A stretch of DNA of 64,000 nt, taken from assembly GCF_000092425.1 (NCBI RefSeq), contig NC_014221.1, forward strand, positions 21,001 to 85,000, given 5' to 3'. The stretch is from Truepera radiovictrix DSM 17093. Its GTDB lineage: Bacteria; Deinococcota; Deinococci; Deinococcales; Trueperaceae. Made by a program: the position numbers and the translations under genes. The notes beneath the pieces are model-generated. The model made no database searches, had not been told where the DNA came from, and saw only the letters and a list, made by a program, of their open reading frames with translations. This document shows positions 1 to 64,000 of the stretch, in pieces (position 1 is the first letter of the stretch; the number at the start of each line of letters is the position of its first letter).

Positions 1-2
1 TC

Positions 3-2219
3 TTCGAAGCGGCCTACGCGCGCTACCGGACGCGGCTCGGGGCGCTGCTGTTGCCCCCCCCCGAGATCGAGCGGCGCGCCCTCGAGCTGACCCGGCACCC
101 GGAGGCGATGGCGCGTCTGCGGGCGCGCTACCAGCTGCTGCTCGTCGACGAGTTTCAGGACGTCAACCCCGTGCAGGGGCGCTTTTTCGAGGCGCTCGAG
201 GCGTCCGGGCTCACCCTGGAGGTGGTCGGTGACCCCAAGCAGGCGATCTACGGCTTTCGCCACGCCGACGTCGAGGTGTTTCGGGGGGCGCTGCGGCGCG
301 CGCGCGCGCGCGGCGAGCTGGCGCCCCCGCTCACCGAGACCCGTCGCCACGCGCAGGTCGTAACGCGTTTTCTCAACCACCTCACGCGCGCCTTTGCCGA
401 GCGGGGTTGGGGCTTTTCCGCCGCCGAGGCGCCCGAGGTGACCTGCGCGGGTCCGCAAGCGGCCGAGCGGGGGCGCGTCGAGATCCACTGGGTGACGGGG
501 GAGGCCGCCATGGGCGAGCTGCGGGCTTACGAAGCGCGCGTCTTAGCGGGGCGCGTCGCGGCCCTTTTGGAGCGCTACGCCCCCCGTGAGGTGGCCGTGT
601 TGGCGCGCTCTTACGCGGGGCTCGCGCAGATGGAGGGGGCGCTGCGCGCGCTCGGGGTGCCCGCGACCATGCTGCAGGGGCGCGGCTACTTCGAGCGGCT
701 CGAGATCCGCGACCTCTACCACGCGCTCAAAGTCGGCCTCGACCCGCAGGGGTTGTCGCTGGCGGCGTGGCTGCGGGGACCGTTCGCGGGGCTCTCGCTC
801 GGCGACGTCGAGCGCGTCGTCCTCGCCGAAGCGCCCCTGGCGACCCTCGAGCGCCTCGCCCCCGAGGTCTCTCGGCGCCTCGAGCGGCTGCGCGAGGTGG
901 TGCGGCGCGGCCCCGTCGAGGCGCTTAAGCTGCTCGTACGCGCGCCGCTCATCGGCGAGAGGCGCTACGTCGACTTTTTGGAGCCGCGCGCGCGCGAAAA
1001 CGTCGACGCGCTGCTTTTCGCCGTGGCGGCCCACCCGCCCCCGGACGTCGGGGCGCTGCTCGAGAACCTGAGGCGCCTCAGCCGCCAAGAGGACGCGGGC
1101 GACGTGCCGCAGAGCGGCGACGGGGTCTCGCTCCTGACGGTGCACCGCGCCAAGGGGCTCGAGTGGCCCGTGGTCGCGCTTTTCGACCTCGGCCGCTTCG
1201 ACACGCCGCGCGCCGCAGCCCTCTACGTCGCGCCGGGAAGCGGCGAGGTCGCGCTTGAGGGGAGCGGGGCGTTCGCCGAGCTCGAGGCGGCCGCGCGCGC
1301 CCGTGACGCCGAGGAGAGCTACCGGCTGCTCTACGTCGCGGCGTCGCGGGCGCGCGACGTGCTCCTCGTAAGCGGTAGCGTCAAAGGGGGGCGCCCCAGG
1401 GGGTGGGCGGCGGCGCTCGCGGCGCTCGGCTTCGGGCCCGAAGCGCGCCCCTGGGCGCGCGGCGACTTCGTGCTGCAGCGCTGGCCGGCGCAGAGGGTAG
1501 CGCCAGCGGCAGCGGCGGTTGCGGACGAAAGGGCGCTCCCCGCCGCCCCCTGGACCACGCGGCGCTTTCTCGAACCGCCGCAACCGCCCCTCTGCTCGCC
1601 TTCGGCGGCCGCTACCCTTGGCGACGAGGGCGATGAGAGCTGCGAACCGCTCCCGATCACCGATCCCGACGAGGGGGAGCCGCTACCGGGGCGCGCGCGC
1701 GCGGTCGGCACGCTCGTCCACTACGCGGTGTCGCAAAACTGGTCGGCGAGGAGCGCGACGCACCTGCGCAACCTAGAGGCGCAGGAGGTGATGTTCGCGT
1801 TTAGCGCGGCCGAACGGGCGGAGATCCTCGCCGAGGTCGCCGAGCTGCTCGGCCGCTACGAGGCGCTCCTCGGAGCCGCGCTGCCGGCGCTCGAGGCGCG
1901 CGAGGCCGACTTCGCCGAGCTCCCCTTCGCGCTGCCCTTCGCGGGTACCGTGTGGCAAGGGGTGATCGACCGGCTTTACTGCGCGGGGGGGCGTTGGTAC
2001 CTCGACGACTACAAAACCGACCGCACCGTTCGGCCCGAGAGCTACTACCGCCAGCTCGGGCTCTACGCCCGTGCGGCGTGGGCGGTGCGCGGTTTGCGGC
2101 CCGAGGTGCGGCTCGTGTACCTGCGGGCGCAGCAGGTCGTCCGGGTACCTGAAGAGGCGCTCGAGGGGGCGCTAGAGGCGCTGTTGGCGCGCGCCCCACC
2201 TGACTTGAGGTCTGCCTAG
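3..2219 (+). CDS. AddA/UvrD-like helicase-nuclease (5' truncated by window edge)
   Basis: C-terminal part of a superfamily 1 helicase fused to a RecB-family nuclease, expected to process double-strand DNA ends for recombination. The reading frame is open to the window edge, so the true start and Walker A lie outside. Visible are the Walker B-type DEFQDVN, motif III VVGDPKQAIYGFRHAD, the late helicase motif LLTVHRAKGLEWPVV, and LLYVAASRARD. The C-terminus has the PD-(D/E)XK signature GVIDRLY...YLDDYKTDR followed by YYRQLGLYARA. The domain order matches AddA. An AddB partner would be expected upstream, outside the window. A stand-alone UvrD-nuclease fusion is the alternative. Confidence 0.88.
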   Translation, partial: FEAAYARYRTRLGALLLPPPEIERRALELTRHPEAMARLRARYQLLLVDEFQDVNPVQGRFFEALEASGLTLEVVGDPKQAIYGFRHADVEVFRGALRRARARGELAPPLTETRRHAQVVTRFLNHLTRAFAERGWGFSAAEAPEVTCAGPQAAERGRVEIHWVTGEAAMGELRAYEARVLAGRVAALLERYAPREVAVLARSYAGLAQMEGALRALGVPATMLQGRGYFERLEIRDLYHALKVGLDPQGLSLAAWLRGPFAGLSLGDVERVVLAEAPLATLERLAPEVSRRLERLREVVRRGPVEALKLLVRAPLIGERRYVDFLEPRARENVDALLFAVAAHPPPDVGALLENLRRLSRQEDAGDVPQSGDGVSLLTVHRAKGLEWPVVALFDLGRFDTPRAAALYVAPGSGEVALEGSGAFAELEAAARARDAEESYRLLYVAASRARDVLLVSGSVKGGRPRGWAAALAALGFGPEARPWARGDFVLQRWPAQRVAPAAAAVADERALPAAPWTTRRFLEPPQPPLCSPSAAATLGDEGDESCEPLPITDPDEGEPLPGRARAVGTLVHYAVSQNWSARSATHLRNLEAQEVMFAFSAAERAEILAEVAELLGRYEALLGAALPALEAREADFAELPFALPFAGTVWQGVIDRLYCAGGRWYLDDYKTDRTVRPESYYRQLGLYARAAWAVRGLRPEVRLVYLRAQQVVRVPEEALEGALEALLARAPPDLRSA

Positions 2220-2226
2220 GGGTCGC

Positions 2227-3087
2227 TTAAGGTTCGACGATGACGTAGCCGCGGATGGGCCGGTTGGCGCTGTTGCCGAGGTTGTCGGTGACCCGCACCC
2301 GAAAGACGTAGGCGAACTCGTCGCCCGCCCCGGGGAGGGCGTCGATGTTCTGCGCGTCCTCGGCGACGCGAATCTCGAAGACGCAGCGGACCTCGGTCGG
2401 CAGGGCGAGGAGGTTGCACGCCCCTTGCGGTTCACCCTCGAGGGTAAACGGGCCGCGCGTCGGGGCGAGGTTACCCGCGAGCCCCTCGGGGGAGCTGTTG
2501 ACAAGGTTGATGACGACCTCGGCGATCCCGTCGGGGTCGCGAAAGCTCGCCTGCGCGTAGAAGCTCTCGCCGGGGGCGACGCGGACGATGCGTTCGTCGT
2601 CGGGCGCCGCGATGCCGCCCGCACGGTCGTTGAGAAAGGGTCCCTCGGCGCGCGCGCTGACGCCGAAGGTGCCGCTCGGGGCCTCGTCGCGCTCTTGCTC
2701 GCTACCTTCCCGGGGCGCCACGTCGGCACCCCCCGTCACCGGCGCGCCCGGCGCCGCACCCTGAGGGGCGCTTTGGACCTCGACGCGCACGTCGCGTTGC
2801 ACGCTGCTCCCCTGCCGTTGGGCGAGCAACGTGTAGGTCGTCGAGAGGCGTGGCCGCACGGTCGCCGCCGTCTCGCTGGTCGGGCCGACGCCGGGCAAGA
2901 GGGCCGTGCGCCACCCCGCGCCGGAGCGCAGCGACCACGTCAGCGTCACGGCTTCGCCGGGGCGCACGACCTCCTCCGAGGCGCCTAGGGTGAGCTCGGG
3001 GGGGCTGGGCGGACGCTGCAAGGGGCGTGCGTAGGCGGCGAGCGCGGCGAGCGGACAGAGGAGCACGTACCAGTAACGTCGTCTCAT
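2227..3087 (-). CDS. Exported protein of unknown function with Ig-like segment
   Basis: A 286-residue protein with an N-terminal hydrophobic signal segment (about residues 5-20) after a basic MRRR start. Residues about 30-105 (LTLGASEEVVRPGEAVTLTW...YTLLAQ...RDVRVEV) read like a beta-sandwich Ig/CARDB-type domain. A Pro/Gly/Glu-rich linker follows, then a second beta-rich region that resembles bacterial surface Ig-like folds. No catalytic motif or clear lipobox is visible, so it is probably periplasmic or surface exposed. It converges on the helicase gene with 7 bases between the stops, and is divergent from rplS. A GGAGG ribosome site precedes the ATG. I do not recognise a named family. Confidence 0.75.
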   Translation of the reverse strand: MRRRYWYVLLCPLAALAAYARPLQRPPSPPELTLGASEEVVRPGEAVTLTWSLRSGAGWRTALLPGVGPTSETAATVRPRLSTTYTLLAQRQGSSVQRDVRVEVQSAPQGAAPGAPVTGGADVAPREGSEQERDEAPSGTFGVSARAEGPFLNDRAGGIAAPDDERIVRVAPGESFYAQASFRDPDGIAEVVINLVNSSPEGLAGNLAPTRGPFTLEGEPQGACNLLALPTEVRCVFEIRVAEDAQNIDALPGAGDEFAYVFRVRVTDNLGNSANRPIRGYVIVEP

Positions 3088-3104
3088 GAGGGCCTCCGAG
3101 TCCC

Positions 3105-3139
3105 TTGAATTGTAGCGTCTTTACGCGCTAGAATTGCAA
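3105..3139. promoter_or_regulatory. Overlapping divergent promoters for rplS and the exported protein
   Basis: On the plus strand TTGAAT (3105-3110) and TAGAAT (3129-3134) are 18 bases apart and point to rplS. On the minus strand TACAAT (complement of 3109-3114) with a TTGCAA -35 (3134-3139) is 19 bases apart and points to the exported-protein gene. The elements physically overlap, so the two promoters probably compete. Confidence 0.55.
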
Positions 3140-3170
3140 GGTTGTGCCCAGACGGGGCGTAGGAGGAACG

Positions 3171-3596
3171 ATGAAGTACAACAAAGGCGCTATCTTGCGC
3201 GCCATCGAGCAGCCGTTTTTAAAGAGTGACCTCCCCGAGTTCGACACCGGCGACACGGTGCGCGTCGACTACCGCGTCTCGGAAGGCAACCGCACCCGCA
3301 TTCAGGCCTTTGAGGGCGTGGTGATCGCCCGTCAGAACGGGAAAAAGGGCGCCCGCGCCACCTTCACCGTGCGCAAGATGAGCTTCGGGACCGGCGTCGA
3401 GCGCGTGTTCCCGCTGCACTCGCCCCTGATCAGCGCGATCACGGTCGTGCGCCGCGGGAAAACGCGCCGCGCCAAGCTCTACTACCTGCGCGACCTGCGC
3501 GGCAAAGCGGCGCGCCTAAAAACCGACGTCAGCCGCCAAGAGGTCGACCGCGCCGCCGCGCGTGCGGAGCGCGAAGCGGCCCAGAGCGCCGAGTAG
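3171..3596 (+). CDS. rplS: 50S ribosomal protein L19
   Basis: L19 sits at the 30S-50S interface of the ribosome. The 141-residue product carries the family core [31 protein letters not shown] and [23 protein letters not shown]. The ATG at 3171 was chosen because AGGAGGA lies just before it and MKYNKG is a normal L19 start; an upstream in-frame start has no such site. It is slightly extended by an Ala/Arg/Glu-rich C-terminal tail. It is monocistronic here and not in the rpsP-trmD operon, where L19 is often found. Confidence 0.97.
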
Positions 3597-3598
3597 GC

Positions 3599-3631
3599 GC
3601 GCGCCCCGTCGTCGGCCCGTTTGGGGCGCGC
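3599..3631 (+). terminator. GC hairpin after rplS
   Basis: Arms GCGCGCCCC (3599-3607) and GGGGCGCGC (3623-3631) pair perfectly over 9 bases with a 15-base loop. It starts 2 bases after the rplS stop. There is no T tract, so it is either a weak terminator or a 3'-end stabiliser. Confidence 0.45.
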
Positions 3632-3634
3632 GGC

Positions 3635-3664
3635 TTGACAGCGCCCCAAAGGTGCCGGTAGACT
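3635..3664 (+). promoter_or_regulatory. Promoter of tRNA-Ala
   Basis: Consensus -35 TTGACA (3635-3640) and -10 TAGACT (3659-3664) are separated by 18 bases, 33 bases before the tRNA. The transcribed leader contains a small hairpin, GTTGAG (3671-3676) with CTCAAC (3684-3689), possibly a processing signal. Confidence 0.7.
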
Positions 3665-3697
3665 AGCTAGGTTGAGTCAAAGGCTCAACGCTCTCAT

Positions 3698-3773
<76 letters not shown>

Positions 3774-3785
3774 CCACTGCACGCG

Positions 3786-3815
3786 AGCTCTGGGCGCCCC
3801 CCAGAGCTTGTTTTG
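3786..3815 (+). terminator. Intrinsic terminator after tRNA-Ala
   Basis: Stem AGCTCTGGG (3786-3794) with CCCAGAGCT (3800-3808), a 5-base loop, then TGTTTTG. It separates the tRNA transcript from rplU. Confidence 0.7.
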
Positions 3816-3878
3816 TGCTGTCCCATCCAGGCGGGGGCGAGCCGCCGCCCCGACGCTGGGGTCGCCTCGCGACGGTTT

Positions 3879-3908
3879 GTCTGAGGGGTTCTCGTCTGAG
3901 CAGTTCTC
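3879..3908 (+). repeat. Tandem 15-bp repeat in the rplU leader
   Basis: GTCTGAGGGGTTCTC (3879-3893) is followed immediately by GTCTGAGCAGTTCTC (3894-3908), 13 of 15 bases identical. The second copy abuts the rplU ribosome binding site (GGAGGT). It could be a protein-binding leader motif or a neutral duplication. Confidence 0.6.
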
Positions 3909-3920
3909 GGAGGTCTAGAC

Positions 3921-4226
3921 GTGTTTGCAATTATCCAGAGTGGCGGAAAACAGTACCGCGTCGCTGAGGGCGACGTCGTGCGCCTCGAGGCGCTCGCCGC
4001 CGAACCCGGTGAGACGGTCGAGCTGCCGGTGATGATGGTAGCGGGCGACGAGATCAAAGTCGGCGCGCCGCTCGTCGACGGGGCTAGCGTGCGCGCCGAG
4101 GTGCTCGGCCACGGGCGCGGCAAAAAGCTCTACATCTACAAGTTCAAAGCGAAGTCCAACTACCGCCGTAAAACCGGCCACCGGCAGAACTACACCGAGG
4201 TTCGTATCACGCACATCGCCGGCTAA
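3921..4226 (+). CDS. rplU: 50S ribosomal protein L21
   Basis: L21 binds 23S rRNA in the large subunit. The 101-residue product is normal length, with the typical [17 protein letters not shown] start, [27 protein letters not shown] near the C-terminus and a final TEVRITHI. It starts with GTG, preceded by GGAGGT at a normal distance. It heads the conserved rplU-rpmA-obgE order; rpmA follows after 20 bases. Confidence 0.97.
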
Positions 4227-4246
4227 CGACCGCGCAGGAGGTTTGT

Positions 4247-4522
4247 ATGGCACACAAAAAAGGCGTCGGTAGCTCGAAAAACGGGCGCGACAGCGAATCG
4301 AAGCGCCTAGGCGTCAAGCGTTTTGACGGCCAGGTCGTCGCGGCCGGCAACATCTTGGTCCGCCAGCGTGGCAGCAAGTTCAAACCCGGCCCCAACGTCG
4401 GTCAGGGCAAGGACTTTACCCTCTTCGCGCTGCGCGAGGGCGTCGTGCGCTTTCACAACAAGGGTAGCAAGGGGCGTTTTATCAGCGTTGAGGAGCGCAC
4501 CGAGGCGATCGCCGCGGACTAG
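4247..4522 (+). CDS. rpmA: 50S ribosomal protein L27
   Basis: L27 reaches the peptidyl-transferase centre with its N-terminus. The 91-residue sequence begins [20 protein letters not shown], then [22 protein letters not shown] and [13 protein letters not shown], all family hallmarks. There is no N-terminal extension, so no Firmicutes-type cleavage is expected. AGGAGG precedes the ATG. It is cotranscribed with rplU and ends at a strong terminator. Confidence 0.97.
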
Positions 4523-4540
4523 TCCCGCGGTGGCAAGCGG

Positions 4541-4570
4541 CGTGCGGGCGTAGCCCGCACGTTTTGCTTT
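4541..4570 (+). terminator. Intrinsic terminator of rplU-rpmA
   Basis: Stem CGTGCGGGC (4541-4549) with GCCCGCACG (4553-4561), a 3-base loop, followed by TTTTGCTTTG. It means obgE downstream needs its own promoter; a TAAACT at about 4690 in the following 190-base leader is a possible -10. Confidence 0.75.
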
Positions 4571-4756
4571 GACGTTTACGAGAGCCGCCGGTGCCACCTG
4601 GCGAGCTGGCGTCCCCGCATAAGGGCAGGGGCCCGTGGCAGGCGCGCCCCGCCGCGACCTGGGGCGGTGAAGACGCGCTGCGTTACGGCTAAACTAGAGG
4701 CCACCCCTTACCCCCCGGGGCGGTACGGGGGGGGCGAGGGTCGGAAAAGAGGCGAC

Positions 4757-6157
4757 ATGGCGCTTAGAGACATTCTCGACATCACCGTACAGGGGGGTAA
4801 GGGCGGCGACGGCGGGTTGTCGTTTTTGCGCCTTAAGTACCTGCCAAAGGGGGGACCGGACGGCGGTCACGGCGGTGACGGCGGGGACGTCGTGCTCGAG
4901 GCGATCGACGACGTCACCTCGCTCGAGCGCCTGGTCAGCCGGCGCCTCTACCGCGCGGGGACGGGCGGCCAAGGGGAGGGGCGCAACCGCACGGGGGCGC
5001 GCGGCGAGGACGTCGTGCTCAAGGTACCCGTCGGCACCGTGGCGACGGACCTCGACACGGGGGAGCGGCTCGCTGACCTGACCGAGGTCGGCCAGCGGGC
5101 GCTGGTGGCGCGCGGCGGGCTCGGGGGGCGCGGGAACGCCTCGTTCGCCTCGTCGCGGCGGCGCACCCCGCGCTTCGCCGAGCGGGGGACGCCGGGGGAG
5201 ACGCGGCGGTTGCGGCTCGAGCTGCGCACGATCGCCGACGCCGGGTTGGTGGGCTACCCCAACGCGGGGAAGTCGAGCCTGCTAGCGGCGCTGTCGAACG
5301 CGCGGCCGCAGATCGCCTCCTATCCCTTTACCACCCTGAGCCCCAACCTCGGGGTTGTCGAGCGCGGTCTGGAGCGCTTTACCCTGGCCGATATTCCCGG
5401 CATCATCGAGGGGGCGAGCGAGGGCAAGGGGTTGGGGCTCGAGTTTCTCCGCCACATCTCGCGCACCCGCTTGCTGGTGTTTGTTCTCGACGTCGCCGAA
5501 GCCCCGGCGCAGACCCTAGAGGCGCTCCGCCACGAGCTGCGCGCGTACGACCCTTCGCTGCTGACGCTGCCGGCGCTTATCGCGCTCAACAAGGTCGACC
5601 TCGCCGCGCCCAGCGAGGTCGCGGCGGCAGTTGCCGAGCTCACCCCCTTCGGGCTGCCGGTGCTGCCCGTCTCGGCGCTCGAGGGTGCGGGGTTAGAGGC
5701 CCTCAAGGGGACCCTGTTCGACCTCCTGCCGCAGCGACCGCAGCGCCCCGCACCGGCGCCGGCGCCGCGGCGCGTCGTGGTCGACCCCGTACGGGTCGAG
5801 CGCCACGAGCGCGGCGGTTGGCGCGTCCTCGGCCGCGACGTCACCGAGCTCGTCGCGCGTTTTGACGCCAGCAACCGCGAGGCGGTCGCCTATCTGCAGG
5901 GCCACTTTATCGCCTTGGGAGTCTACAAGCTCCTCAAGCGCGCGGGCGCCGAGGCGGGCGACGACGTGTGGATCGGCGACGCGGTCTTCGAGTACTTCGA
6001 CGAGGCGGGCGAAGCGGACGCGGAGGACAGCGCCCCCGAAGCGGACGCCGCCGCCGACGATGATGATGCGCCGGCCCCCCTCGCCGCCGAGGGTGACGGC
6101 GCGCCCGAGCCGGTCGGCGCCGCGGGCGGCGACGGCGTCGCGGAGGGAGACGGGTAG
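4757..6157 (+). CDS. obgE: GTPase Obg (ribosome assembly / stress)
   Basis: Obg is a slow GTPase that binds the 50S subunit and couples ribosome assembly to (p)ppGpp and the cell cycle. The 466-residue product has the glycine-rich Obg fold (residues 1-160, [23 protein letters not shown]), then a G domain with [11 protein letters not shown] (G1), TTLSPNLG (G2), DIPGI (G3), NKVD (G4) and SAL (G5). An OCT-type C-terminal domain and an acidic Asp/Glu/Ala tail follow. The ATG at 4757 gives the usual [12 protein letters not shown] start. Upstream lies a C-run/G-run leader that can fold. Confidence 0.96.
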
Positions 6158-6178
6158 GCGCGTGGCCGGGAGCCCGGG

Positions 6179-6751
6179 GTGAGGTTGGGGCTTTTCGGCG
6201 GGCGTTTCGACCCGCCGCACATCGGCCACCTGCTCGCGGCGCAGGGCGCTCTGGAGGCGCTGGCGCTCGACGAGCTGTGGTTTGTACCGGCCAAAGCGCC
6301 GCCGCACAAACCCACCTGCGCGGGCGCCGAAGACCGCTACCAGATGCTCGTGCTCGCGACGCTTACGCACCCGCAGCTGCGCGTGAGCCGGCTCGAGCTC
6401 GAGCGCCGCGGGGTGTCGTACACCTTCGACACCGCGGTGCAGGTGCGCGCGCAGCACCCGGACGCGCGCCTCTTTTTTATCACCGGCGCCGACGCCTACG
6501 CCGAGATCGCCTCGTGGCACCGCGCCGCGGAGCTCGTACGGTTAGTAAACATGGTCGCCATCCCCCGTCCGGGGTATACTCTAAGTAACGTCGCGTCTCC
6601 TTTTAAGGAGGCCGTCTACCCCCTCGCCCTCAGGGCGTGCGACGTCTCGAGCACCGAGATCCGCAACCGGCTCGCGCAGGGCCGTTCGGTTCGCTACCTC
6701 GTCCCAGAGCTTGTGGAGACCTACCTTGAGAAACACGCTCTTTACCGTTAA
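6179..6751 (+). CDS. nadD: Nicotinate-nucleotide adenylyltransferase
   Basis: NadD makes deamido-NAD from nicotinate mononucleotide and ATP in NAD synthesis. The 190-residue product shows [15 protein letters not shown] (nucleotidyl-transferase GxFxPxHxGH motif) at the N-terminus and the C-terminal [12 protein letters not shown] signature. It starts with GTG, 21 bases after obgE. It overlaps yqeK by 26 bases, the usual obg-nadD-yqeK arrangement in this phylum. Confidence 0.95.
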
Positions 6752-7319
6752 CAGCCCCTGTACGCGCCCCAGCATCCTGCCCTACTGCGAGCGCGTCAAA
6801 GAGCGGGTGACGCCGAAGCGCTTCGAGCACATCGTGCGCGTCGCGATCCTCACCGAGACGATCGCCCAGGCCAACCGCTTCGACCGCGGTGAGCTGCGCG
6901 CGGCCTGTTTGGCGGCGGTTCTCCACGACGTCGCGCGCGACCTGAGCGCCGAGGAGCTCTTTGCGCTCGCGCCGCCGGAGACCGAGCTCGAGCGCGAACA
7001 CCCGCTCGCGGTGCACGGCCGCGCGGGGCGGCGCATCGCCGAGAGCTGGGGGGTCAGCGACGAACGGGTGCTCGCGGCCATCGAGGGGCACGTGTTCGGG
7101 GTCGCCCACGACAACCGCATCGGCATGGCGCTCTACGTCGCCGACGTCTCCGAGCCGGGGCGCGGCGTCAACCACGACATCCGCGAGCTCGCCATGCACA
7201 ACCTGTTCCGCGCCTATCAGCGTGCGGTGAACACCAAAGTCGCCTACTTGCGCTCCCGTGGCAAAACCGTGCATCCGGTGACGCTGCGCGTCTACCGCGA
7301 AATCTGTGGTGCCCTCTAG
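6726..7319 (+). CDS. yqeK: HD-domain hydrolase, YqeK (symmetrical Ap4A hydrolase)
   Basis: YqeK-type HD enzymes cleave Ap4A to two ADP. The protein has the HD motif chain: H in EHIVRV, then [10 protein letters not shown] (HD), [10 protein letters not shown] and a late [10 protein letters not shown]. The start is taken as TTG at 6726 because GGAG (6715-6718) lies 7 bases before it; an earlier in-frame TTG at 6711 is possible. It overlaps the end of nadD, which implies translational coupling. At about 197 residues it is normal family length. Confidence 0.88.
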
Positions 7320-7352
7320 CCGCACCCGCGCCAGCCGCCCCCCTCACGGGCC

Positions 7353-8675
7353 GTGAGACGCCGCCGTCTCAGCCGTGGGGTGCAGCTGCTGGGGCTTCTT
7401 ATCGCGGTGCTCGGGCTCTGCGGTTACTGGCTCACCCGCGACGTGCAGCGCACCGTGTTGAGCCCCGAGGAGGCGCGGCTCCTTAACCCCGAGGGCGCCG
7501 CGTTCCAGGCGAGCTTCGTCGTCGCGGGGCGCGACTACGACTACGACCCCGCGGGGCCGCTGGTGTGGCAGGACGGCGAGTGGGTGCGCAGCTTTACCAC
7601 CGAGCCCCGCCTGGGCTACCGGACCGACACCATCTTGTACGTCAACTTCGTCGGCAACCGCATCTACATGGTCTCGGTGCCGCGCGACATCTTTTTGCCG
7701 CGGTTTCAGATCCCCATCAACGAGGTCTACGCCTACCCCGAGACCTATGGTTCGGCGAGCCGCGCCGACAACCTCAGGCGCGCGGTCAGCGAGCTTTTGG
7801 GGGTCCCTATCGACTACTACGCGGTGATCAACATCGATATCTTCGAGCGGCTCGTCGACGCCATCGGCGGGGTCGAGCTCGAGGTGCCCCGCGCGATGGT
7901 CTACCGCGACCAAGCAGCGGGGCTCGAGATCGATCTGCAGCCGGGGTTTCAACGCCTCTCCGGCGCCGAGGCGGCGGGCTTTGTGCGCTACCGCGAGCTG
8001 CTGCGCGGCGACATCGACCGCATCGACAACGTTAAAACGCTCGCGTACGCGGTGCTCGGCCGTCTGCAAGAGCTCAACGTCCGCGCCGCCCTCAAACTCC
8101 CCGAACTCATCGACACCTACTTCGATGAGGTCGATACGAACGCGAGCCCCGCGCTCTTTTCGCAGCTCCTGCCGCGCCTCGGGGAGATGACGCTCGAGGC
8201 GGCGACGCTGCCGACCTCCGACATGGAGGGGAGCGGCCGCTTTTTGGAGACCGACCCCGAAGCGGTCGAGGCGTTTTTGGCGACCCTTTTTGGCGGCACC
8301 GCCCGCACGGTGACGCGCACCCCCGAGGGGCGGGTGCTGCTGACCGACCGCAGCGGGGTGCCGGGGGCCGGCGACAGGGTGCGCGAGCTGCTGCTCGCCG
8401 CCGGGGTGGCGCCCGAGCAGCTGCGCGTGCGCCGCGGCGCGCCGGACGCGATCACGCGGGTGATCGTCACCCGCGAGAGCCTCGCGGCCGCCCCCTTCTA
8501 CGCCGACCTGCTCGGGGTAGGCTGGCAGCAGATCGACCGCTTTGCGGTCGACGCCGACATCGAGGTGATCTTGGGGCAAGACGCGGCCCGCTTCGACCTC
8601 TTTAGGCGCGCCCAGGCGCCCACGCCACAGATGTCCACACCCCCATCAAGTCCACACGTTTCCACAGGAGGTTAG
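7353..8675 (+). CDS. LytR-CpsA-Psr family cell-wall ligase
   Basis: LCP proteins transfer lipid-linked glycopolymers to the cell wall. This 440-residue protein has a basic N-terminus, one transmembrane anchor (about 11-27), then the LCP core: RTDTILYVNFVGNRIYMVSVPRD, a conserved Arg-rich segment and FVRYRELLRGDIDRIDNVK. The C-terminal 110 residues resemble the LytR_C domain (VLLTDRSGVPGAGDRVRELL). GTG start at 7353. It sits between yqeK and rsfS and probably belongs to the same transcript. The substrate is unknown. Confidence 0.87.
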   Translation: MRRRRLSRGVQLLGLLIAVLGLCGYWLTRDVQRTVLSPEEARLLNPEGAAFQASFVVAGRDYDYDPAGPLVWQDGEWVRSFTTEPRLGYRTDTILYVNFVGNRIYMVSVPRDIFLPRFQIPINEVYAYPETYGSASRADNLRRAVSELLGVPIDYYAVINIDIFERLVDAIGGVELEVPRAMVYRDQAAGLEIDLQPGFQRLSGAEAAGFVRYRELLRGDIDRIDNVKTLAYAVLGRLQELNVRAALKLPELIDTYFDEVDTNASPALFSQLLPRLGEMTLEAATLPTSDMEGSGRFLETDPEAVEAFLATLFGGTARTVTRTPEGRVLLTDRSGVPGAGDRVRELLLAAGVAPEQLRVRRGAPDAITRVIVTRESLAAAPFYADLLGVGWQQIDRFAVDADIEVILGQDAARFDLFRRAQAPTPQMSTPPSSPHVSTGG

Positions 8676-8679
8676 CACG

Positions 8680-9069
8680 ATTACCCACAAACTGTCCGCA
8701 ACCGACGTGCCCGACGTCGTCCAACGCATCGTCGACGCCCTCGACGATCGGCGCGCCAAAGACATCGCCGTGCTCGACTTGCGGCGCGCTTCGGAGACGC
8801 TCGACTACTTTATCGTCGCGACCGGTGAGTCGAGCCTGCAGCTGCGCGCCCTCGAGGAGAGCGTACGCGATAAGCTCGAAGCCGTCGGGGTGCGCCCCAA
8901 AGGGGTCGAGGGCCCTTCGACCCGTTGGGTGCTGCTCGACTACGGGTTTGTCGTGGTGCACATCATGAGCCCCGAAGCGCGCGACTTCTACGACCTCGAG
9001 GGCCTGTGGGCTGACGCCGAACGGCTCGAGGTGACGCCGACGCCGCCGGCCGCCACCCCGCCCGCTTAA
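8680..9069 (+). CDS. rsfS: Ribosomal silencing factor RsfS (possible ATT start)
   Basis: RsfS binds L14 and blocks subunit joining in starvation. The core RRAKDIAVLDLRRASETLDYFIVATGES and WVLLDYGFVVVHIM identifies the family. The first conventional start, GTG at 8707, has no ribosome site. A perfect AGGAGG (8666-8671) lies 8 bases before an in-frame ATT at 8680, 4 bases after the LCP stop, so I place the start there (129 residues). From GTG the protein would be 120 residues, also an acceptable length. The C-terminus ends in a Pro/Thr/Ala-rich tail. Confidence 0.88.
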   Translation: MTHKLSATDVPDVVQRIVDALDDRRAKDIAVLDLRRASETLDYFIVATGESSLQLRALEESVRDKLEAVGVRPKGVEGPSTRWVLLDYGFVVVHIMSPEARDFYDLEGLWADAERLEVTPTPPAATPPA

Positions 9070-9074
9070 GGCGC

Positions 9075-9413
9075 GTGCGGCACTGGGCCGAGGAGGTCGC
9101 TAAGGCGCACCTGCAGCGCTTGGGCTACCGCGTCGTGGCCGAGAACTACCGCGTGCGCGGGGCCGAGATCGACCTCATCGCCGAAGCCGAAGGGGTGCTC
9201 GTCATCGTCGAGGTCAAGCAGCGCCGCCGCGACCGCTTCGGCACCCCCGCGGAGCAGCTGACGCCCCAAAAGCTCAGGCGGCTCCAGCAGGCCGCGCTCC
9301 TCTACCTCGCGGAGCGCTACGGCCGCGACGATCTGCCGCTGCGCTTCGACGCCGTACTGGTCTCCGGGAGCCGCGAGCGCTACCGGCTCGAGCACCTGCA
9401 AAGAATTCTCTAG
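9075..9413 (+). CDS. YraN family (UPF0102) endonuclease-like protein
   Basis: A 112-residue protein with the restriction-endonuclease-like fold of UPF0102: GYRVVAENYRVRGAEIDLIA, then VLVIVEVKQRR (E-x-K) and LRFDAVLV. The Asp, Glu and Lys of a PD-(D/E)XK site are present. Its cellular role is not settled. GTG start 5 bases after the rsfS stop, so it is probably cotranscribed. The short first residues (MRHWAEEVAKAHL) fit the family start. Confidence 0.87.
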   Translation: MRHWAEEVAKAHLQRLGYRVVAENYRVRGAEIDLIAEAEGVLVIVEVKQRRRDRFGTPAEQLTPQKLRRLQQAALLYLAERYGRDDLPLRFDAVLVSGSRERYRLEHLQRIL

Positions 9414-9522
9414 CCCTCTTGGACGGTGCCACGTTGGACACCCCACACCGCAACTCCACGCCCCTCCCGCTCGGGCGCCTCCCTGGCCCGGGGTGTCGGC
9501 GTGCGCTCAAGGGGGGGCGTTA

Positions 9523-10134
9523 GTGGGGGCGGTGCGCGTCAAGATCTGCGGCGTCACCCGCACCGAGGACGCGCTCCTCGCCGAAGCCGCGGGGGCGGAC
9601 GCGGTGGGGTTTATCTTCGCCGAACGCTCCAAGCGCCACGTGACCCTCGAAGCGGCCAGGGAGATGAGCGCGGCCTTGGGACCCTTTATCGCTCGCGTCG
9701 GCGTCTTTGTCGACGCCCCCTTCGAGGAGGTCGTGGCGTGCGTCAGGGCGCTTCGCCTCGACGCCGTGCAGCTGCACGGGGGCGAAGACGCCCCCTATGC
9801 GGCGGCGCTACAGCGGCACGTCCGGGTCGTGCGCGCCGTGGGGTTCTCCCCCGAGCTCGACCCCGCGGCGCTGAGCGGCTACCCCGCCGACGCGCTGCTC
9901 CTCGACGGGCTCACCCCCGGCAGCGGGGAGCGCTTCTCGTGGGCGGCGGCGGCGGCCTTTCGGGGGTGGCCGCGCCTCCTCCTCGCCGGCGGGCTCACCC
10001 CCGACAACGTCGCCGCCGGTATCGCGGCGCTCCGCCCCTACGGGGTCGACGTAGCCTCGGGGGTCGAGCTCCGCCCGGGGGTCAAAGACCCCCGCAAAGT
10101 ACAAGATTTTGTACGCGCCGCGAAGTCGCTTTAA
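9523..10134 (+). CDS. trpF: Phosphoribosylanthranilate isomerase
   Basis: TrpF catalyses the third step of tryptophan synthesis from anthranilate. It is a TIM barrel with VKICGVTR (catalytic Cys), DAVGFIFAERSKRHV, VQLHGGED, LLLDG and LLLAGGLTPDNV, ending GVDVASGVELRPGVKDPRKV. The GTG at 9523 follows AAGGGGGGG at good spacing; GTG at 9532 would also keep the first strand. No other trp gene is adjacent. It is followed by the DnaA-box region. Confidence 0.93.
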   Translation: MGAVRVKICGVTRTEDALLAEAAGADAVGFIFAERSKRHVTLEAAREMSAALGPFIARVGVFVDAPFEEVVACVRALRLDAVQLHGGEDAPYAAALQRHVRVVRAVGFSPELDPAALSGYPADALLLDGLTPGSGERFSWAAAAAFRGWPRLLLAGGLTPDNVAAGIAALRPYGVDVASGVELRPGVKDPRKVQDFVRAAKSL

Positions 10135-10516
10135 GCGGGTGGTGCCTCAACGTTATCCACAGCTTCGCCCGGGGTTGTGGATAACGCGCTTTGCGCCGTG
10201 CAGCACCCCACTTTTCTTCGGTGGTCGGGAGAACGCTCGTGCTGGACGCGCTTTTTGCGGTTTTCGTAAAGCGCGGGCTGCCTAGCAGAACTGTCACCCT
10301 TTTGTCAAGGGCGAAACTTATCCACAGCTCGAGCGGGGTTTATCCACAGCGTTTCGCGTACACTAACCTGCGTACCCTGCGCTAACACCCCAACGCCGTG
10401 CCGAGGAGGTTGAGCGACGAAGTCACAGAGGTGCTCGAGGGTCAGGGGGCGGTCGTGGGCTGACCACCCCCTCGTTGGCGCGTGTGAGGGGCACCTCGTG
10501 ACCACGTCGGTTACCT
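10135..10516. promoter_or_regulatory. Intergenic region with four perfect DnaA boxes
   Basis: No convincing gene. Perfect TTATCCACA boxes lie at 10153-10161, 10318-10326 and 10340-10348, with an inverted one at 10176-10184. The first pair forms an 11-bp inverted repeat (CGTTATCCACA / TGTGGATAACG) with 14 bases between. The last two are direct repeats 22 bases apart, about two helical turns. A small hairpin CCCTT/AAGGG lies near 10298-10312, and a -10-like TACACT at 10359-10364 directly after the last box. This may be a DnaA-titration or DnaA-regulated site, or an origin element. Confidence 0.85.
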
Positions 10517-12187
10517 ATGGACGAACTCAAAAGCAGCCTAACGCTAACGGAACGCCGCGAGGGACCCTTTCACGCCCACCGCAAAGCCTGGAAGGCGCTC
10601 GCTGCCCAGCTCGCCGCCGACCGCGCGCGGCTCGCCGCCGGCGGGGGGGAGGGGGCGGTAGCGCGGCAGCACGCCAAGGGCCGCTTAACGGCGCGCGAGC
10701 GCGTCGCGGCGCTTGTCGACCCCGGTACGCCCTTCGACGAGCTGATGACCTTCGCCGGCGACGGGCTCTATCCAGAAGTCGGCGGTGCGCCCTCTGGTGG
10801 CGTGGTCACGGGGATCGGGCGGGTGGCCGGGCGCAACTGGCTGATCATCGCCAACGACGCGACTGTCAAGGCCGGGGCGTTTTTCCCGATCACCGCCAAA
10901 AAGGTCATCCGGGCGCAGACGATCGCGCTCGAAAACCACCTGCCGGTCATCTACCTGGTCGACTCGGCGGGGGTCTATCTGCCCATGCAAGATGAGATCT
11001 TCCCCGACCAGGACGACTTCGGGAGGGTGTTTTACCTCAACGCGCGCCTCAGCGCCGCCGGCGTGCCGCAGCTCGCAGCGATCATGGGCAACTGCGTGGC
11101 GGGCGGGGCCTACCTGCCGGTCATGTGCGACACGCTGGTGATGACGGAGGGGTCGGGGCTCTACCTGGCAGGTCCGGCGCTCGTCAAAGCGGCGATCGGT
11201 CAGAACGTCTCGAGCGAGGAGCTGGGCGGCGGCCGTCTCCACGCCGAGGTCTCCGGCACCGCCGACTACCTCGAGCGGAGCGACGCGGACGCTCTGCAGC
11301 GCCTGCGGACGCTCGCCGGCAGCTACGCCCCCGCCGCTCAAGCCCCGTGGGCTTTGGGGCGCACTGAGAGCCGCGAGCCGAAGCTGCCGGCAGACGACCT
11401 CTATGGCCTGGTGCCGGCCGACGGCGGCACCGCCCCCTACGATGTCCGCGAGGTCATCGGTCGGCTCGTCGACGCCTCGCAGTTTAGCGAGTACCGGGCG
11501 CGCTACGGCCGCACCATCGTCTGCGGCACCGCGCGGCTCGGCGGTTTCTCGGTCGGCATCGTTGCCAACCAGCGCCTGGTGGTGCGCAACAAGGGGCGGC
11601 TCGAGGTCGGCGGGGTGATCTACGCCGAGGCGGCGGACAAGGCCGCCCGGTTTGTCCTCAACTGCAACCAAGCGGGCATTCCCATCCTCTTTTTGCACGA
11701 CGTCACGGGTTTCATGGTGGGGCGGGAGAGCGAAGCCGAGGGGATCATCCGGCGCGGCGCCAAGCTCGTCAACGCGGTCTCCAACAGCGTCGTGCCGCGC
11801 CTCAGCGTGATCTTGGGGGGCTCTTATGGCGCGGGGCACTACGCGATGTGCGGCAAGGCCTACGGCCCCCGCTTTCTCTACGCGTGGCCCTCGGCGCGCT
11901 ACAGCGTGATGGGGGGGCAGCAGGCGGCCAAGACGATCCTGGACATCCAGGTCGCGCAGCTTAAGCGGCGCGGGGTGACGCCCGACGACGCGGCCCTCGC
12001 GGAGCTCTACGAGCGCATCAAGGCCGACTACGACCGCGCGCTCGACATCCGCTACGCCGCCGCGCGGCTCTGGGTCGACGAGGTGATCTTGCCCTTGGAG
12101 ACCCGCGAACGCCTCATCCGCGCGCTCGAGGTCTGCGCGCTTAACCCGCAGCAAGAGGCGCTCAAGCTAGGGGTGTTTCAGGTCTAG
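10517..12187 (+). CDS. Acyl-CoA carboxylase carboxyltransferase beta subunit (methylcrotonyl-CoA type)
   Basis: Biotin-dependent carboxyltransferase of 556 residues that moves CO2 from biotin to an acyl-CoA. GVVTGIGRVAGRNWLIIANDATVKAG, IYLVDSAGVYLP, FPDQDDFGR and MGNCVAGGAYLPVMCD match the methylcrotonyl-CoA carboxylase beta subfamily better than propionyl-CoA carboxylase. The second crotonase-like domain has GFMVGRESEAEGIIRRGAKLV and GGSYGAGHYAMCGKAY. The biotin carboxylase/carrier subunit is not adjacent. The role would be leucine or branched acyl-CoA breakdown. It lies directly after the DnaA-box region. Confidence 0.9.
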   Translation: MDELKSSLTLTERREGPFHAHRKAWKALAAQLAADRARLAAGGGEGAVARQHAKGRLTARERVAALVDPGTPFDELMTFAGDGLYPEVGGAPSGGVVTGIGRVAGRNWLIIANDATVKAGAFFPITAKKVIRAQTIALENHLPVIYLVDSAGVYLPMQDEIFPDQDDFGRVFYLNARLSAAGVPQLAAIMGNCVAGGAYLPVMCDTLVMTEGSGLYLAGPALVKAAIGQNVSSEELGGGRLHAEVSGTADYLERSDADALQRLRTLAGSYAPAAQAPWALGRTESREPKLPADDLYGLVPADGGTAPYDVREVIGRLVDASQFSEYRARYGRTIVCGTARLGGFSVGIVANQRLVVRNKGRLEVGGVIYAEAADKAARFVLNCNQAGIPILFLHDVTGFMVGRESEAEGIIRRGAKLVNAVSNSVVPRLSVILGGSYGAGHYAMCGKAYGPRFLYAWPSARYSVMGGQQAAKTILDIQVAQLKRRGVTPDDAALAELYERIKADYDRALDIRYAAARLWVDEVILPLETRERLIRALEVCALNPQQEALKLGVFQV

Positions 12188-12207
12188 CGCGCCGTGAGTC
12201 TTTGGGT

Positions 12208-12705
12208 CTAGCTGCGCGAACGGCGCTTCGGCGGCCAGTCGCCCAGCATCCGCCGCAAGTCGACGATCTGCCCCGCGTGGTAGGCGGTGTGGTCGGCCGC
12301 GAGCAGAACCTGCCGCAAGGGGGTGTGCTCGGGGTGGTGGGGGAGCGGGGCAACGAGGTCGCACGTCGGGTCGCGAACGAGGGCGACAAAGGCCTCGAGG
12401 TCGCGCGCGTAGCCCTCCAGAGCGGCCTGCCAGGCGCTCTCGGGGAGGTCGCTGCGGTTTTCGGGCCAGTAGCCCCCCGGCCACTCGGGCGAACGCCACG
12501 CGGGGTCGACGGTGTAGTGGAGCAGGTCGTGCTGCGCGATGCGGACGTGCTCGAGGAGCTGCCAGATGGAGTGCAACCCGGGTGGGCGGTGGGTGCGCCA
12601 CTCGGGGGGGAGCCCTTCGAGGGCGCCCAGAAGGCTGACGTGCGCGCCCTCGCCGCGAAGCAGCTTTTCGAGGGTCTGGCGCAGGGTGGTGTCGCGTAGG
12701 TTCAT
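12208..12705 (-). CDS. DinB-superfamily metal-binding protein
   Basis: A 165-residue four-helix-bundle protein of the DinB/YfiT type. The three metal-ligand histidines can be placed: IWQLLEHVRIAQHD (first) and AADHTAYHAGQIVDLRRMLG (last two). Members include bacillithiol/mycothiol S-transferases and damage-induced proteins of unknown role. The ATG at 12705 (MNLRDTTL) is preferred to a GTG 18 bases upstream. It converges on the carboxyltransferase gene. This superfamily is expanded in Deinococcota. Confidence 0.82.
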   Translation of the reverse strand: MNLRDTTLRQTLEKLLRGEGAHVSLLGALEGLPPEWRTHRPPGLHSIWQLLEHVRIAQHDLLHYTVDPAWRSPEWPGGYWPENRSDLPESAWQAALEGYARDLEAFVALVRDPTCDLVAPLPHHPEHTPLRQVLLAADHTAYHAGQIVDLRRMLGDWPPKRRSRS

Positions 12706-12723
12706 CGGATGCCATCCCGCCAC

Positions 12724-13043
12724 GGCCGGCTCTGCGCGCCCGAAGGCGTCGGGCGACCGCTAAGTGGGGTCGTGGCGTGGCTCGCAGACCGGGTGTTCAA
12801 CCTCGCCTCCTGACACCGTTATACCGAGTTTGGGGGGGCGGCTTTCAGCGTAGAGCACACCTTTAGCCACATCCCCCGTCACCTTACGAAAGTAGCGGCA
12901 GGGCGAGGGGGTGAGGCCGCCCCCACCCTCGGGTCGAGGGTGGGGGCGGCGCTCAGCTTGGTGGCGCAGAGCGACCTCAGGAGGTAGCAGGAGGTAGGGT
13001 TGGGGGCTGACCGCGCAGCGTCGCAGCGGTATGCTAAAGCATC
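12724..13043. other. Divergent intergenic region with a 15-bp perfect hairpin
   Basis: No gene seen. It contains GCCGCCCCCACCCTC (12916-12930) pairing perfectly with GAGGGTGGGGGCGGC (12936-12950) across a 5-base loop. It has no T tract on either strand and lies between divergent genes, so it is not an obvious terminator. A direct repeat AGGAGGTAGC/AGGAGGTAGG lies downstream at about 12979-12998. Confidence 0.6.
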
Positions 13044-13157
13044 ATGCTCGTTCGTGCTTTGCCCCGAGGCGCGCGGCCGCGCCGACCCCTGCGGCGTGCG
13101 ACCGATGCGCGTGCCTGTCGCCGCGGGGTCCGTCGCCCCAGGGGAGGAGCGCGTTGA
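13044..13157 (+). CDS. Possible 37-residue Arg-rich leader peptide
   Basis: A short ORF beginning at an ATG 8 bases after a -10-like TATGCT (13030-13035). Its TGA stop (13155-13157) overlaps the TTG start of the VWA gene (13154-13156). Roughly two fifths of residues are Arg. It may be a leaderless, translationally coupled leader. It may equally be a chance open frame in GC-rich DNA. Confidence 0.25.
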   Translation: MLVRALPRGARPRRPLRRATDARACRRGVRRPRGGAR

Positions 13158-14818
13158 GCTTCGCGCAACCGCTCTTTCTGGGGTTGCTCGCGGCGCTGCC
13201 ACTCATCGTGTGGCTCCACTTTTTAAGGGCGCGCCGGCGCACCGAGCGGGTCTCGGCCCTGTTCTTGTGGGTGCAGGCGCGCGAGGCGGCCGCGCAGCGC
13301 CGGCGCCTCTCACCGACGTGGCTGCTCGTCGCGCAGCTGCTTTTCGTGACGCTTTTAGCGCTCGCTCTGGCGCAACCGCAGTTCGGGCGCCCCGCCGTCC
13401 CGCCCCGCATCCTCATCCTCGACGCTTCGGCCAGCATGGCCGCCGAGGAGCCGCAGGGGACGCGCCTCGCGCAGGCGGTAGCGCTCGCCGAGGGGTTGCT
13501 TGGCGGCGCCGGTGAGGTCGCGGTGGTGCGCGCGGGTCTCGCCGCGACCGTGGTGCAACCCCTGACCAGCGACCACGCCGCCGTGCGCGCGGCGCTCTCG
13601 GGGCTCGAGGCCGCCGACGCAAGCGCCGCACTCGGGGAGGCGCTCGAGCTCGCCCGCACGCTCGCCCCCGACGCGGAGCTGCACGTGATCGGCGACCAGG
13701 CCCCGCCCCCCGGATGGCAGGTCTACGTGCACCCCGTCGGGACAGAGGTTCCGAACGTGGGGATCAGCGCGCTCGAAGCGGCGTTTGGTCGGCTCTTCGC
13801 CTCGGTGGTGTCGAATACCCCCTACCCGCAGACGCTCGAACTCGTCTTCGAGCGCGGTGATGAGAGCGTCCGCACCACGGTGCTCGTCCCGGCGCGCGGC
13901 CAGGCCAACGTCTCGGTGCCGGTCGATGACACCGGCGGCGTCTACCGCGCGCGGCTCGAGGGTTTGGGCGAGGACGCGCTCGCGCTCGACAACGAAGCCT
14001 GGATCGGCAGCCGCGAGCTGCGCGCGCTCGTGAGCCCGCCGAGCACCCCCGTGGAGCGCGCCCTCGGGGCGATGCCGGGGGTCGCCGTGCAGAGCCTGCT
14101 CCTGCGCGAGGGGGACAGCTTGCCCGAGGCTGAGCTCACCGTCTGGCTCGGTTTGCCGCCCGACCCGCTCCCCGCGGGCGATGTGATCCTCTTTGCGCCC
14201 CCGCAGGAAGCGCCGACCTACGGGCGCGTCGCCGACTGGGTGCGGAGCGACCCGCTCCTGCGCTTTGTCGACCTCGCCGGGGTGGTGCTGCCCCTGGCGA
14301 GCGCCGAGCAGCTGCGGGCGTGGTCGCCGCTCCCTCTGGCGGAGGCCGAGGTGCTCGCGCAGACGAGCGCGCTCACCCCGGCGCTGCTGCGTTGGCGCGC
14401 GGACGGGCGCACGGTGCTCTTCTTCCCCTTCTACCCGTCGCAGACCGACCTCGTCCGCCGCCCCGCTTTTCCCGTGCTGCTCGCGAACGCGGTCGCCGAG
14501 GGGCGCACCGACGCGCCCCTGCCGCTCGGCACCCCGCTAGGCGGCGGGGCGCGCGCGCTAGCGCCGGGGCTCTTCGAGGTGGGTGAGCGCACCGTGGCGG
14601 CGAGCCTGCTGAGCGCTGCGGAGTCGCGCCTCGAGGTCACCGCACAGCCGCGCGTTCCGCCGGAGGCCGCGCGCCCTGCCGCGTCCCCCCCCCAGGGGCG
14701 CACCGGCGCGCGCTTGCCGTTCTGGCTGCTTGTGGTAGCGGTAGCGCTGCTGCTCGCCGAGTGGCTGCTCTGGTCGCGCGGGCGCGGTTTGGGCTACCGT
14801 CTGCGGCGCGGCGCGTAG
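13154..14818 (+). CDS. BatA-like membrane protein with von Willebrand factor A domain
   Basis: A 554-residue protein of the BatA/aerotolerance type. It has an N-terminal membrane segment (FAQPLFLGLLAALPLIVWLH), then a second around LLVAQLLFVTLLALALAQP. A VWA domain follows with MIDAS start LILDASASMAAEE, and a C-terminal anchor LPFWLLVVAVALLLAEWLLW is present. TTG at 13154 was chosen because GGAGG (13143-13147) lies 6 bases before it and the protein then begins with the BatA_N helix. Such proteins often work with MoxR ATPases, but none is in this window. Function is unproven. Confidence 0.8.
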   Translation: MSFAQPLFLGLLAALPLIVWLHFLRARRRTERVSALFLWVQAREAAAQRRRLSPTWLLVAQLLFVTLLALALAQPQFGRPAVPPRILILDASASMAAEEPQGTRLAQAVALAEGLLGGAGEVAVVRAGLAATVVQPLTSDHAAVRAALSGLEAADASAALGEALELARTLAPDAELHVIGDQAPPPGWQVYVHPVGTEVPNVGISALEAAFGRLFASVVSNTPYPQTLELVFERGDESVRTTVLVPARGQANVSVPVDDTGGVYRARLEGLGEDALALDNEAWIGSRELRALVSPPSTPVERALGAMPGVAVQSLLLREGDSLPEAELTVWLGLPPDPLPAGDVILFAPPQEAPTYGRVADWVRSDPLLRFVDLAGVVLPLASAEQLRAWSPLPLAEAEVLAQTSALTPALLRWRADGRTVLFFPFYPSQTDLVRRPAFPVLLANAVAEGRTDAPLPLGTPLGGGARALAPGLFEVGERTVAASLLSAAESRLEVTAQPRVPPEAARPAASPPQGRTGARLPFWLLVVAVALLLAEWLLWSRGRGLGYRLRRGA

Positions 14819-14869
14819 CGCGGCCTCGGGCGCGCCTCACACGACGCTCGCTTTGGGAAGCGCATCTGC

Positions 14870-14875
14870 TAGGCT
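14870..14875 (+). promoter_or_regulatory. Leaderless -10 box (TAGGCT) of the MIP18-family gene
   Basis: TAGGCT ends 6 bases before the ATG at 14882, which would place transcription start at or next to the start codon. Confidence 0.5.
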
Positions 14876-14881
14876 GAGGCC

Positions 14882-15205
14882 ATGAGCGAACTGCCGAGCA
14901 AAGAGGCGCTCCTCGAGGCGCTCAAGGTCGTCAAAGACCCCGAGATCCCGGTGAACGTCGTCGACCTGGGGCTCATCTACCGCCTCGAGGTCAAAGAGGG
15001 TGGCGAGGTCGACATCGACATGACCCTGACCAGCATGGGCTGCCCCGTTCAGGACATGATCCAAGCGGACGCGGAGCTGGCCTGCGTGCAGGTCGAGGGG
15101 GTTAAAAAGGTCAACGTCGAGTTCGTCTGGTCCCCCCCCTGGTCGCCCGCGAAGATGTCCGAGGACGGCAAAAAGCAGATGCGCATGTTTGGCTTTAACT
15201 TCTAG
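14882..15205 (+). CDS. MIP18/SufT-family iron-sulfur assembly factor
   Basis: A 107-residue protein of the DUF59 (MIP18/PaaD/SufT) family, which helps load Fe-S clusters onto target proteins. Hallmarks are VKDPEIPVNVVDLGLIYRLEV, the central MTLTSMGCPVQDMI with the conserved Cys, and EFVWSPPWSPAKMSEDGKKQM. It stands alone, without suf genes next to it, and appears to be read from a leaderless promoter. Confidence 0.9.
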   Translation: MSELPSKEALLEALKVVKDPEIPVNVVDLGLIYRLEVKEGGEVDIDMTLTSMGCPVQDMIQADAELACVQVEGVKKVNVEFVWSPPWSPAKMSEDGKKQMRMFGFNF

Positions 15206-15239
15206 GAGCTCTAAACGCCGCGCCGCGCGGCGACGAGCG

Positions 15240-15698
15240 CTACGCCCGGTGGTAAGGGTGACCGGCGCGGATCGTCTCGAGGCGGTAGAGCTGCTCTAAC
15301 AGGACGAGCCGCGCGAGCTCGTGCGGGAGCGTCAGCGCGGAGAGGCTCCAGAGCTCCCCAGCGGCCTCCCGCACGAGCTCGCTCAGCCCAGCCGCACCAC
15401 CGATCAGCAGGCTGACCTGGCTGACCCCGCGCGTCTCAAGCGCCGTGACGCGTTCGGCCAAAGCCTCGGACCGCCGCTGCTGAGCGCGTTCGTCGAGCGC
15501 GATGAGGTAGCCCCTAGCCGCCCCCAAGAGCGCCTCCCCCTCCTGCTGTTTGACGCTCTCGAGGTCCTGACCGCGCCCCTCTTTGAGCTCGAGCAGCTCT
15601 AGCGGCGCGTAAGCCTTGAGGCGCGCGGCGTAGTGCGCGCACCCCTCGGCGTAGAAGCCGCGCTTGAGTCGGCCGATGGCGACGACGCGGTACTTCAC
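15240..15698 (-). CDS. rlmH: 23S rRNA (pseudouridine1915-N3)-methyltransferase
   Basis: RlmH methylates pseudouridine 1915 in helix 69 of 23S rRNA, on assembled 70S ribosomes. The SPOUT-fold signature is present: YLIALDERAQQRRSEALAERV, VSLLIGGAAGLS and SLSALTLPHELARLVLLEQLYRLETIRAGHPYHR at the C-terminus. 152 residues, normal length. It starts 18 bases after thyX and is probably cotranscribed with it. Confidence 0.95.
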   Translation of the reverse strand: MKYRVVAIGRLKRGFYAEGCAHYAARLKAYAPLELLELKEGRGQDLESVKQQEGEALLGAARGYLIALDERAQQRRSEALAERVTALETRGVSQVSLLIGGAAGLSELVREAAGELWSLSALTLPHELARLVLLEQLYRLETIRAGHPYHRA

Positions 15699-15716
15699 GG
15701 GGTGCGCGGCGGGTTG

Positions 15717-16586
15717 CTAGGCCAACCTTTGCGCGTCGGCAAAGCCCAGCTTCTCCAGCAGCTCACGCCGACGTGACGCGCGCAAGTCGCTCGTCTCCAG
15801 GGCTGCTTGGAGTGCGCCGCTGTCAATAGCCGCGCGCAAGAGCTCGAGCTCACCCCTGGAGAACGTCTTGGCGCATAGCACGTGCTCTTCAAACGCCGCG
15901 CACGCGACCGGCGCGACCCCTTTGGCAAACGCTAGAAGCGCCTCGGCGTACATGCGGATTTCACGTTGCGCGTGAGGGTCTAAGCGCAGCTTGAGAAAGT
16001 GAAAGAGGTTGTGCAGGTCAATCTGCCAGTAGAACTCGGTGTAGAGTGACAGCGGCAGGTTGATGCGGGCGAGTTCGCGCGCCACGCCCGCCTCCAGCAG
16101 GGCCTCGTAGGTGTCGTAGGCGCGCGCCTGAGAGGCGACGAGCTCCGCTAGGAGCTGCGCGTTGGCCTCCTCGCCGAGCGCCCCCGCCGAGCCCTGCTTG
16201 TTGCTCTCGTCCTGGCCCCTTAGCGCTTCGGGGACGTAGAACTCGTCACGCAGCACGCTGTAGCGCCCGGAGAGCTCGTTCACGCGGGCGGTGCGGTGCC
16301 TAAGCCACTGCCGGGCGACAAAGAGGGGCATCTTGAGGTGAAAGGTCATGACCACCTGTTCGAAGGGGCTGGTGTGACCCTGGCGCATGAGGTAGTCAAT
16401 GAGTTGGGCGTCCTCGCGGGTGCTCTTGGTGCCCGCGCCATAAGAGACGCGCGCGGCTTGCACGATGCGCGCGTCCCCCCCCATGTGGTCCACCAGGCGG
16501 ACGAAGCCCTTGTCGAGCACGCGGTATTCGCGGTCTAAAAGCGGCTCGGTCTGGGGGTCGTCGGCGGCGTGGGGGGGGGGTGTCAT
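15717..16586 (-). CDS. thyX: FAD-dependent thymidylate synthase
   Basis: ThyX makes dTMP from dUMP using methylene-tetrahydrofolate, FAD and NADPH. The motif RHRTARVNELSGRYS (RHRxxxxNExSxR) is intact, preceded by GHTSPFEQVVMTFHLKMP. The C-terminal half has TEFYWQIDLHNLFHFLKLRLDPHAQREIR with substrate-binding His/Arg. It is 289 residues, a little longer than average because of an Ala/Glu-rich insert. Its promoter appears leaderless. Downstream is rlmH. Confidence 0.95.
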   Translation of the reverse strand: MTPPPHAADDPQTEPLLDREYRVLDKGFVRLVDHMGGDARIVQAARVSYGAGTKSTREDAQLIDYLMRQGHTSPFEQVVMTFHLKMPLFVARQWLRHRTARVNELSGRYSVLRDEFYVPEALRGQDESNKQGSAGALGEEANAQLLAELVASQARAYDTYEALLEAGVARELARINLPLSLYTEFYWQIDLHNLFHFLKLRLDPHAQREIRMYAEALLAFAKGVAPVACAAFEEHVLCAKTFSRGELELLRAAIDSGALQAALETSDLRASRRRELLEKLGFADAQRLA

Positions 16587-16592
16587 AAGCGT

Positions 16593-16621
16593 ATCTTATC
16601 AACCCGTCCTCGCGATGTGCA
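16593..16621 (-). promoter_or_regulatory. Leaderless promoter of thyX
   Basis: On the minus strand TGCACA (16621-16616) and TAAGAT (16598-16593) are 17 bases apart, and the ATG follows 6 bases after the -10. Confidence 0.5.
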
Positions 16622-16982
16622 CCCCTTCGCTGCCACACGCTCAAGTGTTGTACTGTATACTTTTTGCTCAACTCACTCTCAGGTTGCGTATCATGCTGTG
16701 AGCATGGTAGGTCAACCTCGCTCAACGCCTCGTCAGTAAGGTCCGCAGAAGGTTCTGGCTCTCCCGGAGCCGCTGAGAGTAGCGCCATCAGAAAGTGGCC
16801 GAAGCGCGAAAAACCCCGTGTGGTGCGTGAACGCGAGCGATGAGAGGTTGATGTGAAATGCTGGGTCGTCGTTCATGTCCTGCGCGGAGCTAGATCCCGC
16901 CGCAGTGCAAAAGCGACCTTGGGAAGCGCTTCGGGGGCGCGTTGAGCGGAACGCGAAGTGTCTCATAAGCGCTTCATATCGT
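16622..16982. other. Long intergenic stretch upstream of the S-layer gene
   Basis: About 360 bases with no convincing gene. The plus strand has a TATACT at 16656-16661 without a good -35. I saw no tRNA, tmRNA, RNase P or SRP RNA signature. A small RNA or a regulatory leader for the S-layer gene is possible. Confidence 0.4.
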
Positions 16983-17011
16983 TTGACACCTTTGCGGGCC
17001 TGTGGAATACT
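16983..17011 (+). promoter_or_regulatory. Promoter of the S-layer transcript
   Basis: Consensus TTGACA (16983-16988), a 17-base spacer, and AATACT (17006-17011). The transcript would carry a leader of about 190 bases that contains the small ORF at 17057. Confidence 0.55.
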
Positions 17012-17056
17012 TGCCGTGACTTGTTTCTCCAAAGGGTCGCTGCGAAAGGAGGTGTG

Positions 17057-17167
17057 ATGCCACTTGAACCGGCTCTTGTGCGAGGACAAGCTCTCAGCGG
17101 ATCCGACGTCTTTGACGCGTCAGAGGAAACTCGGACACTCGGCGCGGCACCTTGCAACCCCCGCTGA
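17057..17167 (+). CDS. Possible 36-residue leader peptide before the S-layer gene
   Basis: ATG at 17057 follows a near-perfect AAAGGAGGTG (17045-17054). The ORF encodes MPLEPALVRGQALSGSDVFD... and ends at TGA 17165-17167, 37 bases before the S-layer ATG. It has no recognisable domain. The ribosome site is stronger than that of the S-layer gene itself, which suggests real translation and a regulatory role. Confidence 0.4.
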   Translation: MPLEPALVRGQALSGSDVFDASEETRTLGAAPCNPR

Positions 17168-17204
17168 CTGTTTACGACACACCACGTTCAAGGGGTTTAG
17201 TCAC

Positions 17205-20105
17205 ATGAAAAAGCTTCTTCTTGCCACCCTAGCTCTGCTCATCGTGAGCGGCGCTGCGGCGCAGTCCTTCCCGGACGTTCCGGAAGGGTCTTACGCCGAA
17301 GAGGCCGTTGCGCGGCTGGCCGATCTAGGCATCATTATCGGCTTCCCGGACGGAACCTTCCGCGGTAACGAACCCTTTAACCGTTACCAAGCGGCGCTCG
17401 TCGTCTCCCGTTTGCTCGACCTCATCGACAGCGAATTCCTCTCTGCCGAGGACCTCGACACGGTGCGCAACGCGCTGCAGGAGCTCGCTTCGGACGTCGC
17501 TGCCAACGAAGAGGCGATTGCCGCGCTCGAGGAGGCGCTTGCGGGCGCCGCGGGCGCCGACGCCGACGCCGTCGCGCAGCTGCAGACGCAGCTCGACGCG
17601 CTGCGCGTGGAGCTCGACACCGCGATCGCCGCCTCGCAGGGGCTCGCCGCGCTCGAGCAGCAGGTCGCCAGCAACACCTCGCAGATCCAGCAGCTCACCG
17701 ACCTCGTCACCATCCTCAACGAGGACATCGCGGCGCTCGCGACTGGCGGTGAGGTCGACCCCGGTTTCTTGGAGCAGATCGAACAGAACACCGGCGACAT
17801 CGCCAACCTGCGCGAGTTCGTGGTGCTGCTGCGCCGCGACCAGGTTGCGACGACCGAGCGCGTCGCCGCGCTTGAAGCCAGCGACGCCGAGCAGAGCGCG
17901 CGCTTAGACGACCTCGAAACGCGCGTCACCGAGCTCGAAGCGACCGCCGTCGCCTTTAGCGGCTCCATCGGCCTCGAGTACGACGTGCGGCGTTTGAGCG
18001 GTGCGGAGATCCCCTTCGACACCGACCGCATCTTCGGCGTCGGCCTAGAGCGCGAGGAAGCGCCCTCGTTCTTCACCACAGGCGCCGCTGACCTCAACGA
18101 CGACGGCGACCAGACCGACATGGGTGAGCGCGCCGAGGACCGCCAGGACATCTTCCAGCAGCGCGGCCGCTTCCGCCCCGTGCTCGAACTCAACGTCGAC
18201 TTCTCCGCCGAGCGCGGCCTCGCGCCCGCGTCGGGGCTCAACCAGTTCGAGTCGACCGTGGCGCTCAGGCTCCGCGAAGCGCGCGTGCTGCAGAGCGGCG
18301 CGGATATCACCGACCCCACCTTCGACTTCACGAACCCCGACAACTACTTCACCGGCTACGTCTTCGAGTTCACCGGGATCACCGCCACCTTGGGCCCCAT
18401 CGGCGCCGACCCGATCAACTTCTTTTTCGGTCAGGAGCCCGGTGCGGACTTCTCCGCCTACGTCTTCGAGAGCCTAGGCCCCGGCTTCCGCGTCGAGATC
18501 GGCTCGCCCGACTTCTTGGCCTTCTTGCAGCCCACCCTCGAGCTCGCCTACGGTGTCTACGAGCAGGGCGGCGACGCGCAGAACGACCCGGTCGAACTCC
18601 CCGACCACCGCGCGCCGCAGCTCTCGTTGGGTGGCGCGCCGCAGCCCAACCCCTGGACCGACGCCTACTACCGCGGGGTCCGCGGTACGCTCACGCCCTT
18701 CTCGGGTCCGGACTTCTCGATGACCGGGGGCTTCTCGGTCGGTCAGATCGCGGGTAACGCCGGCGACAACGCCGACGCCGCGAACGACAACATCGAGGTG
18801 ACCGCTTGGAGCTTGGACGGTCAAGTCAACCTGAGCGTCTTTAACCTCGAGTTCGAGTACGCCGCCAACGACATCCCGCAGGGCGCCCTCTTCCAGCAGG
18901 GCAACCAGGTGCTGCGCGACGAGGAGGGCAACCTCGTCGACTTCGAAGGCAACCCCCTCGAAGAGGGCGCCGCTGGTATCCCCGTCGTCCAGGAGATCGA
19001 CAGCACCTCGCTCGTCTACGCCGAGCTGACCGTAGACACCGAAGCCGCCGGCTTGCCGCTCCTGCGCAGCCTCTCGGCCAACTACCGCTCGATCCCGCAG
19101 TTCTGGTACGGCCTCAAGTACGACACCGACACCTTCCCCTGGAGCCTCGACCAAGTCGGTTACGGCGCCGAGGCGACGGTCGGCCTGTCGATCTTTAACC
19201 TCACCGGTTTCGTCGACACCTACACCATCACCAACCCCGCGACCGAAACGGGCGTCGATGGCGCGCCGGTGACCGGTACGGAGGTCTTCGCCTACGGTGC
19301 GCGCTTGGGCGTCGAGGTCTTCCGCGCGATCGAAGTGTACGGCTTCTACAACGTCGTGACCTTAGACGGCCAGCAGGTCGAGGCGCTTGACCCCGCGAGG
19401 CGCAACGAGGCGTACGTCGCCGGCGTCGGCCTCGGCGTCGAGCACGACGGTGCGGCCGCCAACGCGCTCGTCCCGGGCCTTAACTTCAACGTGGCTTACG
19501 ACCTGCTGAGCGGTAGCATCGCCGCCGCGACGGTCGACACCGAAGTGACCGTCGGCCCCTTTGCGCTCTCGCCCTACGTCGGCTTCGACCGCAGCTTTAG
19601 CGCGGGCCAGTTCACCGACGACACCATCGAGCTGCGCGCGGGTACGGGCCTCGCCACCGAGCCCCTCGACCTCCCGCTCGCCCCGAGCTTCTTGGCCAAC
19701 GTCAACTTCCGCAACACCGACCACTTCGACGTCGCCGCGGATGTGGACGACTACACCGCGACCGTGCTGCAGTACTCGGTCGGCATCCAGTTCACCGAGT
19801 TCCTCCTGCCGGAGAGCAGCCTGGGCGTCCGCTACGGTTCGTTCACGGGCGAGAACATCGTCGTCGAACCCAACACCATCGGTTCGGGTGACTTCGCCAG
19901 CGACATCTCGGGTGGCGGCAACGCGGCCCGTCGCGACGTGCCGGGGACGGGGACGCAGTCGACCGAAGGGTACGAGGTCGTCTGGAACTACTACGGCCTC
20001 GAGCTCGCCTACGGTGCCTACACCAACACCAACCCCCCGGCAAGCCCCAACCCGGGCCTCACCGGTGGTCAAGCCTTCGCCATCCGCTACACCGTCGAGT
20101 TCTAA
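17205..20105 (+). CDS. S-layer/outer-envelope protein with SLH domain, coiled coil and beta-barrel (SlpA-like)
   Basis: A 966-residue envelope protein. Residues 1-20 are a signal peptide (MKKLLLATLALLIVSGAAAQ). One SLH domain follows (FPDVPEGSYAEEAVARLADLGIIIGFPDGTFRGNEPFNRYQAA), which should bind pyruvylated secondary cell-wall polymer. About residues 75-250 are an Ala/Glu/Leu heptad coiled coil. The rest is a repeating aromatic, beta-strand-rich porin-like domain ending in YTVEF with a terminal Phe. This layout equals the Deinococcus SlpA family that ties the outer membrane to the wall. The ATG at 17205 has AAGGGG 9 bases before it. An upstream in-frame start would hide the signal peptide. 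Probably very abundant. Confidence 0.93.
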   Translation: MKKLLLATLALLIVSGAAAQSFPDVPEGSYAEEAVARLADLGIIIGFPDGTFRGNEPFNRYQAALVVSRLLDLIDSEFLSAEDLDTVRNALQELASDVAANEEAIAALEEALAGAAGADADAVAQLQTQLDALRVELDTAIAASQGLAALEQQVASNTSQIQQLTDLVTILNEDIAALATGGEVDPGFLEQIEQNTGDIANLREFVVLLRRDQVATTERVAALEASDAEQSARLDDLETRVTELEATAVAFSGSIGLEYDVRRLSGAEIPFDTDRIFGVGLEREEAPSFFTTGAADLNDDGDQTDMGERAEDRQDIFQQRGRFRPVLELNVDFSAERGLAPASGLNQFESTVALRLREARVLQSGADITDPTFDFTNPDNYFTGYVFEFTGITATLGPIGADPINFFFGQEPGADFSAYVFESLGPGFRVEIGSPDFLAFLQPTLELAYGVYEQGGDAQNDPVELPDHRAPQLSLGGAPQPNPWTDAYYRGVRGTLTPFSGPDFSMTGGFSVGQIAGNAGDNADAANDNIEVTAWSLDGQVNLSVFNLEFEYAANDIPQGALFQQGNQVLRDEEGNLVDFEGNPLEEGAAGIPVVQEIDSTSLVYAELTVDTEAAGLPLLRSLSANYRSIPQFWYGLKYDTDTFPWSLDQVGYGAEATVGLSIFNLTGFVDTYTITNPATETGVDGAPVTGTEVFAYGARLGVEVFRAIEVYGFYNVVTLDGQQVEALDPARRNEAYVAGVGLGVEHDGAAANALVPGLNFNVAYDLLSGSIAAATVDTEVTVGPFALSPYVGFDRSFSAGQFTDDTIELRAGTGLATEPLDLPLAPSFLANVNFRNTDHFDVAADVDDYTATVLQYSVGIQFTEFLLPESSLGVRYGSFTGENIVVEPNTIGSGDFASDISGGGNAARRDVPGTGTQSTEGYEVVWNYYGLELAYGAYTNTNPPASPNPGLTGGQAFAIRYTVEF

Positions 20106-20140
20106 ACCCCGCGTTTAGACCAGACGGCCTGACGGATACG

Positions 20141-20168
20141 AACCCCGCTTCGGCGGGGTTCTTGCTTT
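20141..20168 (+). terminator. Intrinsic terminator of the S-layer gene
   Basis: AACCCCGC (20141-20148), loop TTCG, GCGGGGTT (20153-20160), then CTTGCTTT. The stable UUCG-type loop is typical for a highly expressed gene. Confidence 0.9.
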
Positions 20169-20209
20169 GGTCCCCGAGCTCGTCCTGGCGTTCTCGTGGT
20201 GGTGGACGT

Positions 20210-20239
20210 TTGCGAGCGCTCGGCGCCGGAGCGTACAGT
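20210..20239 (+). promoter_or_regulatory. Promoter of the hexapeptide-repeat gene
   Basis: TTGCGA (20210-20215), 18-base spacer, TACAGT (20234-20239), then 10 bases to the ATG at 20250 with no ribosome site. Confidence 0.45.
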
Positions 20240-20249
20240 AAACTCCCTT

Positions 20250-20918
20250 ATGCTGACCTGCTATGACCTCTTCGACCTCTCGCGCGTCTCACCGAACTTG
20301 CGGCCCCTGCTCGAGGTAACGCGCCCCTGGGAGGTGCTCGCCAAGCTCGACGCCTTTTGTACCGAGATCCCCGACCAGCGCCTCGGCGAGGTGCACCCGA
20401 CGGCGGTGCTCGTCGGCAACGTGTACCTCGAAGCGGGGGCGAAGGTCGGACCCCACGCCCTGATCGAGGGCCCAGCGTGGATCGCCGCGGGCGCCGAGGT
20501 CGGGCACGGCGCCTACCTCCGCGGGGGGGTGGTCCTGGCGGCAGGGGCGAAGGTCGGTCACGCCACCGAGGTCAAACGCGCGCTCTTTTTGGAGGGGGCC
20601 AAAGCGCCGCACTTCAACTACGTCGGCGACACCGTGCTCGGCCGCGGGGTCAACTTGGGCGCGGGGGTCAAGCTCGCCAACCTCAAGACCTTCGGCGACA
20701 CCATCGAGGTCGCGGGGGAGAGCACGGGGCTGCGCAAGTTCGGCGCCGCCCTGGGCGATGGGGTGTCGATCGGCTGCAACGCGGTGACCGCCCCGGGGAC
20801 CATCGTCGGGCCGCGGACGATCATCTATCACGGGGCAACGGTGCGCGGTGTGGTACCGGCCGACGTCGTCGTCAAGCTCAAGCAGCCGCTTCAGACGGTA
20901 CCGCGCCGCGACCCTTAG
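20250..20918 (+). CDS. Left-handed beta-helix (hexapeptide) transferase-like protein
   Basis: A 222-residue protein with many hexapeptide repeats (VHPTAVLVGNVYLEAGAKVGPHALIEGPAWIAAGAEVGHGAYLRG and on), the fold of sugar-nucleotide acyl- and acetyltransferases. The layout resembles the C-terminal half of GlmU, with VGDTVLGRGVNLGAGVKLANLK and a KFGAALGDGVSIGCNAVTAPG turn. The uridylyl-transferase half is absent. It probably acetylates a nucleotide sugar for envelope polymer synthesis. ATG at 20250 (MLTCYDLFDL) preferred; an upstream in-frame start has no support. Confidence 0.8.
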   Translation: MLTCYDLFDLSRVSPNLRPLLEVTRPWEVLAKLDAFCTEIPDQRLGEVHPTAVLVGNVYLEAGAKVGPHALIEGPAWIAAGAEVGHGAYLRGGVVLAAGAKVGHATEVKRALFLEGAKAPHFNYVGDTVLGRGVNLGAGVKLANLKTFGDTIEVAGESTGLRKFGAALGDGVSIGCNAVTAPGTIVGPRTIIYHGATVRGVVPADVVVKLKQPLQTVPRRDP

Positions 20919-20938
20919 GGGCCGCGCGCCCGCTCTGC

Positions 20939-20944
20939 TAGGCT
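20939..20944 (+). promoter_or_regulatory. Leaderless -10 box (TAGGCT) of the rhomboid gene
   Basis: TAGGCT, then 5 bases, then the ATG at 20950. It is the same hexamer as before the MIP18-family gene. Confidence 0.5.
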
Positions 20945-20949
20945 AAACC

Positions 20950-21600
20950 ATGTTCCCGCTTCACGACGCCAACCCTCGCCACGGCCCCTCGTTCGTCAAC
21001 TGGGCGCTGATCGCCCTTAACGTCGCCGTCTTTTTCTACAGCCTCGGGGTGTCGCCGTTTGAGGCGCGGACGCTCGTGTTGACCTACGCCTTTATCCCGC
21101 AGTTTTTCTTTTTCGACCCGCTCGGCAACGCCTACCGCCTCCTCAGCAGCCTCTTCCTGCACGGCGGGCTCGCCCACATCCTCGGCAACATGTTTTTCCT
21201 GTACGTCTTCGGGGACAACGTCGAAGACCGCCTGGGCCACGGGCGCTACCTGCTGTTTTACCTCCTGGGGGGCGTCGTGGCGACGCTCGCGCACGGCGTG
21301 TTCGTACCGGGGTCGCCGGTGCCGATGATCGGCGCTTCGGGGGCGGTGAGCGCGGTGCTCGGCGCCTACATCGTGCTGTTTCCGCGCCAGCGCATCCTCA
21401 CCTTCGTCCCCCCCTTGTTCCTCTTCTGGCTTCCCGCTTGGCTCTACCTCGGGTACTGGGCGCTGATCCAGCTGCTCGAGGCCTTCGGCGGTCTCGTGGT
21501 GATGGGGACGGGGGGCGGGATCGCGTGGTGGGCGCACGTGGGCGGCTTTTTCTTCGGGGTGTTCGCGGTGCGCTCGTTCGCGCGCCCCCGCGGCCTCTAG
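20950..21600 (+). CDS. Rhomboid family intramembrane serine protease
   Basis: A 216-residue polytopic membrane protease. The catalytic dyad is visible: Ser130 in IGASGAVSAVLGAY and His196 in AWWAHVGGFFFGV. The oxyanion/structural HGGLAHILGNMFFLYVFGDNVED is also present (Asn80). Around six membrane segments can be drawn. It would cut membrane-anchored substrates inside the bilayer. The substrate is unknown; the neighbouring exported proteins are candidates by position only. Confidence 0.93.
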   Translation: MFPLHDANPRHGPSFVNWALIALNVAVFFYSLGVSPFEARTLVLTYAFIPQFFFFDPLGNAYRLLSSLFLHGGLAHILGNMFFLYVFGDNVEDRLGHGRYLLFYLLGGVVATLAHGVFVPGSPVPMIGASGAVSAVLGAYIVLFPRQRILTFVPPLFLFWLPAWLYLGYWALIQLLEAFGGLVVMGTGGGIAWWAHVGGFFFGVFAVRSFARPRGL

Positions 21601-21647
21601 CGCGTCCCCTTCACGGCCCTTTTCATGTCGGCCTCGTGACGACCTCG

Positions 21648-21653
21648 TAGACT
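21648..21653 (+). promoter_or_regulatory. Leaderless -10 box (TAGACT)
   Basis: TAGACT followed by 6 bases and the ATG at 21660 of the matrixin-like gene. Confidence 0.5.
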
Positions 21654-21659
21654 ACCGTC

Positions 21660-22328
21660 ATGCGTCGCTCTCTCACCCCCCTTGTCGCCACCCTCCTCGT
21701 CGCTGCGCTCACCTTCGGGGGGGCGCAGGGTGAGGTCGAAACGTACCTGAGCGCCAACGGCAGCGACCCCGAGACGACGCGGGGCGCCTCCAGGCTGCTG
21801 CGCTACCAGCTCGAGGATTTCCCCGTCCCCGTCTACGTCCCCCTCCCCCCCGTGGCGCCGCCGGAAACCGCTACCGGAGGGGTTCAGACGGGTGGGGCGA
21901 GCGCCCCGGGGAGCGCCGCCTGGCGTCGCCAGGAGGTGATCCGGGCCTTTGACGCCTGGGCGGAGGCGGTGCCGGAGATCGTCTCCTGGACCTTCGTCGA
22001 GACGCCGGGAGAGGAGACCCTCGTGGTGAGCTGGGAGGATCTGCCCCCCAACCTCGCGGGGTCGTACCGCTACGCCTTCTCGGTGACGCCGAGCAACGAG
22101 TACCGCTTCCGAGCGACGCGGATCCTGCTGGACCCCAACACGCCCGAGGGCGACCTCTACCGTTTCGCGCTGCTGCAGGTCGGCCACGCCCTCGGGCTGT
22201 TGGGGCGCAGCCCCTTCGAGGGCGACGCGCTGAGCGCCGTACCGAGCGGCGTGGTGAGTGAGCGCGACGTCGCCACCCTGCGCGCGCTCTACGCGCTTCC
22301 GAGCGGCACGGTGCTGCACGGCGATTGA
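21660..22328 (+). CDS. Exported matrixin-like protein with degraded zinc site
   Basis: A 222-residue secreted protein (signal about 1-22). Residues 85-215 follow the matrixin (metzincin) plan: EVIRAFDAWAEAVPEIVSWTFVE, a beta-strand region, the active-site helix, and a closing VSERDVATLRALYALPSG. The zinc helix reads LLQVGHALGLLGR (171-183) where HExxHxxGxxH is expected. Only the middle His (H176) and the Gly remain, while the catalytic Glu and two His are gone and the Met-turn Met is missing. It is probably a non-catalytic binder. A VQTGGA linker at 75-80 resembles one in the isomerase at 57.6 kb. Confidence 0.72.
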   Translation: MRRSLTPLVATLLVAALTFGGAQGEVETYLSANGSDPETTRGASRLLRYQLEDFPVPVYVPLPPVAPPETATGGVQTGGASAPGSAAWRRQEVIRAFDAWAEAVPEIVSWTFVETPGEETLVVSWEDLPPNLAGSYRYAFSVTPSNEYRFRATRILLDPNTPEGDLYRFALLQVGHALGLLGRSPFEGDALSAVPSGVVSERDVATLRALYALPSGTVLHGD

Positions 22329-22412
22329 GGGAGCGACGCCTAAGCGGGTCGGCTGACGCAACGACGGGCGGTGCCGGAAGACGCCTCACGCGTGGCGCGG
22401 TGGGCCCGACGG

Positions 22413-22444
22413 CGACACCGCGAGGGGACGCCCTCGCGGTGTCG
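22413..22444. terminator. Bidirectional hairpin between convergent genes
   Basis: CGACACCGCGAGGG (22413-22426) pairs with CCCTCGCGGTGTCG (22431-22444), 14 perfect base pairs around GACG. It lies between the matrixin-like gene (plus) and hpf (minus). T-rich sequence is poor on both sides, so termination may need Rho or rely on the stem alone. Confidence 0.6.
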
Positions 22445-22485
22445 GCTGCGGTACCTGTTTGCGCCGCGCTGTTCGTTGTTGGCCG

Positions 22486-23058
22486 TCAGTTGTTGGCCGG
22501 CTCGATGAGGCCGTAGTCGCCGTCGTGGCGCCGGTAGAGCACGCTGATGGTGTCGGTCTCCATGTTGTGAAAGACGAAAAACGCGTGGCCGAGCGCCTCC
22601 ATCTGCAGCGCCGCATCCTCGGGCGACATGGGGCGCATCACGTGGCGTTTGACGCGGACGATGGCGGGTTCGCGTTCCTGGCTCTCGTCCGCCGCCACCC
22701 CCGCCCCCTCCATGGGGGCGACGTCGAGGTCGCTGGGGGGCGGCTCCTGGTTGCGTTTGGCGAGCCGCCGCTCCTTAAAGCGCCGCAGCTGACGCTCGAG
22801 CTTCTCGACCACCAAGTCGGTCGCGGCGTAGGTGTCGGGGCCGCTCTCCTCGGCGCGCACGATGCCGTTGGGGACGTTGAGCTGCACCTCGACCTTGGCG
22901 GGCATCGCGGGGTTGCCGTCGGTGGCGTAGCTCATCACCACCTTGGCGTCGACGATGTGATCGGAAAAGCGCTCGAGCTTCTCGAGCTTCTCCTCGGCGT
23001 AGGCGCGCATGGCGTCGGTGACTTCGATGTTGCGGCCGATCATCTGATAGATATCCAT
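22486..23058 (-). CDS. hpf: Long-form ribosome hibernation promoting factor
   Basis: Long HPF dimerises 70S ribosomes into inactive 100S particles in stationary phase. The 190-residue product has the HPF/RaiA N-domain (IYQMIGRNIEVTDAMRAYAEEKLEKLERF, KVEVQLNVPNGIVRAEE), a charged linker, and the C-terminal dimerisation domain (IVRVKRHVMRPMSPEDAALQMEALGHAFFVFHN...VLYRRHDGDYGLIEP). The start follows AAAGGAG on the minus strand. Upstream lies a foreign island, so its original promoter region may have been shortened or replaced. Confidence 0.95.
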   Translation of the reverse strand: MDIYQMIGRNIEVTDAMRAYAEEKLEKLERFSDHIVDAKVVMSYATDGNPAMPAKVEVQLNVPNGIVRAEESGPDTYAATDLVVEKLERQLRRFKERRLAKRNQEPPPSDLDVAPMEGAGVAADESQEREPAIVRVKRHVMRPMSPEDAALQMEALGHAFFVFHNMETDTISVLYRRHDGDYGLIEPANN

Positions 23059-23435
23059 AGAACTCCTTTCGCGGGTCCGAAGTGCTTGCTGCAGGTTTCA
23101 TCTGGTTCGCGACGCGCTCAGCTAAGGAGACATCGTCTGGCACGTACGTCCTTAGGATGAGACCTGCTGAACTACGTAGCAACCTCTCAAGCAACTGCTG
23201 CTAGGGCTACCTTATGAGGCTAGTTTACACCTACGCTGAGCCGCTAAAGCCGCGCTGTGCCCACAAAAAATGCGCCCCGCTAGGGGACACTGTTGGTAAA
23301 GTCTTTCGAGTTCTGGCTGCGAAAAATCGATTAGCAGTTGGGTGCTGCCCTGCAAACGCCTGTGCCTGCCCTGCATTGTTGATGCAACCGTATTGCTAGA
23401 AGCGTTACGTTAGCCTTGGCTTGCAGCCCGACAGA
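23059..23435. other. Lower-GC intergenic region upstream of hpf (island edge)
   Basis: No convincing gene. On the minus strand a TAAACT near 23220 could be an hpf promoter. Composition shifts to lower GC from about 23.2 kb, and this is where the metal-resistance/IS island seems to begin. No clear attachment site or direct repeat was found. Confidence 0.45.
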
Positions 23436-23468
23436 TTGACACATGTTCATGTATGGGTTTAACGTAAC
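23404..23468 (+). promoter_or_regulatory. ArsR-type operator/promoter
   Basis: TTGACA (23436-23441) and TTTAAC (23458-23463) are 16 bases apart, 8 bases before the arsR ATG. A perfect palindrome ACATG-TT-CATGT (23441-23452) sits inside the spacer, where repressor binding would block polymerase. A second inverted repeat, GTTACGTTA (23404-23412) and TAACGTAAC (23460-23468), brackets the promoter. Confidence 0.6.
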
Positions 23469-23471
23469 CGC

Positions 23472-23816
23472 ATGGAAACGCTGTCGTCTCGACTGAAAGC
23501 GCTCGCCGACCCGGTGCGGCTGGCGATGCTAGATTTCCTGCTGAATCCGGTGCAAGCCTGCTTGACGCAAGCGGATGGCGTGTGCGCCTGTGATTTCGAG
23601 GCCGGACTAGGCATGACGCAATCAGCCGTCAGCCACCACATGAAAATTCTCGTGCAGGCGGGTTTCGTCCACGCCGAAAAGCACGGGCGCTGGGTGCGCT
23701 ACAGCGTCAACCCGACGGTGTTCGCCTCGGTTTGTGAAGCGCTGCGGCCGTATGTCGAGGCTTCCCCTGTGCCGGAGGCCGCGCCACGCCTGGCAGTCGC
23801 AGGAGGTCGGAGCTGA
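23472..23816 (+). CDS. ArsR/SmtB family metal-responsive repressor
   Basis: A 114-residue winged-helix repressor that should leave DNA when it binds metal. The HTH is MTQSAVSHHMKILVQAGFVHAEKHGRWVRYSVN. Cys30, Cys38 and Cys40 (VCACD) match the alpha-3 metalloid/soft-metal site of arsenite or Cd/Pb sensors. It is 3 bases upstream of the CDF gene and likely controls it and itself through the palindrome in its promoter. Which metal is sensed cannot be told from sequence alone. Confidence 0.88.
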   Translation: METLSSRLKALADPVRLAMLDFLLNPVQACLTQADGVCACDFEAGLGMTQSAVSHHMKILVQAGFVHAEKHGRWVRYSVNPTVFASVCEALRPYVEASPVPEAAPRLAVAGGRS

Positions 23817-23819
23817 ACC

Positions 23820-24608
23820 GTGGACAGGTCGCTGTTTCAGGTTCCCAAGATGGACTGCGCCGCTGAGGAAAACCTGGTGCGGATGCAGCTCGACGGCATG
23901 GCGGCGGTGAAGTCGCTCGACTTCGACCTGTCAGCCCGCAAGGTGACCGTCTATCACGAGGGCGGGCTAGGTGAGATCGAAAACGCCCTCGTGCAGCTCG
24001 GCCTCGGCTCCAAGCTGGTCGAGACTGGCGAGACGGACGAGGCCGCGCCGGAAACCGCGCAGCAACGGCGGTTGCTGTGGGTGGTGCTGCTGATTAACTT
24101 CTCGTTCTTCGTCCTGGAAATGACCACCGGCTTTATCTCCGGTTCGATGGGGCTGGTGGCGGATTCGCTCGATATGCTGGCCGATGCGCTGGTGTACGGC
24201 CTAAGCCTGCTGGCGGTCGGCGCGACGGTCGCCCGGAAAAAGAACGTCGCCCGCTACAGCGGCTATTTTCAGGCGACGCTCGCCGTGCTCGGCTTTGTCG
24301 AGGTGCTGCGCCGCTTCTTCGGCGTCGAGGCGCTGCCGGACTTCCGCACGATGATTGTTGTTTCGGTGCTGGCGCTCATCGCTAACGGCGTATGCCTCTA
24401 CCTGTTGCAGCGCTCGAAAGATAGAGAGGCGCACATGCAGGCTAGCATGATTTTTACCAGCAATGACGTGATTATCAATCTCGGAGTCATCACCGCCGGG
24501 GTGCTGGGGCTGTGGCTCGGGTCGGGAATTCCTGACCTGGTAATCGGCGCAATCGTCTTTGTGATTGTGACGCTCGGCGCGGTGCGGATTCTGCGGCTGG
24601 CGCGGTAG
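23820..24608 (+). CDS. HMA-domain-fused cation diffusion facilitator (metal efflux)
   Basis: A 262-residue inner-membrane metal exporter. Residues 1-75 are an HMA-like ferredoxin fold with a reduced metal loop (KMDCAAEENLV, one Cys). Residues 85-262 are a CDF transmembrane domain of about six helices (SGSMGLVADSLDMLADALVYGLSLLAVGA, MQASMIFTSNDVIINLGVI). The usual HxxxD of TM2 is DxxxD here and the TM5 site reads ND, so selectivity may differ from ZitB/CzcD. GTG start. The arsR neighbour implies heavy-metal resistance. Confidence 0.83.
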   Translation: MDRSLFQVPKMDCAAEENLVRMQLDGMAAVKSLDFDLSARKVTVYHEGGLGEIENALVQLGLGSKLVETGETDEAAPETAQQRRLLWVVLLINFSFFVLEMTTGFISGSMGLVADSLDMLADALVYGLSLLAVGATVARKKNVARYSGYFQATLAVLGFVEVLRRFFGVEALPDFRTMIVVSVLALIANGVCLYLLQRSKDREAHMQASMIFTSNDVIINLGVITAGVLGLWLGSGIPDLVIGAIVFVIVTLGAVRILRLAR

Positions 24609-24636
24609 CCACTTCAATGCTCTTCAAACTCGCGCT

Positions 24637-24744
24637 CTATGTCTTAGCGGCCATCAAGCACCCGCATACGTCGATACCATCATCGAGCAGGAAATAGAAA
24701 ATCACGTAATGGTTGGAAACAAAACTGCGAAGGCGTCGTACGTC
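24637..24744 (-). pseudogene. Remnant of a ParE/RelE-type toxin gene
   Basis: The minus strand carries 35 codons reading DVRRLRSFVSNHYVIFYF then LLDDGIDVCGCLMAAKT and a stop, preceded directly by an in-frame TGA. This is the C-terminal beta-sheet of the ParE/RelE toxin fold (VRxxxxxNHYVIFYxxxDDGIDVxxVLxAxxD). The N-terminal half and antitoxin are absent, probably removed by the transposase insertion that starts less than 100 bases away. Not expected to be expressed. Confidence 0.6.
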
Positions 24745-24839
24745 TCACGCGGCCTTACAGCCCCATAAACGCATAAGCCAGCTTGCCTTCCCATTACACG
24801 CGTGCGTACGGCAAAGCCTTTAACCCTTCATACTGAGCC

Positions 24840-26465
24840 ATGTTGAAACCACAGCCGGTACCGCCTGTCCCCGAAATGACCGCCCGAGCTGCCCACGCCG
24901 CCTTTCCCAAGGGTCATTGTTACCTCACCCTCCGCGATGAGCTGGGAACGATCTTCACGGATGACATGTTTGCCGACCTCTTTCCCACCGTTGGACGGCC
25001 AGCGGAAGCGCCGTGGCGGCTAGCTTTGGTGACCATCGTACAGTTCGCCGAAGGCTTGTCCGACCGAGATGTGGCCGATGCGGTGCGAGACCGCATCACC
25101 CTAAAGTATCTGTTGGGACTCGAGTACGACGACTCCGGTTTCGACTACTCTATCTTGTCGCGCTTTCGTGACCGACTGGTCGAGGGCAATTCGGTAGCCA
25201 TCCTTCTTGACGCCCTAGTCGAAGCCAGCCGCAAGGCGGGGCTCATCAAACACCGCGGCAAAGTGAGAACCGATGCGACCCATATTCTTGCGAAGATTCG
25301 TGAACTCAGTCGCCTCGAGCTGGTCGGCGAAACGCTTCGGCACGCCTTGAACGAGATCGCCAAGGCCGCGCCGGAGTGGTTGAGGGCACTGGCACCAGAT
25401 GACTGGTACAAAAGGTATGCAAAACGCTTTGAAGAGGAGTCTTACCGGAGCCGATATAAGCAAGGACCAGGCTACAGTGCCCAGGTCGGTAGAGACGGCT
25501 TTCTCTTGATGACCGCGGTCTATAGTGCCGATGCTCCTACTGGGCTAGGGAACCTGAAGGCGGTTGAACTGTTACGTCGCTGCTGGCTCGAGCAGTTCAT
25601 GGTCGAGGGTGATGAGGTCAAGATGCGTAAGGGCGGAAACATGCCTCCAAGTGCTGCACGGCTCGAGTCTCCTTACGACGCCGAAGCGCATTACGGCGTT
25701 AACGGTGGGCTGTCCTGGGTGGGGTACAAGGTGCATTACACCGAATCGTGTGATGAAGACGCACCCCATCTTGTCGTTCACGTCGATACGACTGAAGCAG
25801 CAATGGCTGACCTCGTGCGCGTCACACCTATCCACGAGCAGCTCAAGCAAAGGCAACTACTTCCTGCTGAGCATTTTGTGGACAATCAGTATGTAACCTC
25901 GAAACTTCTGGTTGACAGCAAGAAACACTACAGCGTGGAACTGGTGGGTCCTATCAAACCCCACTACGAAGCTAAGGGCTTTGGCATCGGGGAGTTCAAA
26001 ATCGACTGGGAGCACAAAGTCGTTACCTGCCCTGGGGGCGAGCAGAGTACGCGGTGGCGACCCGAGGTACCCAAATCGGGTCGAGCGCAAATTACGGTGC
26101 GTTTTGCCCCTTCCGACTGTCGGGCGTGCTCCCTGAACGACCGCTGTGCCAAGAACACGACGCGTGTGGGCCGTACTCTGGCGCTCCTACCCCGTGAGCA
26201 GTACGAGGCGCGTGAAGCGGTTAAACAAAAACAGCACACTCAAGAATGGCTCGCGCGTTACCAGATCCGTACAGGCAGTGAAGGAACGTTCTCACAGGCG
26301 GTTAGTGCGGGCCTTCGCCAGAGTCGGTATTATGGCTTGAACAAAAACCACCTTCAGAACGTTGCCATAGCCGCTGGGATGAACTTCCAACGCCTCTCGG
26401 ACTGGTTCGAGGAGATACCCCGAGCTCAGACGCGAACATCGAGGTTTGCAGCGCTAAGAGCATAG
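24840..26465 (+). mobile_element. IS1182-type transposase gene (insertion sequence)
   Basis: An intact 541-residue DDE transposase. It starts MLKPQPVPPVPEMTARAAHAAFPKG, has QFAEGLSDRDVADAVRDRI and YSILSRFRDRL, then RTDATHILA, a central DDE region and a Cys-rich CRACSLNDRCAKN. It ends GTFSQAVSAGLRQSRYYGLNKNHLQNVAIAAGMNFQRLSDW, all typical for IS1182. Codon and base use are visibly less GC-rich than in neighbours. Ends are not certain: imperfect inverted matches lie at about 24820-24838 and 26500-26517, and a 9-bp GTTGAAACC/GGTTTCAAC pair at 24842/26471. No target duplication was identified. Confidence 0.9.
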
Positions 26466-26571
26466 AACAGGTTTCAACCTAGTTCTCTAACCGTAGTGGT
26501 GCTGAGTGAGAGGGTACTGCTGCAAAGCCTTAGTGTCATTAGGGCTTAAACGAGGGCTTAAGTAAAGGTTC

Positions 26572-26605
26572 GCACGGCTGCTTAGGCAGCCGTGCAGCTT
26601 TTTTG
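26572..26605 (+). terminator. Strong intrinsic terminator after the IS
   Basis: GCACGGCTGC (26572-26581), loop TTAG, GCAGCCGTGC (26586-26595), then AGCTTTTTTG. It closes the island transcript and protects the convergent minD-minE operon. Confidence 0.85.
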
Positions 26606-26626
26606 CAGAAGGGAGGAGGTGGTTAC

Positions 26627-26701
26627 TTGTCCAAATTTGAAATCTTGTTCGAGTTCGCCAACAGCATCCCCGCTAGGGGCGCGGAGCGCAAAGAGGGTTA
26701 G
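26627..26701 (+). CDS. Possible 24-residue small protein with strong ribosome site
   Basis: TTG at 26627 lies 7 bases after GGGAGGAGG (26611-26619) and opens a 24-codon ORF (SKFEILFEFANSIPARGAER...) that ends 14 bases before the minE stop on the other strand. It has no known domain. It could be a real small protein or the remnant of a gene lost at the island edge. Confidence 0.25.
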   Translation: MSKFEILFEFANSIPARGAERKEG

Positions 26702-26714
26702 GGCTACGCGCCCT

Positions 26715-26954
26715 CTACGCGGAGGGTTTGGCCGGGAGGTTGGCGACCAAGACCATCCGGTCGCCCTGCTGCTCCAAAGACACGTCGTAGTTGGTCTCGT
26801 CGGCGGGGAAGTACTTGCTGATCACCTCTAGGAGCTCGTTTTTGAGCGCGTCCATCTTCCCCGGTGAGAGCCGCGCGCGGTCGTAGGACAAGACGAGTTT
26901 GAGGCGCTCTTTGACCGTGTCCTTGCTTCTGTTGCGGCCGAAAAGTCCGAACAT
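26715..26954 (-). CDS. minE: Cell division topological specificity factor MinE
   Basis: MinE drives release of MinD from the membrane and so helps place the division site at midcell. The 79-residue protein has the membrane-targeting MFGLFGRNRSKDTVKERLKLVLSYDRARL start, the MinD-binding helix/strand and EVISKYFPADETNYDVSLEQQ. It overlaps the minD stop by one base (TGATG), so the pair is translationally coupled. Its 3' side faces the foreign island. Confidence 0.95.
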   Translation of the reverse strand: MFGLFGRNRSKDTVKERLKLVLSYDRARLSPGKMDALKNELLEVISKYFPADETNYDVSLEQQGDRMVLVANLPAKPSA

Positions 26955-27760
26955 CAGCCCATTCCAAATAGACGGCGCAAGTAGCCCAGAAAGTTGCCGC
27001 GGCTCTCGAGCGCGCGGTGGGGGATCTCTTCGCCCTGGATGCGTTTGGCGATGCTCCTAAAGGCGTCACCCGCCCCCGTCTTGCCGTTTTCCAGACTGAT
27101 GGGGCTACCGACGTTCGTCGAGACGATGATCTTCTCGTCCTCGGGGACGATGCCGATGAGCTTGATGCCCAAGATCTCGAGGATGTCGTCGACCTCCAAC
27201 ATGTCGCCGCGCTTGACCATCTCGGGGCGGAGCCGGTTGATGATGCACTTGACCTCGGTGATCTCGCGCGCTTCTAACAGCCCGATGATGCGGTCGGCGT
27301 CCCGGACGCTGCTGACCTCCGGGTTGACGACCACCAGCGCCCCCTGCGCGGCGCTCGCGGCGGTCTGAAAACCCGACTCGATGCCCGCTGGTGAGTCGAT
27401 GAGGATGCGGTCAAAACCCTCTTCGCCCAGGAGCAGCTCGACGGTCTCTTTCATCCGCGCTTCGGACAGGGCGCTCTTGTCGCGCGTCTGCGAAGCGGCC
27501 AGGAGGTAGAGGTTGTCGACCCGTTTGTCGCGAATAAGCGCCTGCTTGAGCTTGCAGCGCCCCTCGAAGACGTCGATGAGGTCGTAGACCACGCGGCCCT
27601 CGAGGCCCATGACGACGTCTAGGTTGCGCAGCCCGACGTCGGTGTCGATGACCGCGACCTTCTCCCCGAGGAGCGCGAGCGCCGCTCCAACGTTCGCGGT
27701 GGTGGTGGTTTTGCCGACCCCCCCCTTGCCCGAGGTGACAACGATGGCTTTAGCGTTCAA
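26954..27760 (-). CDS. minD: Septum site-determining ATPase MinD
   Basis: MinD is a membrane-bound ATPase that recruits MinC to block division away from midcell. Residues 9-18 give the deviant Walker A GKGGVGKTTT, then IDTDVGLRNLDVVMGLEGRVVYDL, and ILIDSPAGIESGF for Walker B. The C-terminal amphipathic helix is NFLGYLRRLFGMG. 268 residues. No minC is seen upstream in the 250-base gap before the helicase gene, so it must be elsewhere. Confidence 0.96.
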   Translation of the reverse strand: MNAKAIVVTSGKGGVGKTTTTANVGAALALLGEKVAVIDTDVGLRNLDVVMGLEGRVVYDLIDVFEGRCKLKQALIRDKRVDNLYLLAASQTRDKSALSEARMKETVELLLGEEGFDRILIDSPAGIESGFQTAASAAQGALVVVNPEVSSVRDADRIIGLLEAREITEVKCIINRLRPEMVKRGDMLEVDDILEILGIKLIGIVPEDEKIIVSTNVGSPISLENGKTGAGDAFRSIAKRIQGEEIPHRALESRGNFLGYLRRLFGMG

Positions 27761-27966
27761 TGCGTTCTCCTTCTGGTCTGCTGTGGTCTCTGCCCCGCGT
27801 GCACGTGGTCCAACCGTTGCGGTCCCGGGGGGCCCGCCCGCGGTGATGCGAAGCGTAGGGGGTGCGCTAGGAGGAAAGTAGGGAAGACGGCCCTAGCGGC
27901 CCAGCGAGCGGGTGTCGCGTCCCGCCTGCGGTTGGGTCGTAGCGCCCCCGGTCACACGTCCCGAGA

Positions 27967-27972
27967 ATTGTA
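27967..27972 (-). promoter_or_regulatory. Candidate extended -10 promoter of minD-minE
   Basis: The minus strand reads TGT TACAAT, an extended -10 with no clear -35. It would give a leader of about 200 bases before minD. The leader holds no other recognisable signal. Confidence 0.35.
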
Positions 27973-28010
27973 ACAGAAGCCAGCGCGGGGTTGGCGGGGT
28001 TTGGCCGGGG

Positions 28011-31331
<3,321 letters not shown>

Positions 31332-31379
31332 AGTCAGGCCATCATAACGCGCAGCGGTGACCGCCGCCGATGCCGAGGT

Positions 31380-32330
31380 TTAGGGCGGCCCCTCAGCGAG
31401 AGCCCCGTACGCCGCCGTCTTGACGTAGTGCGCCCACAGCCCCGCGTACCACCCGTAGCGCTCGGCAATCTCGCGGGCGCTGCCCGCGCTGATAGGCAGC
31501 CCCTTGGTGTAGACCTTCGAGATGGCCGCCAGCAGCCCCGTGTCGGTCCAGGGGACGCGCTCGTAACGCCCCAGACCGCGCAGGGCGATGAAGTCGACCG
31601 ACCACGCGCCCAGGCCCTTGATGCGCCCGAGCCAGCGCGCCACCTCGTCAAAGGGGGCGGCGCGCAAAAACGCCTCGTCGGCGAGCGCGAAAGCGCGTAC
31701 GAGGTGGAGCATCCGTTCGGTTTTGCGGGTGTTGTTGGTCGCCGCCAGGATGCGCGCGTGGGGGTCGTCGAGCAGCTGCTGCGCTTCGGGAAAGGCGACG
31801 TAGCGGCGGCCGCCGTGCTCGAGGCGCGGCCCGAAGCTCTCGGCAAGGCGCGCCATCGTCTTGTGGGCGAAGCCGTTCGGCGTCCGCTGCTGCACGAGCG
31901 CCCAACAGGCCGCCTCAAAGGGCGTCAGGACCTTTACCGGATGGTAGCCGTAGAGCCGCGCGACGACCTCCGCGAAGAGGGGGTCGCAGCGGGCGTAGAG
32001 GGGCGTGAGGTCGTCGTCCAGGCTGAGGTAGAAGCGCACCCGGTCGGTGGCCGCGCGCGTCAGCGCGTCGTCCAGCATCTTGGCGTAGAGGGTGAGCTCG
32101 AGCCGCTCGGGCTGCGCCGTCGGCCACACCTCGAAGAGCACCGCCTGGCCGCGCACGCTCACCACGCGCCGCAGCCCCTGGACGCGCTCGTCCCCGACCG
32201 TTTTGCACGCGATCTGCTCGGCTGCCGGGACGCGCTCGTAGGGGCGCCCGTAGAAGGCGCGGATGTAGTCCAGGCTCCTCTGCAGCGAAAAGGGCGGGGT
32301 GGCCGTCACGGTCAGCGTCGTCTGCTCCAC
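31380..32330 (-). CDS. AlkA-like DNA-3-methyladenine glycosylase (HhH-GPD)
   Basis: A 316-residue base-excision glycosylase that removes alkylated bases. An AlkA-type N-domain precedes the HhH-GPD core: HPVKVLTPFEAACWALVQQRTP, then the hairpin and GPD loop IKGLGAWSVDFIALRGLGRYERVPWTDTG. Within this the last Asp is in the position of the catalytic Asp. Its length matches AlkA-related enzymes. The start follows no strong ribosome site. It is 48 bases from pcrA, which it may precede in a repair transcript. Confidence 0.85.
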   Translation of the reverse strand: MEQTTLTVTATPPFSLQRSLDYIRAFYGRPYERVPAAEQIACKTVGDERVQGLRRVVSVRGQAVLFEVWPTAQPERLELTLYAKMLDDALTRAATDRVRFYLSLDDDLTPLYARCDPLFAEVVARLYGYHPVKVLTPFEAACWALVQQRTPNGFAHKTMARLAESFGPRLEHGGRRYVAFPEAQQLLDDPHARILAATNNTRKTERMLHLVRAFALADEAFLRAAPFDEVARWLGRIKGLGAWSVDFIALRGLGRYERVPWTDTGLLAAISKVYTKGLPISAGSAREIAERYGWYAGLWAHYVKTAAYGALAEGPP

Positions 32331-32379
32331 ACCCCATCAAACCACCGCGCCGCGTACGAAACTGCGCGCCAGGAGCTGT

Positions 32380-32385
32380 TAGCAT
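32380..32385 (+). promoter_or_regulatory. Leaderless -10 box (TAGCAT)
   Basis: TAGCAT, then 5 bases, then the ATG at 32391. There is no ribosome site between them. Confidence 0.45.
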
Positions 32386-32390
32386 GCCCT

Positions 32391-32957
32391 ATGGCGAGCG
32401 GCCGCACCCACGAGGCGATCAACTTGGGCGTCTTCGCCGCGCTCGCCGGGGGCTACGCCTACGCGCGGGCGCGGTCGCTCGCGGATCCCACGAACCTCCT
32501 GTTTGCCCCCGAGACGCTCTGGGCGTTTGTCCTGAGCTACCTCATCGGCACCTTTTTTATCACCCCCGACCTCGACCTCGCCGAGAACCGGATGCGCGCG
32601 CGCAACAACTGGGGGCTGCTGGGCCTGTTGTGGGTGCCTTACGGGGCGCTCTTTAGCCACCGCGGGCTGTCGCACACCTGGTTTGTGGGCCCCCTTACGA
32701 GGCTTCTATACCTGGTGCTGCTGGCGCTGGCTCTGGGGTGGGCGGCCTCGGAGATCGCGCCCCACTTTGGCTACCGCGTCGGTTTCGAGGCCGAGGTAGG
32801 GGAGAGCTGGCCGCAGCTCCTCGTGGGGTCGCTCGCGGGCTACTACTTGTCGCAGTGGCTGCACCTGATCGCCGACGGTATCCAACCCGACCACGCCTGG
32901 AGGCGCAAGGGGGCGCGCACAAGGGGGCGCAAACGGCGGCGGCGCTCACCCTCTTAA
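32391..32957 (+). CDS. DUF2227-type membrane metal-binding protein
   Basis: A 188-residue membrane protein of the DUF2227 kind (related to YdjM-like hydrolases). It has an N-terminal SGRTHEAINLGV His, GTFFITPDLDLAENRMRARNNWGLLGLLWVPYGALFSHRGLSHTWFVGPLTR with conserved Asp and His ligands, and YYLSQWLHLIADGIQ. About three to four membrane helices. Function is unknown. The ATG at 32391 gives MASGRTHE, the usual start. The C-terminus is a basic Arg/Lys tail. Confidence 0.8.
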   Translation: MASGRTHEAINLGVFAALAGGYAYARARSLADPTNLLFAPETLWAFVLSYLIGTFFITPDLDLAENRMRARNNWGLLGLLWVPYGALFSHRGLSHTWFVGPLTRLLYLVLLALALGWAASEIAPHFGYRVGFEAEVGESWPQLLVGSLAGYYLSQWLHLIADGIQPDHAWRRKGARTRGRKRRRRSPS

Positions 32958-33052
32958 GCTTTTGCTATGCTTGGCGTAACCGCGCTCGACAAGCCCCACC
33001 CGCGCCGCAGCGAGGGCGCTCACAAGGTGGCTCGAGCAGAGGGAGAGTAGCG

Positions 33053-34123
33053 ATGCACCTAAAGAGAGCCGTGGCCCTTGGCCTGTTTGCCGTCTGCGCG
33101 TCCGCCGCCGCCCAGGAGGGTTGGACCTGCCCCGAGGGTTTCGCGGGGCAGCGCCTAAACGTCTACAACTGGACGACCTATATCGCCGAGGACACCATCG
33201 CTAACTTCGAGGCGCTCTGCGACGTCAGCGTGACCTACGACACCTACCCGACTGAGGACGACATGTTGGCGCGCATCCGCCAGGGCAACCCCGGTTACGA
33301 CATTGTGGTGCCGAGCGGGACCATCATGGTGCTGATGATCAACGAGGGGCTACTAGAACCCCTCAACCTCGAGAACATCCCCAACGTCGCCAACCTAGAC
33401 GACACCTTTCTCGACCTCCCCTTCGACCCCGGCAACCAGTACTCGCTGCCGTACCAGTGGGGCACGGTGGGGATCGGCTACAACCGCACGCGCGTGGGCG
33501 GCGAGATCACCTCGTGGCGGGAGATGTTCGCCTACGAGGGGCCGGTGTCGTGGCTCGAGGACGTGCGCGGCATTATGGGGGTCGCGCTCCTCCTGGCCGG
33601 CTTTGACCCGAACAGCACCGACCCCGATGAGATCGCCGCCGCCAGGGATTTCTTGATCGACAACGGGTCGAACGTGGTCTACATCAACCAAGACGACGGC
33701 CAAGAGGTCCTGTTGCGCGGCGAGGCGGACATCGTGATGGAGTACTCCGGCGACATCTTCCAGATCATCGAGGAGTGCGACTGCGACGACTTCGCCTACG
33801 TCATCCCCGAGGAGGGGACGTACTTCTGGGTCGACAACGTCGCCATCCCGGTAGGTGCCCAGAACAGGGCGCTCGCAGAGGTCTTTATCGACTACCTGCT
33901 CGATCCGCAGGTGGGCGCCGACATCTCCAACTTCACCGCCTACGGCTCCCCCAACCGCGCGGCGATCGAGGCGGGGCTCATCGACGAAGCGCTCCTTAAC
34001 AACCCCGGTATCTACCCCTCCGAAGAGGTCGAGGAGCGGCTCTTTACCATCATCAACGACCCCGAAGCCGAAGGGCTCTACAACGACGCCTGGGACGAGG
34101 TCAAGATCTTTGTCGGGGGCTAG
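33053..34123 (+). CDS. potD: Spermidine/putrescine-binding periplasmic protein
   Basis: A 356-residue solute-binding protein for a polyamine ABC importer. The signal peptide is MHLKRAVALGLFAVCASAAAQ. The PotD fold follows: LNVYNWTTYIAEDTIANFE, MLARIRQGNPGYDIVVPSG, NQYSLPYQWGTVGIGYN, and YFWVDNVAIPVGAQN near the C-terminus. The ATG at 33053 has AGGGAGAG before it. A much longer upstream frame is a GC artefact. potA follows 46 bases later, but the potB and potC permeases are not in this window. Confidence 0.93.
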   Translation: MHLKRAVALGLFAVCASAAAQEGWTCPEGFAGQRLNVYNWTTYIAEDTIANFEALCDVSVTYDTYPTEDDMLARIRQGNPGYDIVVPSGTIMVLMINEGLLEPLNLENIPNVANLDDTFLDLPFDPGNQYSLPYQWGTVGIGYNRTRVGGEITSWREMFAYEGPVSWLEDVRGIMGVALLLAGFDPNSTDPDEIAAARDFLIDNGSNVVYINQDDGQEVLLRGEADIVMEYSGDIFQIIEECDCDDFAYVIPEEGTYFWVDNVAIPVGAQNRALAEVFIDYLLDPQVGADISNFTAYGSPNRAAIEAGLIDEALLNNPGIYPSEEVEERLFTIINDPEAEGLYNDAWDEVKIFVGG

Positions 34124-34169
34124 GCGGTTGAGCGCAGCGTTTCGTGATCCAGGCGTGATATGAGGGTCT

Positions 34170-35282
34170 ATGCAGCCAGCCGTCGAGCTTAGAGAGGTCA
34201 CCAAAGCCTACGCCGACCCGCGCGGCGCGGGGACGGTGCGGGCGATGGACGCGGTGTCGCTCCGCATCGACGAGGGGGGCTTTTTCGCCCTCCTAGGTCC
34301 CTCGGGGTGCGGCAAGACGACGACGCTGCGTTCGATCGCCGGCTTTGAACAGCCCGACAGCGGCGCGGTGCTGATTCGGGGGCGCCCCGTGCAGGGCATC
34401 CCCCCCTTCCACCGCCCCGTCAACACGGTGTTTCAGGACTACGCGCTCTTCCCGCACATGAGCGTCCTGCAAAACGTCATGTTCGGCCTCAAGATGGCCA
34501 AGGTGCCCGCGCGGGAGGCGCGGCGGCGTGCGGAGGAGGCCTTGGAGCTCGTGCACCTGCCCCACGTCGGGGCGCGCCGGCCCTCGCAGCTCTCCGGCGG
34601 GCAGCGGCAGCGGGTCGCTCTGGCGCGCGCGCTCGTCAACCGCCCGGCGGTCTTGCTCCTCGACGAACCCTTGGGCGCTCTGGACCTCAAGCTGCGCAAA
34701 GCGATGCAGTTCGAGCTCAAAAGGATGCAGCAGCAAGTCGGCATCACCTTCGTCTTCGTCACCCACGACCAGGAGGAGGCGATGGCGATGGCTGATCACA
34801 TCGCCGTGATGGACCGCGGCCGCGTCTTGCAGGTCGGGACGCCCGCCGAGATCTACGAACACCCCGTTAACCGCTTCGTCGCCGACTTTATCGGCGAGAC
34901 CAACTTTTTGGAGGGGACGCTCGAGGCTTCCGGGCCGGTCGGGCACTTTCGCCTAGCGGACGGTCGCACTCTCCCGGTCGTGCTCGGCGCCGCCGCCCCG
35001 ACCTCCGGCCCCGCGACCCTCGCGGTGCGCCCCGAGCGCATCCGCTTGACGCGCGCCACCCACGGAACCGGCGCGGGCGGCGTGCGCCTCGCCGCAAGGG
35101 TCACCGAGGTGCACTACCTCGGCACCGACACCCGCTACCACCTCGTCAGCGGCAGCGCGACCCTGAGCGTGCGGCAGCCCAACACTGGCGGTCAGCTGGG
35201 CGCCGAGGGGCGCTTTGCCCCCGGCGACGAGGTCGTCGCGTGGTGGCAGCCGGACGGGGCGGCGGTGCTGCGGCCCGAGTGA
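34170..35282 (+). CDS. potA: Spermidine/putrescine ABC transporter ATPase
   Basis: A 370-residue ABC ATPase. Walker [18 protein letters not shown]-loop [11 protein letters not shown], signature [15 protein letters not shown], Walker [12 protein letters not shown] and switch [11 protein letters not shown] are all intact. The C-terminal 130 residues form a TOBE/MOP-type domain (NFLEGTLEA...RPERIRL...[10 protein letters not shown]). It sits after potD. It converges on the TRAP operon with a hairpin between, so the operon ends here. Confidence 0.94.
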
Positions 35283-35323
35283 CGGCGAGTTGCCCGAGAC
35301 CCTCAGGTGCGCATGCCTATCTC

Positions 35324-35368
35324 ACCGCAACACCCGTGAGTGCAGCGTTTCACACCGGGTGCTGCGGT
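35324..35368. terminator. Hairpin between convergent potA and TRAP genes
   Basis: ACCGCAACACCCG (35324-35336) pairs with CGGGTGCTGCGGT (35356-35368) with one mismatch in 13. The right arm overlaps the last codons of the TRAP permease gene. It may act in both directions, though no T tract is present. Confidence 0.4.
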
Positions 35369-37404
35369 TGGACCTGCGCTACCCCAAGTCTCCCCTCACG
35401 CTTAGCCTTGAGGAAGTTGACGGCGAACACCACGAGGAGCGCCGCGAAGCCGCCGATTTCGACCCAGATGTTTGGCCAGAAGATGGCGACCGTCCCCGCA
35501 GCCGCCAGAAGGCGTAAAAGAGGATTTAGGGGGGCGAACAAAAAGCCCTCGAGCGCCCCGGCAAAGGCGCCGAGCGCGGCGAATGCGGTAAGCACACTCC
35601 ACGCCACCCCCTGCGGCGTACCCCCCAGGATGATCTCGGGGTTAAAGACCATAAAGAGCGGGATGAGGTAGAGCCCCTTGGCGAACTTCCAGGCGGCGAG
35701 ACCTGTGCGCATGGGATCAGAACCGGCGATACCGGCGCCCGCGAAGGCCGCTAATGCTACAGGCGGTGTGACGTTTGAGTCTTGCGAATACCAGAAGATC
35801 AGCAGGTGGGCGATCACCAGGGGGATGCCGAACTCGCTCTGCAGTGCCGGAGCGGTCAGCACCGCCAGCACGATGTAAGAGGCGGTCACCGGCAGCCCGA
35901 GACCCAGCACCAAGCTGGCGAGCGCGACGAGCGCGATGGCGAGGACCAGGTTGCCGCCCGAAAAGGAGAGCATCAGTGCGGAAAACTTGAGTCCCAAGCC
36001 GGTCAAGCTGATGATGCCGACGACGATACCGGCCACGGCGCAGGCGACGCTCACGGGAACGGCATTTTTAGCGCCGGCGGCGAGCGCCGTGAAGAGTCCT
36101 TGCGCCCCGCTACGTCCCAGTTGGGCCGCACCCGATGTCGCCGCTTCGGAGCGGCGTAGCGCAAGCTGCAGAAGGGCGCGCACAAACGCCACGACGACGA
36201 TGGAGACGACCGCGATAAAGCCGACGCGGTTGGGTGAAACGTTGCGCACCAAGAAGTAGACGAGCAGCCCCAGGGGCAAAAGAAAGTGCCAACCGCTTCG
36301 CAACACCTCGCGAATGCGCGGCAGCTCGGCGCGCGCTATCCCGGTCATGCCGCGCTTGGCCGCGATGATGTCGACGAACAGGTAGACGGTGGCAAAGTAC
36401 ATGAGCGCGGGAAGGACGCTCAGCTTGACGATTTCGGCGTAGGGTAACCCGGTGTATTCGGCGATGATAAAGGCGCCCGCTCCCATGATCGGCGGCATGA
36501 TCTGACCACCAGTGCTCGCCGCCGCCTCGACGCCCCCCGCCTCCTCGGCTTTGTAACCGAGTCGTTTCATCAAGGGGATCGTAAAGGCGCCGCTCGTGAC
36601 CACGTTGGCGATCGCGCTGCCCGAAATCGAACCCATAAAGGCCGAGGCCACGACCGCCGCCTTAGCGGGACCCCCCCGCTGTCGTCCCGCTGCGGCGTAG
36701 GCGAGGTCGATGAAGAACTTTCCGGCACCCGTGACCTCCAAAAAGGCGCCGAAGAGGATAAAGATAAAGACGAAGGTGGCCGCTACCCCTAGAGGCGTGC
36801 CGTAGATGCCCCCTTGACCCAGGTAGAGCGTCGAAACGATGCGCTCCACGGTGTAGCCGCGGTGCGCCAAGATGCCGGGCAGGAGGTCGGCTAGAAAGGG
36901 TAGTGCGCCCCGCTCGCCCGCCATGGCGTAGACGATAAACGCTAGGCCGATGAGGGTGATCGGCAGCCCGATGACCCGGCGACTCGCTTCTAAGAGCGTG
37001 ACGATGGTCACGACGCCGACCGCGATGTCGGTTGGGGTCCAGAACCCCGTGCGGCCGATGATGGCGTCTAGGTTGTACGACAGGTAGAAGCCAGAGAGCG
37101 CGCTGCCGGCGATGAAGACGCTGTCAAAAGCCCAACCTAGGGCACCGCGGCGACGCCCTCGTCGCGCCGGATAGAGCAAAAAGGCGAGCACCAAGATGAG
37201 CGACAGGTGGATCGAGCGCTGGTAGAAGAGCCCGAGAGGGACGAGGCCTGCTGTGACAAGCTGAAAAAGCGACAGTGCAACGGCGACCAGGGAGCTCAGG
37301 ACCAGCGCCGCTCGGGCTGTAGGGGCGCGGGCCGTAGGGGAGTTGTCGCTGAAGGTCGGGGTGACGTCGCTCGCGGGTTGGGAACCTGGGGGTTGAGAGT
37401 TCAT
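35350..37404 (-). CDS. TRAP transporter fused permease (DctQ-DctM, TAXI type)
   Basis: A 684-residue inner-membrane protein in which the small (4TM) and large (12TM) TRAP subunits are fused, as is usual for TAXI-TRAP systems. Family segments are FMGSISGSAIANVVTSGAFTIPLMKRLGY, AAASTGGQIMPPIMGAGAFIIAEYTGLPY, LVLGLGLPVTASYIVLAVL and FWYSQDSNVTPPVALAAFAGAGIA. It uses a sodium gradient for uptake. It overlaps the DUF1850 gene by 4 bases, and the binding protein lies upstream: a complete transporter operon. Confidence 0.93.
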   Translation of the reverse strand: MNSQPPGSQPASDVTPTFSDNSPTARAPTARAALVLSSLVAVALSLFQLVTAGLVPLGLFYQRSIHLSLILVLAFLLYPARRGRRRGALGWAFDSVFIAGSALSGFYLSYNLDAIIGRTGFWTPTDIAVGVVTIVTLLEASRRVIGLPITLIGLAFIVYAMAGERGALPFLADLLPGILAHRGYTVERIVSTLYLGQGGIYGTPLGVAATFVFIFILFGAFLEVTGAGKFFIDLAYAAAGRQRGGPAKAAVVASAFMGSISGSAIANVVTSGAFTIPLMKRLGYKAEEAGGVEAAASTGGQIMPPIMGAGAFIIAEYTGLPYAEIVKLSVLPALMYFATVYLFVDIIAAKRGMTGIARAELPRIREVLRSGWHFLLPLGLLVYFLVRNVSPNRVGFIAVVSIVVVAFVRALLQLALRRSEAATSGAAQLGRSGAQGLFTALAAGAKNAVPVSVACAVAGIVVGIISLTGLGLKFSALMLSFSGGNLVLAIALVALASLVLGLGLPVTASYIVLAVLTAPALQSEFGIPLVIAHLLIFWYSQDSNVTPPVALAAFAGAGIAGSDPMRTGLAAWKFAKGLYLIPLFMVFNPEIILGGTPQGVAWSVLTAFAALGAFAGALEGFLFAPLNPLLRLLAAAGTVAIFWPNIWVEIGGFAALLVVFAVNFLKAKREGRLGVAQVQPQHPV

Positions 37405-37889
37405 GGTGTGACGTCAGCAGCCGGAGATTGGGCTGCTGGCACGACCGCCAGGGTGACGCGCTCCCCGGCGGCGAGGGCGCTCAGTGAGATGCTCCGGCCC
37501 GCGTGGACGAGGCGGTGATCGACCCGCGCCGAGCCGACGCGCAGCGCGTAGCGGTTGTTGGGTACGGGCTCATCGATCTCGCGGAGCCAGTAGCCCCCAT
37601 TGGGGTCTGACTCGAGCCGCCCGCGCCCCGGAATGTGGCCGAGACCGGCGGCAAAGTCGGGAGCGTAGCTGTCTTGCAGGAGCATCTGCCCCCCTTTTAA
37701 GCGGTAGCGGTCGCGCACCTCAAAGCCGGCGACCGAGTGGTACCAGCGCACCTCCCAGGTGGGTACTGCGCTCAGCTCGAGGCGGAGCAGCACCGCGCCG
37801 TCGTCGCGCATGACGACGAGCTGCTGGGCGTGGGCGGCCGCTACGCCCAGCAGCAAGGCGCCGACGAGCCAACGGTGCCTTCTCCGCAC
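37401..37889 (-). CDS. DUF1850 protein of the TRAP operon
   Basis: A 162-residue exported protein with a signal peptide (residues 1-22). The DUF1850 hallmarks are WEVRWYHSVAGFEVRDRYRLKGGQMLLQDSYAPDFAAGLGHIPGRGRL. Family members almost always sit between the TAXI binding protein and the fused permease, as here (3 bases after one, 4-base overlap with the other). An accessory role in transport is inferred; the molecular function is not known. Confidence 0.85.
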   Translation of the reverse strand: MRRRHRWLVGALLLGVAAAHAQQLVVMRDDGAVLLRLELSAVPTWEVRWYHSVAGFEVRDRYRLKGGQMLLQDSYAPDFAAGLGHIPGRGRLESDPNGGYWLREIDEPVPNNRYALRVGSARVDHRLVHAGRSISLSALAAGERVTLAVVPAAQSPAADVTP

Positions 37890-37892
37890 CCG

Positions 37893-38861
37893 TTACTCCC
37901 CAGCGATGAGGTGTTCGGGGACGTCGGCGCCGACCTCCTGGTAGTAGCGCACCGCGCCGGGGTGCAGCGGAATGGGGGTCGACGCGAGGCTAAACGCGAC
38001 GGTGGTGTCGTTGGCTGCGGGGTGGATGGCGATAAGGTCGTCGACGTGCTCGAAGATCGTCTTGGTGACCTCGTAAACGAGGGTCTCGTCGAGGCTCTCA
38101 TCCACGATCAAAAGGTTCGGGGTGCTCAGCGCTAGTACCTCCTCGTCTTGTCCCGGGTAGGTCCCGGCGCTCATGGTGTAGGGCGCGTACGAGGGGTCGA
38201 GCTCCTGTGCAGCGGCGATCTGCGCTTCGGTAAGGGAGACGAGGCGCACGTCACGCGTGGTAGCGAGGTCTAAAATCGAGGCGGTGGGTGGCCCCGCACT
38301 CCAGAAGCCCGCATCAATCTGGCCGTCGCGCAGCGCCGCAGCCGTTTCGTTAAAGTCGAGGCGCTGCACGCTAAGTTCATCCAACGAGATGCCGTTGGCG
38401 CTGAGGAGCGCCTCGGCGGAGATCGCCGTACCGCTGCCGGGAGCGCCGATGGAGACGCGCGCGCTGCGCAGGTCCTCCAAGGTCTCGATGCCTGAGCCGG
38501 CGAGCGTAACGAGGTGGAGCGCATTTGGGTACACGGCGCCGAGCGCGCGTAGTGAAGGGATGGGGCGACCCTCGAAGTTGCCGCTCCCCGAATACGCTTG
38601 AAATGCGGTGTCGGCGAGCGCAAAGGCGATGTCCGACTCCCCCTGGAAAACAAGCGCGACGTTCTCTTCGGACGCCCCCGTGGCCTCGGCGACCGCTTGG
38701 TATCCCTCGACGTGGGTATTGATGAGCTCGGCGATGCCCCCACCCAAGGGGTAATAGGTGCCTCCGGTACCCCCTGTGGCGATCGACAGGTTGCTCTGGG
38801 CTGTCGCCTCTAGGGGGACGAGCATGACCAGCAGACCGACAAAGAGCCTTAACGTACGCAT
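37893..38861 (-). CDS. TAXI-family TRAP solute-binding protein
   Basis: A 322-residue periplasmic binding protein. Signal peptide MRTLRLFVGLLVMLVPLEATAQ, then the TAXI start LSIATGGTGGTYYPLGGGIAELIN, FQGESDIAFALADTAFQAYSG, and VSIGAPGSGTAISAEALLSANG. Known TAXI substrates include glutamate and dicarboxylates. The neighbouring CoA-transferase and glutaryl-CoA-dehydrogenase-like genes make glutarate or a related acid plausible, but this is inference. A TATACT about 50 bases upstream could be the operon -10. Confidence 0.92.
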   Translation of the reverse strand: MRTLRLFVGLLVMLVPLEATAQSNLSIATGGTGGTYYPLGGGIAELINTHVEGYQAVAEATGASEENVALVFQGESDIAFALADTAFQAYSGSGNFEGRPIPSLRALGAVYPNALHLVTLAGSGIETLEDLRSARVSIGAPGSGTAISAEALLSANGISLDELSVQRLDFNETAAALRDGQIDAGFWSAGPPTASILDLATTRDVRLVSLTEAQIAAAQELDPSYAPYTMSAGTYPGQDEEVLALSTPNLLIVDESLDETLVYEVTKTIFEHVDDLIAIHPAANDTTVAFSLASTPIPLHPGAVRYYQEVGADVPEHLIAGE

Positions 38862-38967
38862 CGGTGCCTCCCATGGTTCAGCTAGCTGTTGCGCTAGATG
38901 AAGTATAAACGCCCGAAAGTCTTGGGGCGATGGGTGTGTACATCAAGGTGGTGTACCAAAGAGTACG

Positions 38968-40209
38968 TCAGCCCTCCTGGGACTCCGGGAGCGTACGGAG
39001 CGCCCCCTCCCGCTCGAGCCTCCCGACCTCCTCCGCGCTGAGCCCCAGTACCTCCTGGAGCACCTCCGCGGTGTGCTCGCCCAAGCGGGGCGGGGCCGCG
39101 CCGAGGCGGGCGGGGGTGCGGCTGAGGTGTTTTAAGGGGCTGCCGACGACCTCGAGGGGGCCCAGAGCGGGGTGGAGGACGCTCCCTGTCATCCCCCGCG
39201 CGGCGAGCTGCGGTTCGGCGAAGACCTCCGCGAGGTTCTGGACGGGGGTCGCGGGGACGTTCGCGGCGCGCAACCGCGCCAACCACACCGCGCGCGGCTG
39301 CGCCTTTAGGCGCTCGGCGAGGCGCCCGACGACCTCCTCGCGCGCGGCCACGCGCCCCGCGTTGGTCTCGAAGCGCGGGTCGGCGGCCAGCTCGGGGAGC
39401 CCGAGCGCCAGACACGCCCGCACGAACTGCGCGTCGTTGCCGACCGCCAGCACGAGAAACCCGTCGGCCGCCCGAAAGGCGCCGTAGGGGACGATCTGCG
39501 GGTGCTCGCTCCCGAGGCGGCGCGGCGGGGTGCCGGTCAGCAAAAAGCCCTGCGCCTGGTTGATGAGCGAGGCAACCGCCACGTCGAAGAGCGCCACGTC
39601 CAGGTGCTGCCCGCGGCCGCTGCGGGTGCGCTCGAAGAGCGCGGCCAAGATGCCGACGGCGAGGTGCAACCCCGCGAGCACGTCGACGACCGCCACGCCG
39701 ACCTTGACGGGCGGCCCGTCCGGGGTGCCGGTGAGGCTCATGAGCCCGCCGAAGGCCTGCATGGCGGCGTCGTACCCGGGTTCGGCGCGGCGCGGCCCCG
39801 TCTGACCGAAGCCGGTGACCGAGGCGTAGATGAGCCCCGGGTGGGCTGCGGCGAGGCTTGCGTAGTCCAGGCCGTAGCGCGCGAGGTCGCCTACCTTGAA
39901 GTTTTCCACCAGCACGTCGGCTTCGAGCGCGAGCCGCCACGCCACCTCGCGCCCCTCGGGGTGTTTGAGGTCGATACAGAGGCCCTTTTTGCCGCGGTTG
40001 ACCGACAGGAAGTAGGCGCTCTCCCCCTCGGCGAAGGGCGGCCCCCAGCGGCGGGTGTCGTCGCCGGTGAGAGCCTCGAGCTTCCACACCGTCGCGCCCA
40101 GATCGGCAAACAGCTGCGTGCAGTAGGGGCCGGCCAGCACGCGCGAGAGGTCCAAGACGCGCACGCCGGCAAGCGCGCCCGGGTGGGGTGTCGCGTTTGT
40201 CTGTGGCAC
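38968..40209 (-). CDS. CaiB/BaiF family CoA transferase (class III)
   Basis: A 413-residue enzyme that moves CoA between carboxylic acids. Family segments: LAGVRVLDLSRVLAGPYCTQLFADLGATVWKLE, FLSVNRGKKGLCIDLKHPEGR, VLVENFKVGDLARYGLDY, and GYDAAMQAFGGLMSLTG containing the catalytic Asp. GTG at 40209 (VPQTNATPHPG) is preferred to an upstream start that adds a basic tail. With the nearby acyl-CoA dehydrogenase it could be a glutarate CoA-transferase. Formyl- or succinyl-CoA transferase are alternatives. Confidence 0.9.
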   Translation of the reverse strand: MPQTNATPHPGALAGVRVLDLSRVLAGPYCTQLFADLGATVWKLEALTGDDTRRWGPPFAEGESAYFLSVNRGKKGLCIDLKHPEGREVAWRLALEADVLVENFKVGDLARYGLDYASLAAAHPGLIYASVTGFGQTGPRRAEPGYDAAMQAFGGLMSLTGTPDGPPVKVGVAVVDVLAGLHLAVGILAALFERTRSGRGQHLDVALFDVAVASLINQAQGFLLTGTPPRRLGSEHPQIVPYGAFRAADGFLVLAVGNDAQFVRACLALGLPELAADPRFETNAGRVAAREEVVGRLAERLKAQPRAVWLARLRAANVPATPVQNLAEVFAEPQLAARGMTGSVLHPALGPLEVVGSPLKHLSRTPARLGAAPPRLGEHTAEVLQEVLGLSAEEVGRLEREGALRTLPESQEG

Positions 40210-40293
40210 GCTTCCAGCTTTACCACGGCGGCGGTGGGGACCTGCCGGCAAGGGGGGTGCAGAGGTGGGGGGTAACGTCCGCGACCGACCCCC

Positions 40294-40322
40294 TTGCTCG
40301 TTGTGGATACTTTAGCTAAACT
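40294..40322 (+). promoter_or_regulatory. Promoter of the exported-protein gene
   Basis: TTGCTC (40294-40299), 17-base spacer, TAAACT (40317-40322). An in-frame GTG lies 5 bases further on (40328), so a leaderless start with a longer N-terminus is conceivable. The spacer contains TTGTGGATAC, one base off a reversed DnaA box. Confidence 0.5.
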
Positions 40323-40420
40323 AACTAGTGTGTGCAGCGCTTGACGCTCGGGGCTGGTCGAGGGGAGCTCGCGTCCCTCTAGACCGTTTGCGACGTGTCT
40401 TCACCGCGTGGGAGGTCGCC

Positions 40421-41080
40421 GTGACCTTGACAGCCGCCCAAACCCTACGCCGCTCCGCGTTGATCACGCTCTATCTCCTCGCACTCTCCCTGCTGCCGTG
40501 GGCCGCAGCGCAGCTCACCGTTCGTTACGACGGCGGGCCTACGGGCGGTTTCGAAGCGTTCATTGTGCTGCAAGAGGCGATCGCGTTTGAACTAGACGGG
40601 GAGGCCGCCGGCCTCTACGTCGTCGCGCGGCGCGGCGACGAGGTGCTGCTCGACACCAGCGTCGCGCTCGAGCCGGTCGTCTCGGGGCGCGTCGCCGTGG
40701 GGATGATCACGGTGCCCATCTTCGGTATGTGCGAAGGGGGGCCGACGCTCTTTATCCAGGTGCAGACCACCAAAGTGGAGGGTTCGGGCAGCCGCTCGCT
40801 CACCGGCTGTTTGGAGACGTCCGGCGGGTACCTCGAGCGGACCGTCGCGAGCGGCCCCGGGACCTTTGTGGCGACCGCGCCGCTCGACCGCTGGATCGCC
40901 CTGCAGGCGCTGCTGACGCCAGAGGCCTACACCGACACCGTCCTCGGCGAGGACGCCGTGACGTTTTTCGCCTTTTTCGGTCGCGAAGACCCGGCGCGTC
41001 TGGGGGCGCCCTACCCGCCGCTGCCCGACGTGAGGACGTTCGACGAGCTGCAGGCTCTGGCGCTCTTCCCCGCCCCTTAG
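40421..41080 (+). CDS. Exported protein of unknown function
   Basis: A 219-residue protein. The GTG at 40421 follows GGAGGT and gives a clean signal peptide (TLRRSALITLYLLALSLLPWAAAQ). The mature part starts LTVRYDGGPTGGFEAFIVLQEAIAF and is beta-rich with two Cys (GMCEGG, LTGCLE) that may pair. A leaderless GTG at 40328 would put 31 extra residues before the signal, which is unlikely. No family is recognised. Confidence 0.72.
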   Translation: MTLTAAQTLRRSALITLYLLALSLLPWAAAQLTVRYDGGPTGGFEAFIVLQEAIAFELDGEAAGLYVVARRGDEVLLDTSVALEPVVSGRVAVGMITVPIFGMCEGGPTLFIQVQTTKVEGSGSRSLTGCLETSGGYLERTVASGPGTFVATAPLDRWIALQALLTPEAYTDTVLGEDAVTFFAFFGREDPARLGAPYPPLPDVRTFDELQALALFPAP

Positions 41081-41205
41081 CGGAGCCTCACGGCTCCCCC
41101 GTTGCTGCGCCTAGACCATCTAGACTACCGAAGCGCTCGCTCTGGAGGCGGTCGCTGTAAGATAGGGCATCAGCCATAGGCGCAGGACGAGTAAAGGAGC
41201 CTTTC

Positions 41206-42411
41206 GTGACCCGCACCGCACAGAAGACCGATGTTGGCGCGCGCTCGAGCGTCGCCCTGGACGACTTTTACGGCCTCGAACCCCTCTACACCGCCGAGGA
41301 GCGCCGCTTGCGCGACACCATGCGCGCGTTCGTGGCCGCGGAGATCCTGCCGCACATCGGCGACTGGTGGCAGCGCGAACACTTCCCGCCGCACCTGCCG
41401 CGCGCCTTGGGTGAGCTCGGGCTCCTCGGGGTGAGCCTGCCCAAGGCCTACGGCGGCCAAGGGGCCTCGCACACCGCCTACGGGCTCGTCTGCCAGGCGC
41501 TCGAGTACGGCGACTCGGGGTTGCGCTCGTTTTTGAGCGTGCAGTCGAGCCTGGTCATGTACCCCCTCTACAAGTACGCCTCCGAAACGCTTCAAAAGCG
41601 CTGGCTGCCGCCCCTGGCAACCGGCGAGGCGGTCGGCTGCTTTGCCCTGACTGAACCCCACGGCGGCTCCGACCCGAGCCGCATGAAGGTCACGGCGCGT
41701 CGGGTCGGGGGCGAGTACGTGCTGAGCGGCCACAAGCGCTGGTCGACAAACGGGCTCATCGCCGACCTCGCCATCGTCTGGGCCAAAGAGGAGGGGAGCG
41801 ACCAGGTCGTCGGTTTCGCCGTCGAGACCCGTTCGGAGGGGTTCGAGGCGCGCGGCATCCCCGGCCGGGCGTCGCTGCGGGCGTCGGTCTCGTCGGAAGT
41901 GTTCTTGCACGAGGTGCGGGTGCCCGCCGAGAACAAGCTGGCGGTCGAGGGGTTGCGCGGGCCGCTCTCATGCCTCAACGCGGCGCGCTTTGGCATCGCT
42001 TTCGGAGCGCTCGGGGCGGGGTACGCCTGCTTCGACGAGGCGCGGCGCTACGTGGCGGAGCGCGAGCTGTTCGGCGAGAGCTTGGCGCACAAGCAGCTCG
42101 TGCAGGCGGGACTTGCCGACATGCTCGCCGAACTCACCAAGGGGAGCCTGCTCGCCTACCACTTGGGCCGCCTCAAGGAGGCCGGTCAGGACACCCCCGC
42201 GCGCGTCTCCCTGGCCAAACGCGACAACGTGCGCGCGGCGCAGCGGGTCGCGCGCACGGCCCGCGACCTCTTGGGCGGCAACGGCATCCTGACGGAGCAC
42301 GCCAGCATCCGGCACCTGCTCAACCTCGAGTCCGTCGCGACCTATGAGGGGACCGACGCGGTCCACACGCTCGTGTTGGGCCGCGAGATCACGGGGCATA
42401 ATGCGTTTTAA
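41206..42411 (+). CDS. Acyl-CoA dehydrogenase, glutaryl-CoA dehydrogenase-like
   Basis: A 401-residue FAD enzyme that dehydrogenates acyl-CoA. The subgroup markers point to glutaryl-CoA dehydrogenase: DSGLRSFLSVQSSLVMYPLY (with the Arg that binds the free carboxylate), CFALTEPHGGSDPS, GHKRWSTNG, RDLLGGNGIL, and TYEGTDAVHTLVLGREITG with the catalytic Glu. It would convert glutaryl-CoA to crotonyl-CoA in lysine breakdown. AAGGAG precedes the GTG start. It heads the catabolic gene run to 46.3 kb. Confidence 0.88.
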   Translation: MTRTAQKTDVGARSSVALDDFYGLEPLYTAEERRLRDTMRAFVAAEILPHIGDWWQREHFPPHLPRALGELGLLGVSLPKAYGGQGASHTAYGLVCQALEYGDSGLRSFLSVQSSLVMYPLYKYASETLQKRWLPPLATGEAVGCFALTEPHGGSDPSRMKVTARRVGGEYVLSGHKRWSTNGLIADLAIVWAKEEGSDQVVGFAVETRSEGFEARGIPGRASLRASVSSEVFLHEVRVPAENKLAVEGLRGPLSCLNAARFGIAFGALGAGYACFDEARRYVAERELFGESLAHKQLVQAGLADMLAELTKGSLLAYHLGRLKEAGQDTPARVSLAKRDNVRAAQRVARTARDLLGGNGILTEHASIRHLLNLESVATYEGTDAVHTLVLGREITGHNAF

Positions 42412-42492
42412 ACCCCTGGCGCGTAGCTTGTGGCCCGTGGTGCTCCCCATGAGCCACGGGCCACACCCCACGCGCCGCCACCAGGAGTTGCG

Positions 42493-43578
42493 ATGACCCC
42501 ACGCCGCATCCGCGTTCAAGAGCTCTCCGGCACGCCCTACCAGATGGGGGTGCAGCACGGGCGGGCCCACCGCGACACCATCCGCGCCTTTGCCGAGGAG
42601 CGCGTCCGCCTCGCCGGCGAGAGCGCCTGGGCGGGCCGCGACGTCCCCCGCGAGGAGGTCTTGGCGCTCGCCGAAGCGTGCGTCTCGGCGCACCGCCGCT
42701 ACAGCCCGGCGCTCACCGAGGAGCTTGCGGGGATGGCCGCGGCGACCGGGTTGACGCTCGCCGAGCTGGTCGTAGTGGGCGGCTTTACCGATTTTATCGA
42801 TACCGTCTACGGCGCGGCCAAGGGGGCCGCAGCGCCGAGCGCGGCGGACAACTGCACCGCCTTTTTGGTGCCGAACGCGCGCGCGGCGCTCGGGTCGGGC
42901 TTTCTCGGTCAGACCTGGGACATGCACGCGGGCGCGACGCCGCACGTGATCTTGCTGCGCGGCGCCCCCGCGGGGGCGCCCCCCTTTCTCGCCTTCTCGA
43001 CCGTCGGTTGTCTAGGGATGATCGGCATGAACGCGCTCGGCGTGGCGGTCGGCATCAACAACCTCTTGGGCGCCGACGGGCGCGTCGGCGTCACCTGGCC
43101 CTTCGTGGTGCGGCAGATGCTCACCTGCAGCGAGGCCGACGAGGCTCTGGAGGTGCTGCTGGAGGCGCCTTTGGCGGGGGCGCACAACTACCTCATCTTA
43201 GACGCTGCGGGGCGCGGCTTTAACGTCGAGGCGACCTCGACCACCCACCACGTCACCCCCTTGGCGGGCGAAGCGCTCGTGCACACCAACCACTGCCTGG
43301 CGGGGGTGACGCGCGCCGCCGAGCGGGTGCGCGACCCCCTCTCGCAGGCCTCCTCGGAGCGGCGGCTGGCAGACGCGCAGGCGCTCTTAAGCGGCGACGG
43401 CATCACGGCCGAGGACCTGCAGGCGCTCACCCGCGACGAGCGCGCGATCTGCCTGCGGCCCGCGCCGCCCAAGTTCGTCGAGACCTGCGGCGCGGCCATC
43501 ATGCGCCCCGCGACCGGCGACTTCTGGGCGGTGTGGGGGTTGCCGTCGGAGAACGCCTACGAGCACTTCCGGGTGTAG
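42493..43578 (+). CDS. C45-family peptidase/acyltransferase (isopenicillin N acyltransferase-like)
   Basis: A 361-residue N-terminal-nucleophile hydrolase of the C45 (acyl-CoA:6-APA acyltransferase-like) family. Hallmarks are SGTPYQMGVQHGRAHRDTIR, the AADNCTAFL segment whose Cys is the candidate nucleophile, GQTWDMHAG and GMNALGVAVGINNL. Many members self-cleave before the Cys. ATG at 42493 has AGGAG before it. It sits 82 bases after the dehydrogenase and 15 before the GNAT gene. It probably hydrolyses an amide or N-acyl amino acid. Confidence 0.85.
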   Translation: MTPRRIRVQELSGTPYQMGVQHGRAHRDTIRAFAEERVRLAGESAWAGRDVPREEVLALAEACVSAHRRYSPALTEELAGMAAATGLTLAELVVVGGFTDFIDTVYGAAKGAAAPSAADNCTAFLVPNARAALGSGFLGQTWDMHAGATPHVILLRGAPAGAPPFLAFSTVGCLGMIGMNALGVAVGINNLLGADGRVGVTWPFVVRQMLTCSEADEALEVLLEAPLAGAHNYLILDAAGRGFNVEATSTTHHVTPLAGEALVHTNHCLAGVTRAAERVRDPLSQASSERRLADAQALLSGDGITAEDLQALTRDERAICLRPAPPKFVETCGAAIMRPATGDFWAVWGLPSENAYEHFRV

Positions 43579-43593
43579 CGCACAGGTGCCGCT

Positions 43594-44226
43594 GTGGAGC
43601 GAGACGTCCTCATCACCACCTTAAGACCCGAGCACGCCGAGGGGCTCGAGCAGCTCCAGATCGACTGCTACCCCACCCTGGCGCCGCACGAACGGATGCG
43701 ACGCGAGCACTTTTTAAGCCACGCGCGGCTCTTCCCCGAGGGCAACTTCGTAGCGCTCTTGGGCGACCGGATCGTCGGGCTCGGTTCGGGGTTTCTCACC
43801 GACTTCGACCTGCAGCACCCCGACCACACCTTTCAGGAGATCATCGCCGGGGGCTTCTACACCCACCACGACCCGCAGGGTGCGTGGTACTACGGCGGCG
43901 ACATCAGCGTGCACCCGGACGTGCGCGGCCGCGGCATCGGGCGCCGGCTCTACGAGGCGCGCAAGGAGGTCGTGCGGCGCCTCGGGCGGCGCGGCATCGT
44001 GGCCGGGGGATTGCTGCCCGGTTACCGCGCCTACAAGGGGCGGCTGAGCGTGCACGACTATGTGGCGAAGGTCGTGGCGGGCGAGCTCACCGACCCGACC
44101 TTGAGCTTTCAGCTCCGCAACGGCTTCGAGGTGCGGGGGCTGCTGCCGGGCTACCTCGAGGACAGCGCGTCGGACAACTGGGCGACCTTGATCGTCTGGG
44201 AGAACCCCGCGTGGCGGCCCGAGTAG
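43594..44226 (+). CDS. GNAT-family N-acetyltransferase
   Basis: A 210-residue acetyl-CoA-dependent transferase. The acetyl-CoA loop is DISVHPDVRGRGIGRRLYEARKEVVRRLGRRGIVAGGLLPGYRAYKG, with the Q/RxxGxG/A motif RGRGIG. GTG start 15 bases after the C45 gene and a 16-base overlap with the oxidoreductase, so it is in one operon. The substrate is unknown. The pairing with a C45 amidohydrolase suggests N-acylated amino-acid intermediates, but that is inferred. Confidence 0.85.
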   Translation: MERDVLITTLRPEHAEGLEQLQIDCYPTLAPHERMRREHFLSHARLFPEGNFVALLGDRIVGLGSGFLTDFDLQHPDHTFQEIIAGGFYTHHDPQGAWYYGGDISVHPDVRGRGIGRRLYEARKEVVRRLGRRGIVAGGLLPGYRAYKGRLSVHDYVAKVVAGELTDPTLSFQLRNGFEVRGLLPGYLEDSASDNWATLIVWENPAWRPE

Positions 44227-45380
44227 TGGCCGCGACGACGGCCGACGCGCTCGTCCTGGGGGCGGGTATCATCGGCGCGGCGTGCGCCTTTCGCCTCGCC
44301 GAACGGGGGCTGCGGGTGCGGGTGCTCGAGCGCGCGTCCGCGCTCGGTGAGGGGTCGACGGGGCGCAGCGGGGCGGGGGTGCGGGTTCAGTTTAGCGAGG
44401 CGGTCAACGTGCGGCTCTCGTGGGAGAGCATCCAGGAGTACCGCACCTTCGGGGAGCGCTACGGCGCCGAGAGCGGCTACGTCCCCAACGGCTACCTCTT
44501 CTTGGTGCCAGCGCACGCCTGGGAGGCGCACCTCGCGGGGGTGGCGGTGCAGCGGCGGGTGGGGGCGCCCGTCGAGGTGCTGAGCCCCGAGGCGGCGCAA
44601 TCACACGTCCCCTTCGTCCCCGAGGGGATCGCGGGGTGCACCTACGGCCCCGCCGACGGCTACATCGACCCCGTGAGGGTGCTGCGCGTGTACCTCGAGG
44701 AGGCCGCGCGGCGCGGCGCGCAGCTCCACCTCGGGGCGGCCGCGCAGCGGGTTGCGCGTACCGCTAGCGGGTGGCGCGTCACGACCCCCGTTGGGACCTT
44801 CGAGGCGCCTGTGCTCGTCAACGCGACCGGCGCGTGGGCGGGCGCCGTGGCGCACCTCGCGGGCCTCGAGGTCCCCGTGACGCCCCTTAAGCGCTGCGTC
44901 TACCGCACGCGCGGCGGCAACGGCGGGCGCGGGGGGGCGCCGTCGTACCCGCTCACCGTCGACACGGCGAGCAACTTCTGGCTGCGCGGTCACGGCGAGA
45001 CGCTCATCTTTACGATCAGCAACCCCCACCAGGCGCCGGGGTTTCACGAGGGGATGGACTGGGGGTGGCTGGCGACCGTCCGGCGGGTCGGCGAGGCGCG
45101 CTTCCCGTGGCTCTCGGCGCTGCGAGTCGACCCCGCGGGCTCCTTCTGGGGCTTTTACGAGATGACCCCCGACGGCTCACCCATCCTCGGGGAGATGGCG
45201 GAGGCGCCGGGGTGGCTCAACGCCTGCGGGTTCTCCGGCCATGGGGTGCAGCAGGCGGCGGCGGTCGGGCGGATTATCGCGGCGGAGGCCGTCGGGGAGA
45301 GGCCCTTTATCCCCGTGGACGCGCTGCGCTTGGAACGGTTTGCGCAGCCGTCTACGCTGCTCGAGCGGCACATCGTCTAG
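44211..45380 (+). CDS. FAD-dependent amino-acid oxidoreductase (DAO/SoxB-like)
   Basis: A 389-residue flavoenzyme. It has the dinucleotide fold LVLGAGIIGAACAFRLAERG and later GSTGRSGAGVRVQF, typical of sarcosine oxidase beta/D-amino-acid oxidase relatives. The C-terminal part has EMTPDGSPILGE and the FSGHGVQQAAAVGRI flavin-binding end. GTG at 44211 follows GGGAG; GTG at 44226, overlapping the GNAT stop, is the alternative. A role in oxidising a cyclic or D-amino acid such as pipecolate is inferred from neighbours. Confidence 0.86.
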   Translation: MAARVVAATTADALVLGAGIIGAACAFRLAERGLRVRVLERASALGEGSTGRSGAGVRVQFSEAVNVRLSWESIQEYRTFGERYGAESGYVPNGYLFLVPAHAWEAHLAGVAVQRRVGAPVEVLSPEAAQSHVPFVPEGIAGCTYGPADGYIDPVRVLRVYLEEAARRGAQLHLGAAAQRVARTASGWRVTTPVGTFEAPVLVNATGAWAGAVAHLAGLEVPVTPLKRCVYRTRGGNGGRGGAPSYPLTVDTASNFWLRGHGETLIFTISNPHQAPGFHEGMDWGWLATVRRVGEARFPWLSALRVDPAGSFWGFYEMTPDGSPILGEMAEAPGWLNACGFSGHGVQQAAAVGRIIAAEAVGERPFIPVDALRLERFAQPSTLLERHIV

Positions 45381-45398
45381 GGGGCTAGGGGGAGGGTG

Positions 45399-46307
45399 AT
45401 GCGACTTTACACCGCTGCGGAGACCGCGCGGAGGCTGCCCTACCCGGCGCTCGCCGAGCGCCTCCGCGAGGCGCTCCTGGAGCGGGCGCGCGCCCAGGTG
45501 CCGGAGCGCCTCGCGGTACCCTTGGCAGCACGGGGCGTGCTCCTAGCGATGCCCGCCGCCGACCCCGAGCTGGCGATGACGAAGCTCGTCACCGTGCACC
45601 CCGACAACGCCGCGCAGGGGTTGCCGACCATCCAGGGGGAGGTCGTGGCGCTGGACGCGCGCACGGGGGTGCGGCTCGGCGTCCTCGACGGCGCTACCGT
45701 GACGGGGCGGCGCACGGCGGCGCTCTCGCTGCTGGCCGCGCAGACGCTCGCGCCGGAGCCCGATGGGGCGCTCCTCGTCGTCGGGGCGGGGGTGCAGGCG
45801 CGCGCGCACCTAGAGGCGTTTCGGGCGGGGTTGGGGACAGAGCGGGTGCTCGTCGCCTCGAGGACGCAGGAACGCGCCGAAGCGCTCGCGGCGCACGCGC
45901 GCAGCTTAGGCATGGCAGCAGAAGTTATTCGCGACCCCCACGACGCGCTCGGCCGCGTCTCGCTCATCGTCACCGCGACCACCAGCGCACGCCCCGTGCT
46001 GCGCGCGCCGCTGCCCGAACGGGCGATGGTCTGCGCGGTCGGCGCCTTTCGGCCCGAGATGGCCGAGCTGTCACCCGAGCTGATCGCGGGGGCGAGCGTC
46101 GTGGTGGACACGCTGGAGGGGGCGCGGAGCGAGGCGGGCGACCTCATCCAAGCGGCTGCGGCGGGCCTCTGGGGGTGGGAGCGGGCGACGCCTTTAGAGG
46201 CACTGCTCGCCGGGGAGGCGCATCCCTTACCGGGACCCCTCGTCTTTAAGAGCGTCGGCCACGCCCTGTTTGACCTCGCGGCGTGCCACCTGGCGTTCGG
46301 GCGCTGA
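45399..46307 (+). CDS. Ornithine cyclodeaminase/mu-crystallin family (ketimine reductase-like)
   Basis: A 302-residue NAD(P)-binding protein. LAMTKLVTVHPDNAAQGLPTIQGEVVALDARTG, the Rossmann core ALLVVGAGVQARAHLEAF, and VICAVGAF-like MVCAVGAFRPEMAEL are family features. The ornithine cyclodeaminase branch proper makes proline. The sequence and its FAD-oxidase neighbour fit better with a pyrroline/piperideine-2-carboxylate reductase. ATG at 45399 has GGGGGAGGG before it. It is the last gene of the run and converges on argJ. Confidence 0.85.
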   Translation: MRLYTAAETARRLPYPALAERLREALLERARAQVPERLAVPLAARGVLLAMPAADPELAMTKLVTVHPDNAAQGLPTIQGEVVALDARTGVRLGVLDGATVTGRRTAALSLLAAQTLAPEPDGALLVVGAGVQARAHLEAFRAGLGTERVLVASRTQERAEALAAHARSLGMAAEVIRDPHDALGRVSLIVTATTSARPVLRAPLPERAMVCAVGAFRPEMAELSPELIAGASVVVDTLEGARSEAGDLIQAAAAGLWGWERATPLEALLAGEAHPLPGPLVFKSVGHALFDLAACHLAFGR

Positions 46308-46337
46308 CGCCTCGGCGCTCGGTCTGGCCGCAGCGCG

Positions 46338-47501
46338 CTAGGTGTGGTAGTCCGCGTTGATCGTGACGTACTCGGCTGAGAGGTCGCACCCCCACGCCTC
46401 GCCCGTGCCGCTGCCCGCGGCGAGGTCGAGCTCGAGCACGAGCTCCTCGGCGTCCATCTTGCGCGACACCGCGGCGGCGTCGAAGGGCGCGGGAGCCCCC
46501 GCGTAGACGCTCACGCCCTGCACGCGGAGGCTGAGGCGCGGCAGCGCAAGCGGCACCCCCGAGGCCCCGACCGCGCTCAGGACGCGCCCCCAGTTGGGGT
46601 CGCAGCCGTGCGCGGCAGCTTTGACGAGCGGGCTCACGACGACCGCCCGCGCCGCGCGGCGCGCCTCGGCGTCGCTGCTGGCGCCCGTGACCCGCACGCA
46701 GAGCAGCTTCGTCGCCCCCTCGCCGTCGCGCGCGATGCGTTTGGCGAGCTCCCGCGCGACCCGCCTCAGCGCCTCGGCGAAGGCGGCCTCACGCACCGCG
46801 ACGCGGGGGTTGGCCAGCAAAAAGGCCATGTCGTTGGGGGAGGTGTCGCCGTCGACGCTGATCTGGTTAAAGCTCTGTGCGACGACCTCCGGCCAGAGCG
46901 CCCGCAGCGCCCCCTGGGGGAGGTCGGCGTCGGTCATCACGAAGGCGAACATGGTCGCCATGTTCGGGTGGATCATCCCCGAACCCTTGGCGACCCCCAC
47001 GATGCGCGCGCCACCCTCGAGGCGCGCTTCGGCGACCTTGGGCACCAGGTCGGTCGTCAGGATGGCCTGCGCGAGGCCCGCCGCGTCGTCCGTGAGCGCT
47101 GCGGCCAACCGGGGGAGGGCCGCAGTCAACTTGTCGACCGGCAGCGGCTCCCCGATGACGCCCGTGCTGGCCGTGAGCACCTCGTCGGGCGCGACCCCGA
47201 GCGCCGCCGCGGCAGCCGCGGCGAAGGCGCCGTTGGCGCGCGCCCCCGCCTCGCCGGTCGCGCAGTTGGCGTTGCCGCTATTGATGGCGACGGCGCGCAC
47301 CGCCCGCTCGCCGGTGAAGAGCGCGCGGTTGCGCACCACGCAGGCGGCTTGGAGGGTGTTGGTGGTGGCCGCGAGCGCCCACCGCAGGGGCGCGTCGGCG
47401 GCGATGAGCGCGCAGTCTGGGCGGCCCGAGGCCTTGATCCCCGCCGCGAGCGCGGCGGTGCGAAAGCCCCGGGGCAGCTTTAGGGTCGCGTTCACGGCCA
47501 C
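46338..47501 (-). CDS. argJ: Bifunctional glutamate N-acetyltransferase/amino-acid acetyltransferase
   Basis: ArgJ recycles the acetyl group from acetyl-ornithine to glutamate in arginine synthesis. The autoprocessing site is KGSGMIHPNMATMFAF, where cleavage before Thr makes the alpha and beta chains. INSGNANCATG, TDLVPK and DGDTSPNDM are conserved. 387 residues. Its start overlaps the argC end by 10 bases. It is the last gene of argF-argC-argJ. Confidence 0.96.
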   Translation of the reverse strand: MAVNATLKLPRGFRTAALAAGIKASGRPDCALIAADAPLRWALAATTNTLQAACVVRNRALFTGERAVRAVAINSGNANCATGEAGARANGAFAAAAAAALGVAPDEVLTASTGVIGEPLPVDKLTAALPRLAAALTDDAAGLAQAILTTDLVPKVAEARLEGGARIVGVAKGSGMIHPNMATMFAFVMTDADLPQGALRALWPEVVAQSFNQISVDGDTSPNDMAFLLANPRVAVREAAFAEALRRVARELAKRIARDGEGATKLLCVRVTGASSDAEARRAARAVVVSPLVKAAAHGCDPNWGRVLSAVGASGVPLALPRLSLRVQGVSVYAGAPAPFDAAAVSRKMDAEELVLELDLAAGSGTGEAWGCDLSAEYVTINADYHT

Positions 47502-48571
47502 ACCCCCTGGGTAAAGAGCCCGAGCGTCTCGCCGAACCCGTGGGCGGCGTTAAACGCCTGAACCGCCCCGCCGGCCGCCCCCTTGCCGAGGTTGTCGAGC
47601 GCGGCGAACGCCGTCACGGTGCCGCTGCGCTTATCGTAGCGGACGCTCACGAGGGTGCGGTCGCTCCCCGACACGGCCTTTGTCTGCGGCAAGTCCTCCT
47701 GCACCGTGACGAGCGGTTCGCCGCGGTAAAAGTCCTCGTAGCGCTCGAGCAGCGCCGCGGTGCTGAGCCCCGCGGCCTCCGGGTGCTCCGGGTCGGGGCG
47801 CACCGTGCAGGTCGCCAGGATGCCGCGCGTCATCGGCACCAGGTGCGGGGTAAAGCTCACGGTGGGTCTGGCAAAATCCCCGCGCGTCTTCACCTGCCGG
47901 CCAAACGCGGCGACGCGCCCGAGGGTGTCCTCGAGCTCGGCGGTGTGGCGGTGCGTCCCCCCGGCCTTGTAGGGCCGGGCGTTCTCGTTGAGTTCGGGGA
48001 AGTGAAACCCTAAAGCGGCGCTCCGGCCCGCCCCCGAGACCCCCGTGAGGACGTTTACGGTGACGTGCTCGCCCAAGAGCCCGTGCAGCGCCAGTGGGGC
48101 CAGGGCCAGGTTGCCGGCCGTGCAGTTGCACCCCGGCACGGCGACCAGCTCGGCCCCCCGGAGCTCCTCGCGGTGGAGTTCGGTCAGCCCGTAGACCGCG
48201 CGCGCGCACCCCTCGGGGTAGGGGTGCGGGCCGTACCACGCCGCGTAGTCTTTGGGCGCTAGGCGAAAGTCGGCGGAGAGGTCGACGACGCGCTTGCCCG
48301 CCGCCAGCGCCCGTTGGACGAAAGGCGCGGTCTCGCCGTGCGGGGTCGCGCAGAAGAGCACGTCGCACCCCGCGATGACCGCCTCGGCGTCCTCGAAAGC
48401 GGGCAGCGCCGCCCCGGCGAGCTGCGGCCAGCAGGCCGCGACCGCTTGGCCCGCGAACTGCCGGCTGGCGAGCCCGGAGACCGTGACGAAAGGGTGGGTC
48501 ACGAGGCGCCGCAGCAGCTCCGCCCCGCCGTAGCCGCTGGCACCCAACACCCCGACCTTGAGCCGCGTCAT
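47492..48571 (-). CDS. argC: N-acetyl-gamma-glutamyl-phosphate reductase
   Basis: ArgC reduces acetyl-glutamyl phosphate to the semialdehyde. It has VGVLGASGYGGAELLRRL (NADP fold), VAVPGCNCTAGNLALAPL with the catalytic Cys, GVSGAGR, HRHTAEL and FTPHLVPMTRGILATC. 359 residues. The usual PGCYPT is PGCNCT here, which keeps the Cys. The start overlaps the argF stop by 4 bases (ATGA), showing coupling. Confidence 0.96.
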   Translation of the reverse strand: MTRLKVGVLGASGYGGAELLRRLVTHPFVTVSGLASRQFAGQAVAACWPQLAGAALPAFEDAEAVIAGCDVLFCATPHGETAPFVQRALAAGKRVVDLSADFRLAPKDYAAWYGPHPYPEGCARAVYGLTELHREELRGAELVAVPGCNCTAGNLALAPLALHGLLGEHVTVNVLTGVSGAGRSAALGFHFPELNENARPYKAGGTHRHTAELEDTLGRVAAFGRQVKTRGDFARPTVSFTPHLVPMTRGILATCTVRPDPEHPEAAGLSTAALLERYEDFYRGEPLVTVQEDLPQTKAVSGSDRTLVSVRYDKRSGTVTAFAALDNLGKGAAGGAVQAFNAAHGFGETLGLFTQGVWP

Positions 48572-49512
48572 CCGTCCCGCATAAGCTGGAACAAGATGGC
48601 TTTGTGCGCGTGGAGGCGGTTCTCGGCCTGGTCGAAGACGCGGCTGCGGGGGCTATAGACGACCTCCTCGGTGACCTCCTCGCCGTAGTGCGCGGGCAGG
48701 TCGTGCATAAAGATGCCCCGCTCCGAGAGCCCGTCTAACCACTCGAGCGTCACCGTGTAGCCCCGAAACGCCTCGCGGCGGCGCACCGCCTCCTCCTCCT
48801 GACCCATCGAGATCCACACGTCGGTGTACAGCACGTCGGCGCCCTCGGCCGCCTCGCGCGGGTCGCGGACGAGGGTGATGTCGGCGCCTCTAGCGCGCGC
48901 TGCGGCGAGCACCTCCGCGTCCGGCTCGAACCCCTCGGGGCAGGCGACCGTGAGGCTCGTACCGGTGAGCGCGGCGGCGTTTAGGTGCGAGTTGCAGACG
49001 TTGTTGCCGTCGCCCACGAAGGCGATCTTGAGGCCCTCGAGGTCGCCGAAGGTCTCCTTGAGGGTGAGGTAGTCGGCGGTGAGCTGGCAGGGGTGCAGGA
49101 GGTCGGAGAGCCCGTTGATGACGGGCACGCCGGCGTGTTCGGCGAGCTCTAAAAGCGTCCCGTGCCCGTAGGTGCGCGCCATGATGCCCTGGGTCCAGCG
49201 CTCTAGGTTGTGCGCGACGTCCTTGATGGTCTCGCGCACGCCCCAACCGATATAGTTCTGGCTCAAGAGCACCGAGTGCCCGCCGAGCTGATACATGGCG
49301 ATGTCAAACGTCGAGCGCGTCCGCAGGGACTGCTTCTCGAAGATCATGGCGAGCGTCTGGTGCTTTAAGAGGGCGGGGCGCTCGCCCGCCTGCCAACCCC
49401 TTTTCAGCTCTAAAGCGCTCGTTAAGAGCCCCGTGAACTCGTCGCGGGTGAGGTCGCTGAGCGCGAGCAGGTCGCGCCCCCGTAAGCTCTCGATGATGGT
49501 GGGTGAAGACAT
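48568..49512 (-). CDS. argF: Ornithine carbamoyltransferase
   Basis: ArgF makes citrulline from ornithine and carbamoyl phosphate. The carbamoyl-phosphate loop is FEKQSLRTRSTFDIAM, followed by HPCQ and GDGNNVCNSHL. The ornithine-side motif reads FMHDLPAHYGEEV, with Asp where many enzymes have Cys (HCLP). 314 residues from the ATG at 49512, which has AGGA 7 bases before it; a GTG two codons upstream is possible. First gene of the argFCJ operon. Confidence 0.94.
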   Translation of the reverse strand: MSSPTIIESLRGRDLLALSDLTRDEFTGLLTSALELKRGWQAGERPALLKHQTLAMIFEKQSLRTRSTFDIAMYQLGGHSVLLSQNYIGWGVRETIKDVAHNLERWTQGIMARTYGHGTLLELAEHAGVPVINGLSDLLHPCQLTADYLTLKETFGDLEGLKIAFVGDGNNVCNSHLNAAALTGTSLTVACPEGFEPDAEVLAAARARGADITLVRDPREAAEGADVLYTDVWISMGQEEEAVRRREAFRGYTVTLEWLDGLSERGIFMHDLPAHYGEEVTEEVVYSPRSRVFDQAENRLHAHKAILFQLMRDG

Positions 49513-49613
49513 AAGCACGTCCTACGGTGTGGGGTGGGGCTCGCGGCAGGGCTTGTGAGATGGAGGTGCTACCCGCGGCGCCCTCGGCCTTCTGGACTCG
49601 AGCCCGGAGCGAT

Positions 49614-49641
49614 ACTATATGCAACAGCCTGTATAGCGCAA
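49614..49641 (-). promoter_or_regulatory. Promoter of argF-argC-argJ, overlapped by a palindrome
   Basis: On the minus strand TTGCGC (49641-49636) and TATAGT (49619-49614) are 16 bases apart. The palindrome TAGCGC-AA-GCGCTA (49634-49647) covers the -35 and could be an operator. It also overlaps the stop codon of the prepilin-peptidase gene. Confidence 0.5.
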
Positions 49642-49644
49642 GCG

Positions 49645-50310
49645 CTACAGCCCCAGCAGACCGAGGTACCACGCCGCGAGCGCGTCCCCGAAGAGGAGCG
49701 CCGCGAGCGTCCCGAGCACCAGGTAGGGGCCGAAGGGGACGACGCGCGCGCCGCCGAAAGCGCGCCCCGCCGCGCCGCCCACCGCCCCCAGCACGAACGC
49801 AAGGAGCAGGCCGACGAGGAGGTTCTGAGGTCCTAAAAGCGCCCCCAAGACGGCGGCGAGCTTGACGTCGCCGAAGCCCATCGCGACGGGTTCGTCGGGG
49901 CCTTCGGCGGTGTTCTCGGCGGCGCCTTCGGTGGTGCCTTCGGTGGCGGTGTCACCGACGATGGCTCTGGCGACGTTGGGGGCGTCCCCAGCCGTCTCGG
50001 CGCCGGGATGCGCCGCGCGCACGGGCGCCTCGCGCCCCCCCCAGTCGTGCAGCCACCAGTAGAGGGCGCCCAAGATGGCGACGGCCCCGGCCGCACCGAG
50101 CGTACCGACGGCGGCCCCCAGGGGGGAGATGATCGGCGAGAGGGGCGAGGCGAGCAGCGCCGCCGCCCACAGCGCGTAAAGGGGGCCCTCCGAGAGCCGC
50201 AGGGTGCGGCGCAGCGCGAGGTTGAGCGCGAGCGACAGCGCCGCCGCCGCGAGCCCGGCAGCGAGCCCCCCGACCGCGCCCCCGAGGGCCGCGACGTTCA
50301 CCTGGTCCAT
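49645..50310 (-). CDS. Prepilin peptidase, C-terminal half (separate frame)
   Basis: Begins ATG GAC CAG GTG AAC (MDQVNVAALGGAVGG) inside the last codons of the upstream ORF. It carries the second catalytic Asp in the A24 motif MGFGDVKLAAVLGALLG, then FGPYLVLG and a membrane end AAWYLGLLGL. About 221 residues with a long Thr/Glu/Ala insert before the GFGD motif. On its own it lacks the first catalytic Asp, so it must work with the upstream product, or the pair is one frameshifted gene. Confidence 0.75.
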   Translation of the reverse strand: MDQVNVAALGGAVGGLAAGLAAAALSLALNLALRRTLRLSEGPLYALWAAALLASPLSPIISPLGAAVGTLGAAGAVAILGALYWWLHDWGGREAPVRAAHPGAETAGDAPNVARAIVGDTATEGTTEGAAENTAEGPDEPVAMGFGDVKLAAVLGALLGPQNLLVGLLLAFVLGAVGGAAGRAFGGARVVPFGPYLVLGTLAALLFGDALAAWYLGLLGL

Positions 50311-50840
50311 CCCGAGCGCCCCAAGCGGTTGAGCAGGGCGAGCCCCCCGGCGCCCAGCACGCTGCCCAAGAGCGCCCCGCGCGGGTCCGGTAGGCCGCTC
50401 CCCGGCGCGTACGCGAAGCTGCCCACGAGGGCGACGGCGAGCGCGGGCAGCGTCAGCGCGTCGGGCAGGGTGTGCGTGTCGAGGTCGATGAGCGACAGGA
50501 TGACGAGGAGCGCAAAGAGGGCCAACAGCGGCAGGGCGGTAAGGCCGTAGCGCTCCGGCGGGTAGCGGGCGGCGAGGCCGGCGAAACCGAGCGCCATGAG
50601 GAGCTCGACGAGTGGGTAGCGCGCGGAGACCGCCCCGCGGCAACCGCGGCAGCGGCCGCTCAGGAGCGCCCACGACACCACCGGGACGAGCTCGAGCGCC
50701 CCTAAGGCGCGGCCACAGTGCGGGCAGTGCGACCCCGGCCAGACCACCGACGCACCCCGCGGCAGCCGGTAGACGACGACGTTGGCGAACGAGCCGATAA
50801 GCGCCCCCAAAAGGCCCGCGCTAAGGGTCCACAGCATCAC
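50298..50840 (-). CDS. Prepilin peptidase, N-terminal half
   Basis: A 180-residue membrane protein with the type IV prepilin peptidase N-domain: GSFANVVVYRLPRG, the zinc-binding CPHC...CRGCR cysteines, and the first catalytic Asp in ILSLIDLDTHTLPDALTLP. It stops at 50298 after NRLGRSGWTR. The rest of the family fold lies in the other frame downstream, overlapping by 13 bases. Together they would cut and methylate type IV pilin-like proteins for pili/transformation. GTG 50840 appears to be a leaderless start. Confidence 0.8.
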   Translation of the reverse strand: MMLWTLSAGLLGALIGSFANVVVYRLPRGASVVWPGSHCPHCGRALGALELVPVVSWALLSGRCRGCRGAVSARYPLVELLMALGFAGLAARYPPERYGLTALPLLALFALLVILSLIDLDTHTLPDALTLPALAVALVGSFAYAPGSGLPDPRGALLGSVLGAGGLALLNRLGRSGWTR

Positions 50841-50846
50841 GGGGGG

Positions 50847-50852
50847 AGTATA
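50847..50852 (-). promoter_or_regulatory. Leaderless -10 box (TATACT) of the prepilin peptidase
   Basis: TATACT on the minus strand, then six C, then GTG at 50840 directly followed by ATG. No ribosome site is present. Confidence 0.5.
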
Positions 50853-50926
50853 CGGGGCCCCTAAGGGGCAGCGCGTGCGATTTTCGGCAGCGTGCGTTTG
50901 GTGAAAGGAGGCTAGCGACGCCGCGG

Positions 50927-50955
50927 ATGACTTCTCATAGCGGCCTTGGTAGACT
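50927..50955 (+). promoter_or_regulatory. Promoter of the OmpH/Skp-like gene
   Basis: ATGACT (50927-50932), 17-base spacer, TAGACT (50950-50955), then 7 bases to the ATG at 50963. Confidence 0.5.
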
Positions 50956-50962
50956 GCCGGTC

Positions 50963-51499
50963 ATGACAGGTCTTTTCCCCCGCCCCCGCAGGGTCGCCGC
51001 CGCGCTCCTCGTCGCCCTCGCGCTCGCGCCCTTCGGGATGGCGCAGCAGCCCCTTAGCATCGCCTTTATCCGCACCGCCGAGGTGCTCGCCGCGCACCCC
51101 GCGGGCCAACAGGCCGCGCAGCTCACCGAGCGGGCGCGCGCCGAACTCGAGGAGATCGCTGCGACCTTGCAGCCCCTCTTGGCGCGCTTTAACGCGGGCG
51201 AACAGCTCACCGCCGAGGAGCGCGACACCCTCGAGCTCTCGCAGCGCACCTACCAGGAGACCCAAGCGCGCTACCAAGAGGAGATCCAGGCGGCGGCGCG
51301 GCCCGCCGAGGAGGCCATCGACGCCATTATCCGGCAGATCGCCGAGGAGAACGGTTACACCTTGGTCTTTAACCGCGAGGTCGCGGCGGCGTCGCAGCTC
51401 ATCGTCTACGGTGCTGAGAGCGTCCCCGACATCACCGAAGAGGTCATCGCGCGCATTCGGGCCGAAACGGGCGGCGCAGCGCCGGCGGGGGAGAACTGA
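50963..51499 (+). CDS. OmpH/Skp-like periplasmic chaperone
   Basis: A 178-residue exported protein that should hold unfolded outer-membrane proteins. Signal peptide up to about residue 29 (RVAAALLVALALAPFGMAQ), then ISAF-like SIAFIRTAEVLAAHPAGQQAAQL and a long helical arm (ARAELEEIAATLQPLLARFNAGEQ) typical of Skp tentacles, ending YTLVFNREVAAASQLIVYGAESVPDIT. Its likely client type, a beta-barrel, is encoded at 17.2 kb. ATG at 50963 chosen because the signal peptide and -10 fit it. Confidence 0.82.
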   Translation: MTGLFPRPRRVAAALLVALALAPFGMAQQPLSIAFIRTAEVLAAHPAGQQAAQLTERARAELEEIAATLQPLLARFNAGEQLTAEERDTLELSQRTYQETQARYQEEIQAAARPAEEAIDAIIRQIAEENGYTLVFNREVAAASQLIVYGAESVPDITEEVIARIRAETGGAAPAGEN

Positions 51500-51596
51500 C
51501 CTAAACGACCTAAAGGCGCGGGCGTCACCTCGCGTCACACGACGCACTGCGAGCCTCGGGCCGGTCCACCGGTTTACCAGAGGCCAGGCCGCCTCG

Positions 51597-52340
51597 CTAG
51601 CTTTCAGGGGCGTCCGTTTCGCGCCCGAGCTCCCTTAAAAACGCCCTGTCGGCCTCTGTCAGCGCCGCCCGTTCCAGCAGCTCCGGGCGGCGCTTTAGCG
51701 TGCGCTCCAAAGCCCTCTCGCGGCGCCAGCGCGCGACGTTAGCGTGGTGGCCACTTAGCAGCACCTCGGGGACGCGCTGGCCCTCCCACTCGAGCGGCCG
51801 CGTGTACTCGGGGTAGTCGAGAAGCCCCGTGGTAAACGAGTCCTGCGCGAAGCTCTCGGCGTCGCCCAAGACGCCGGGTAAGAGCCTGGCGGTCGCCTCG
51901 ATGAGGGCGAGCGCGGCGACCTCGCCCCCCATCATGACGAAGTCGCCCACGCTGACCTCGCGCGTCACGAGCGTCTCGACGCGCGCGTCGAAGCCCTCGT
52001 AGCGGCCCGACAGCAAGCAGAGGTGTCCCTTGGCGGCGAGCGTCTCGGCGAGCGGTTGCGTCAGGGGTTCACCCGCCGGTGTGAGCAGGATGACCTCGTC
52101 TGGGGCGCTCACCTCGCGCACCGCGGCGAGCGCCCGCGCGGCGACGTCGACGCGGATGACCATCCCCGCGCCGCCCCCGTAGGGGGTGTCGTCGACGCGG
52201 CGGTGCTTGTTCCCCGCGTGCTCGCGCAGGTCGCGGATGTCGAAGGAGATGCGCCCGGATCTCACCGCGCGGCCGAGGAGCGCCTCCTCGGTCCAGGGGC
52301 GGATGAGCTGCGGGAAGAGGGTGAGGACCGTGTAGTGCAT
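51597..52340 (-). CDS. trmD: tRNA (guanine37-N1)-methyltransferase
   Basis: TrmD makes m1G37 in tRNAs and prevents +1 frameshifting. SPOUT-knot motifs are [38 protein letters not shown] and LLPGVLG. Also YGGGAGMV and LDYPEYTRP...[19 protein letters not shown]. 247 residues. It is the last gene of rpsP-khpA-rimM-trmD; rimM ends 57 bases upstream. Confidence 0.96.
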
Positions 52341-52397
52341 CGTTGCGCGTGGTGCTATGGGTGTACGCGGAGCGGCGTAGGGGGAGGTCCGTGCGCT

Positions 52398-52913
52398 CTA
52401 AGGCTCCAACAGCCCCTCGGGGGGATTGGTGAGCTGCACGTGCGTCTCATGGAGGTGCACGTAGTCGGCCTGGAGCGGGATGAGGTGCTCGCTCTCCCCG
52501 GTGTCGACGACGAGAAGGTCTTGCCCGAGGGCCGTGGCCTTCGGGATCACCTCGACGACCTCGCCGATGACCTCGCCGCCGAGCCGTACGGGAAGCCCCA
52601 GAAGGAGGTCGACATAAAACCCCGTCTCGAGCTCCGGCAAGGCCGCCCTGGGGGCGTAGACGTCGGCGTTGACGAGCGCCTTGGCGGCTTGGGGGGTGTC
52701 GACGCCCACGAAGTAGACGATCTGCTGCGCACCTACCGGCCGCACCCGCGCGAGCGCGCGCTCCCCGAACCCCGCGACGAAAACGCGCTGCAACGCCGCT
52801 ATGGCGGCGGCTTCGGCCTCGCCGAGGGCGTAGAAGCGGAGTCCCCCCTGAAGCTGGAAGGTTTTACCCAGGGTGCCGAGCAGCACCGACCCTTCGGGTG
52901 GCGCGAGGGCCAT
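52398..52913 (-). CDS. rimM: 16S rRNA processing protein RimM
   Basis: RimM helps mature the 30S head and binds S19. The N-domain has LLGTLGKTFQLQGGLRFYALGEAE and the PRC-barrel has FYVDLLLGLPVRLGGEVIGEVVEVI...DLLVVDTGESEHLIPLQADYVH. 171 residues. Three bases after khpA on the minus strand. The Gly/Leu start is a little diverged from the common GKIxGxHGLxG. Confidence 0.92.
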   Translation of the reverse strand: MALAPPEGSVLLGTLGKTFQLQGGLRFYALGEAEAAAIAALQRVFVAGFGERALARVRPVGAQQIVYFVGVDTPQAAKALVNADVYAPRAALPELETGFYVDLLLGLPVRLGGEVIGEVVEVIPKATALGQDLLVVDTGESEHLIPLQADYVHLHETHVQLTNPPEGLLEP

Positions 52914-52916
52914 GCT

Positions 52917-53150
52917 CTAAGCGTCGACGAGCTGGACTTCGACGCGTTCGTGACCCTCGGCGGCGGCTCGGGCGAGCGTGCGGATGCTGTTAATCGTGCG
53001 ACCGCCGCGGCCGATGATGCGCCCCGCGTCCCCTTTGGCGCAGCGGATGTTGATGGTGAGCCCGCGGCCCCCCTCGCGCGCCTCAACCTCGAGCCGGTCG
53101 GGGTCGGCGACCAAGTTTTGGGCGATATAGGTGACCAGTTCGACGACCAT
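52917..53150 (-). CDS. khpA: KH-domain RNA-binding protein KhpA
   Basis: A 77-residue single KH domain. The GxxG loop is in DAGRIIGRGGRTINSIRTLARAAA, with FxV-like strands LEVEAREGGRGLTINIRC before it. Such proteins sit between rpsP and rimM in many bacteria and bind RNA, often with KhpB, in cell-envelope and division control. Position here is the canonical one. Confidence 0.93.
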   Translation of the reverse strand: MVVELVTYIAQNLVADPDRLEVEAREGGRGLTINIRCAKGDAGRIIGRGGRTINSIRTLARAAAEGHERVEVQLVDA

Positions 53151-53223
53151 ACGACCTCACAGAGCGCCCCCGCGTGCCCCACGGGCTTGCCGCTAGAGCC
53201 TGCTGCGCGGGCCTAGAAGCCCC

Positions 53224-53535
53224 TTACGCCTGGGCTTGGGCGGCTTGGGTGCGAGCAGCGTAGGCCTTGCCGCGTTTGACGTCGACGTTACCGGCGTCGA
53301 CCCCGGCGCGCTCGAGCAGCTTGAGGGCGGTGTCGGTCGGCTGCGCACCCTGCGAAAGCCAGTACTGCGCGCGCTCGGCGTTGACCTTAAGGGGCTCGGC
53401 GACCGTCTCGCGCGGGTCGTAGTACCCTAGCGACTCGATGTAGGCGCTGTTGCGACGTTTGCGGGCGTCGACGACCACGATGCGGTAGTGGGGGTTTTTC
53501 TTCGCGCCGAGGCGCATCAGGCGGATTTTAACCAT
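53224..53535 (-). CDS. rpsP: 30S ribosomal protein S16
   Basis: S16 is an early 30S assembly protein. [40 protein letters not shown] is the family core. About 103 residues with an Ala/Gln-rich tail. The start at 53535 (second ATG of an ATGATG pair, MVKIRL) follows GAGAGAGAG; the first ATG (53538) adds one Met. A longer upstream frame is not supported. It follows ffh by about 110 bases. Confidence 0.95.
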
Positions 53536-53650
53536 CATCACTCTCTCTCTGTTAGCTGGTACTAACCTAGGCATCAGCCCAGCTTCGCTAGGCAACCTTT
53601 TCATCCTACACGATGCTGGCCGTTGCTGACTAGTGTGGGCGCACGTGAGG

Positions 53651-54970
53651 TTAGCGCCCGAGCCCGCGGCCCGGCAGCCCGCGCCCCGGCGGGCGCCGAC
53701 CGAGCTGCTTCATGACCTTTTTCATCTGCTCGTAGTTTTTCATCAAGCGGTTGACGTCTTGCACGCTGGTGCCCGAGCCCGCCGCGATGCGTTTGCGGCG
53801 GCTGGCGTTGAGCAGCTTCGGTTGGCGGCGCTCGCGCTCGGTCATCGAGGAGATGATCGCCTCGATGCGGGCGATTTCGCGTTCGTCGATCTCCGCGCCG
53901 GGGGGGAGGAGCCGGCTGGCGCCGGGGATCATCTTCAGGATCTCGGTAAACGACCCCATCCGCTTGATCTTCTGCATCTGCGTGAGCATGTCCTGCAGCG
54001 AGAAGTCTTTGAGGGTCGCGGCTGCGTCCGCTTCGTCGTCACCCTCTAGGGCCTTGGCCTTTTCGATCAGCGTCAGCACGTCGCCCATGCCGAGGATGCG
54101 GCCGGCGATGCGGTCGGGGTGAAACGCCTCCAGACCGTCGATCTTTTCGCTCATCCCGGCGAAGTAGATCGGTTTGCCGGTGACGTGCCGCGCCGACAGC
54201 GCCGCCCCGCCACGCGCGTCCCCGTCGAGCTTGGTCATGATCAAACCGGTGACGCCGACGCGCTCGTCGAAGGTCTTGGCCACGGGGAGCGACTGCTGGC
54301 CGGTCATGGCGTCGATGACGAGCATCGTCTCGCTGGGTGAGAGCTCCGCTTTAAGCTCGGCGACGGCGTCCATCAGGGCTTCGTCGATCTGCAGCCGCCC
54401 CGCCGTGTCGACGATCACGAGGTCGTGGTAGGTGGTGCGCAACACCTCCTGCAACCGCGCCCGGGTACGTGCGGGCGTCTCGTGGTCCTCGACCTCCAAG
54501 ACGGGGACGCCGATCTGCTTGCCGAGCACGCGCAGCTGCTCGCGCGCCGCGGGGCGTTGGGTGTCGGCAGCGACCAGCAGCGGTCTGCGCCCCTGCGCTT
54601 TGTACTTGTAGGCGAGTTTGCCCGCGGTGGTCGTCTTCCCGGCCCCTTGCAAGCCGAGGAGCAGCCACACGTTGGCGTCGTTTTTAAGGCTGGGTTGCGC
54701 GGTTTTGCCCCCCAGCAGCTCGACGAGTTCGTCGTGCACGATGGCGATCACCCGCTGATCGGGTTGCAGCGACATGAGCGTCTCGGAGCCGACCGCTTTT
54801 TCCTGCACGCGTTTGGTAAAGTCGCGGGCGACCTCCAACGAGACGTCGGCCTCGAGGAGGGCGACGCGCACCTCGCGCAGCGCCGCGCGCACCTCGTCTT
54901 CGGTCAACCTGCCGCGCCCGCGTAGGGAATCGAACACTCCCTGTAATCTGTCGCCTAAGCTTTCAAACAT
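53651..54970 (-). CDS. ffh: Signal recognition particle GTPase Ffh
   Basis: Ffh binds signal sequences of nascent membrane proteins with 4.5S RNA. The N-domain is followed by G1 [36 protein letters not shown] (G3) and [15 protein letters not shown] (G4). The M-domain has [22 protein letters not shown] and the C-terminal [31 protein letters not shown]. 439 residues. It leads the rpsP-trmD set in the common order. Confidence 0.97.
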
Positions 54971-55090
54971 CGTCGCGCCTCCAAAGCTTCACGCTATCCC
55001 ACGCGCTAGGGCGGGTCAAGGGAAGAGGATGCAGCGGCCCGGCTTTCATCGCTTTCAGCACCTACAAACCTAACGGTTTCGGGGCTGCGC

Positions 55091-55096
55091 TACACT
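55091..55096 (+). promoter_or_regulatory. Leaderless -10 box (TACACT)
   Basis: TACACT, 6 bases, then the ATG at 55103 of the TPR gene. Confidence 0.5.
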
Positions 55097-55102
55097 GGGT
55101 CT

Positions 55103-56494
55103 ATGGGGAACGCGAAACGGGTCCGAAGCGGTGTCGTCGCGCTCGCGCTCGCCCTCGCGCCGGTGGGGTGGGGGCAGGAGGTGAGCGCCGCGGCGCAGGC
55201 GCTCGCTGCGGCGCAGCGGGCGGTCGCCGAGGCGCGGGCGACCTACCAGGGCGCGCCGACCTTCGACCGCCCGCTGTGGCGCGAGGCGGTGCGCCAGGGG
55301 GAGGCGGCGCGCGCGCTCGAGCCGCACAACCCGGAGGTGCTTCGCTTCCTCGCCGAGACCTACAGCACGCTGTCGTGGGACGTGCGCGCGTGGGACGCTT
55401 GGGAAGCGCTGCTGCAAGCTGGCGGTGAGCTCAGCGCCGACGACCTCGCGCAGATGTTCGCCGCCGGGCGCGAGCTCGGTTACGCCCGCTACACCGCCGG
55501 GGAGCTCGCGGCGGCCGAGACGGTCTTTAGCCGTATGGTGCAGCTCGACCCCGAAAACGTCGACGCGCTCACCTGGCTCGGTCGCATCGCCCTAGAGCGC
55601 GGCGACTCGGTCGCGGCGCGGGCGCACTGGGCGCGCGTGCTCGAGCTGCGGCCGAACGACCCCACGGCGCGCTACTACCTCGGGCGCAGCGAGCAGCAGC
55701 TCGCTTTCGGCGCGGAGGCGAGCGGCGCCTTTCACGAGGGGCTGGCGGCCTACGACGGGGGCGACCTCGAGGGGGCGCTCGCGGCCTTTACGCGCGCCGC
55801 CGAGGCCAACGCCGACTTTGAAGAGGCGTTCGTCTGGGCGGCGCGCACGGCGCTCGAGGCGGGCCAGCCGGAGGTCGCTCAACGCTACGCCGAGGCGCTG
55901 CTAGCGCGCGACCCCGAGCACGAGCGGGCGGGGTTTTTCATGCAGCAGATCGCGCTGCAAAGGACGTGGGGGGCGGAGGCGGGGAGCGCCTTTTTGGAGG
56001 GCCAAGGGCTCTACAGCCAAGGGCGCGTCGCGGAGGCCGCCGAGCGCTTTGCCGCTGCCAGCGACGCTAACACGCAGTTTTTGGAGGCCGCGACCTGGGC
56101 CGCTCGCAGCTACCAGGAGACGGGTCAGGCGGCGCGCGCCGCGACCTACTGGGAGCGCGTCGTGGCGCTCTCGCCCGACGACGCGCGCGCGCGCTTTTTC
56201 CTCGAGGAGGCGCGGGCGCAGAGCGGGGTGGCGCCGGCGGCGGTGAGCGCCTTTAACCGCGGGTTGCGCGCCTACGCAGACGCCGACCTAGCGGCCGCCG
56301 AGGCCGCCTTCGCCGAGGCGACCCGCGAGGACCCCGCCTACGCCGAGGCGTGGGGGTGGCTCGGACGGCTCGCCTTCGAGGGGGGGCGTTACGCCGAAGC
56401 GGCGGCGGCGTACGCGCAGGCCTCAGCGCTCGAGCCCGCCGACGAGACCTACGCCTTTTTCGCCGCCGAAGCGCGGCGGCTCGCCGAACGGTAA
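55103..56494 (+). CDS. Exported tetratricopeptide-repeat protein
   Basis: A 463-residue protein with a signal peptide (about 1-27) and at least eight TPR helices pairs. Three longer units of about 90 residues recur: GAFHEGLAAYDGGDLEGAL, SAFLEGQGLYSQGRVAEAA and SAFNRGLRAYADADLAAAE, each followed by a paired TPR block, so internal duplication is clear. A periplasmic scaffold for protein interaction is likely; no partner can be named. It is followed 18 bases later by the GerMN gene. Confidence 0.83.
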   Translation: MGNAKRVRSGVVALALALAPVGWGQEVSAAAQALAAAQRAVAEARATYQGAPTFDRPLWREAVRQGEAARALEPHNPEVLRFLAETYSTLSWDVRAWDAWEALLQAGGELSADDLAQMFAAGRELGYARYTAGELAAAETVFSRMVQLDPENVDALTWLGRIALERGDSVAARAHWARVLELRPNDPTARYYLGRSEQQLAFGAEASGAFHEGLAAYDGGDLEGALAAFTRAAEANADFEEAFVWAARTALEAGQPEVAQRYAEALLARDPEHERAGFFMQQIALQRTWGAEAGSAFLEGQGLYSQGRVAEAAERFAAASDANTQFLEAATWAARSYQETGQAARAATYWERVVALSPDDARARFFLEEARAQSGVAPAAVSAFNRGLRAYADADLAAAEAAFAEATREDPAYAEAWGWLGRLAFEGGRYAEAAAAYAQASALEPADETYAFFAAEARRLAER

Positions 56495-56512
56495 GGGCGC
56501 AGCGCCCCGCCG

Positions 56513-57085
56513 ATGACGCCGACGGCGCGGCCACGACGTCGTTGGGGGCTCCGCGTGGCGGCCTATGTGATCGTGGGGGTGGCGCTCGGGTGGGTGGGGT
56601 GGTCGACGCTCCGGCCCGAACGGCCGTCGCCCGCGGCCGGTACCTTCCGCACCTACCGCGTCTACTTTGTGCGCGACGCTGGGACGTACTTGACGCTCGA
56701 GCCCGTTAGGCGGAGCGCGCCGCTAAGCGCAGCGGATGACGAGGCCGTGCTGGGGGCTGCGCTCTTAGCGCTACGCGACGGGCCGACCGGGGCCGAGCGC
56801 GCGCGGGGGCTGAGCAGCGCCTTTCCACCCGACGCGCGCGTGCGCGCGCTGCGGGTGACGGGGGACGAGGTCGCGGTCGACCTCAGCGCCGCCTTCGCGG
56901 CGGGCGGCGGCACCGCCCTCATGCAGGGGCGGCTTTTTCAGCTGCTCTACACGCTGAGTGACCCTGCAACGGTGACGCGCGTCCGGGTGGCTATCGAGGG
57001 GGAGCCCGTGCGCAGCTTTAGCGGCGAGGGCATCTTGCTCGAGCAGCCCTGGCGGCGGCCTGCGGGCGGGCTGCCGCGCTGGTAA
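56513..57085 (+). CDS. Membrane-anchored GerMN-domain protein
   Basis: A 190-residue protein with one N-terminal membrane helix (GLRVAAYVIVGVALGWVGWSTL) and a GerMN domain: FRTYRVYFVRDAGTYLTLEPVRRSAP, ALLALRDGPTGAERARGLSSAFPPDARV, VDLSAAF and LLYTLSDPATVTRVRVAIEGEPV. GerMN occurs in spore GerM and LpqB. In this non-sporulating type of genome a cell-wall role is more likely. Probably cotranscribed with the TPR gene. Confidence 0.85.
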   Translation: MTPTARPRRRWGLRVAAYVIVGVALGWVGWSTLRPERPSPAAGTFRTYRVYFVRDAGTYLTLEPVRRSAPLSAADDEAVLGAALLALRDGPTGAERARGLSSAFPPDARVRALRVTGDEVAVDLSAAFAAGGGTALMQGRLFQLLYTLSDPATVTRVRVAIEGEPVRSFSGEGILLEQPWRRPAGGLPRW

Positions 57086-57160
57086 GGGGGGCGCGAGCGC
57101 GCTGTGAAGGGCGTGAGAGAGCCTTTAACGCGCCTTGGCTGACTCCCCAAAAAGCCTTTA

Positions 57161-57182
57161 CACGCACCCCCAAGGGTGCGTG
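57161..57182 (-). terminator. Terminator of tRNA-Arg
   Basis: CACGCACCC (57161-57169) pairs with GGGTGCGTG (57174-57182). Read on the minus strand it is followed by TAAAGGCTTTTTGG, so it suits the tRNA that lies about 40 bases upstream on that strand. Confidence 0.65.
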
Positions 57183-57222
57183 TTAGACTTCCTAGCGGTT
57201 TTGGTGGCTGGTCTCGTCAGGA

Positions 57223-57299
57223 TGGTGCGCCCGACAGGATTCGAACCTGTGACCTTTCGCTCCGGAGGCGAACGCTCTATCCGGCTGAGCTACGGGCGC
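57223..57299 (-). tRNA. tRNA-Arg (anticodon CCG)
   Basis: On the minus strand: acceptor GCGCCCG/CGGGCGC, D-arm GCTC...GAGC, anticodon stem TTCGC/GCGAA around CTCCGGA giving CCG (codon CGG), T-arm ACAGG TTCGAAT CCTGT, and encoded CCA. All paired arms are perfect. Single tRNA gene. Confidence 0.97.
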
Positions 57300-57564
57300 G
57301 TGAGCGTAGGGCGTGGCCCTGGCGCCCACTATACCGCGAAACCCCGCGAGATGCTAGCGCTGCCCGACATCGTCGGCTGACATCGTTAGCTGGCGTCGCT
57401 CGCCGACCTCGTTAGCCGTCACCGCGAGCTGACGTGGCGGCGCGCGGGCGCTCGCGGCAGCGCTCTGCGGCGCGCGTTTTACGGGCGCTGCGCCGATGTT
57501 GCCAAGTGTTTGGCCACGACGTCAGGGAGCATCCGAGCCCCTGGCGCAGGAGGTTATCAAGAGG

Positions 57565-59490
57565 ATGAGGCTTAGCAAACAGACGAACACGGTTATCCTG
57601 TGGCTCATCGCCATCGCGCTCCTGGTCAGCATGGTGATCGCCTTTACCCCCGGGACGCTCTTCGGGGGGGCGCAGCCGCAGCAGGCGGAGGCGGCCCTGC
57701 TCGTCAACGGCCAACCGATCCGCACGGTCGACGTCGCCCGCTTCGAGGCGACCCCGCCCTTTAACGCCGTTCAGGAGGGCCCTGCGGCCGAGGACCTCGA
57801 GCAGGTGCTGCTCGACGAGCTCATCGACCAGGAGCTCTTGAGGCAAGCCGCCTCGCGCGTCAACGTCTCGAATGCCGAGGTGCGCGCGCGCGTCAACGCG
57901 TTTCGCGAGGAGCAGGGGGTCGCCGGCAGCGCCAACGACCGCGCCTACCTCGACCTCATCGGCAGCGCCGGTTACACCGACGAGAGCTTTCGCGCCCTGA
58001 TGCGCGAGCAGCTCCAGCGCGAGCGCTACTTAGAGAGCGTTGCGGGCGACCTCGAGGTCACCGACGAGGAGGTGCGGGCCCACTTCGAGGCGAACCGGGA
58101 CGTCTACCAGAGCGAACCGCGCATCGTCGCGCGCCAGCTCGTCGTCACCGACGAGGGGCTCGCCAACGACCTCTACGCGCGCGCGCTCGCCGGCGAGGAC
58201 TTCGCGGCGCTCGCTCGCGAACACTCGACCGAACGTGCCGAGCAGGGGGGCGCTCTCGGGGCGGCCGAAGGGGAGAGCGACCCGCGACCCGTGACCCGCG
58301 TCGCTCTGCCGACGGCTGTGGCCGACGCGGCTTTCGCCCTTCAGGGAACCGGTCTCACGGAGCCCATCGAGGCCGCCGGGGCGTTCTACATCGTTTCGGT
58401 CGAGGCGTATGAACCGCCCCAACCCCGCCCCTTTGAAGAGGTGCAGGAGCAGGTGCGCGAGGACGCCCTCGCCGCCAAGGAGACCGGTGCGCAGGAGGCG
58501 GCGCTGCGCACGCTGCGCGAAGAAGCGACCATCGAGACCCCTGCGGGGAGCCCTTATGTCTACGAGAATCCGGTCGTGGCGCGCGTGGGTGACCACGAGA
58601 TCCGCGCCGCCGAACTCAACCGCAACACCTACCTGAGCCCGCAGCTGCAGGGGCTCATCAGCCCGGGGTTCGCCGACGTCATCGCCGAGTCGATCAAACC
58701 GGGGGTGCTCGAGCAGCTCATCGACCGCGAGCTCGCCTACCAGGGCGCCGACGCGCTCGGGGTGCCCTTCGTGGGGTCGCGGGCGCAGGTCGCGCAGAGC
58801 GTGCTCGGTTACGTGAGCCGCGAGGCCGAGGCGAGCGACGACGAGGTGGCCCGCTACTACGAGGAGAACCAGGCGTTCTTTACGCAGCCCGCCGAGGCCG
58901 CCGTGACGCGCTTTACGTTCACCGGCGAAGCCGCGGCGGCGGCCTTTCGTGAGGCGGTCTTGGCGGAGGGGATCACGGCGGGGGAGGCGCTGCGCGAGGA
59001 GGCCGAGGCCGCTGGCGGCAGCGCCGAAAGGCTCGGCACGCTCACGCCGGGGGGGCAACCCGAAGCGATCGAGGCCGCCCTCTTCGACTTTGAGGGGGGT
59101 ATGACCCCCATTGCCGGCGACGGCGGGTTGGAGATCTCCGAGGTGCTGAGCGTCGAGGTGCCGGTCGACCCCGACACGATGACGGGTGGCGCAATGACGG
59201 GTGGCGCGCTGACCGGTGGCGAGGGGGCAACTGAAAGGCAGTTCGTCGTGCTCGTCGCCGCCCGCACCCCCGAGCGCGTCCGGCCGTTAGAGGAGGTGCG
59301 CGCGCTCGTCGAACAGGCGGTTCTCAACCAGAACCGCCGGGAGCTGCAAGAGGCGTGGCTCGAGGAGCGCCGCCAGGAGACGCCGGTGGAGAACCTGCTC
59401 GTGGCCGAAGCGCCGGAGAGCGTGCAAACGGGCGGCGCGATGACGGGTGGCGAACCCCTGCAAGCGCCGCAGACGGGCGGCGCGCAGTAG
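57565..59490 (+). CDS. SurA/PpiD-like peptidyl-prolyl isomerase, membrane anchored
   Basis: A 641-residue periplasmic folding factor with one N-terminal anchor (VILWLIAIALLVSMVIAFTP). A SurA_N-like helical part follows (VNGQPIRTVDVARFEA...LLDELIDQELLRQAA). A parvulin domain is clear: PRIVARQLVVTDEGLANDLYARALAGEDFAALAREHSTERAEQGGALG. A second SurA-like module (YENPVVARVGDHEIRAAELNR onward) repeats the plan. Near 537-552 and at the end are MTGGAMTGGALTGGEG and QTGGAMTGG repeats. ATG at 57565 has AAGAGG and AGGAGG upstream. Confidence 0.87.
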   Translation: MRLSKQTNTVILWLIAIALLVSMVIAFTPGTLFGGAQPQQAEAALLVNGQPIRTVDVARFEATPPFNAVQEGPAAEDLEQVLLDELIDQELLRQAASRVNVSNAEVRARVNAFREEQGVAGSANDRAYLDLIGSAGYTDESFRALMREQLQRERYLESVAGDLEVTDEEVRAHFEANRDVYQSEPRIVARQLVVTDEGLANDLYARALAGEDFAALAREHSTERAEQGGALGAAEGESDPRPVTRVALPTAVADAAFALQGTGLTEPIEAAGAFYIVSVEAYEPPQPRPFEEVQEQVREDALAAKETGAQEAALRTLREEATIETPAGSPYVYENPVVARVGDHEIRAAELNRNTYLSPQLQGLISPGFADVIAESIKPGVLEQLIDRELAYQGADALGVPFVGSRAQVAQSVLGYVSREAEASDDEVARYYEENQAFFTQPAEAAVTRFTFTGEAAAAAFREAVLAEGITAGEALREEAEAAGGSAERLGTLTPGGQPEAIEAALFDFEGGMTPIAGDGGLEISEVLSVEVPVDPDTMTGGAMTGGALTGGEGATERQFVVLVAARTPERVRPLEEVRALVEQAVLNQNRRELQEAWLEERRQETPVENLLVAEAPESVQTGGAMTGGEPLQAPQTGGAQ

Positions 59491-59596
59491 AGCGAAGCCA
59501 GCGCTGAGTAGCGAGCCATGGGGGATCACCCGTGGCTCGTTGCTCGTGGCTCACAACTGCCCCTGTTCCGCCGCCCTCCTCGACCCGCCGGTTGTG

Positions 59597-59602
59597 TACA
59601 TT
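59597..59602 (+). promoter_or_regulatory. Leaderless -10 box (TACATT) of purH
   Basis: TACATT, 6 bases, then the ATG at 59609. Confidence 0.5.
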
Positions 59603-59608
59603 GGGCTT

Positions 59609-61168
59609 ATGCGAGCCCTTCTCAGCGTTTCCGATAAGACCGGCCTCGAGCCCTTCGCGCGCGCCCTGCAGGAATTAGGGTGCGAGCTGCTCTCGACGGG
59701 GGGGACCTACGAGCAGCTACGGGGGGCCGGGCTCAGCGTCCGGAGGGTCGCCGACGAGACCGGTTTCCCGGAGATCTTAGACGGGCGCGTAAAAACGCTG
59801 CACCCCAAGCTGCACGGTGCGCTCCTCGCGACCTCGGCGCCCGACCACGAGGCGGCGCTGCGCGCTCACGGCATCACCCCCATCGACGTGCTCGTGGTCA
59901 ACCTCTACCCCTTTCGCGAGACGGTCGCCCGGGGTGCCCCCTTCGCCGAGGTGGTCGAAAACATCGATATCGGCGGCCCGGCGATGCTGCGCGCGGCGGC
60001 GAAAAACCACGCCCGCGTCTTTGCCGTGTGCGACCCCGCCGATTATCCGCGCGTGCTAGCGGCGCTGCGTTCGGGGGGGGGCGCCGGGTTGCGCCTCGAG
60101 CTCGCGCACAAGGCGTTCGCGCACACCGCCGCTTACGACGCCGCCATCGAGCGCTACCTGGCGGCGCAGCTCACCCCCCCCGACGCCCAGCCCGAAGGCC
60201 ACGCGCCCGAAGCGGACGCCGCGCTGCCGCCGACCCTGACGCTGCGGCTCGAGCGCGCCCAGAGCCTGCGCTACGGCGAGAACCCGCACCAACGCGGCGC
60301 ACGCTACCGCGAGGTGGGTCGGCGCGGGTGTTGGGACGAGGCGGTGCAGCGCAGCGGGGTAGCGCTCTCCTACCTCAACCTCTTCGACGCCGAGGCCGCG
60401 TGGCGCCTCGTGCACGCGTTGGGCGAGGCGCCAGCCGCTGTCATCGTCAAGCACGCCAACCCCTGCGGTGTGGCGCTGGGCGAGAGCATCGAGAGGGCGT
60501 ACAGGCGGGCCTTCGAAGCCGACCCCAAGTCCGCTTTTGGCGGCGTGGTGGCGCTTAACCGCCCCGTCTCCGAGGCCCTCGCCGACGAGCTGCTGGCCAA
60601 CCCCAAGGCGGACGTGCTCATCGCCCCTGCCTTCGTGCCGGGCGTCGCCGAACGTCTCGCGGCGAAGCGCAAAAACCTGCGCGTGTTGGAGGCGCCGCCC
60701 CCCAACCGCCCAGCGCGGGAGCTGCGCCCCATCGACGGCGGCTTTTTGGTGCAGGAGCCCGACACGGTGCTGCCCGAGCGCGCGGCGTGGCGCGTCGTCA
60801 CCGAGCGCCAGCCGACGGACGCCGAGTGGCGCGACCTCGAGCTCGCCTGGGTGGTGTGCGCCTACACCAAAAGCAACGCCATCGTGCTCGTCAAGGATGG
60901 TCAAGCGCTCGGCATTGGCGCGGGGCAGCAGAGCCGTGTGGACGCCTCACGCATCGCCGCCCAGAAGGCCGCTGGGCGGGCCCGCGGGGGCGCCTGCGCG
61001 AGCGATGCCTTCTACCCCTTTCGCGACGGGCTCGAGGTGGCCGCGGAGGCCGGCGTCGCCGCGGTGATTCAACCCGGGGGGTCGGTGAAAGACGGCGAGC
61101 TCATCGAAGCGGCCAACGAGCTAGGCCTCGCGATGGTCATGACGGGGCGGCGGCACTTCCTACACTAG
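59609..61168 (+). CDS. purH: Bifunctional AICAR formyltransferase/IMP cyclohydrolase
   Basis: PurH performs the last two steps of IMP synthesis. The cyclohydrolase half starts RALLSVSDKTGLEPFARAL and has STGGT, VKTLHPKLHGALL and ENIDIGGPAMLRAAAKNH. The transferase half has LRYGENPHQRGARY, VIVKHANPCGVALG, SAFGGVVALNRPV, KSNAIVLVK, GAGQQSRVDA and the end DAFYPFRDGLEVAAEAGVAAVIQPGGSVKD...MTGRRHFLH. 519 residues. No other pur gene is near. Confidence 0.97.
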   Translation: MRALLSVSDKTGLEPFARALQELGCELLSTGGTYEQLRGAGLSVRRVADETGFPEILDGRVKTLHPKLHGALLATSAPDHEAALRAHGITPIDVLVVNLYPFRETVARGAPFAEVVENIDIGGPAMLRAAAKNHARVFAVCDPADYPRVLAALRSGGGAGLRLELAHKAFAHTAAYDAAIERYLAAQLTPPDAQPEGHAPEADAALPPTLTLRLERAQSLRYGENPHQRGARYREVGRRGCWDEAVQRSGVALSYLNLFDAEAAWRLVHALGEAPAAVIVKHANPCGVALGESIERAYRRAFEADPKSAFGGVVALNRPVSEALADELLANPKADVLIAPAFVPGVAERLAAKRKNLRVLEAPPPNRPARELRPIDGGFLVQEPDTVLPERAAWRVVTERQPTDAEWRDLELAWVVCAYTKSNAIVLVKDGQALGIGAGQQSRVDASRIAAQKAAGRARGGACASDAFYPFRDGLEVAAEAGVAAVIQPGGSVKDGELIEAANELGLAMVMTGRRHFLH

Positions 61169-61596
61169 GCACTAAGCGTCCGTACCGATCCGCCGCCCGT
61201 CACCCCCTGCGCCGCGCCGACGATGGGCGCCGACCCCGGAGTGACCTTTTTCACATCCTCGGCGCGGCGCGCGCCAGCGCCGTCGGGGGCGGCCTGCTGA
61301 GCTGCCCCCCCGAGACGGGCCGGAAACTTCAGGGTATAGTGCTCTGGTCGCGCAGCGACTGCGGGGCGAACCCTCAACATCTAGCCGTGAAAAGGTGCTA
61401 ACCTACAGCATATGGTACGGTATGCGGCGGTCACGGGTGCTCTGACGCGGGGCCTAGGGGTTGACGCGCCGGCGCCGCATTCCCTAAAGTGTGATGTGTA
61501 AATGTAGCAAAATGCGCAGCTTGATGGTGGCTGTACCACATCCGTAGATGAGGGGTTAGCGGGATCGAGGCCCCCAGCGCTCGCTCGGAGGTTGCT
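61169..61596. other. Leader/intergenic region before nrdJ
   Basis: No convincing gene on either strand. It contains the candidate nrdJ promoter and a further TATAGT (61335-61340) without a good -35. No clear NrdR box pair (ACACTATATATAGTGT-like) or cobalamin riboswitch was recognised. Confidence 0.4.
61461..61490 (+). promoter_or_regulatory. Promoter of nrdJ
   Basis: TTGACG (61461-61466), 18-base spacer, TAAAGT (61485-61490), about 100 bases upstream of the start codon; GGAGG (61588-61592) precedes the ATG at 61597. Confidence 0.5.
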
Positions 61597-64000
61597 ATGA
61601 CCAACTTGAAAGCCGCTTCGCCCGAGGTGCTCGCCCGTTTCGACGAGCACGCGGTAGCGATCGCCAAACGCCAGTACTTCCAGCCCGGCGACGAGGACGT
61701 GCTGGGGATGTTTCGGCGCGTCGCCGCGTGGGTGGCCTCGCCGGAGGCGGAAGGGGAGCGCTCGCGCTACGAGGCGCGCTTCTATGACCTCATGGTCTCC
61801 AAGCGCTTCTGCCCCGGTGGGCGGGTGTTGGCGGGTGCCGCGACGGGTCACGGCAACGTGCTCAACTGCTTTGTTCAGGACGGCTCCCCAGAGGTCGTCG
61901 GGACGGACGCGTGGGTCATCCGGTTAGCGACCAAGCTGGCGCTCGTGACCAAAGTCGGCGGCGGCAACGGCCTCTGCCTCGACCCCCTGCCGCCCAAACG
62001 TCCCTTTACGCGGCCCGTCGGGAAGCTTTACCTGACGATCTCCCCGGCGCACCCCGACTACGCGAAGGTCAAGACCGGCACCTATATGGACCTCGTGCAC
62101 GGCAAGTACACCACCAAGGGCTACCGCTGCGCGCAGTTTCTCGAGCCCGACGAGGTACCCTCGGCGCTGCACGTCACGGCGGTCGGCGACTCCGTCGAGA
62201 GCATCTGGCAGAGCGCGGGGGAGAGCGTCACCAAGCTGCTAGCGGGCGAGGACGTCCTGCTCGACCTCTCCAAGCTGCGCGCCGAAGGGACGCCCGTCAA
62301 AGGCTCGGGGGGTAACAGCAGCGGCCCATCGTCGTTTGCGGTTGAGGTGTTCGACAACTTCGCCCTCTGGGCCTCGTTGGGTGGCGCGGCGCACGCGGGG
62401 CCGGTCGCGACGCTGCGCTACATCTTCGCGCCGACGCTGCGGGTGATCCGTCAGGGTGGGACGCGGCGCGGCGCCGGGATGGCGACCCTGTCGGTCACGC
62501 ACCCCGACATCGAGGACTTCATCACCTGCAAAGACCTCTCCCGCGAGCAGACAGAGGGCGACATCAGCACCTTCAATATCTCCGTGCTCGTCAGCGACGC
62601 CTTTATGGAGAGGGCCAAACGCACGCTCTCTTCGGGGGTGCTGCAAGACATCGCCGACCACGCCTGGCAGACGGGCGAACCGGGGCTCATCTTCATCGAC
62701 CGCATCAACGCGTTTAACCCGATGCGGGAGAGCCTGGGGGAGATCAAGGCGACCAACCCTTGTGTGACGGCCGACACGTGGGTGCTAACGCAGCTCGGCG
62801 CCAGGAGAGTGGGCGACCTCGTCGGCAAAAAGTTCTGCGCTGTCGTCGACGGCAAAGCCTACGGTCTGACGTCGCAAGGTTTCTGGTCAACAGGTGTAAA
62901 GCCGGTGTTTAAACTTCGCACCAAGCGAGGCTTTGAACTGCGCCTTACCGGCAACCATAAGCTCAAAAAGGTGCTTCGGCAGACGCGCTACGTGCAGGAC
63001 GCGGTATGGGCCGAGCTCGAGTCGCTCAAGGTGGGCGATCGCATCCTCCTAAGCAACCACCGCGGCGTAGCCCCGTGGGCGGGACCGGGTACTTTTGCCG
63101 AAGGGTGGCTCTTGGGCGCTCTTATCGGCGACGGCACCTTTGCCGAGGATAAAAGGCGCGCTTGCTTGGACTTCTGGGGCGAAAGCCGCGCCACGATGAC
63201 GGAGCTTGCCACGGCGATGCTGAGGCACCTCTTTGGCGCAAACACGTCACTCTGGGTAACACAGACAGCCGAAAAAACGCGCATCGCCTCCGATGACCTC
63301 TACGAGCTCGCCGCGCGTTATGGCCTCCGGCCGGGTTACAAAACGCTCACCGATGCGCTCGAGGAGGGGAGCTTCGACCTCATCTGCGGGCTTTTGTGCG
63401 GGCTCTTCGACACCGATGGTTCGGTGCAGGGGAATCAGGACAAGGGGTTCTCGGTGCGGTTGGCACAATCGGACGCCGAGCTGCTCGTGAGGGCCCAAAG
63501 GATGCTGGCGAGGCTCGGCATCGTGAGCACGCGCTACGAAAACCGGCGCCCCGAGGGATGGCGCACCCTGCCAGACGGCAACGGGGGCAGCCGCGCGTAC
63601 AGGTGTCGCGCCGAGCACGAGTTGGTGATCTCGTGCGATAACCTCGCCGTCTTTGCGGCGCTCGTGGGGTTTGAGGAACCCGCCAAACGCCAGCGGCTCA
63701 CCGCGCACCTAAACGGTGAGCACAAGGCGTTAGACCGCGAGCGCTTCTCGGACGAGATCGTGTCCATCTCCCCCGACGGCGAGGAGGAGGTGTTTGATGT
63801 CACGGTCGAACACGTCCACGCCTTTGACGCCAACGGTCTGCTGGCGCACAACTGCGGCGAAATCCCCCTCTTCCCCGGCGAGCCCTGCGACCTGGGCGCG
63901 ATCAACCTCGCGGCGTACGTCACCGGCGAAGGGTTGGAGAACTTCGCCTGGGACGCGTTTCGCGAGGACGTCCGCACCTGCGTGCGCTTCCTTGACAACG
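61597..64000 (+). CDS. nrdJ: Class II (adenosylcobalamin) ribonucleotide reductase with intein, 3' truncated by window
   Basis: The enzyme makes deoxyribonucleotides using a B12-derived radical. From ATG 61597 the frame stays open to the window end. The N-extein (388 residues) has SKRFCPGGRVLAGA, NVLNCFV (first redox Cys), LVTKVGGGNGLCL, VKGSGGNSSGPSSF, IRQGGTRRGAGMATL and FNISVLVSDAF. It ends EIKATNP. An intein of 364 residues follows, then CGEIPLFPGEPCDLGAINLAAYVTG. Joined, NP-CGE is the NxCxE-type site whose Cys carries the thiyl radical. The remaining C-terminus is outside the window. Confidence 0.95.
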   Translation, partial: MTNLKAASPEVLARFDEHAVAIAKRQYFQPGDEDVLGMFRRVAAWVASPEAEGERSRYEARFYDLMVSKRFCPGGRVLAGAATGHGNVLNCFVQDGSPEVVGTDAWVIRLATKLALVTKVGGGNGLCLDPLPPKRPFTRPVGKLYLTISPAHPDYAKVKTGTYMDLVHGKYTTKGYRCAQFLEPDEVPSALHVTAVGDSVESIWQSAGESVTKLLAGEDVLLDLSKLRAEGTPVKGSGGNSSGPSSFAVEVFDNFALWASLGGAAHAGPVATLRYIFAPTLRVIRQGGTRRGAGMATLSVTHPDIEDFITCKDLSREQTEGDISTFNISVLVSDAFMERAKRTLSSGVLQDIADHAWQTGEPGLIFIDRINAFNPMRESLGEIKATNPCVTADTWVLTQLGARRVGDLVGKKFCAVVDGKAYGLTSQGFWSTGVKPVFKLRTKRGFELRLTGNHKLKKVLRQTRYVQDAVWAELESLKVGDRILLSNHRGVAPWAGPGTFAEGWLLGALIGDGTFAEDKRRACLDFWGESRATMTELATAMLRHLFGANTSLWVTQTAEKTRIASDDLYELAARYGLRPGYKTLTDALEEGSFDLICGLLCGLFDTDGSVQGNQDKGFSVRLAQSDAELLVRAQRMLARLGIVSTRYENRRPEGWRTLPDGNGGSRAYRCRAEHELVISCDNLAVFAALVGFEEPAKRQRLTAHLNGEHKALDRERFSDEIVSISPDGEEEVFDVTVEHVHAFDANGLLAHNCGEIPLFPGEPCDLGAINLAAYVTGEGLENFAWDAFREDVRTCVRFLDN
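62761..63852 (+). other. LAGLIDADG intein in nrdJ
   Basis: 364 residues in frame. Block A is CVTADTWVLTQLG, block B LTGNHKLKKV, and the end block VFDVTVEHVHAFDANGLLAHN with Cys as the next residue. Two dodecapeptide motifs, LLGALIGDGTF and LLCGLFDTDGSV, mark a LAGLIDADG homing endonuclease whose acidic residues are present, so it may still be active. Confidence 0.93.

Follow-up and report, generated by a model that had tools for sequence, protein, structure and literature searches.

A conserved cluster of DnaA boxes behind trpF in the Trueperaceae, a candidate DnaA-binding control locus with its own promoter

Introduction

Why should four exact DnaA boxes lie together between trpF and an acyl-CoA carboxylase gene in Truepera radiovictrix, and what would they do there? 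DnaA is the protein that starts chromosome copying. Among the loci that act on it, datA stimulates hydrolysis of the DnaA-bound ATP, and DARS1 and DARS2 promote release of ADP from DnaA; the core of a DARS consists of three DnaA boxes, and DARS2 also contains Fis and IHF sites. For the cluster behind trpF, an earlier note had left three options, a DnaA titration site comparable to datA, a DnaA-controlled promoter or a second origin-like element, which are weighed here by comparison with related genomes.

Sequences and searches

The genome of T. radiovictrix (G000) is a single contig (C1) of 3,260,398 bp; the window, i.e. the whole stretch of 64,000 bp that was analysed, corresponds to C1:21001-85000. 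The sample comprised 39 genomes of the family Trueperaceae. The first search covered the region upstream of the carboxylase gene across these 39 genomes, and the pattern TTGTCAAN{4,24}TTATCCACA was derived from an alignment of the elements found via the carboxylase. The spacing and the TG of the leftward promoter described below were absent from the first search pattern. Pattern-based counts could favour the promoter motif, and the 17 elements found only via the carboxylase serve as a check. The anatomy of G001, G038 and the two elements from a second family was taken from reading the sequences, not from automated geometry. Some names in the family gene order are based on sequence similarity only. 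Relatives of the CRISPR leaders were found by a search with one T. radiovictrix leader.

The trpF-linked site and the genome of T. radiovictrix

Table 1. Coordinates of the trpF-linked site (window numbering) and of related features (C1, T. radiovictrix contig; L, locus)
Feature	Position	Strand	Remarks
trpF (phosphoribosylanthranilate isomerase)	9493..10134	+	Pfam PRAI, 1.7e-46; left neighbour
DnaA box 1	10153-10161	+	TTATCCACA, exact; outer box of inverted pair
DnaA box 2	10176-10184	-	TTATCCACA, exact on minus strand
Palindrome CGTGCTGGACG	10238-10248	.	Consensus CGTCC-N-GGACG; putative site of a DNA-binding protein 'X'
Leftward extended -10, TGC TAGGCA	10279..10287	-	Hexamer TAGGCA at 10284-10279; TG-n-TA at near-constant spacing in the family
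Leftward -35, TTGACA	10308-10303	-	Exact in 16/17 carboxylase-found elements
DnaA box 3	10318-10326	+	Exact; starts 9 bp from minus-strand -35
DnaA box 4	10340-10348	+	Exact; 22 bp after box 3, start to start
TACACT, -10-like	10359-10364	+	Candidate rightward promoter; full consensus promoter not found by scan
Acyl-CoA carboxylase carboxyltransferase subunit	10517..12187	+	Pfam Carboxyl_trans, 1.8e-138; right neighbour
dnaA	C1:493-978		
oriC	C1:1554-1748		Regular, right after dnaA; 9 exact and 3 one-mismatch boxes
T. radiovictrix leader pairs	C1:111995-112052, 471412-471469, 477142-477199, 2407360-2407417, 2587613-2587670		L034-L037
Meiothermus-like leader loci	L300, L307, L312, L315, L318, L301, L308, L309		
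Palindrome in leaders	L306, L304/L309, L319-L322		L319-L322: T. thermophilus pTT27-type plasmids
Palindrome between boxes of oriC loci	L115, L302, L303		

All four exact boxes claimed by the earlier note were recovered (10153-10348). Boxes 1 and 2 form an 11-bp perfect inverted repeat, CGTTATCCACA...TGTGGATAACG, and boxes 3 and 4 are direct repeats, 22 bp start to start; both arrangements had been described, and the exact box positions agree with them. The two groups lie about 142 bp apart. The region had also been called gene-free, and no gene was found between the end of trpF (10134) and the ATG of the carboxylase (10517). The claim that the boxes do not cluster by chance was supported by the window, which holds 11 exact and one-mismatch boxes against 1.75 expected, a number reached by none of 100 shuffles.

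A genome-wide box count, which the earlier note had proposed, yielded 41 exact boxes against three for a reversed-pattern control: nine in oriC, four at the trpF-linked site, four at a fabH paralogue, 14 in five CRISPR leaders and ten single. The further clusters are thus the four-box one at fabH and five of two to three boxes each in the leaders, and the trpF-linked cluster is, by this distribution, neither oriC nor the sole cluster in the genome. The absence of dnaA from the vicinity, as reported before, did not hold: dnaA and oriC lie 29.4 kb upstream of the cluster, just outside the window. In the single-contig relatives G021 and G012, about 0.6 Mb and about 1.9 Mb, respectively, separate the element from dnaA, and nearness to oriC is therefore not conserved.

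The fabH cluster (C1:2850308-2850433; L038:5309-5434) has four exact and three one-mismatch boxes before a second fabH-like gene, with several boxes at 11/22-bp phasing. Of the family loci that were read, only the one in G000 has this cluster, and it was rejected as a partner site; family-wide conservation applies to the trpF-linked cluster and not to the one at fabH.

Conservation and geometry in the family

Recognisable boxes occur downstream of trpF in 39 of 39 family genomes, so that a check in relatives, also proposed before, came out in favour of conservation. The carboxylase gene is present in 18 genomes, 17 of which carry the cluster in the sampled flank, and was not found in the other 21. 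Exactly one match each to TTGTCAAN{4,24}TTATCCACA was obtained in 23 of the 39 genomes, including carboxylase-less ones, against one match of the reversed control across all 39. Further family genomes were added by the minus-strand pattern TGTGGANAAN{3,20}TTGACAN{15,19}TA, and the last nine, read downstream of trpF, showed the same element with weaker boxes. The sampled family loci span about 36-75% G+C. In G003 the pattern matched a second time, at a trpF-linked copy on a different contig that probably stems from a second strain in the assembly. The minus-strand matches in G069 and G078, each with one box next to a promoter, were discounted as chance, and the pattern matches in G043 and G045 likewise.

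The outer plus box precedes the minus box by 33 or 23 bp, and an additional, inner box is often present at 13 bp. The counterpart of box 2 shows at most two mismatches across the family, the exception being G001, whose layout is longer and atypical and contains no clear inverted box. The gap from the minus box to box 3 measures 140-145 bp in most genomes (range 130-156 bp). The one or two boxes per genome that follow the gap keep the orientation of the outer box; box 4 usually stands 20-22 bp past box 3 and is absent or degenerate in many genomes. The element of G012 (C1:3892098-3892302 of that genome, L107) has kept boxes and spacing and lost the TTGACA promoter core, and next to box 3 it carries another palindrome-like CGTGCTGGACG. 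Such a naturally occurring variant can help to tell which part of the element matters.

The promoter within the element

On the minus strand, the core across the family reads CTTGACA-N17-TGnTA, i.e. a perfect -35 followed by an extended -10. TTGACA is exact in 16 of the 17 elements found only via the carboxylase and in five of the nine found only via trpF, with a further match elsewhere in G001. Besides G012, a few other family genomes have no recognisable leftward core. A generic promoter scanner misses the leftward promoter because the -10 hexamer is without the final T, which leaves the strength of this promoter uncertain. With its start 9 bp from the -35, box 3 would occupy a place from which an activator, once bound, can make contact with RNA polymerase. 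As expected of a DnaA-regulated promoter, the distance between promoter and box is fixed (TTGACA-N17-TGnTA with box 3 adjacent); a conserved regulated gene was not found, as the right-hand gene varies or is lost and a leftward ORF is absent.

The option of a DnaA-controlled promoter was thus upheld in part: a conserved promoter exists, but on the strand opposite to the one proposed, whereas the TACACT originally pointed out has no recognisable -35, the DnaA box itself aside. Hexamers of the form TANNAT or TANNCT stand near the place of TACACT in many relatives (by eye, with no statistical test).

No terminator was found. A minus-strand small protein was rejected, since a conserved minus-strand ORF was not found in the family elements, and so was a structured small RNA, since the alifold energy in the family alignment was about 0 (the column-shuffle null was degenerate and yielded no z-score). 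With neither ORF nor RNA structure conserved, neither of the two explains the conservation of the element.

The palindrome

The palindrome, with the consensus CGTCC-N-GGACG, stands between the two box groups, in most family members at 53-54 bp from where box 2 ends. Taken alone, its count in the window shows no enrichment (10 against 8.7 expected); the evidence for it is its fixed place across genomes. Covariation in the family alignment was not beyond the between-genome expectation; a hairpin reading was rejected on these grounds, and given the absence of compensatory change the palindrome reads as a putative DNA-binding site. In G025, G026, G030, G035 and G037 a second, usually weaker palindrome was seen by eye about 30-45 bp before the main one.

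Gene neighbourhood

The family gene order is obg - (nadD) - yqeK - lytR - rsfS - (yraN/ppx) - trpF - element - small cupin - (carboxylase) - vWA gene. Synteny places trpF to the left of the element in all family genomes whose contig permits a view, and in most of them the small cupin gene follows directly 3' of the element. T. radiovictrix lacks this cupin gene: no gene was found in 10349-10516, and only a 27%-identical protein was found elsewhere in the genome. A promoter specific to the cupin was rejected, as the element is intact in T. radiovictrix despite the loss of that gene, and one specific to the carboxylase because 21 of the 39 genomes yielded no carboxylase.

Outside the family, two genomes from a second family of the same order contain a similar element beside unrelated genes, one between permease-like and regulator genes and the other in a further context. 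This element consists of an inverted pair 22-23 bp apart, a gap of about 114 bp, TTGACA-N17-TGnTA, box 3 and an inverted box 4. With two cases, the resemblance may reflect homology or convergence. Retention of the element where cupin or carboxylase is missing, together with the unrelated neighbours in the second family, makes it independent of its neighbours.

Interpretation of the locus

Very probably this is neither an accident of sequence nor another origin but a dedicated site, not described before, for replication control or for regulation by DnaA. The neighbours change while boxes, spacing, palindrome and promoter are kept, which makes a dedicated DnaA-binding locus the best explanation; that 10153-10364 is a dedicated chromosomal DnaA-binding control locus with its own promoter is considered to have slightly better than an even chance of being correct. 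From the sequence we infer DnaA binding, looping, an effect on initiation and the direction of this effect at the locus. DnaA would bind both box groups cooperatively across the ~142 bp, probably with the help of bending at the X site. The locus would hold a packet of DnaA and perhaps change its nucleotide state, and the held packet would tune initiation at oriC. DnaA at boxes 3 and 4 would switch the leftward promoter, and leftward transcription running through the X site and boxes 1 and 2 would disturb the DnaA complex. Such an arrangement would be self-timing, of the kind reported for E. coli datA, where read-through transcription lowers IHF binding before initiation (PMC10950094); datA is an apt precedent for this reason.

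By mode of action, not by homology, the element is best read as working like datA/DARS or the DnaA-box clusters of B. subtilis. datA and DARS2 provide precedents (PMC10950094): at datA the site of a second protein lies among the boxes, internal spacing matters and incoming transcription is part of the timing (PMC10950094, PMC4585315). Like datA, the trpF-linked element is a group of DnaA boxes that lies in non-coding DNA away from oriC and, with the palindrome as putative X site, has a second protein's site among them. It differs in the other palindrome that takes the middle and in the promoter that lies inside the element; inspection of the aligned cores by eye turned up nothing resembling an IHF site. 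With DARS1 and DARS2 it has in common a non-coding, single-copy, conserved box arrangement and, comparable to DARS2, a putative accessory-protein site. The B. subtilis clusters outside oriC, likewise groups of consensus boxes, are considered to retain DnaA and to keep initiation in check, a cluster being deleted together with others leading to early initiation. When a cluster is put back it is functional at different sites (PMC5295017), a freedom that fits the variable distance of the element from oriC; they are, however, several clusters per genome, whereas the element is one fixed locus with promoter and palindrome. Titration of DnaA by chromosomal boxes near oriC has recently received experimental support in E. 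coli (PMC12371093).

Several observations count against a control locus. The position of datA and DARS relative to oriC is conserved within E. coli, a single species (PMC4585315), unlike the distance of the element (29 kb, ~0.6 Mb and ~1.9 Mb); the datA-like option of the earlier note is therefore retained as to the way of working (conservation, neighbour independence, fixed spacing) and not as to position. The leftward promoter core is lost in G012 and unrecognisable in a few others, four boxes are few beside the 41 in the genome, and the cupin gene that follows directly in most of the family would suit a regulated promoter of the ordinary kind.

That last possibility, in which boxes 3 and 4 would control the right-hand gene (the cupin, in T. 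radiovictrix the carboxylase) and boxes 1 and 2 would form a repression loop, is regarded as somewhat unlikely and is not exclusive of a control locus. The short distance from the element to the cupin start in most family genomes speaks for it, as does the -10-like hexamer after box 4; like DnaA-regulated promoters in general, the element has boxes beside a sigma-70-type promoter. That promoter, however, faces away from the right-hand gene and reads into the 3' end of trpF, and box 4, which stands beside the rightward -10, is the least conserved box. The element also persists when the gene changes, as in T. radiovictrix without the cupin, in the 21 of 39 genomes where no carboxylase was found and beside the other neighbours of the second family. 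A DnaA-controlled antisense or small RNA would make use of the leftward promoter, with a transcript from ~10272 entering the 3' end of trpF and tuning the operon or acting in trans. The retention of TTGACA and the extended -10 in most of the family is what such an RNA would predict, but the lack of conserved RNA structure, minus-strand ORF and terminator, covariation of the palindrome within the between-genome expectation and the different neighbours in the second family render it improbable.

The remaining explanations fare far worse. A second replication origin or origin remnant could account for clustered DnaA boxes, and the box sequence is indeed shared with the oriC of Trueperaceae and Thermus, which in G025 and two Thermus-like genomes also has a similar palindrome between its DUE-proximal boxes. 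The option is nevertheless highly improbable and fails on several counts: a regular, dnaA-linked oriC with 12 boxes exists, the position relative to it varies, and local GC skew displays no origin-typical turn at the trpF-linked site. The element itself has far fewer boxes, no dnaA/dnaN linkage and no DnaA-trio or AT-rich unwinding region, an AT-rich stretch being absent from the GC-rich family members. A chance cluster or functionless relic is given next to no credence. E. coli datA and DARS can be deleted without loss of viability (PMC4585315), and among the B. subtilis clusters a strong effect appeared only after removal of all six (PMC5295017), so such loci may tolerate loss; chance is strongly contradicted by the retention of boxes, spacing and palindrome in 39 of 39 genomes over the whole range of G+C content.

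CRISPR leaders and a putative partner protein

In each of the five CRISPR leaders of T. radiovictrix, two DnaA boxes form an inverted pair some 60 bp away from the end of the first repeat; a third box accompanies them and has one mismatch in one of the five. Inverted pairs of this kind, TTATCCACA...TGTGGATAA, are found in leaders of three families of Deinococci. G047, from another family, has the same pair in the equivalent position at four leader loci (including L299, L306 and L314), with some one-mismatch boxes. So do three Meiothermus-like genomes at ten loci, of which the majority adjoin an array that can be recognised. The sequence CGTCC-N-GGACG recurs at a constant place in the leaders; it is weak in T. 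radiovictrix and perfect in the leaders of G047 and in Thermus thermophilus plasmid leaders (HB8), the latter without exact DnaA boxes. In oriC, the palindrome of G025 and two Thermus-like genomes reaches p values of about 0.003-0.007 against Markov-shuffled DNA; it is marginal in G021 and not convincing in five others, including G000. The leader and oriC counts are not independent, because leaders within a genome are copies and the lineages are related. A literature search, with most subscription journals outside its scope, found DnaA boxes and CRISPR leaders together in no paper.

IHF acts at type I CRISPR leaders, according to work cited in PMC5382924. The recurrence of the palindrome in leaders and some oriCs hints at an IHF-like partner, i.e. 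a shared DNA-binding protein. Leader boxes and palindrome recurrence are the basis of a further, speculative and rather unlikely proposal, that a protein X of Deinococci (site CGTCC-N-GGACG) plays the part of IHF and, with DnaA, organises oriC, the trpF-linked locus and the CRISPR leaders, tying spacer acquisition or array transcription to DnaA.

Significance

If borne out, the boxes and palindrome in CRISPR leaders would tie adaptive immunity to the initiation of replication, and their recurrence would point to a Deinococci counterpart of IHF. The built-in promoter makes the trpF-linked locus open to testing by RNA-seq and ChIP-seq. Most of what is known in detail about DnaA-control loci outside oriC was learned in E. 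coli and B. subtilis. A single-copy locus of fixed architecture, shared by a whole family in a distant phylum, would be an independent case in which to ask whether titration or nucleotide-switch sites are general.
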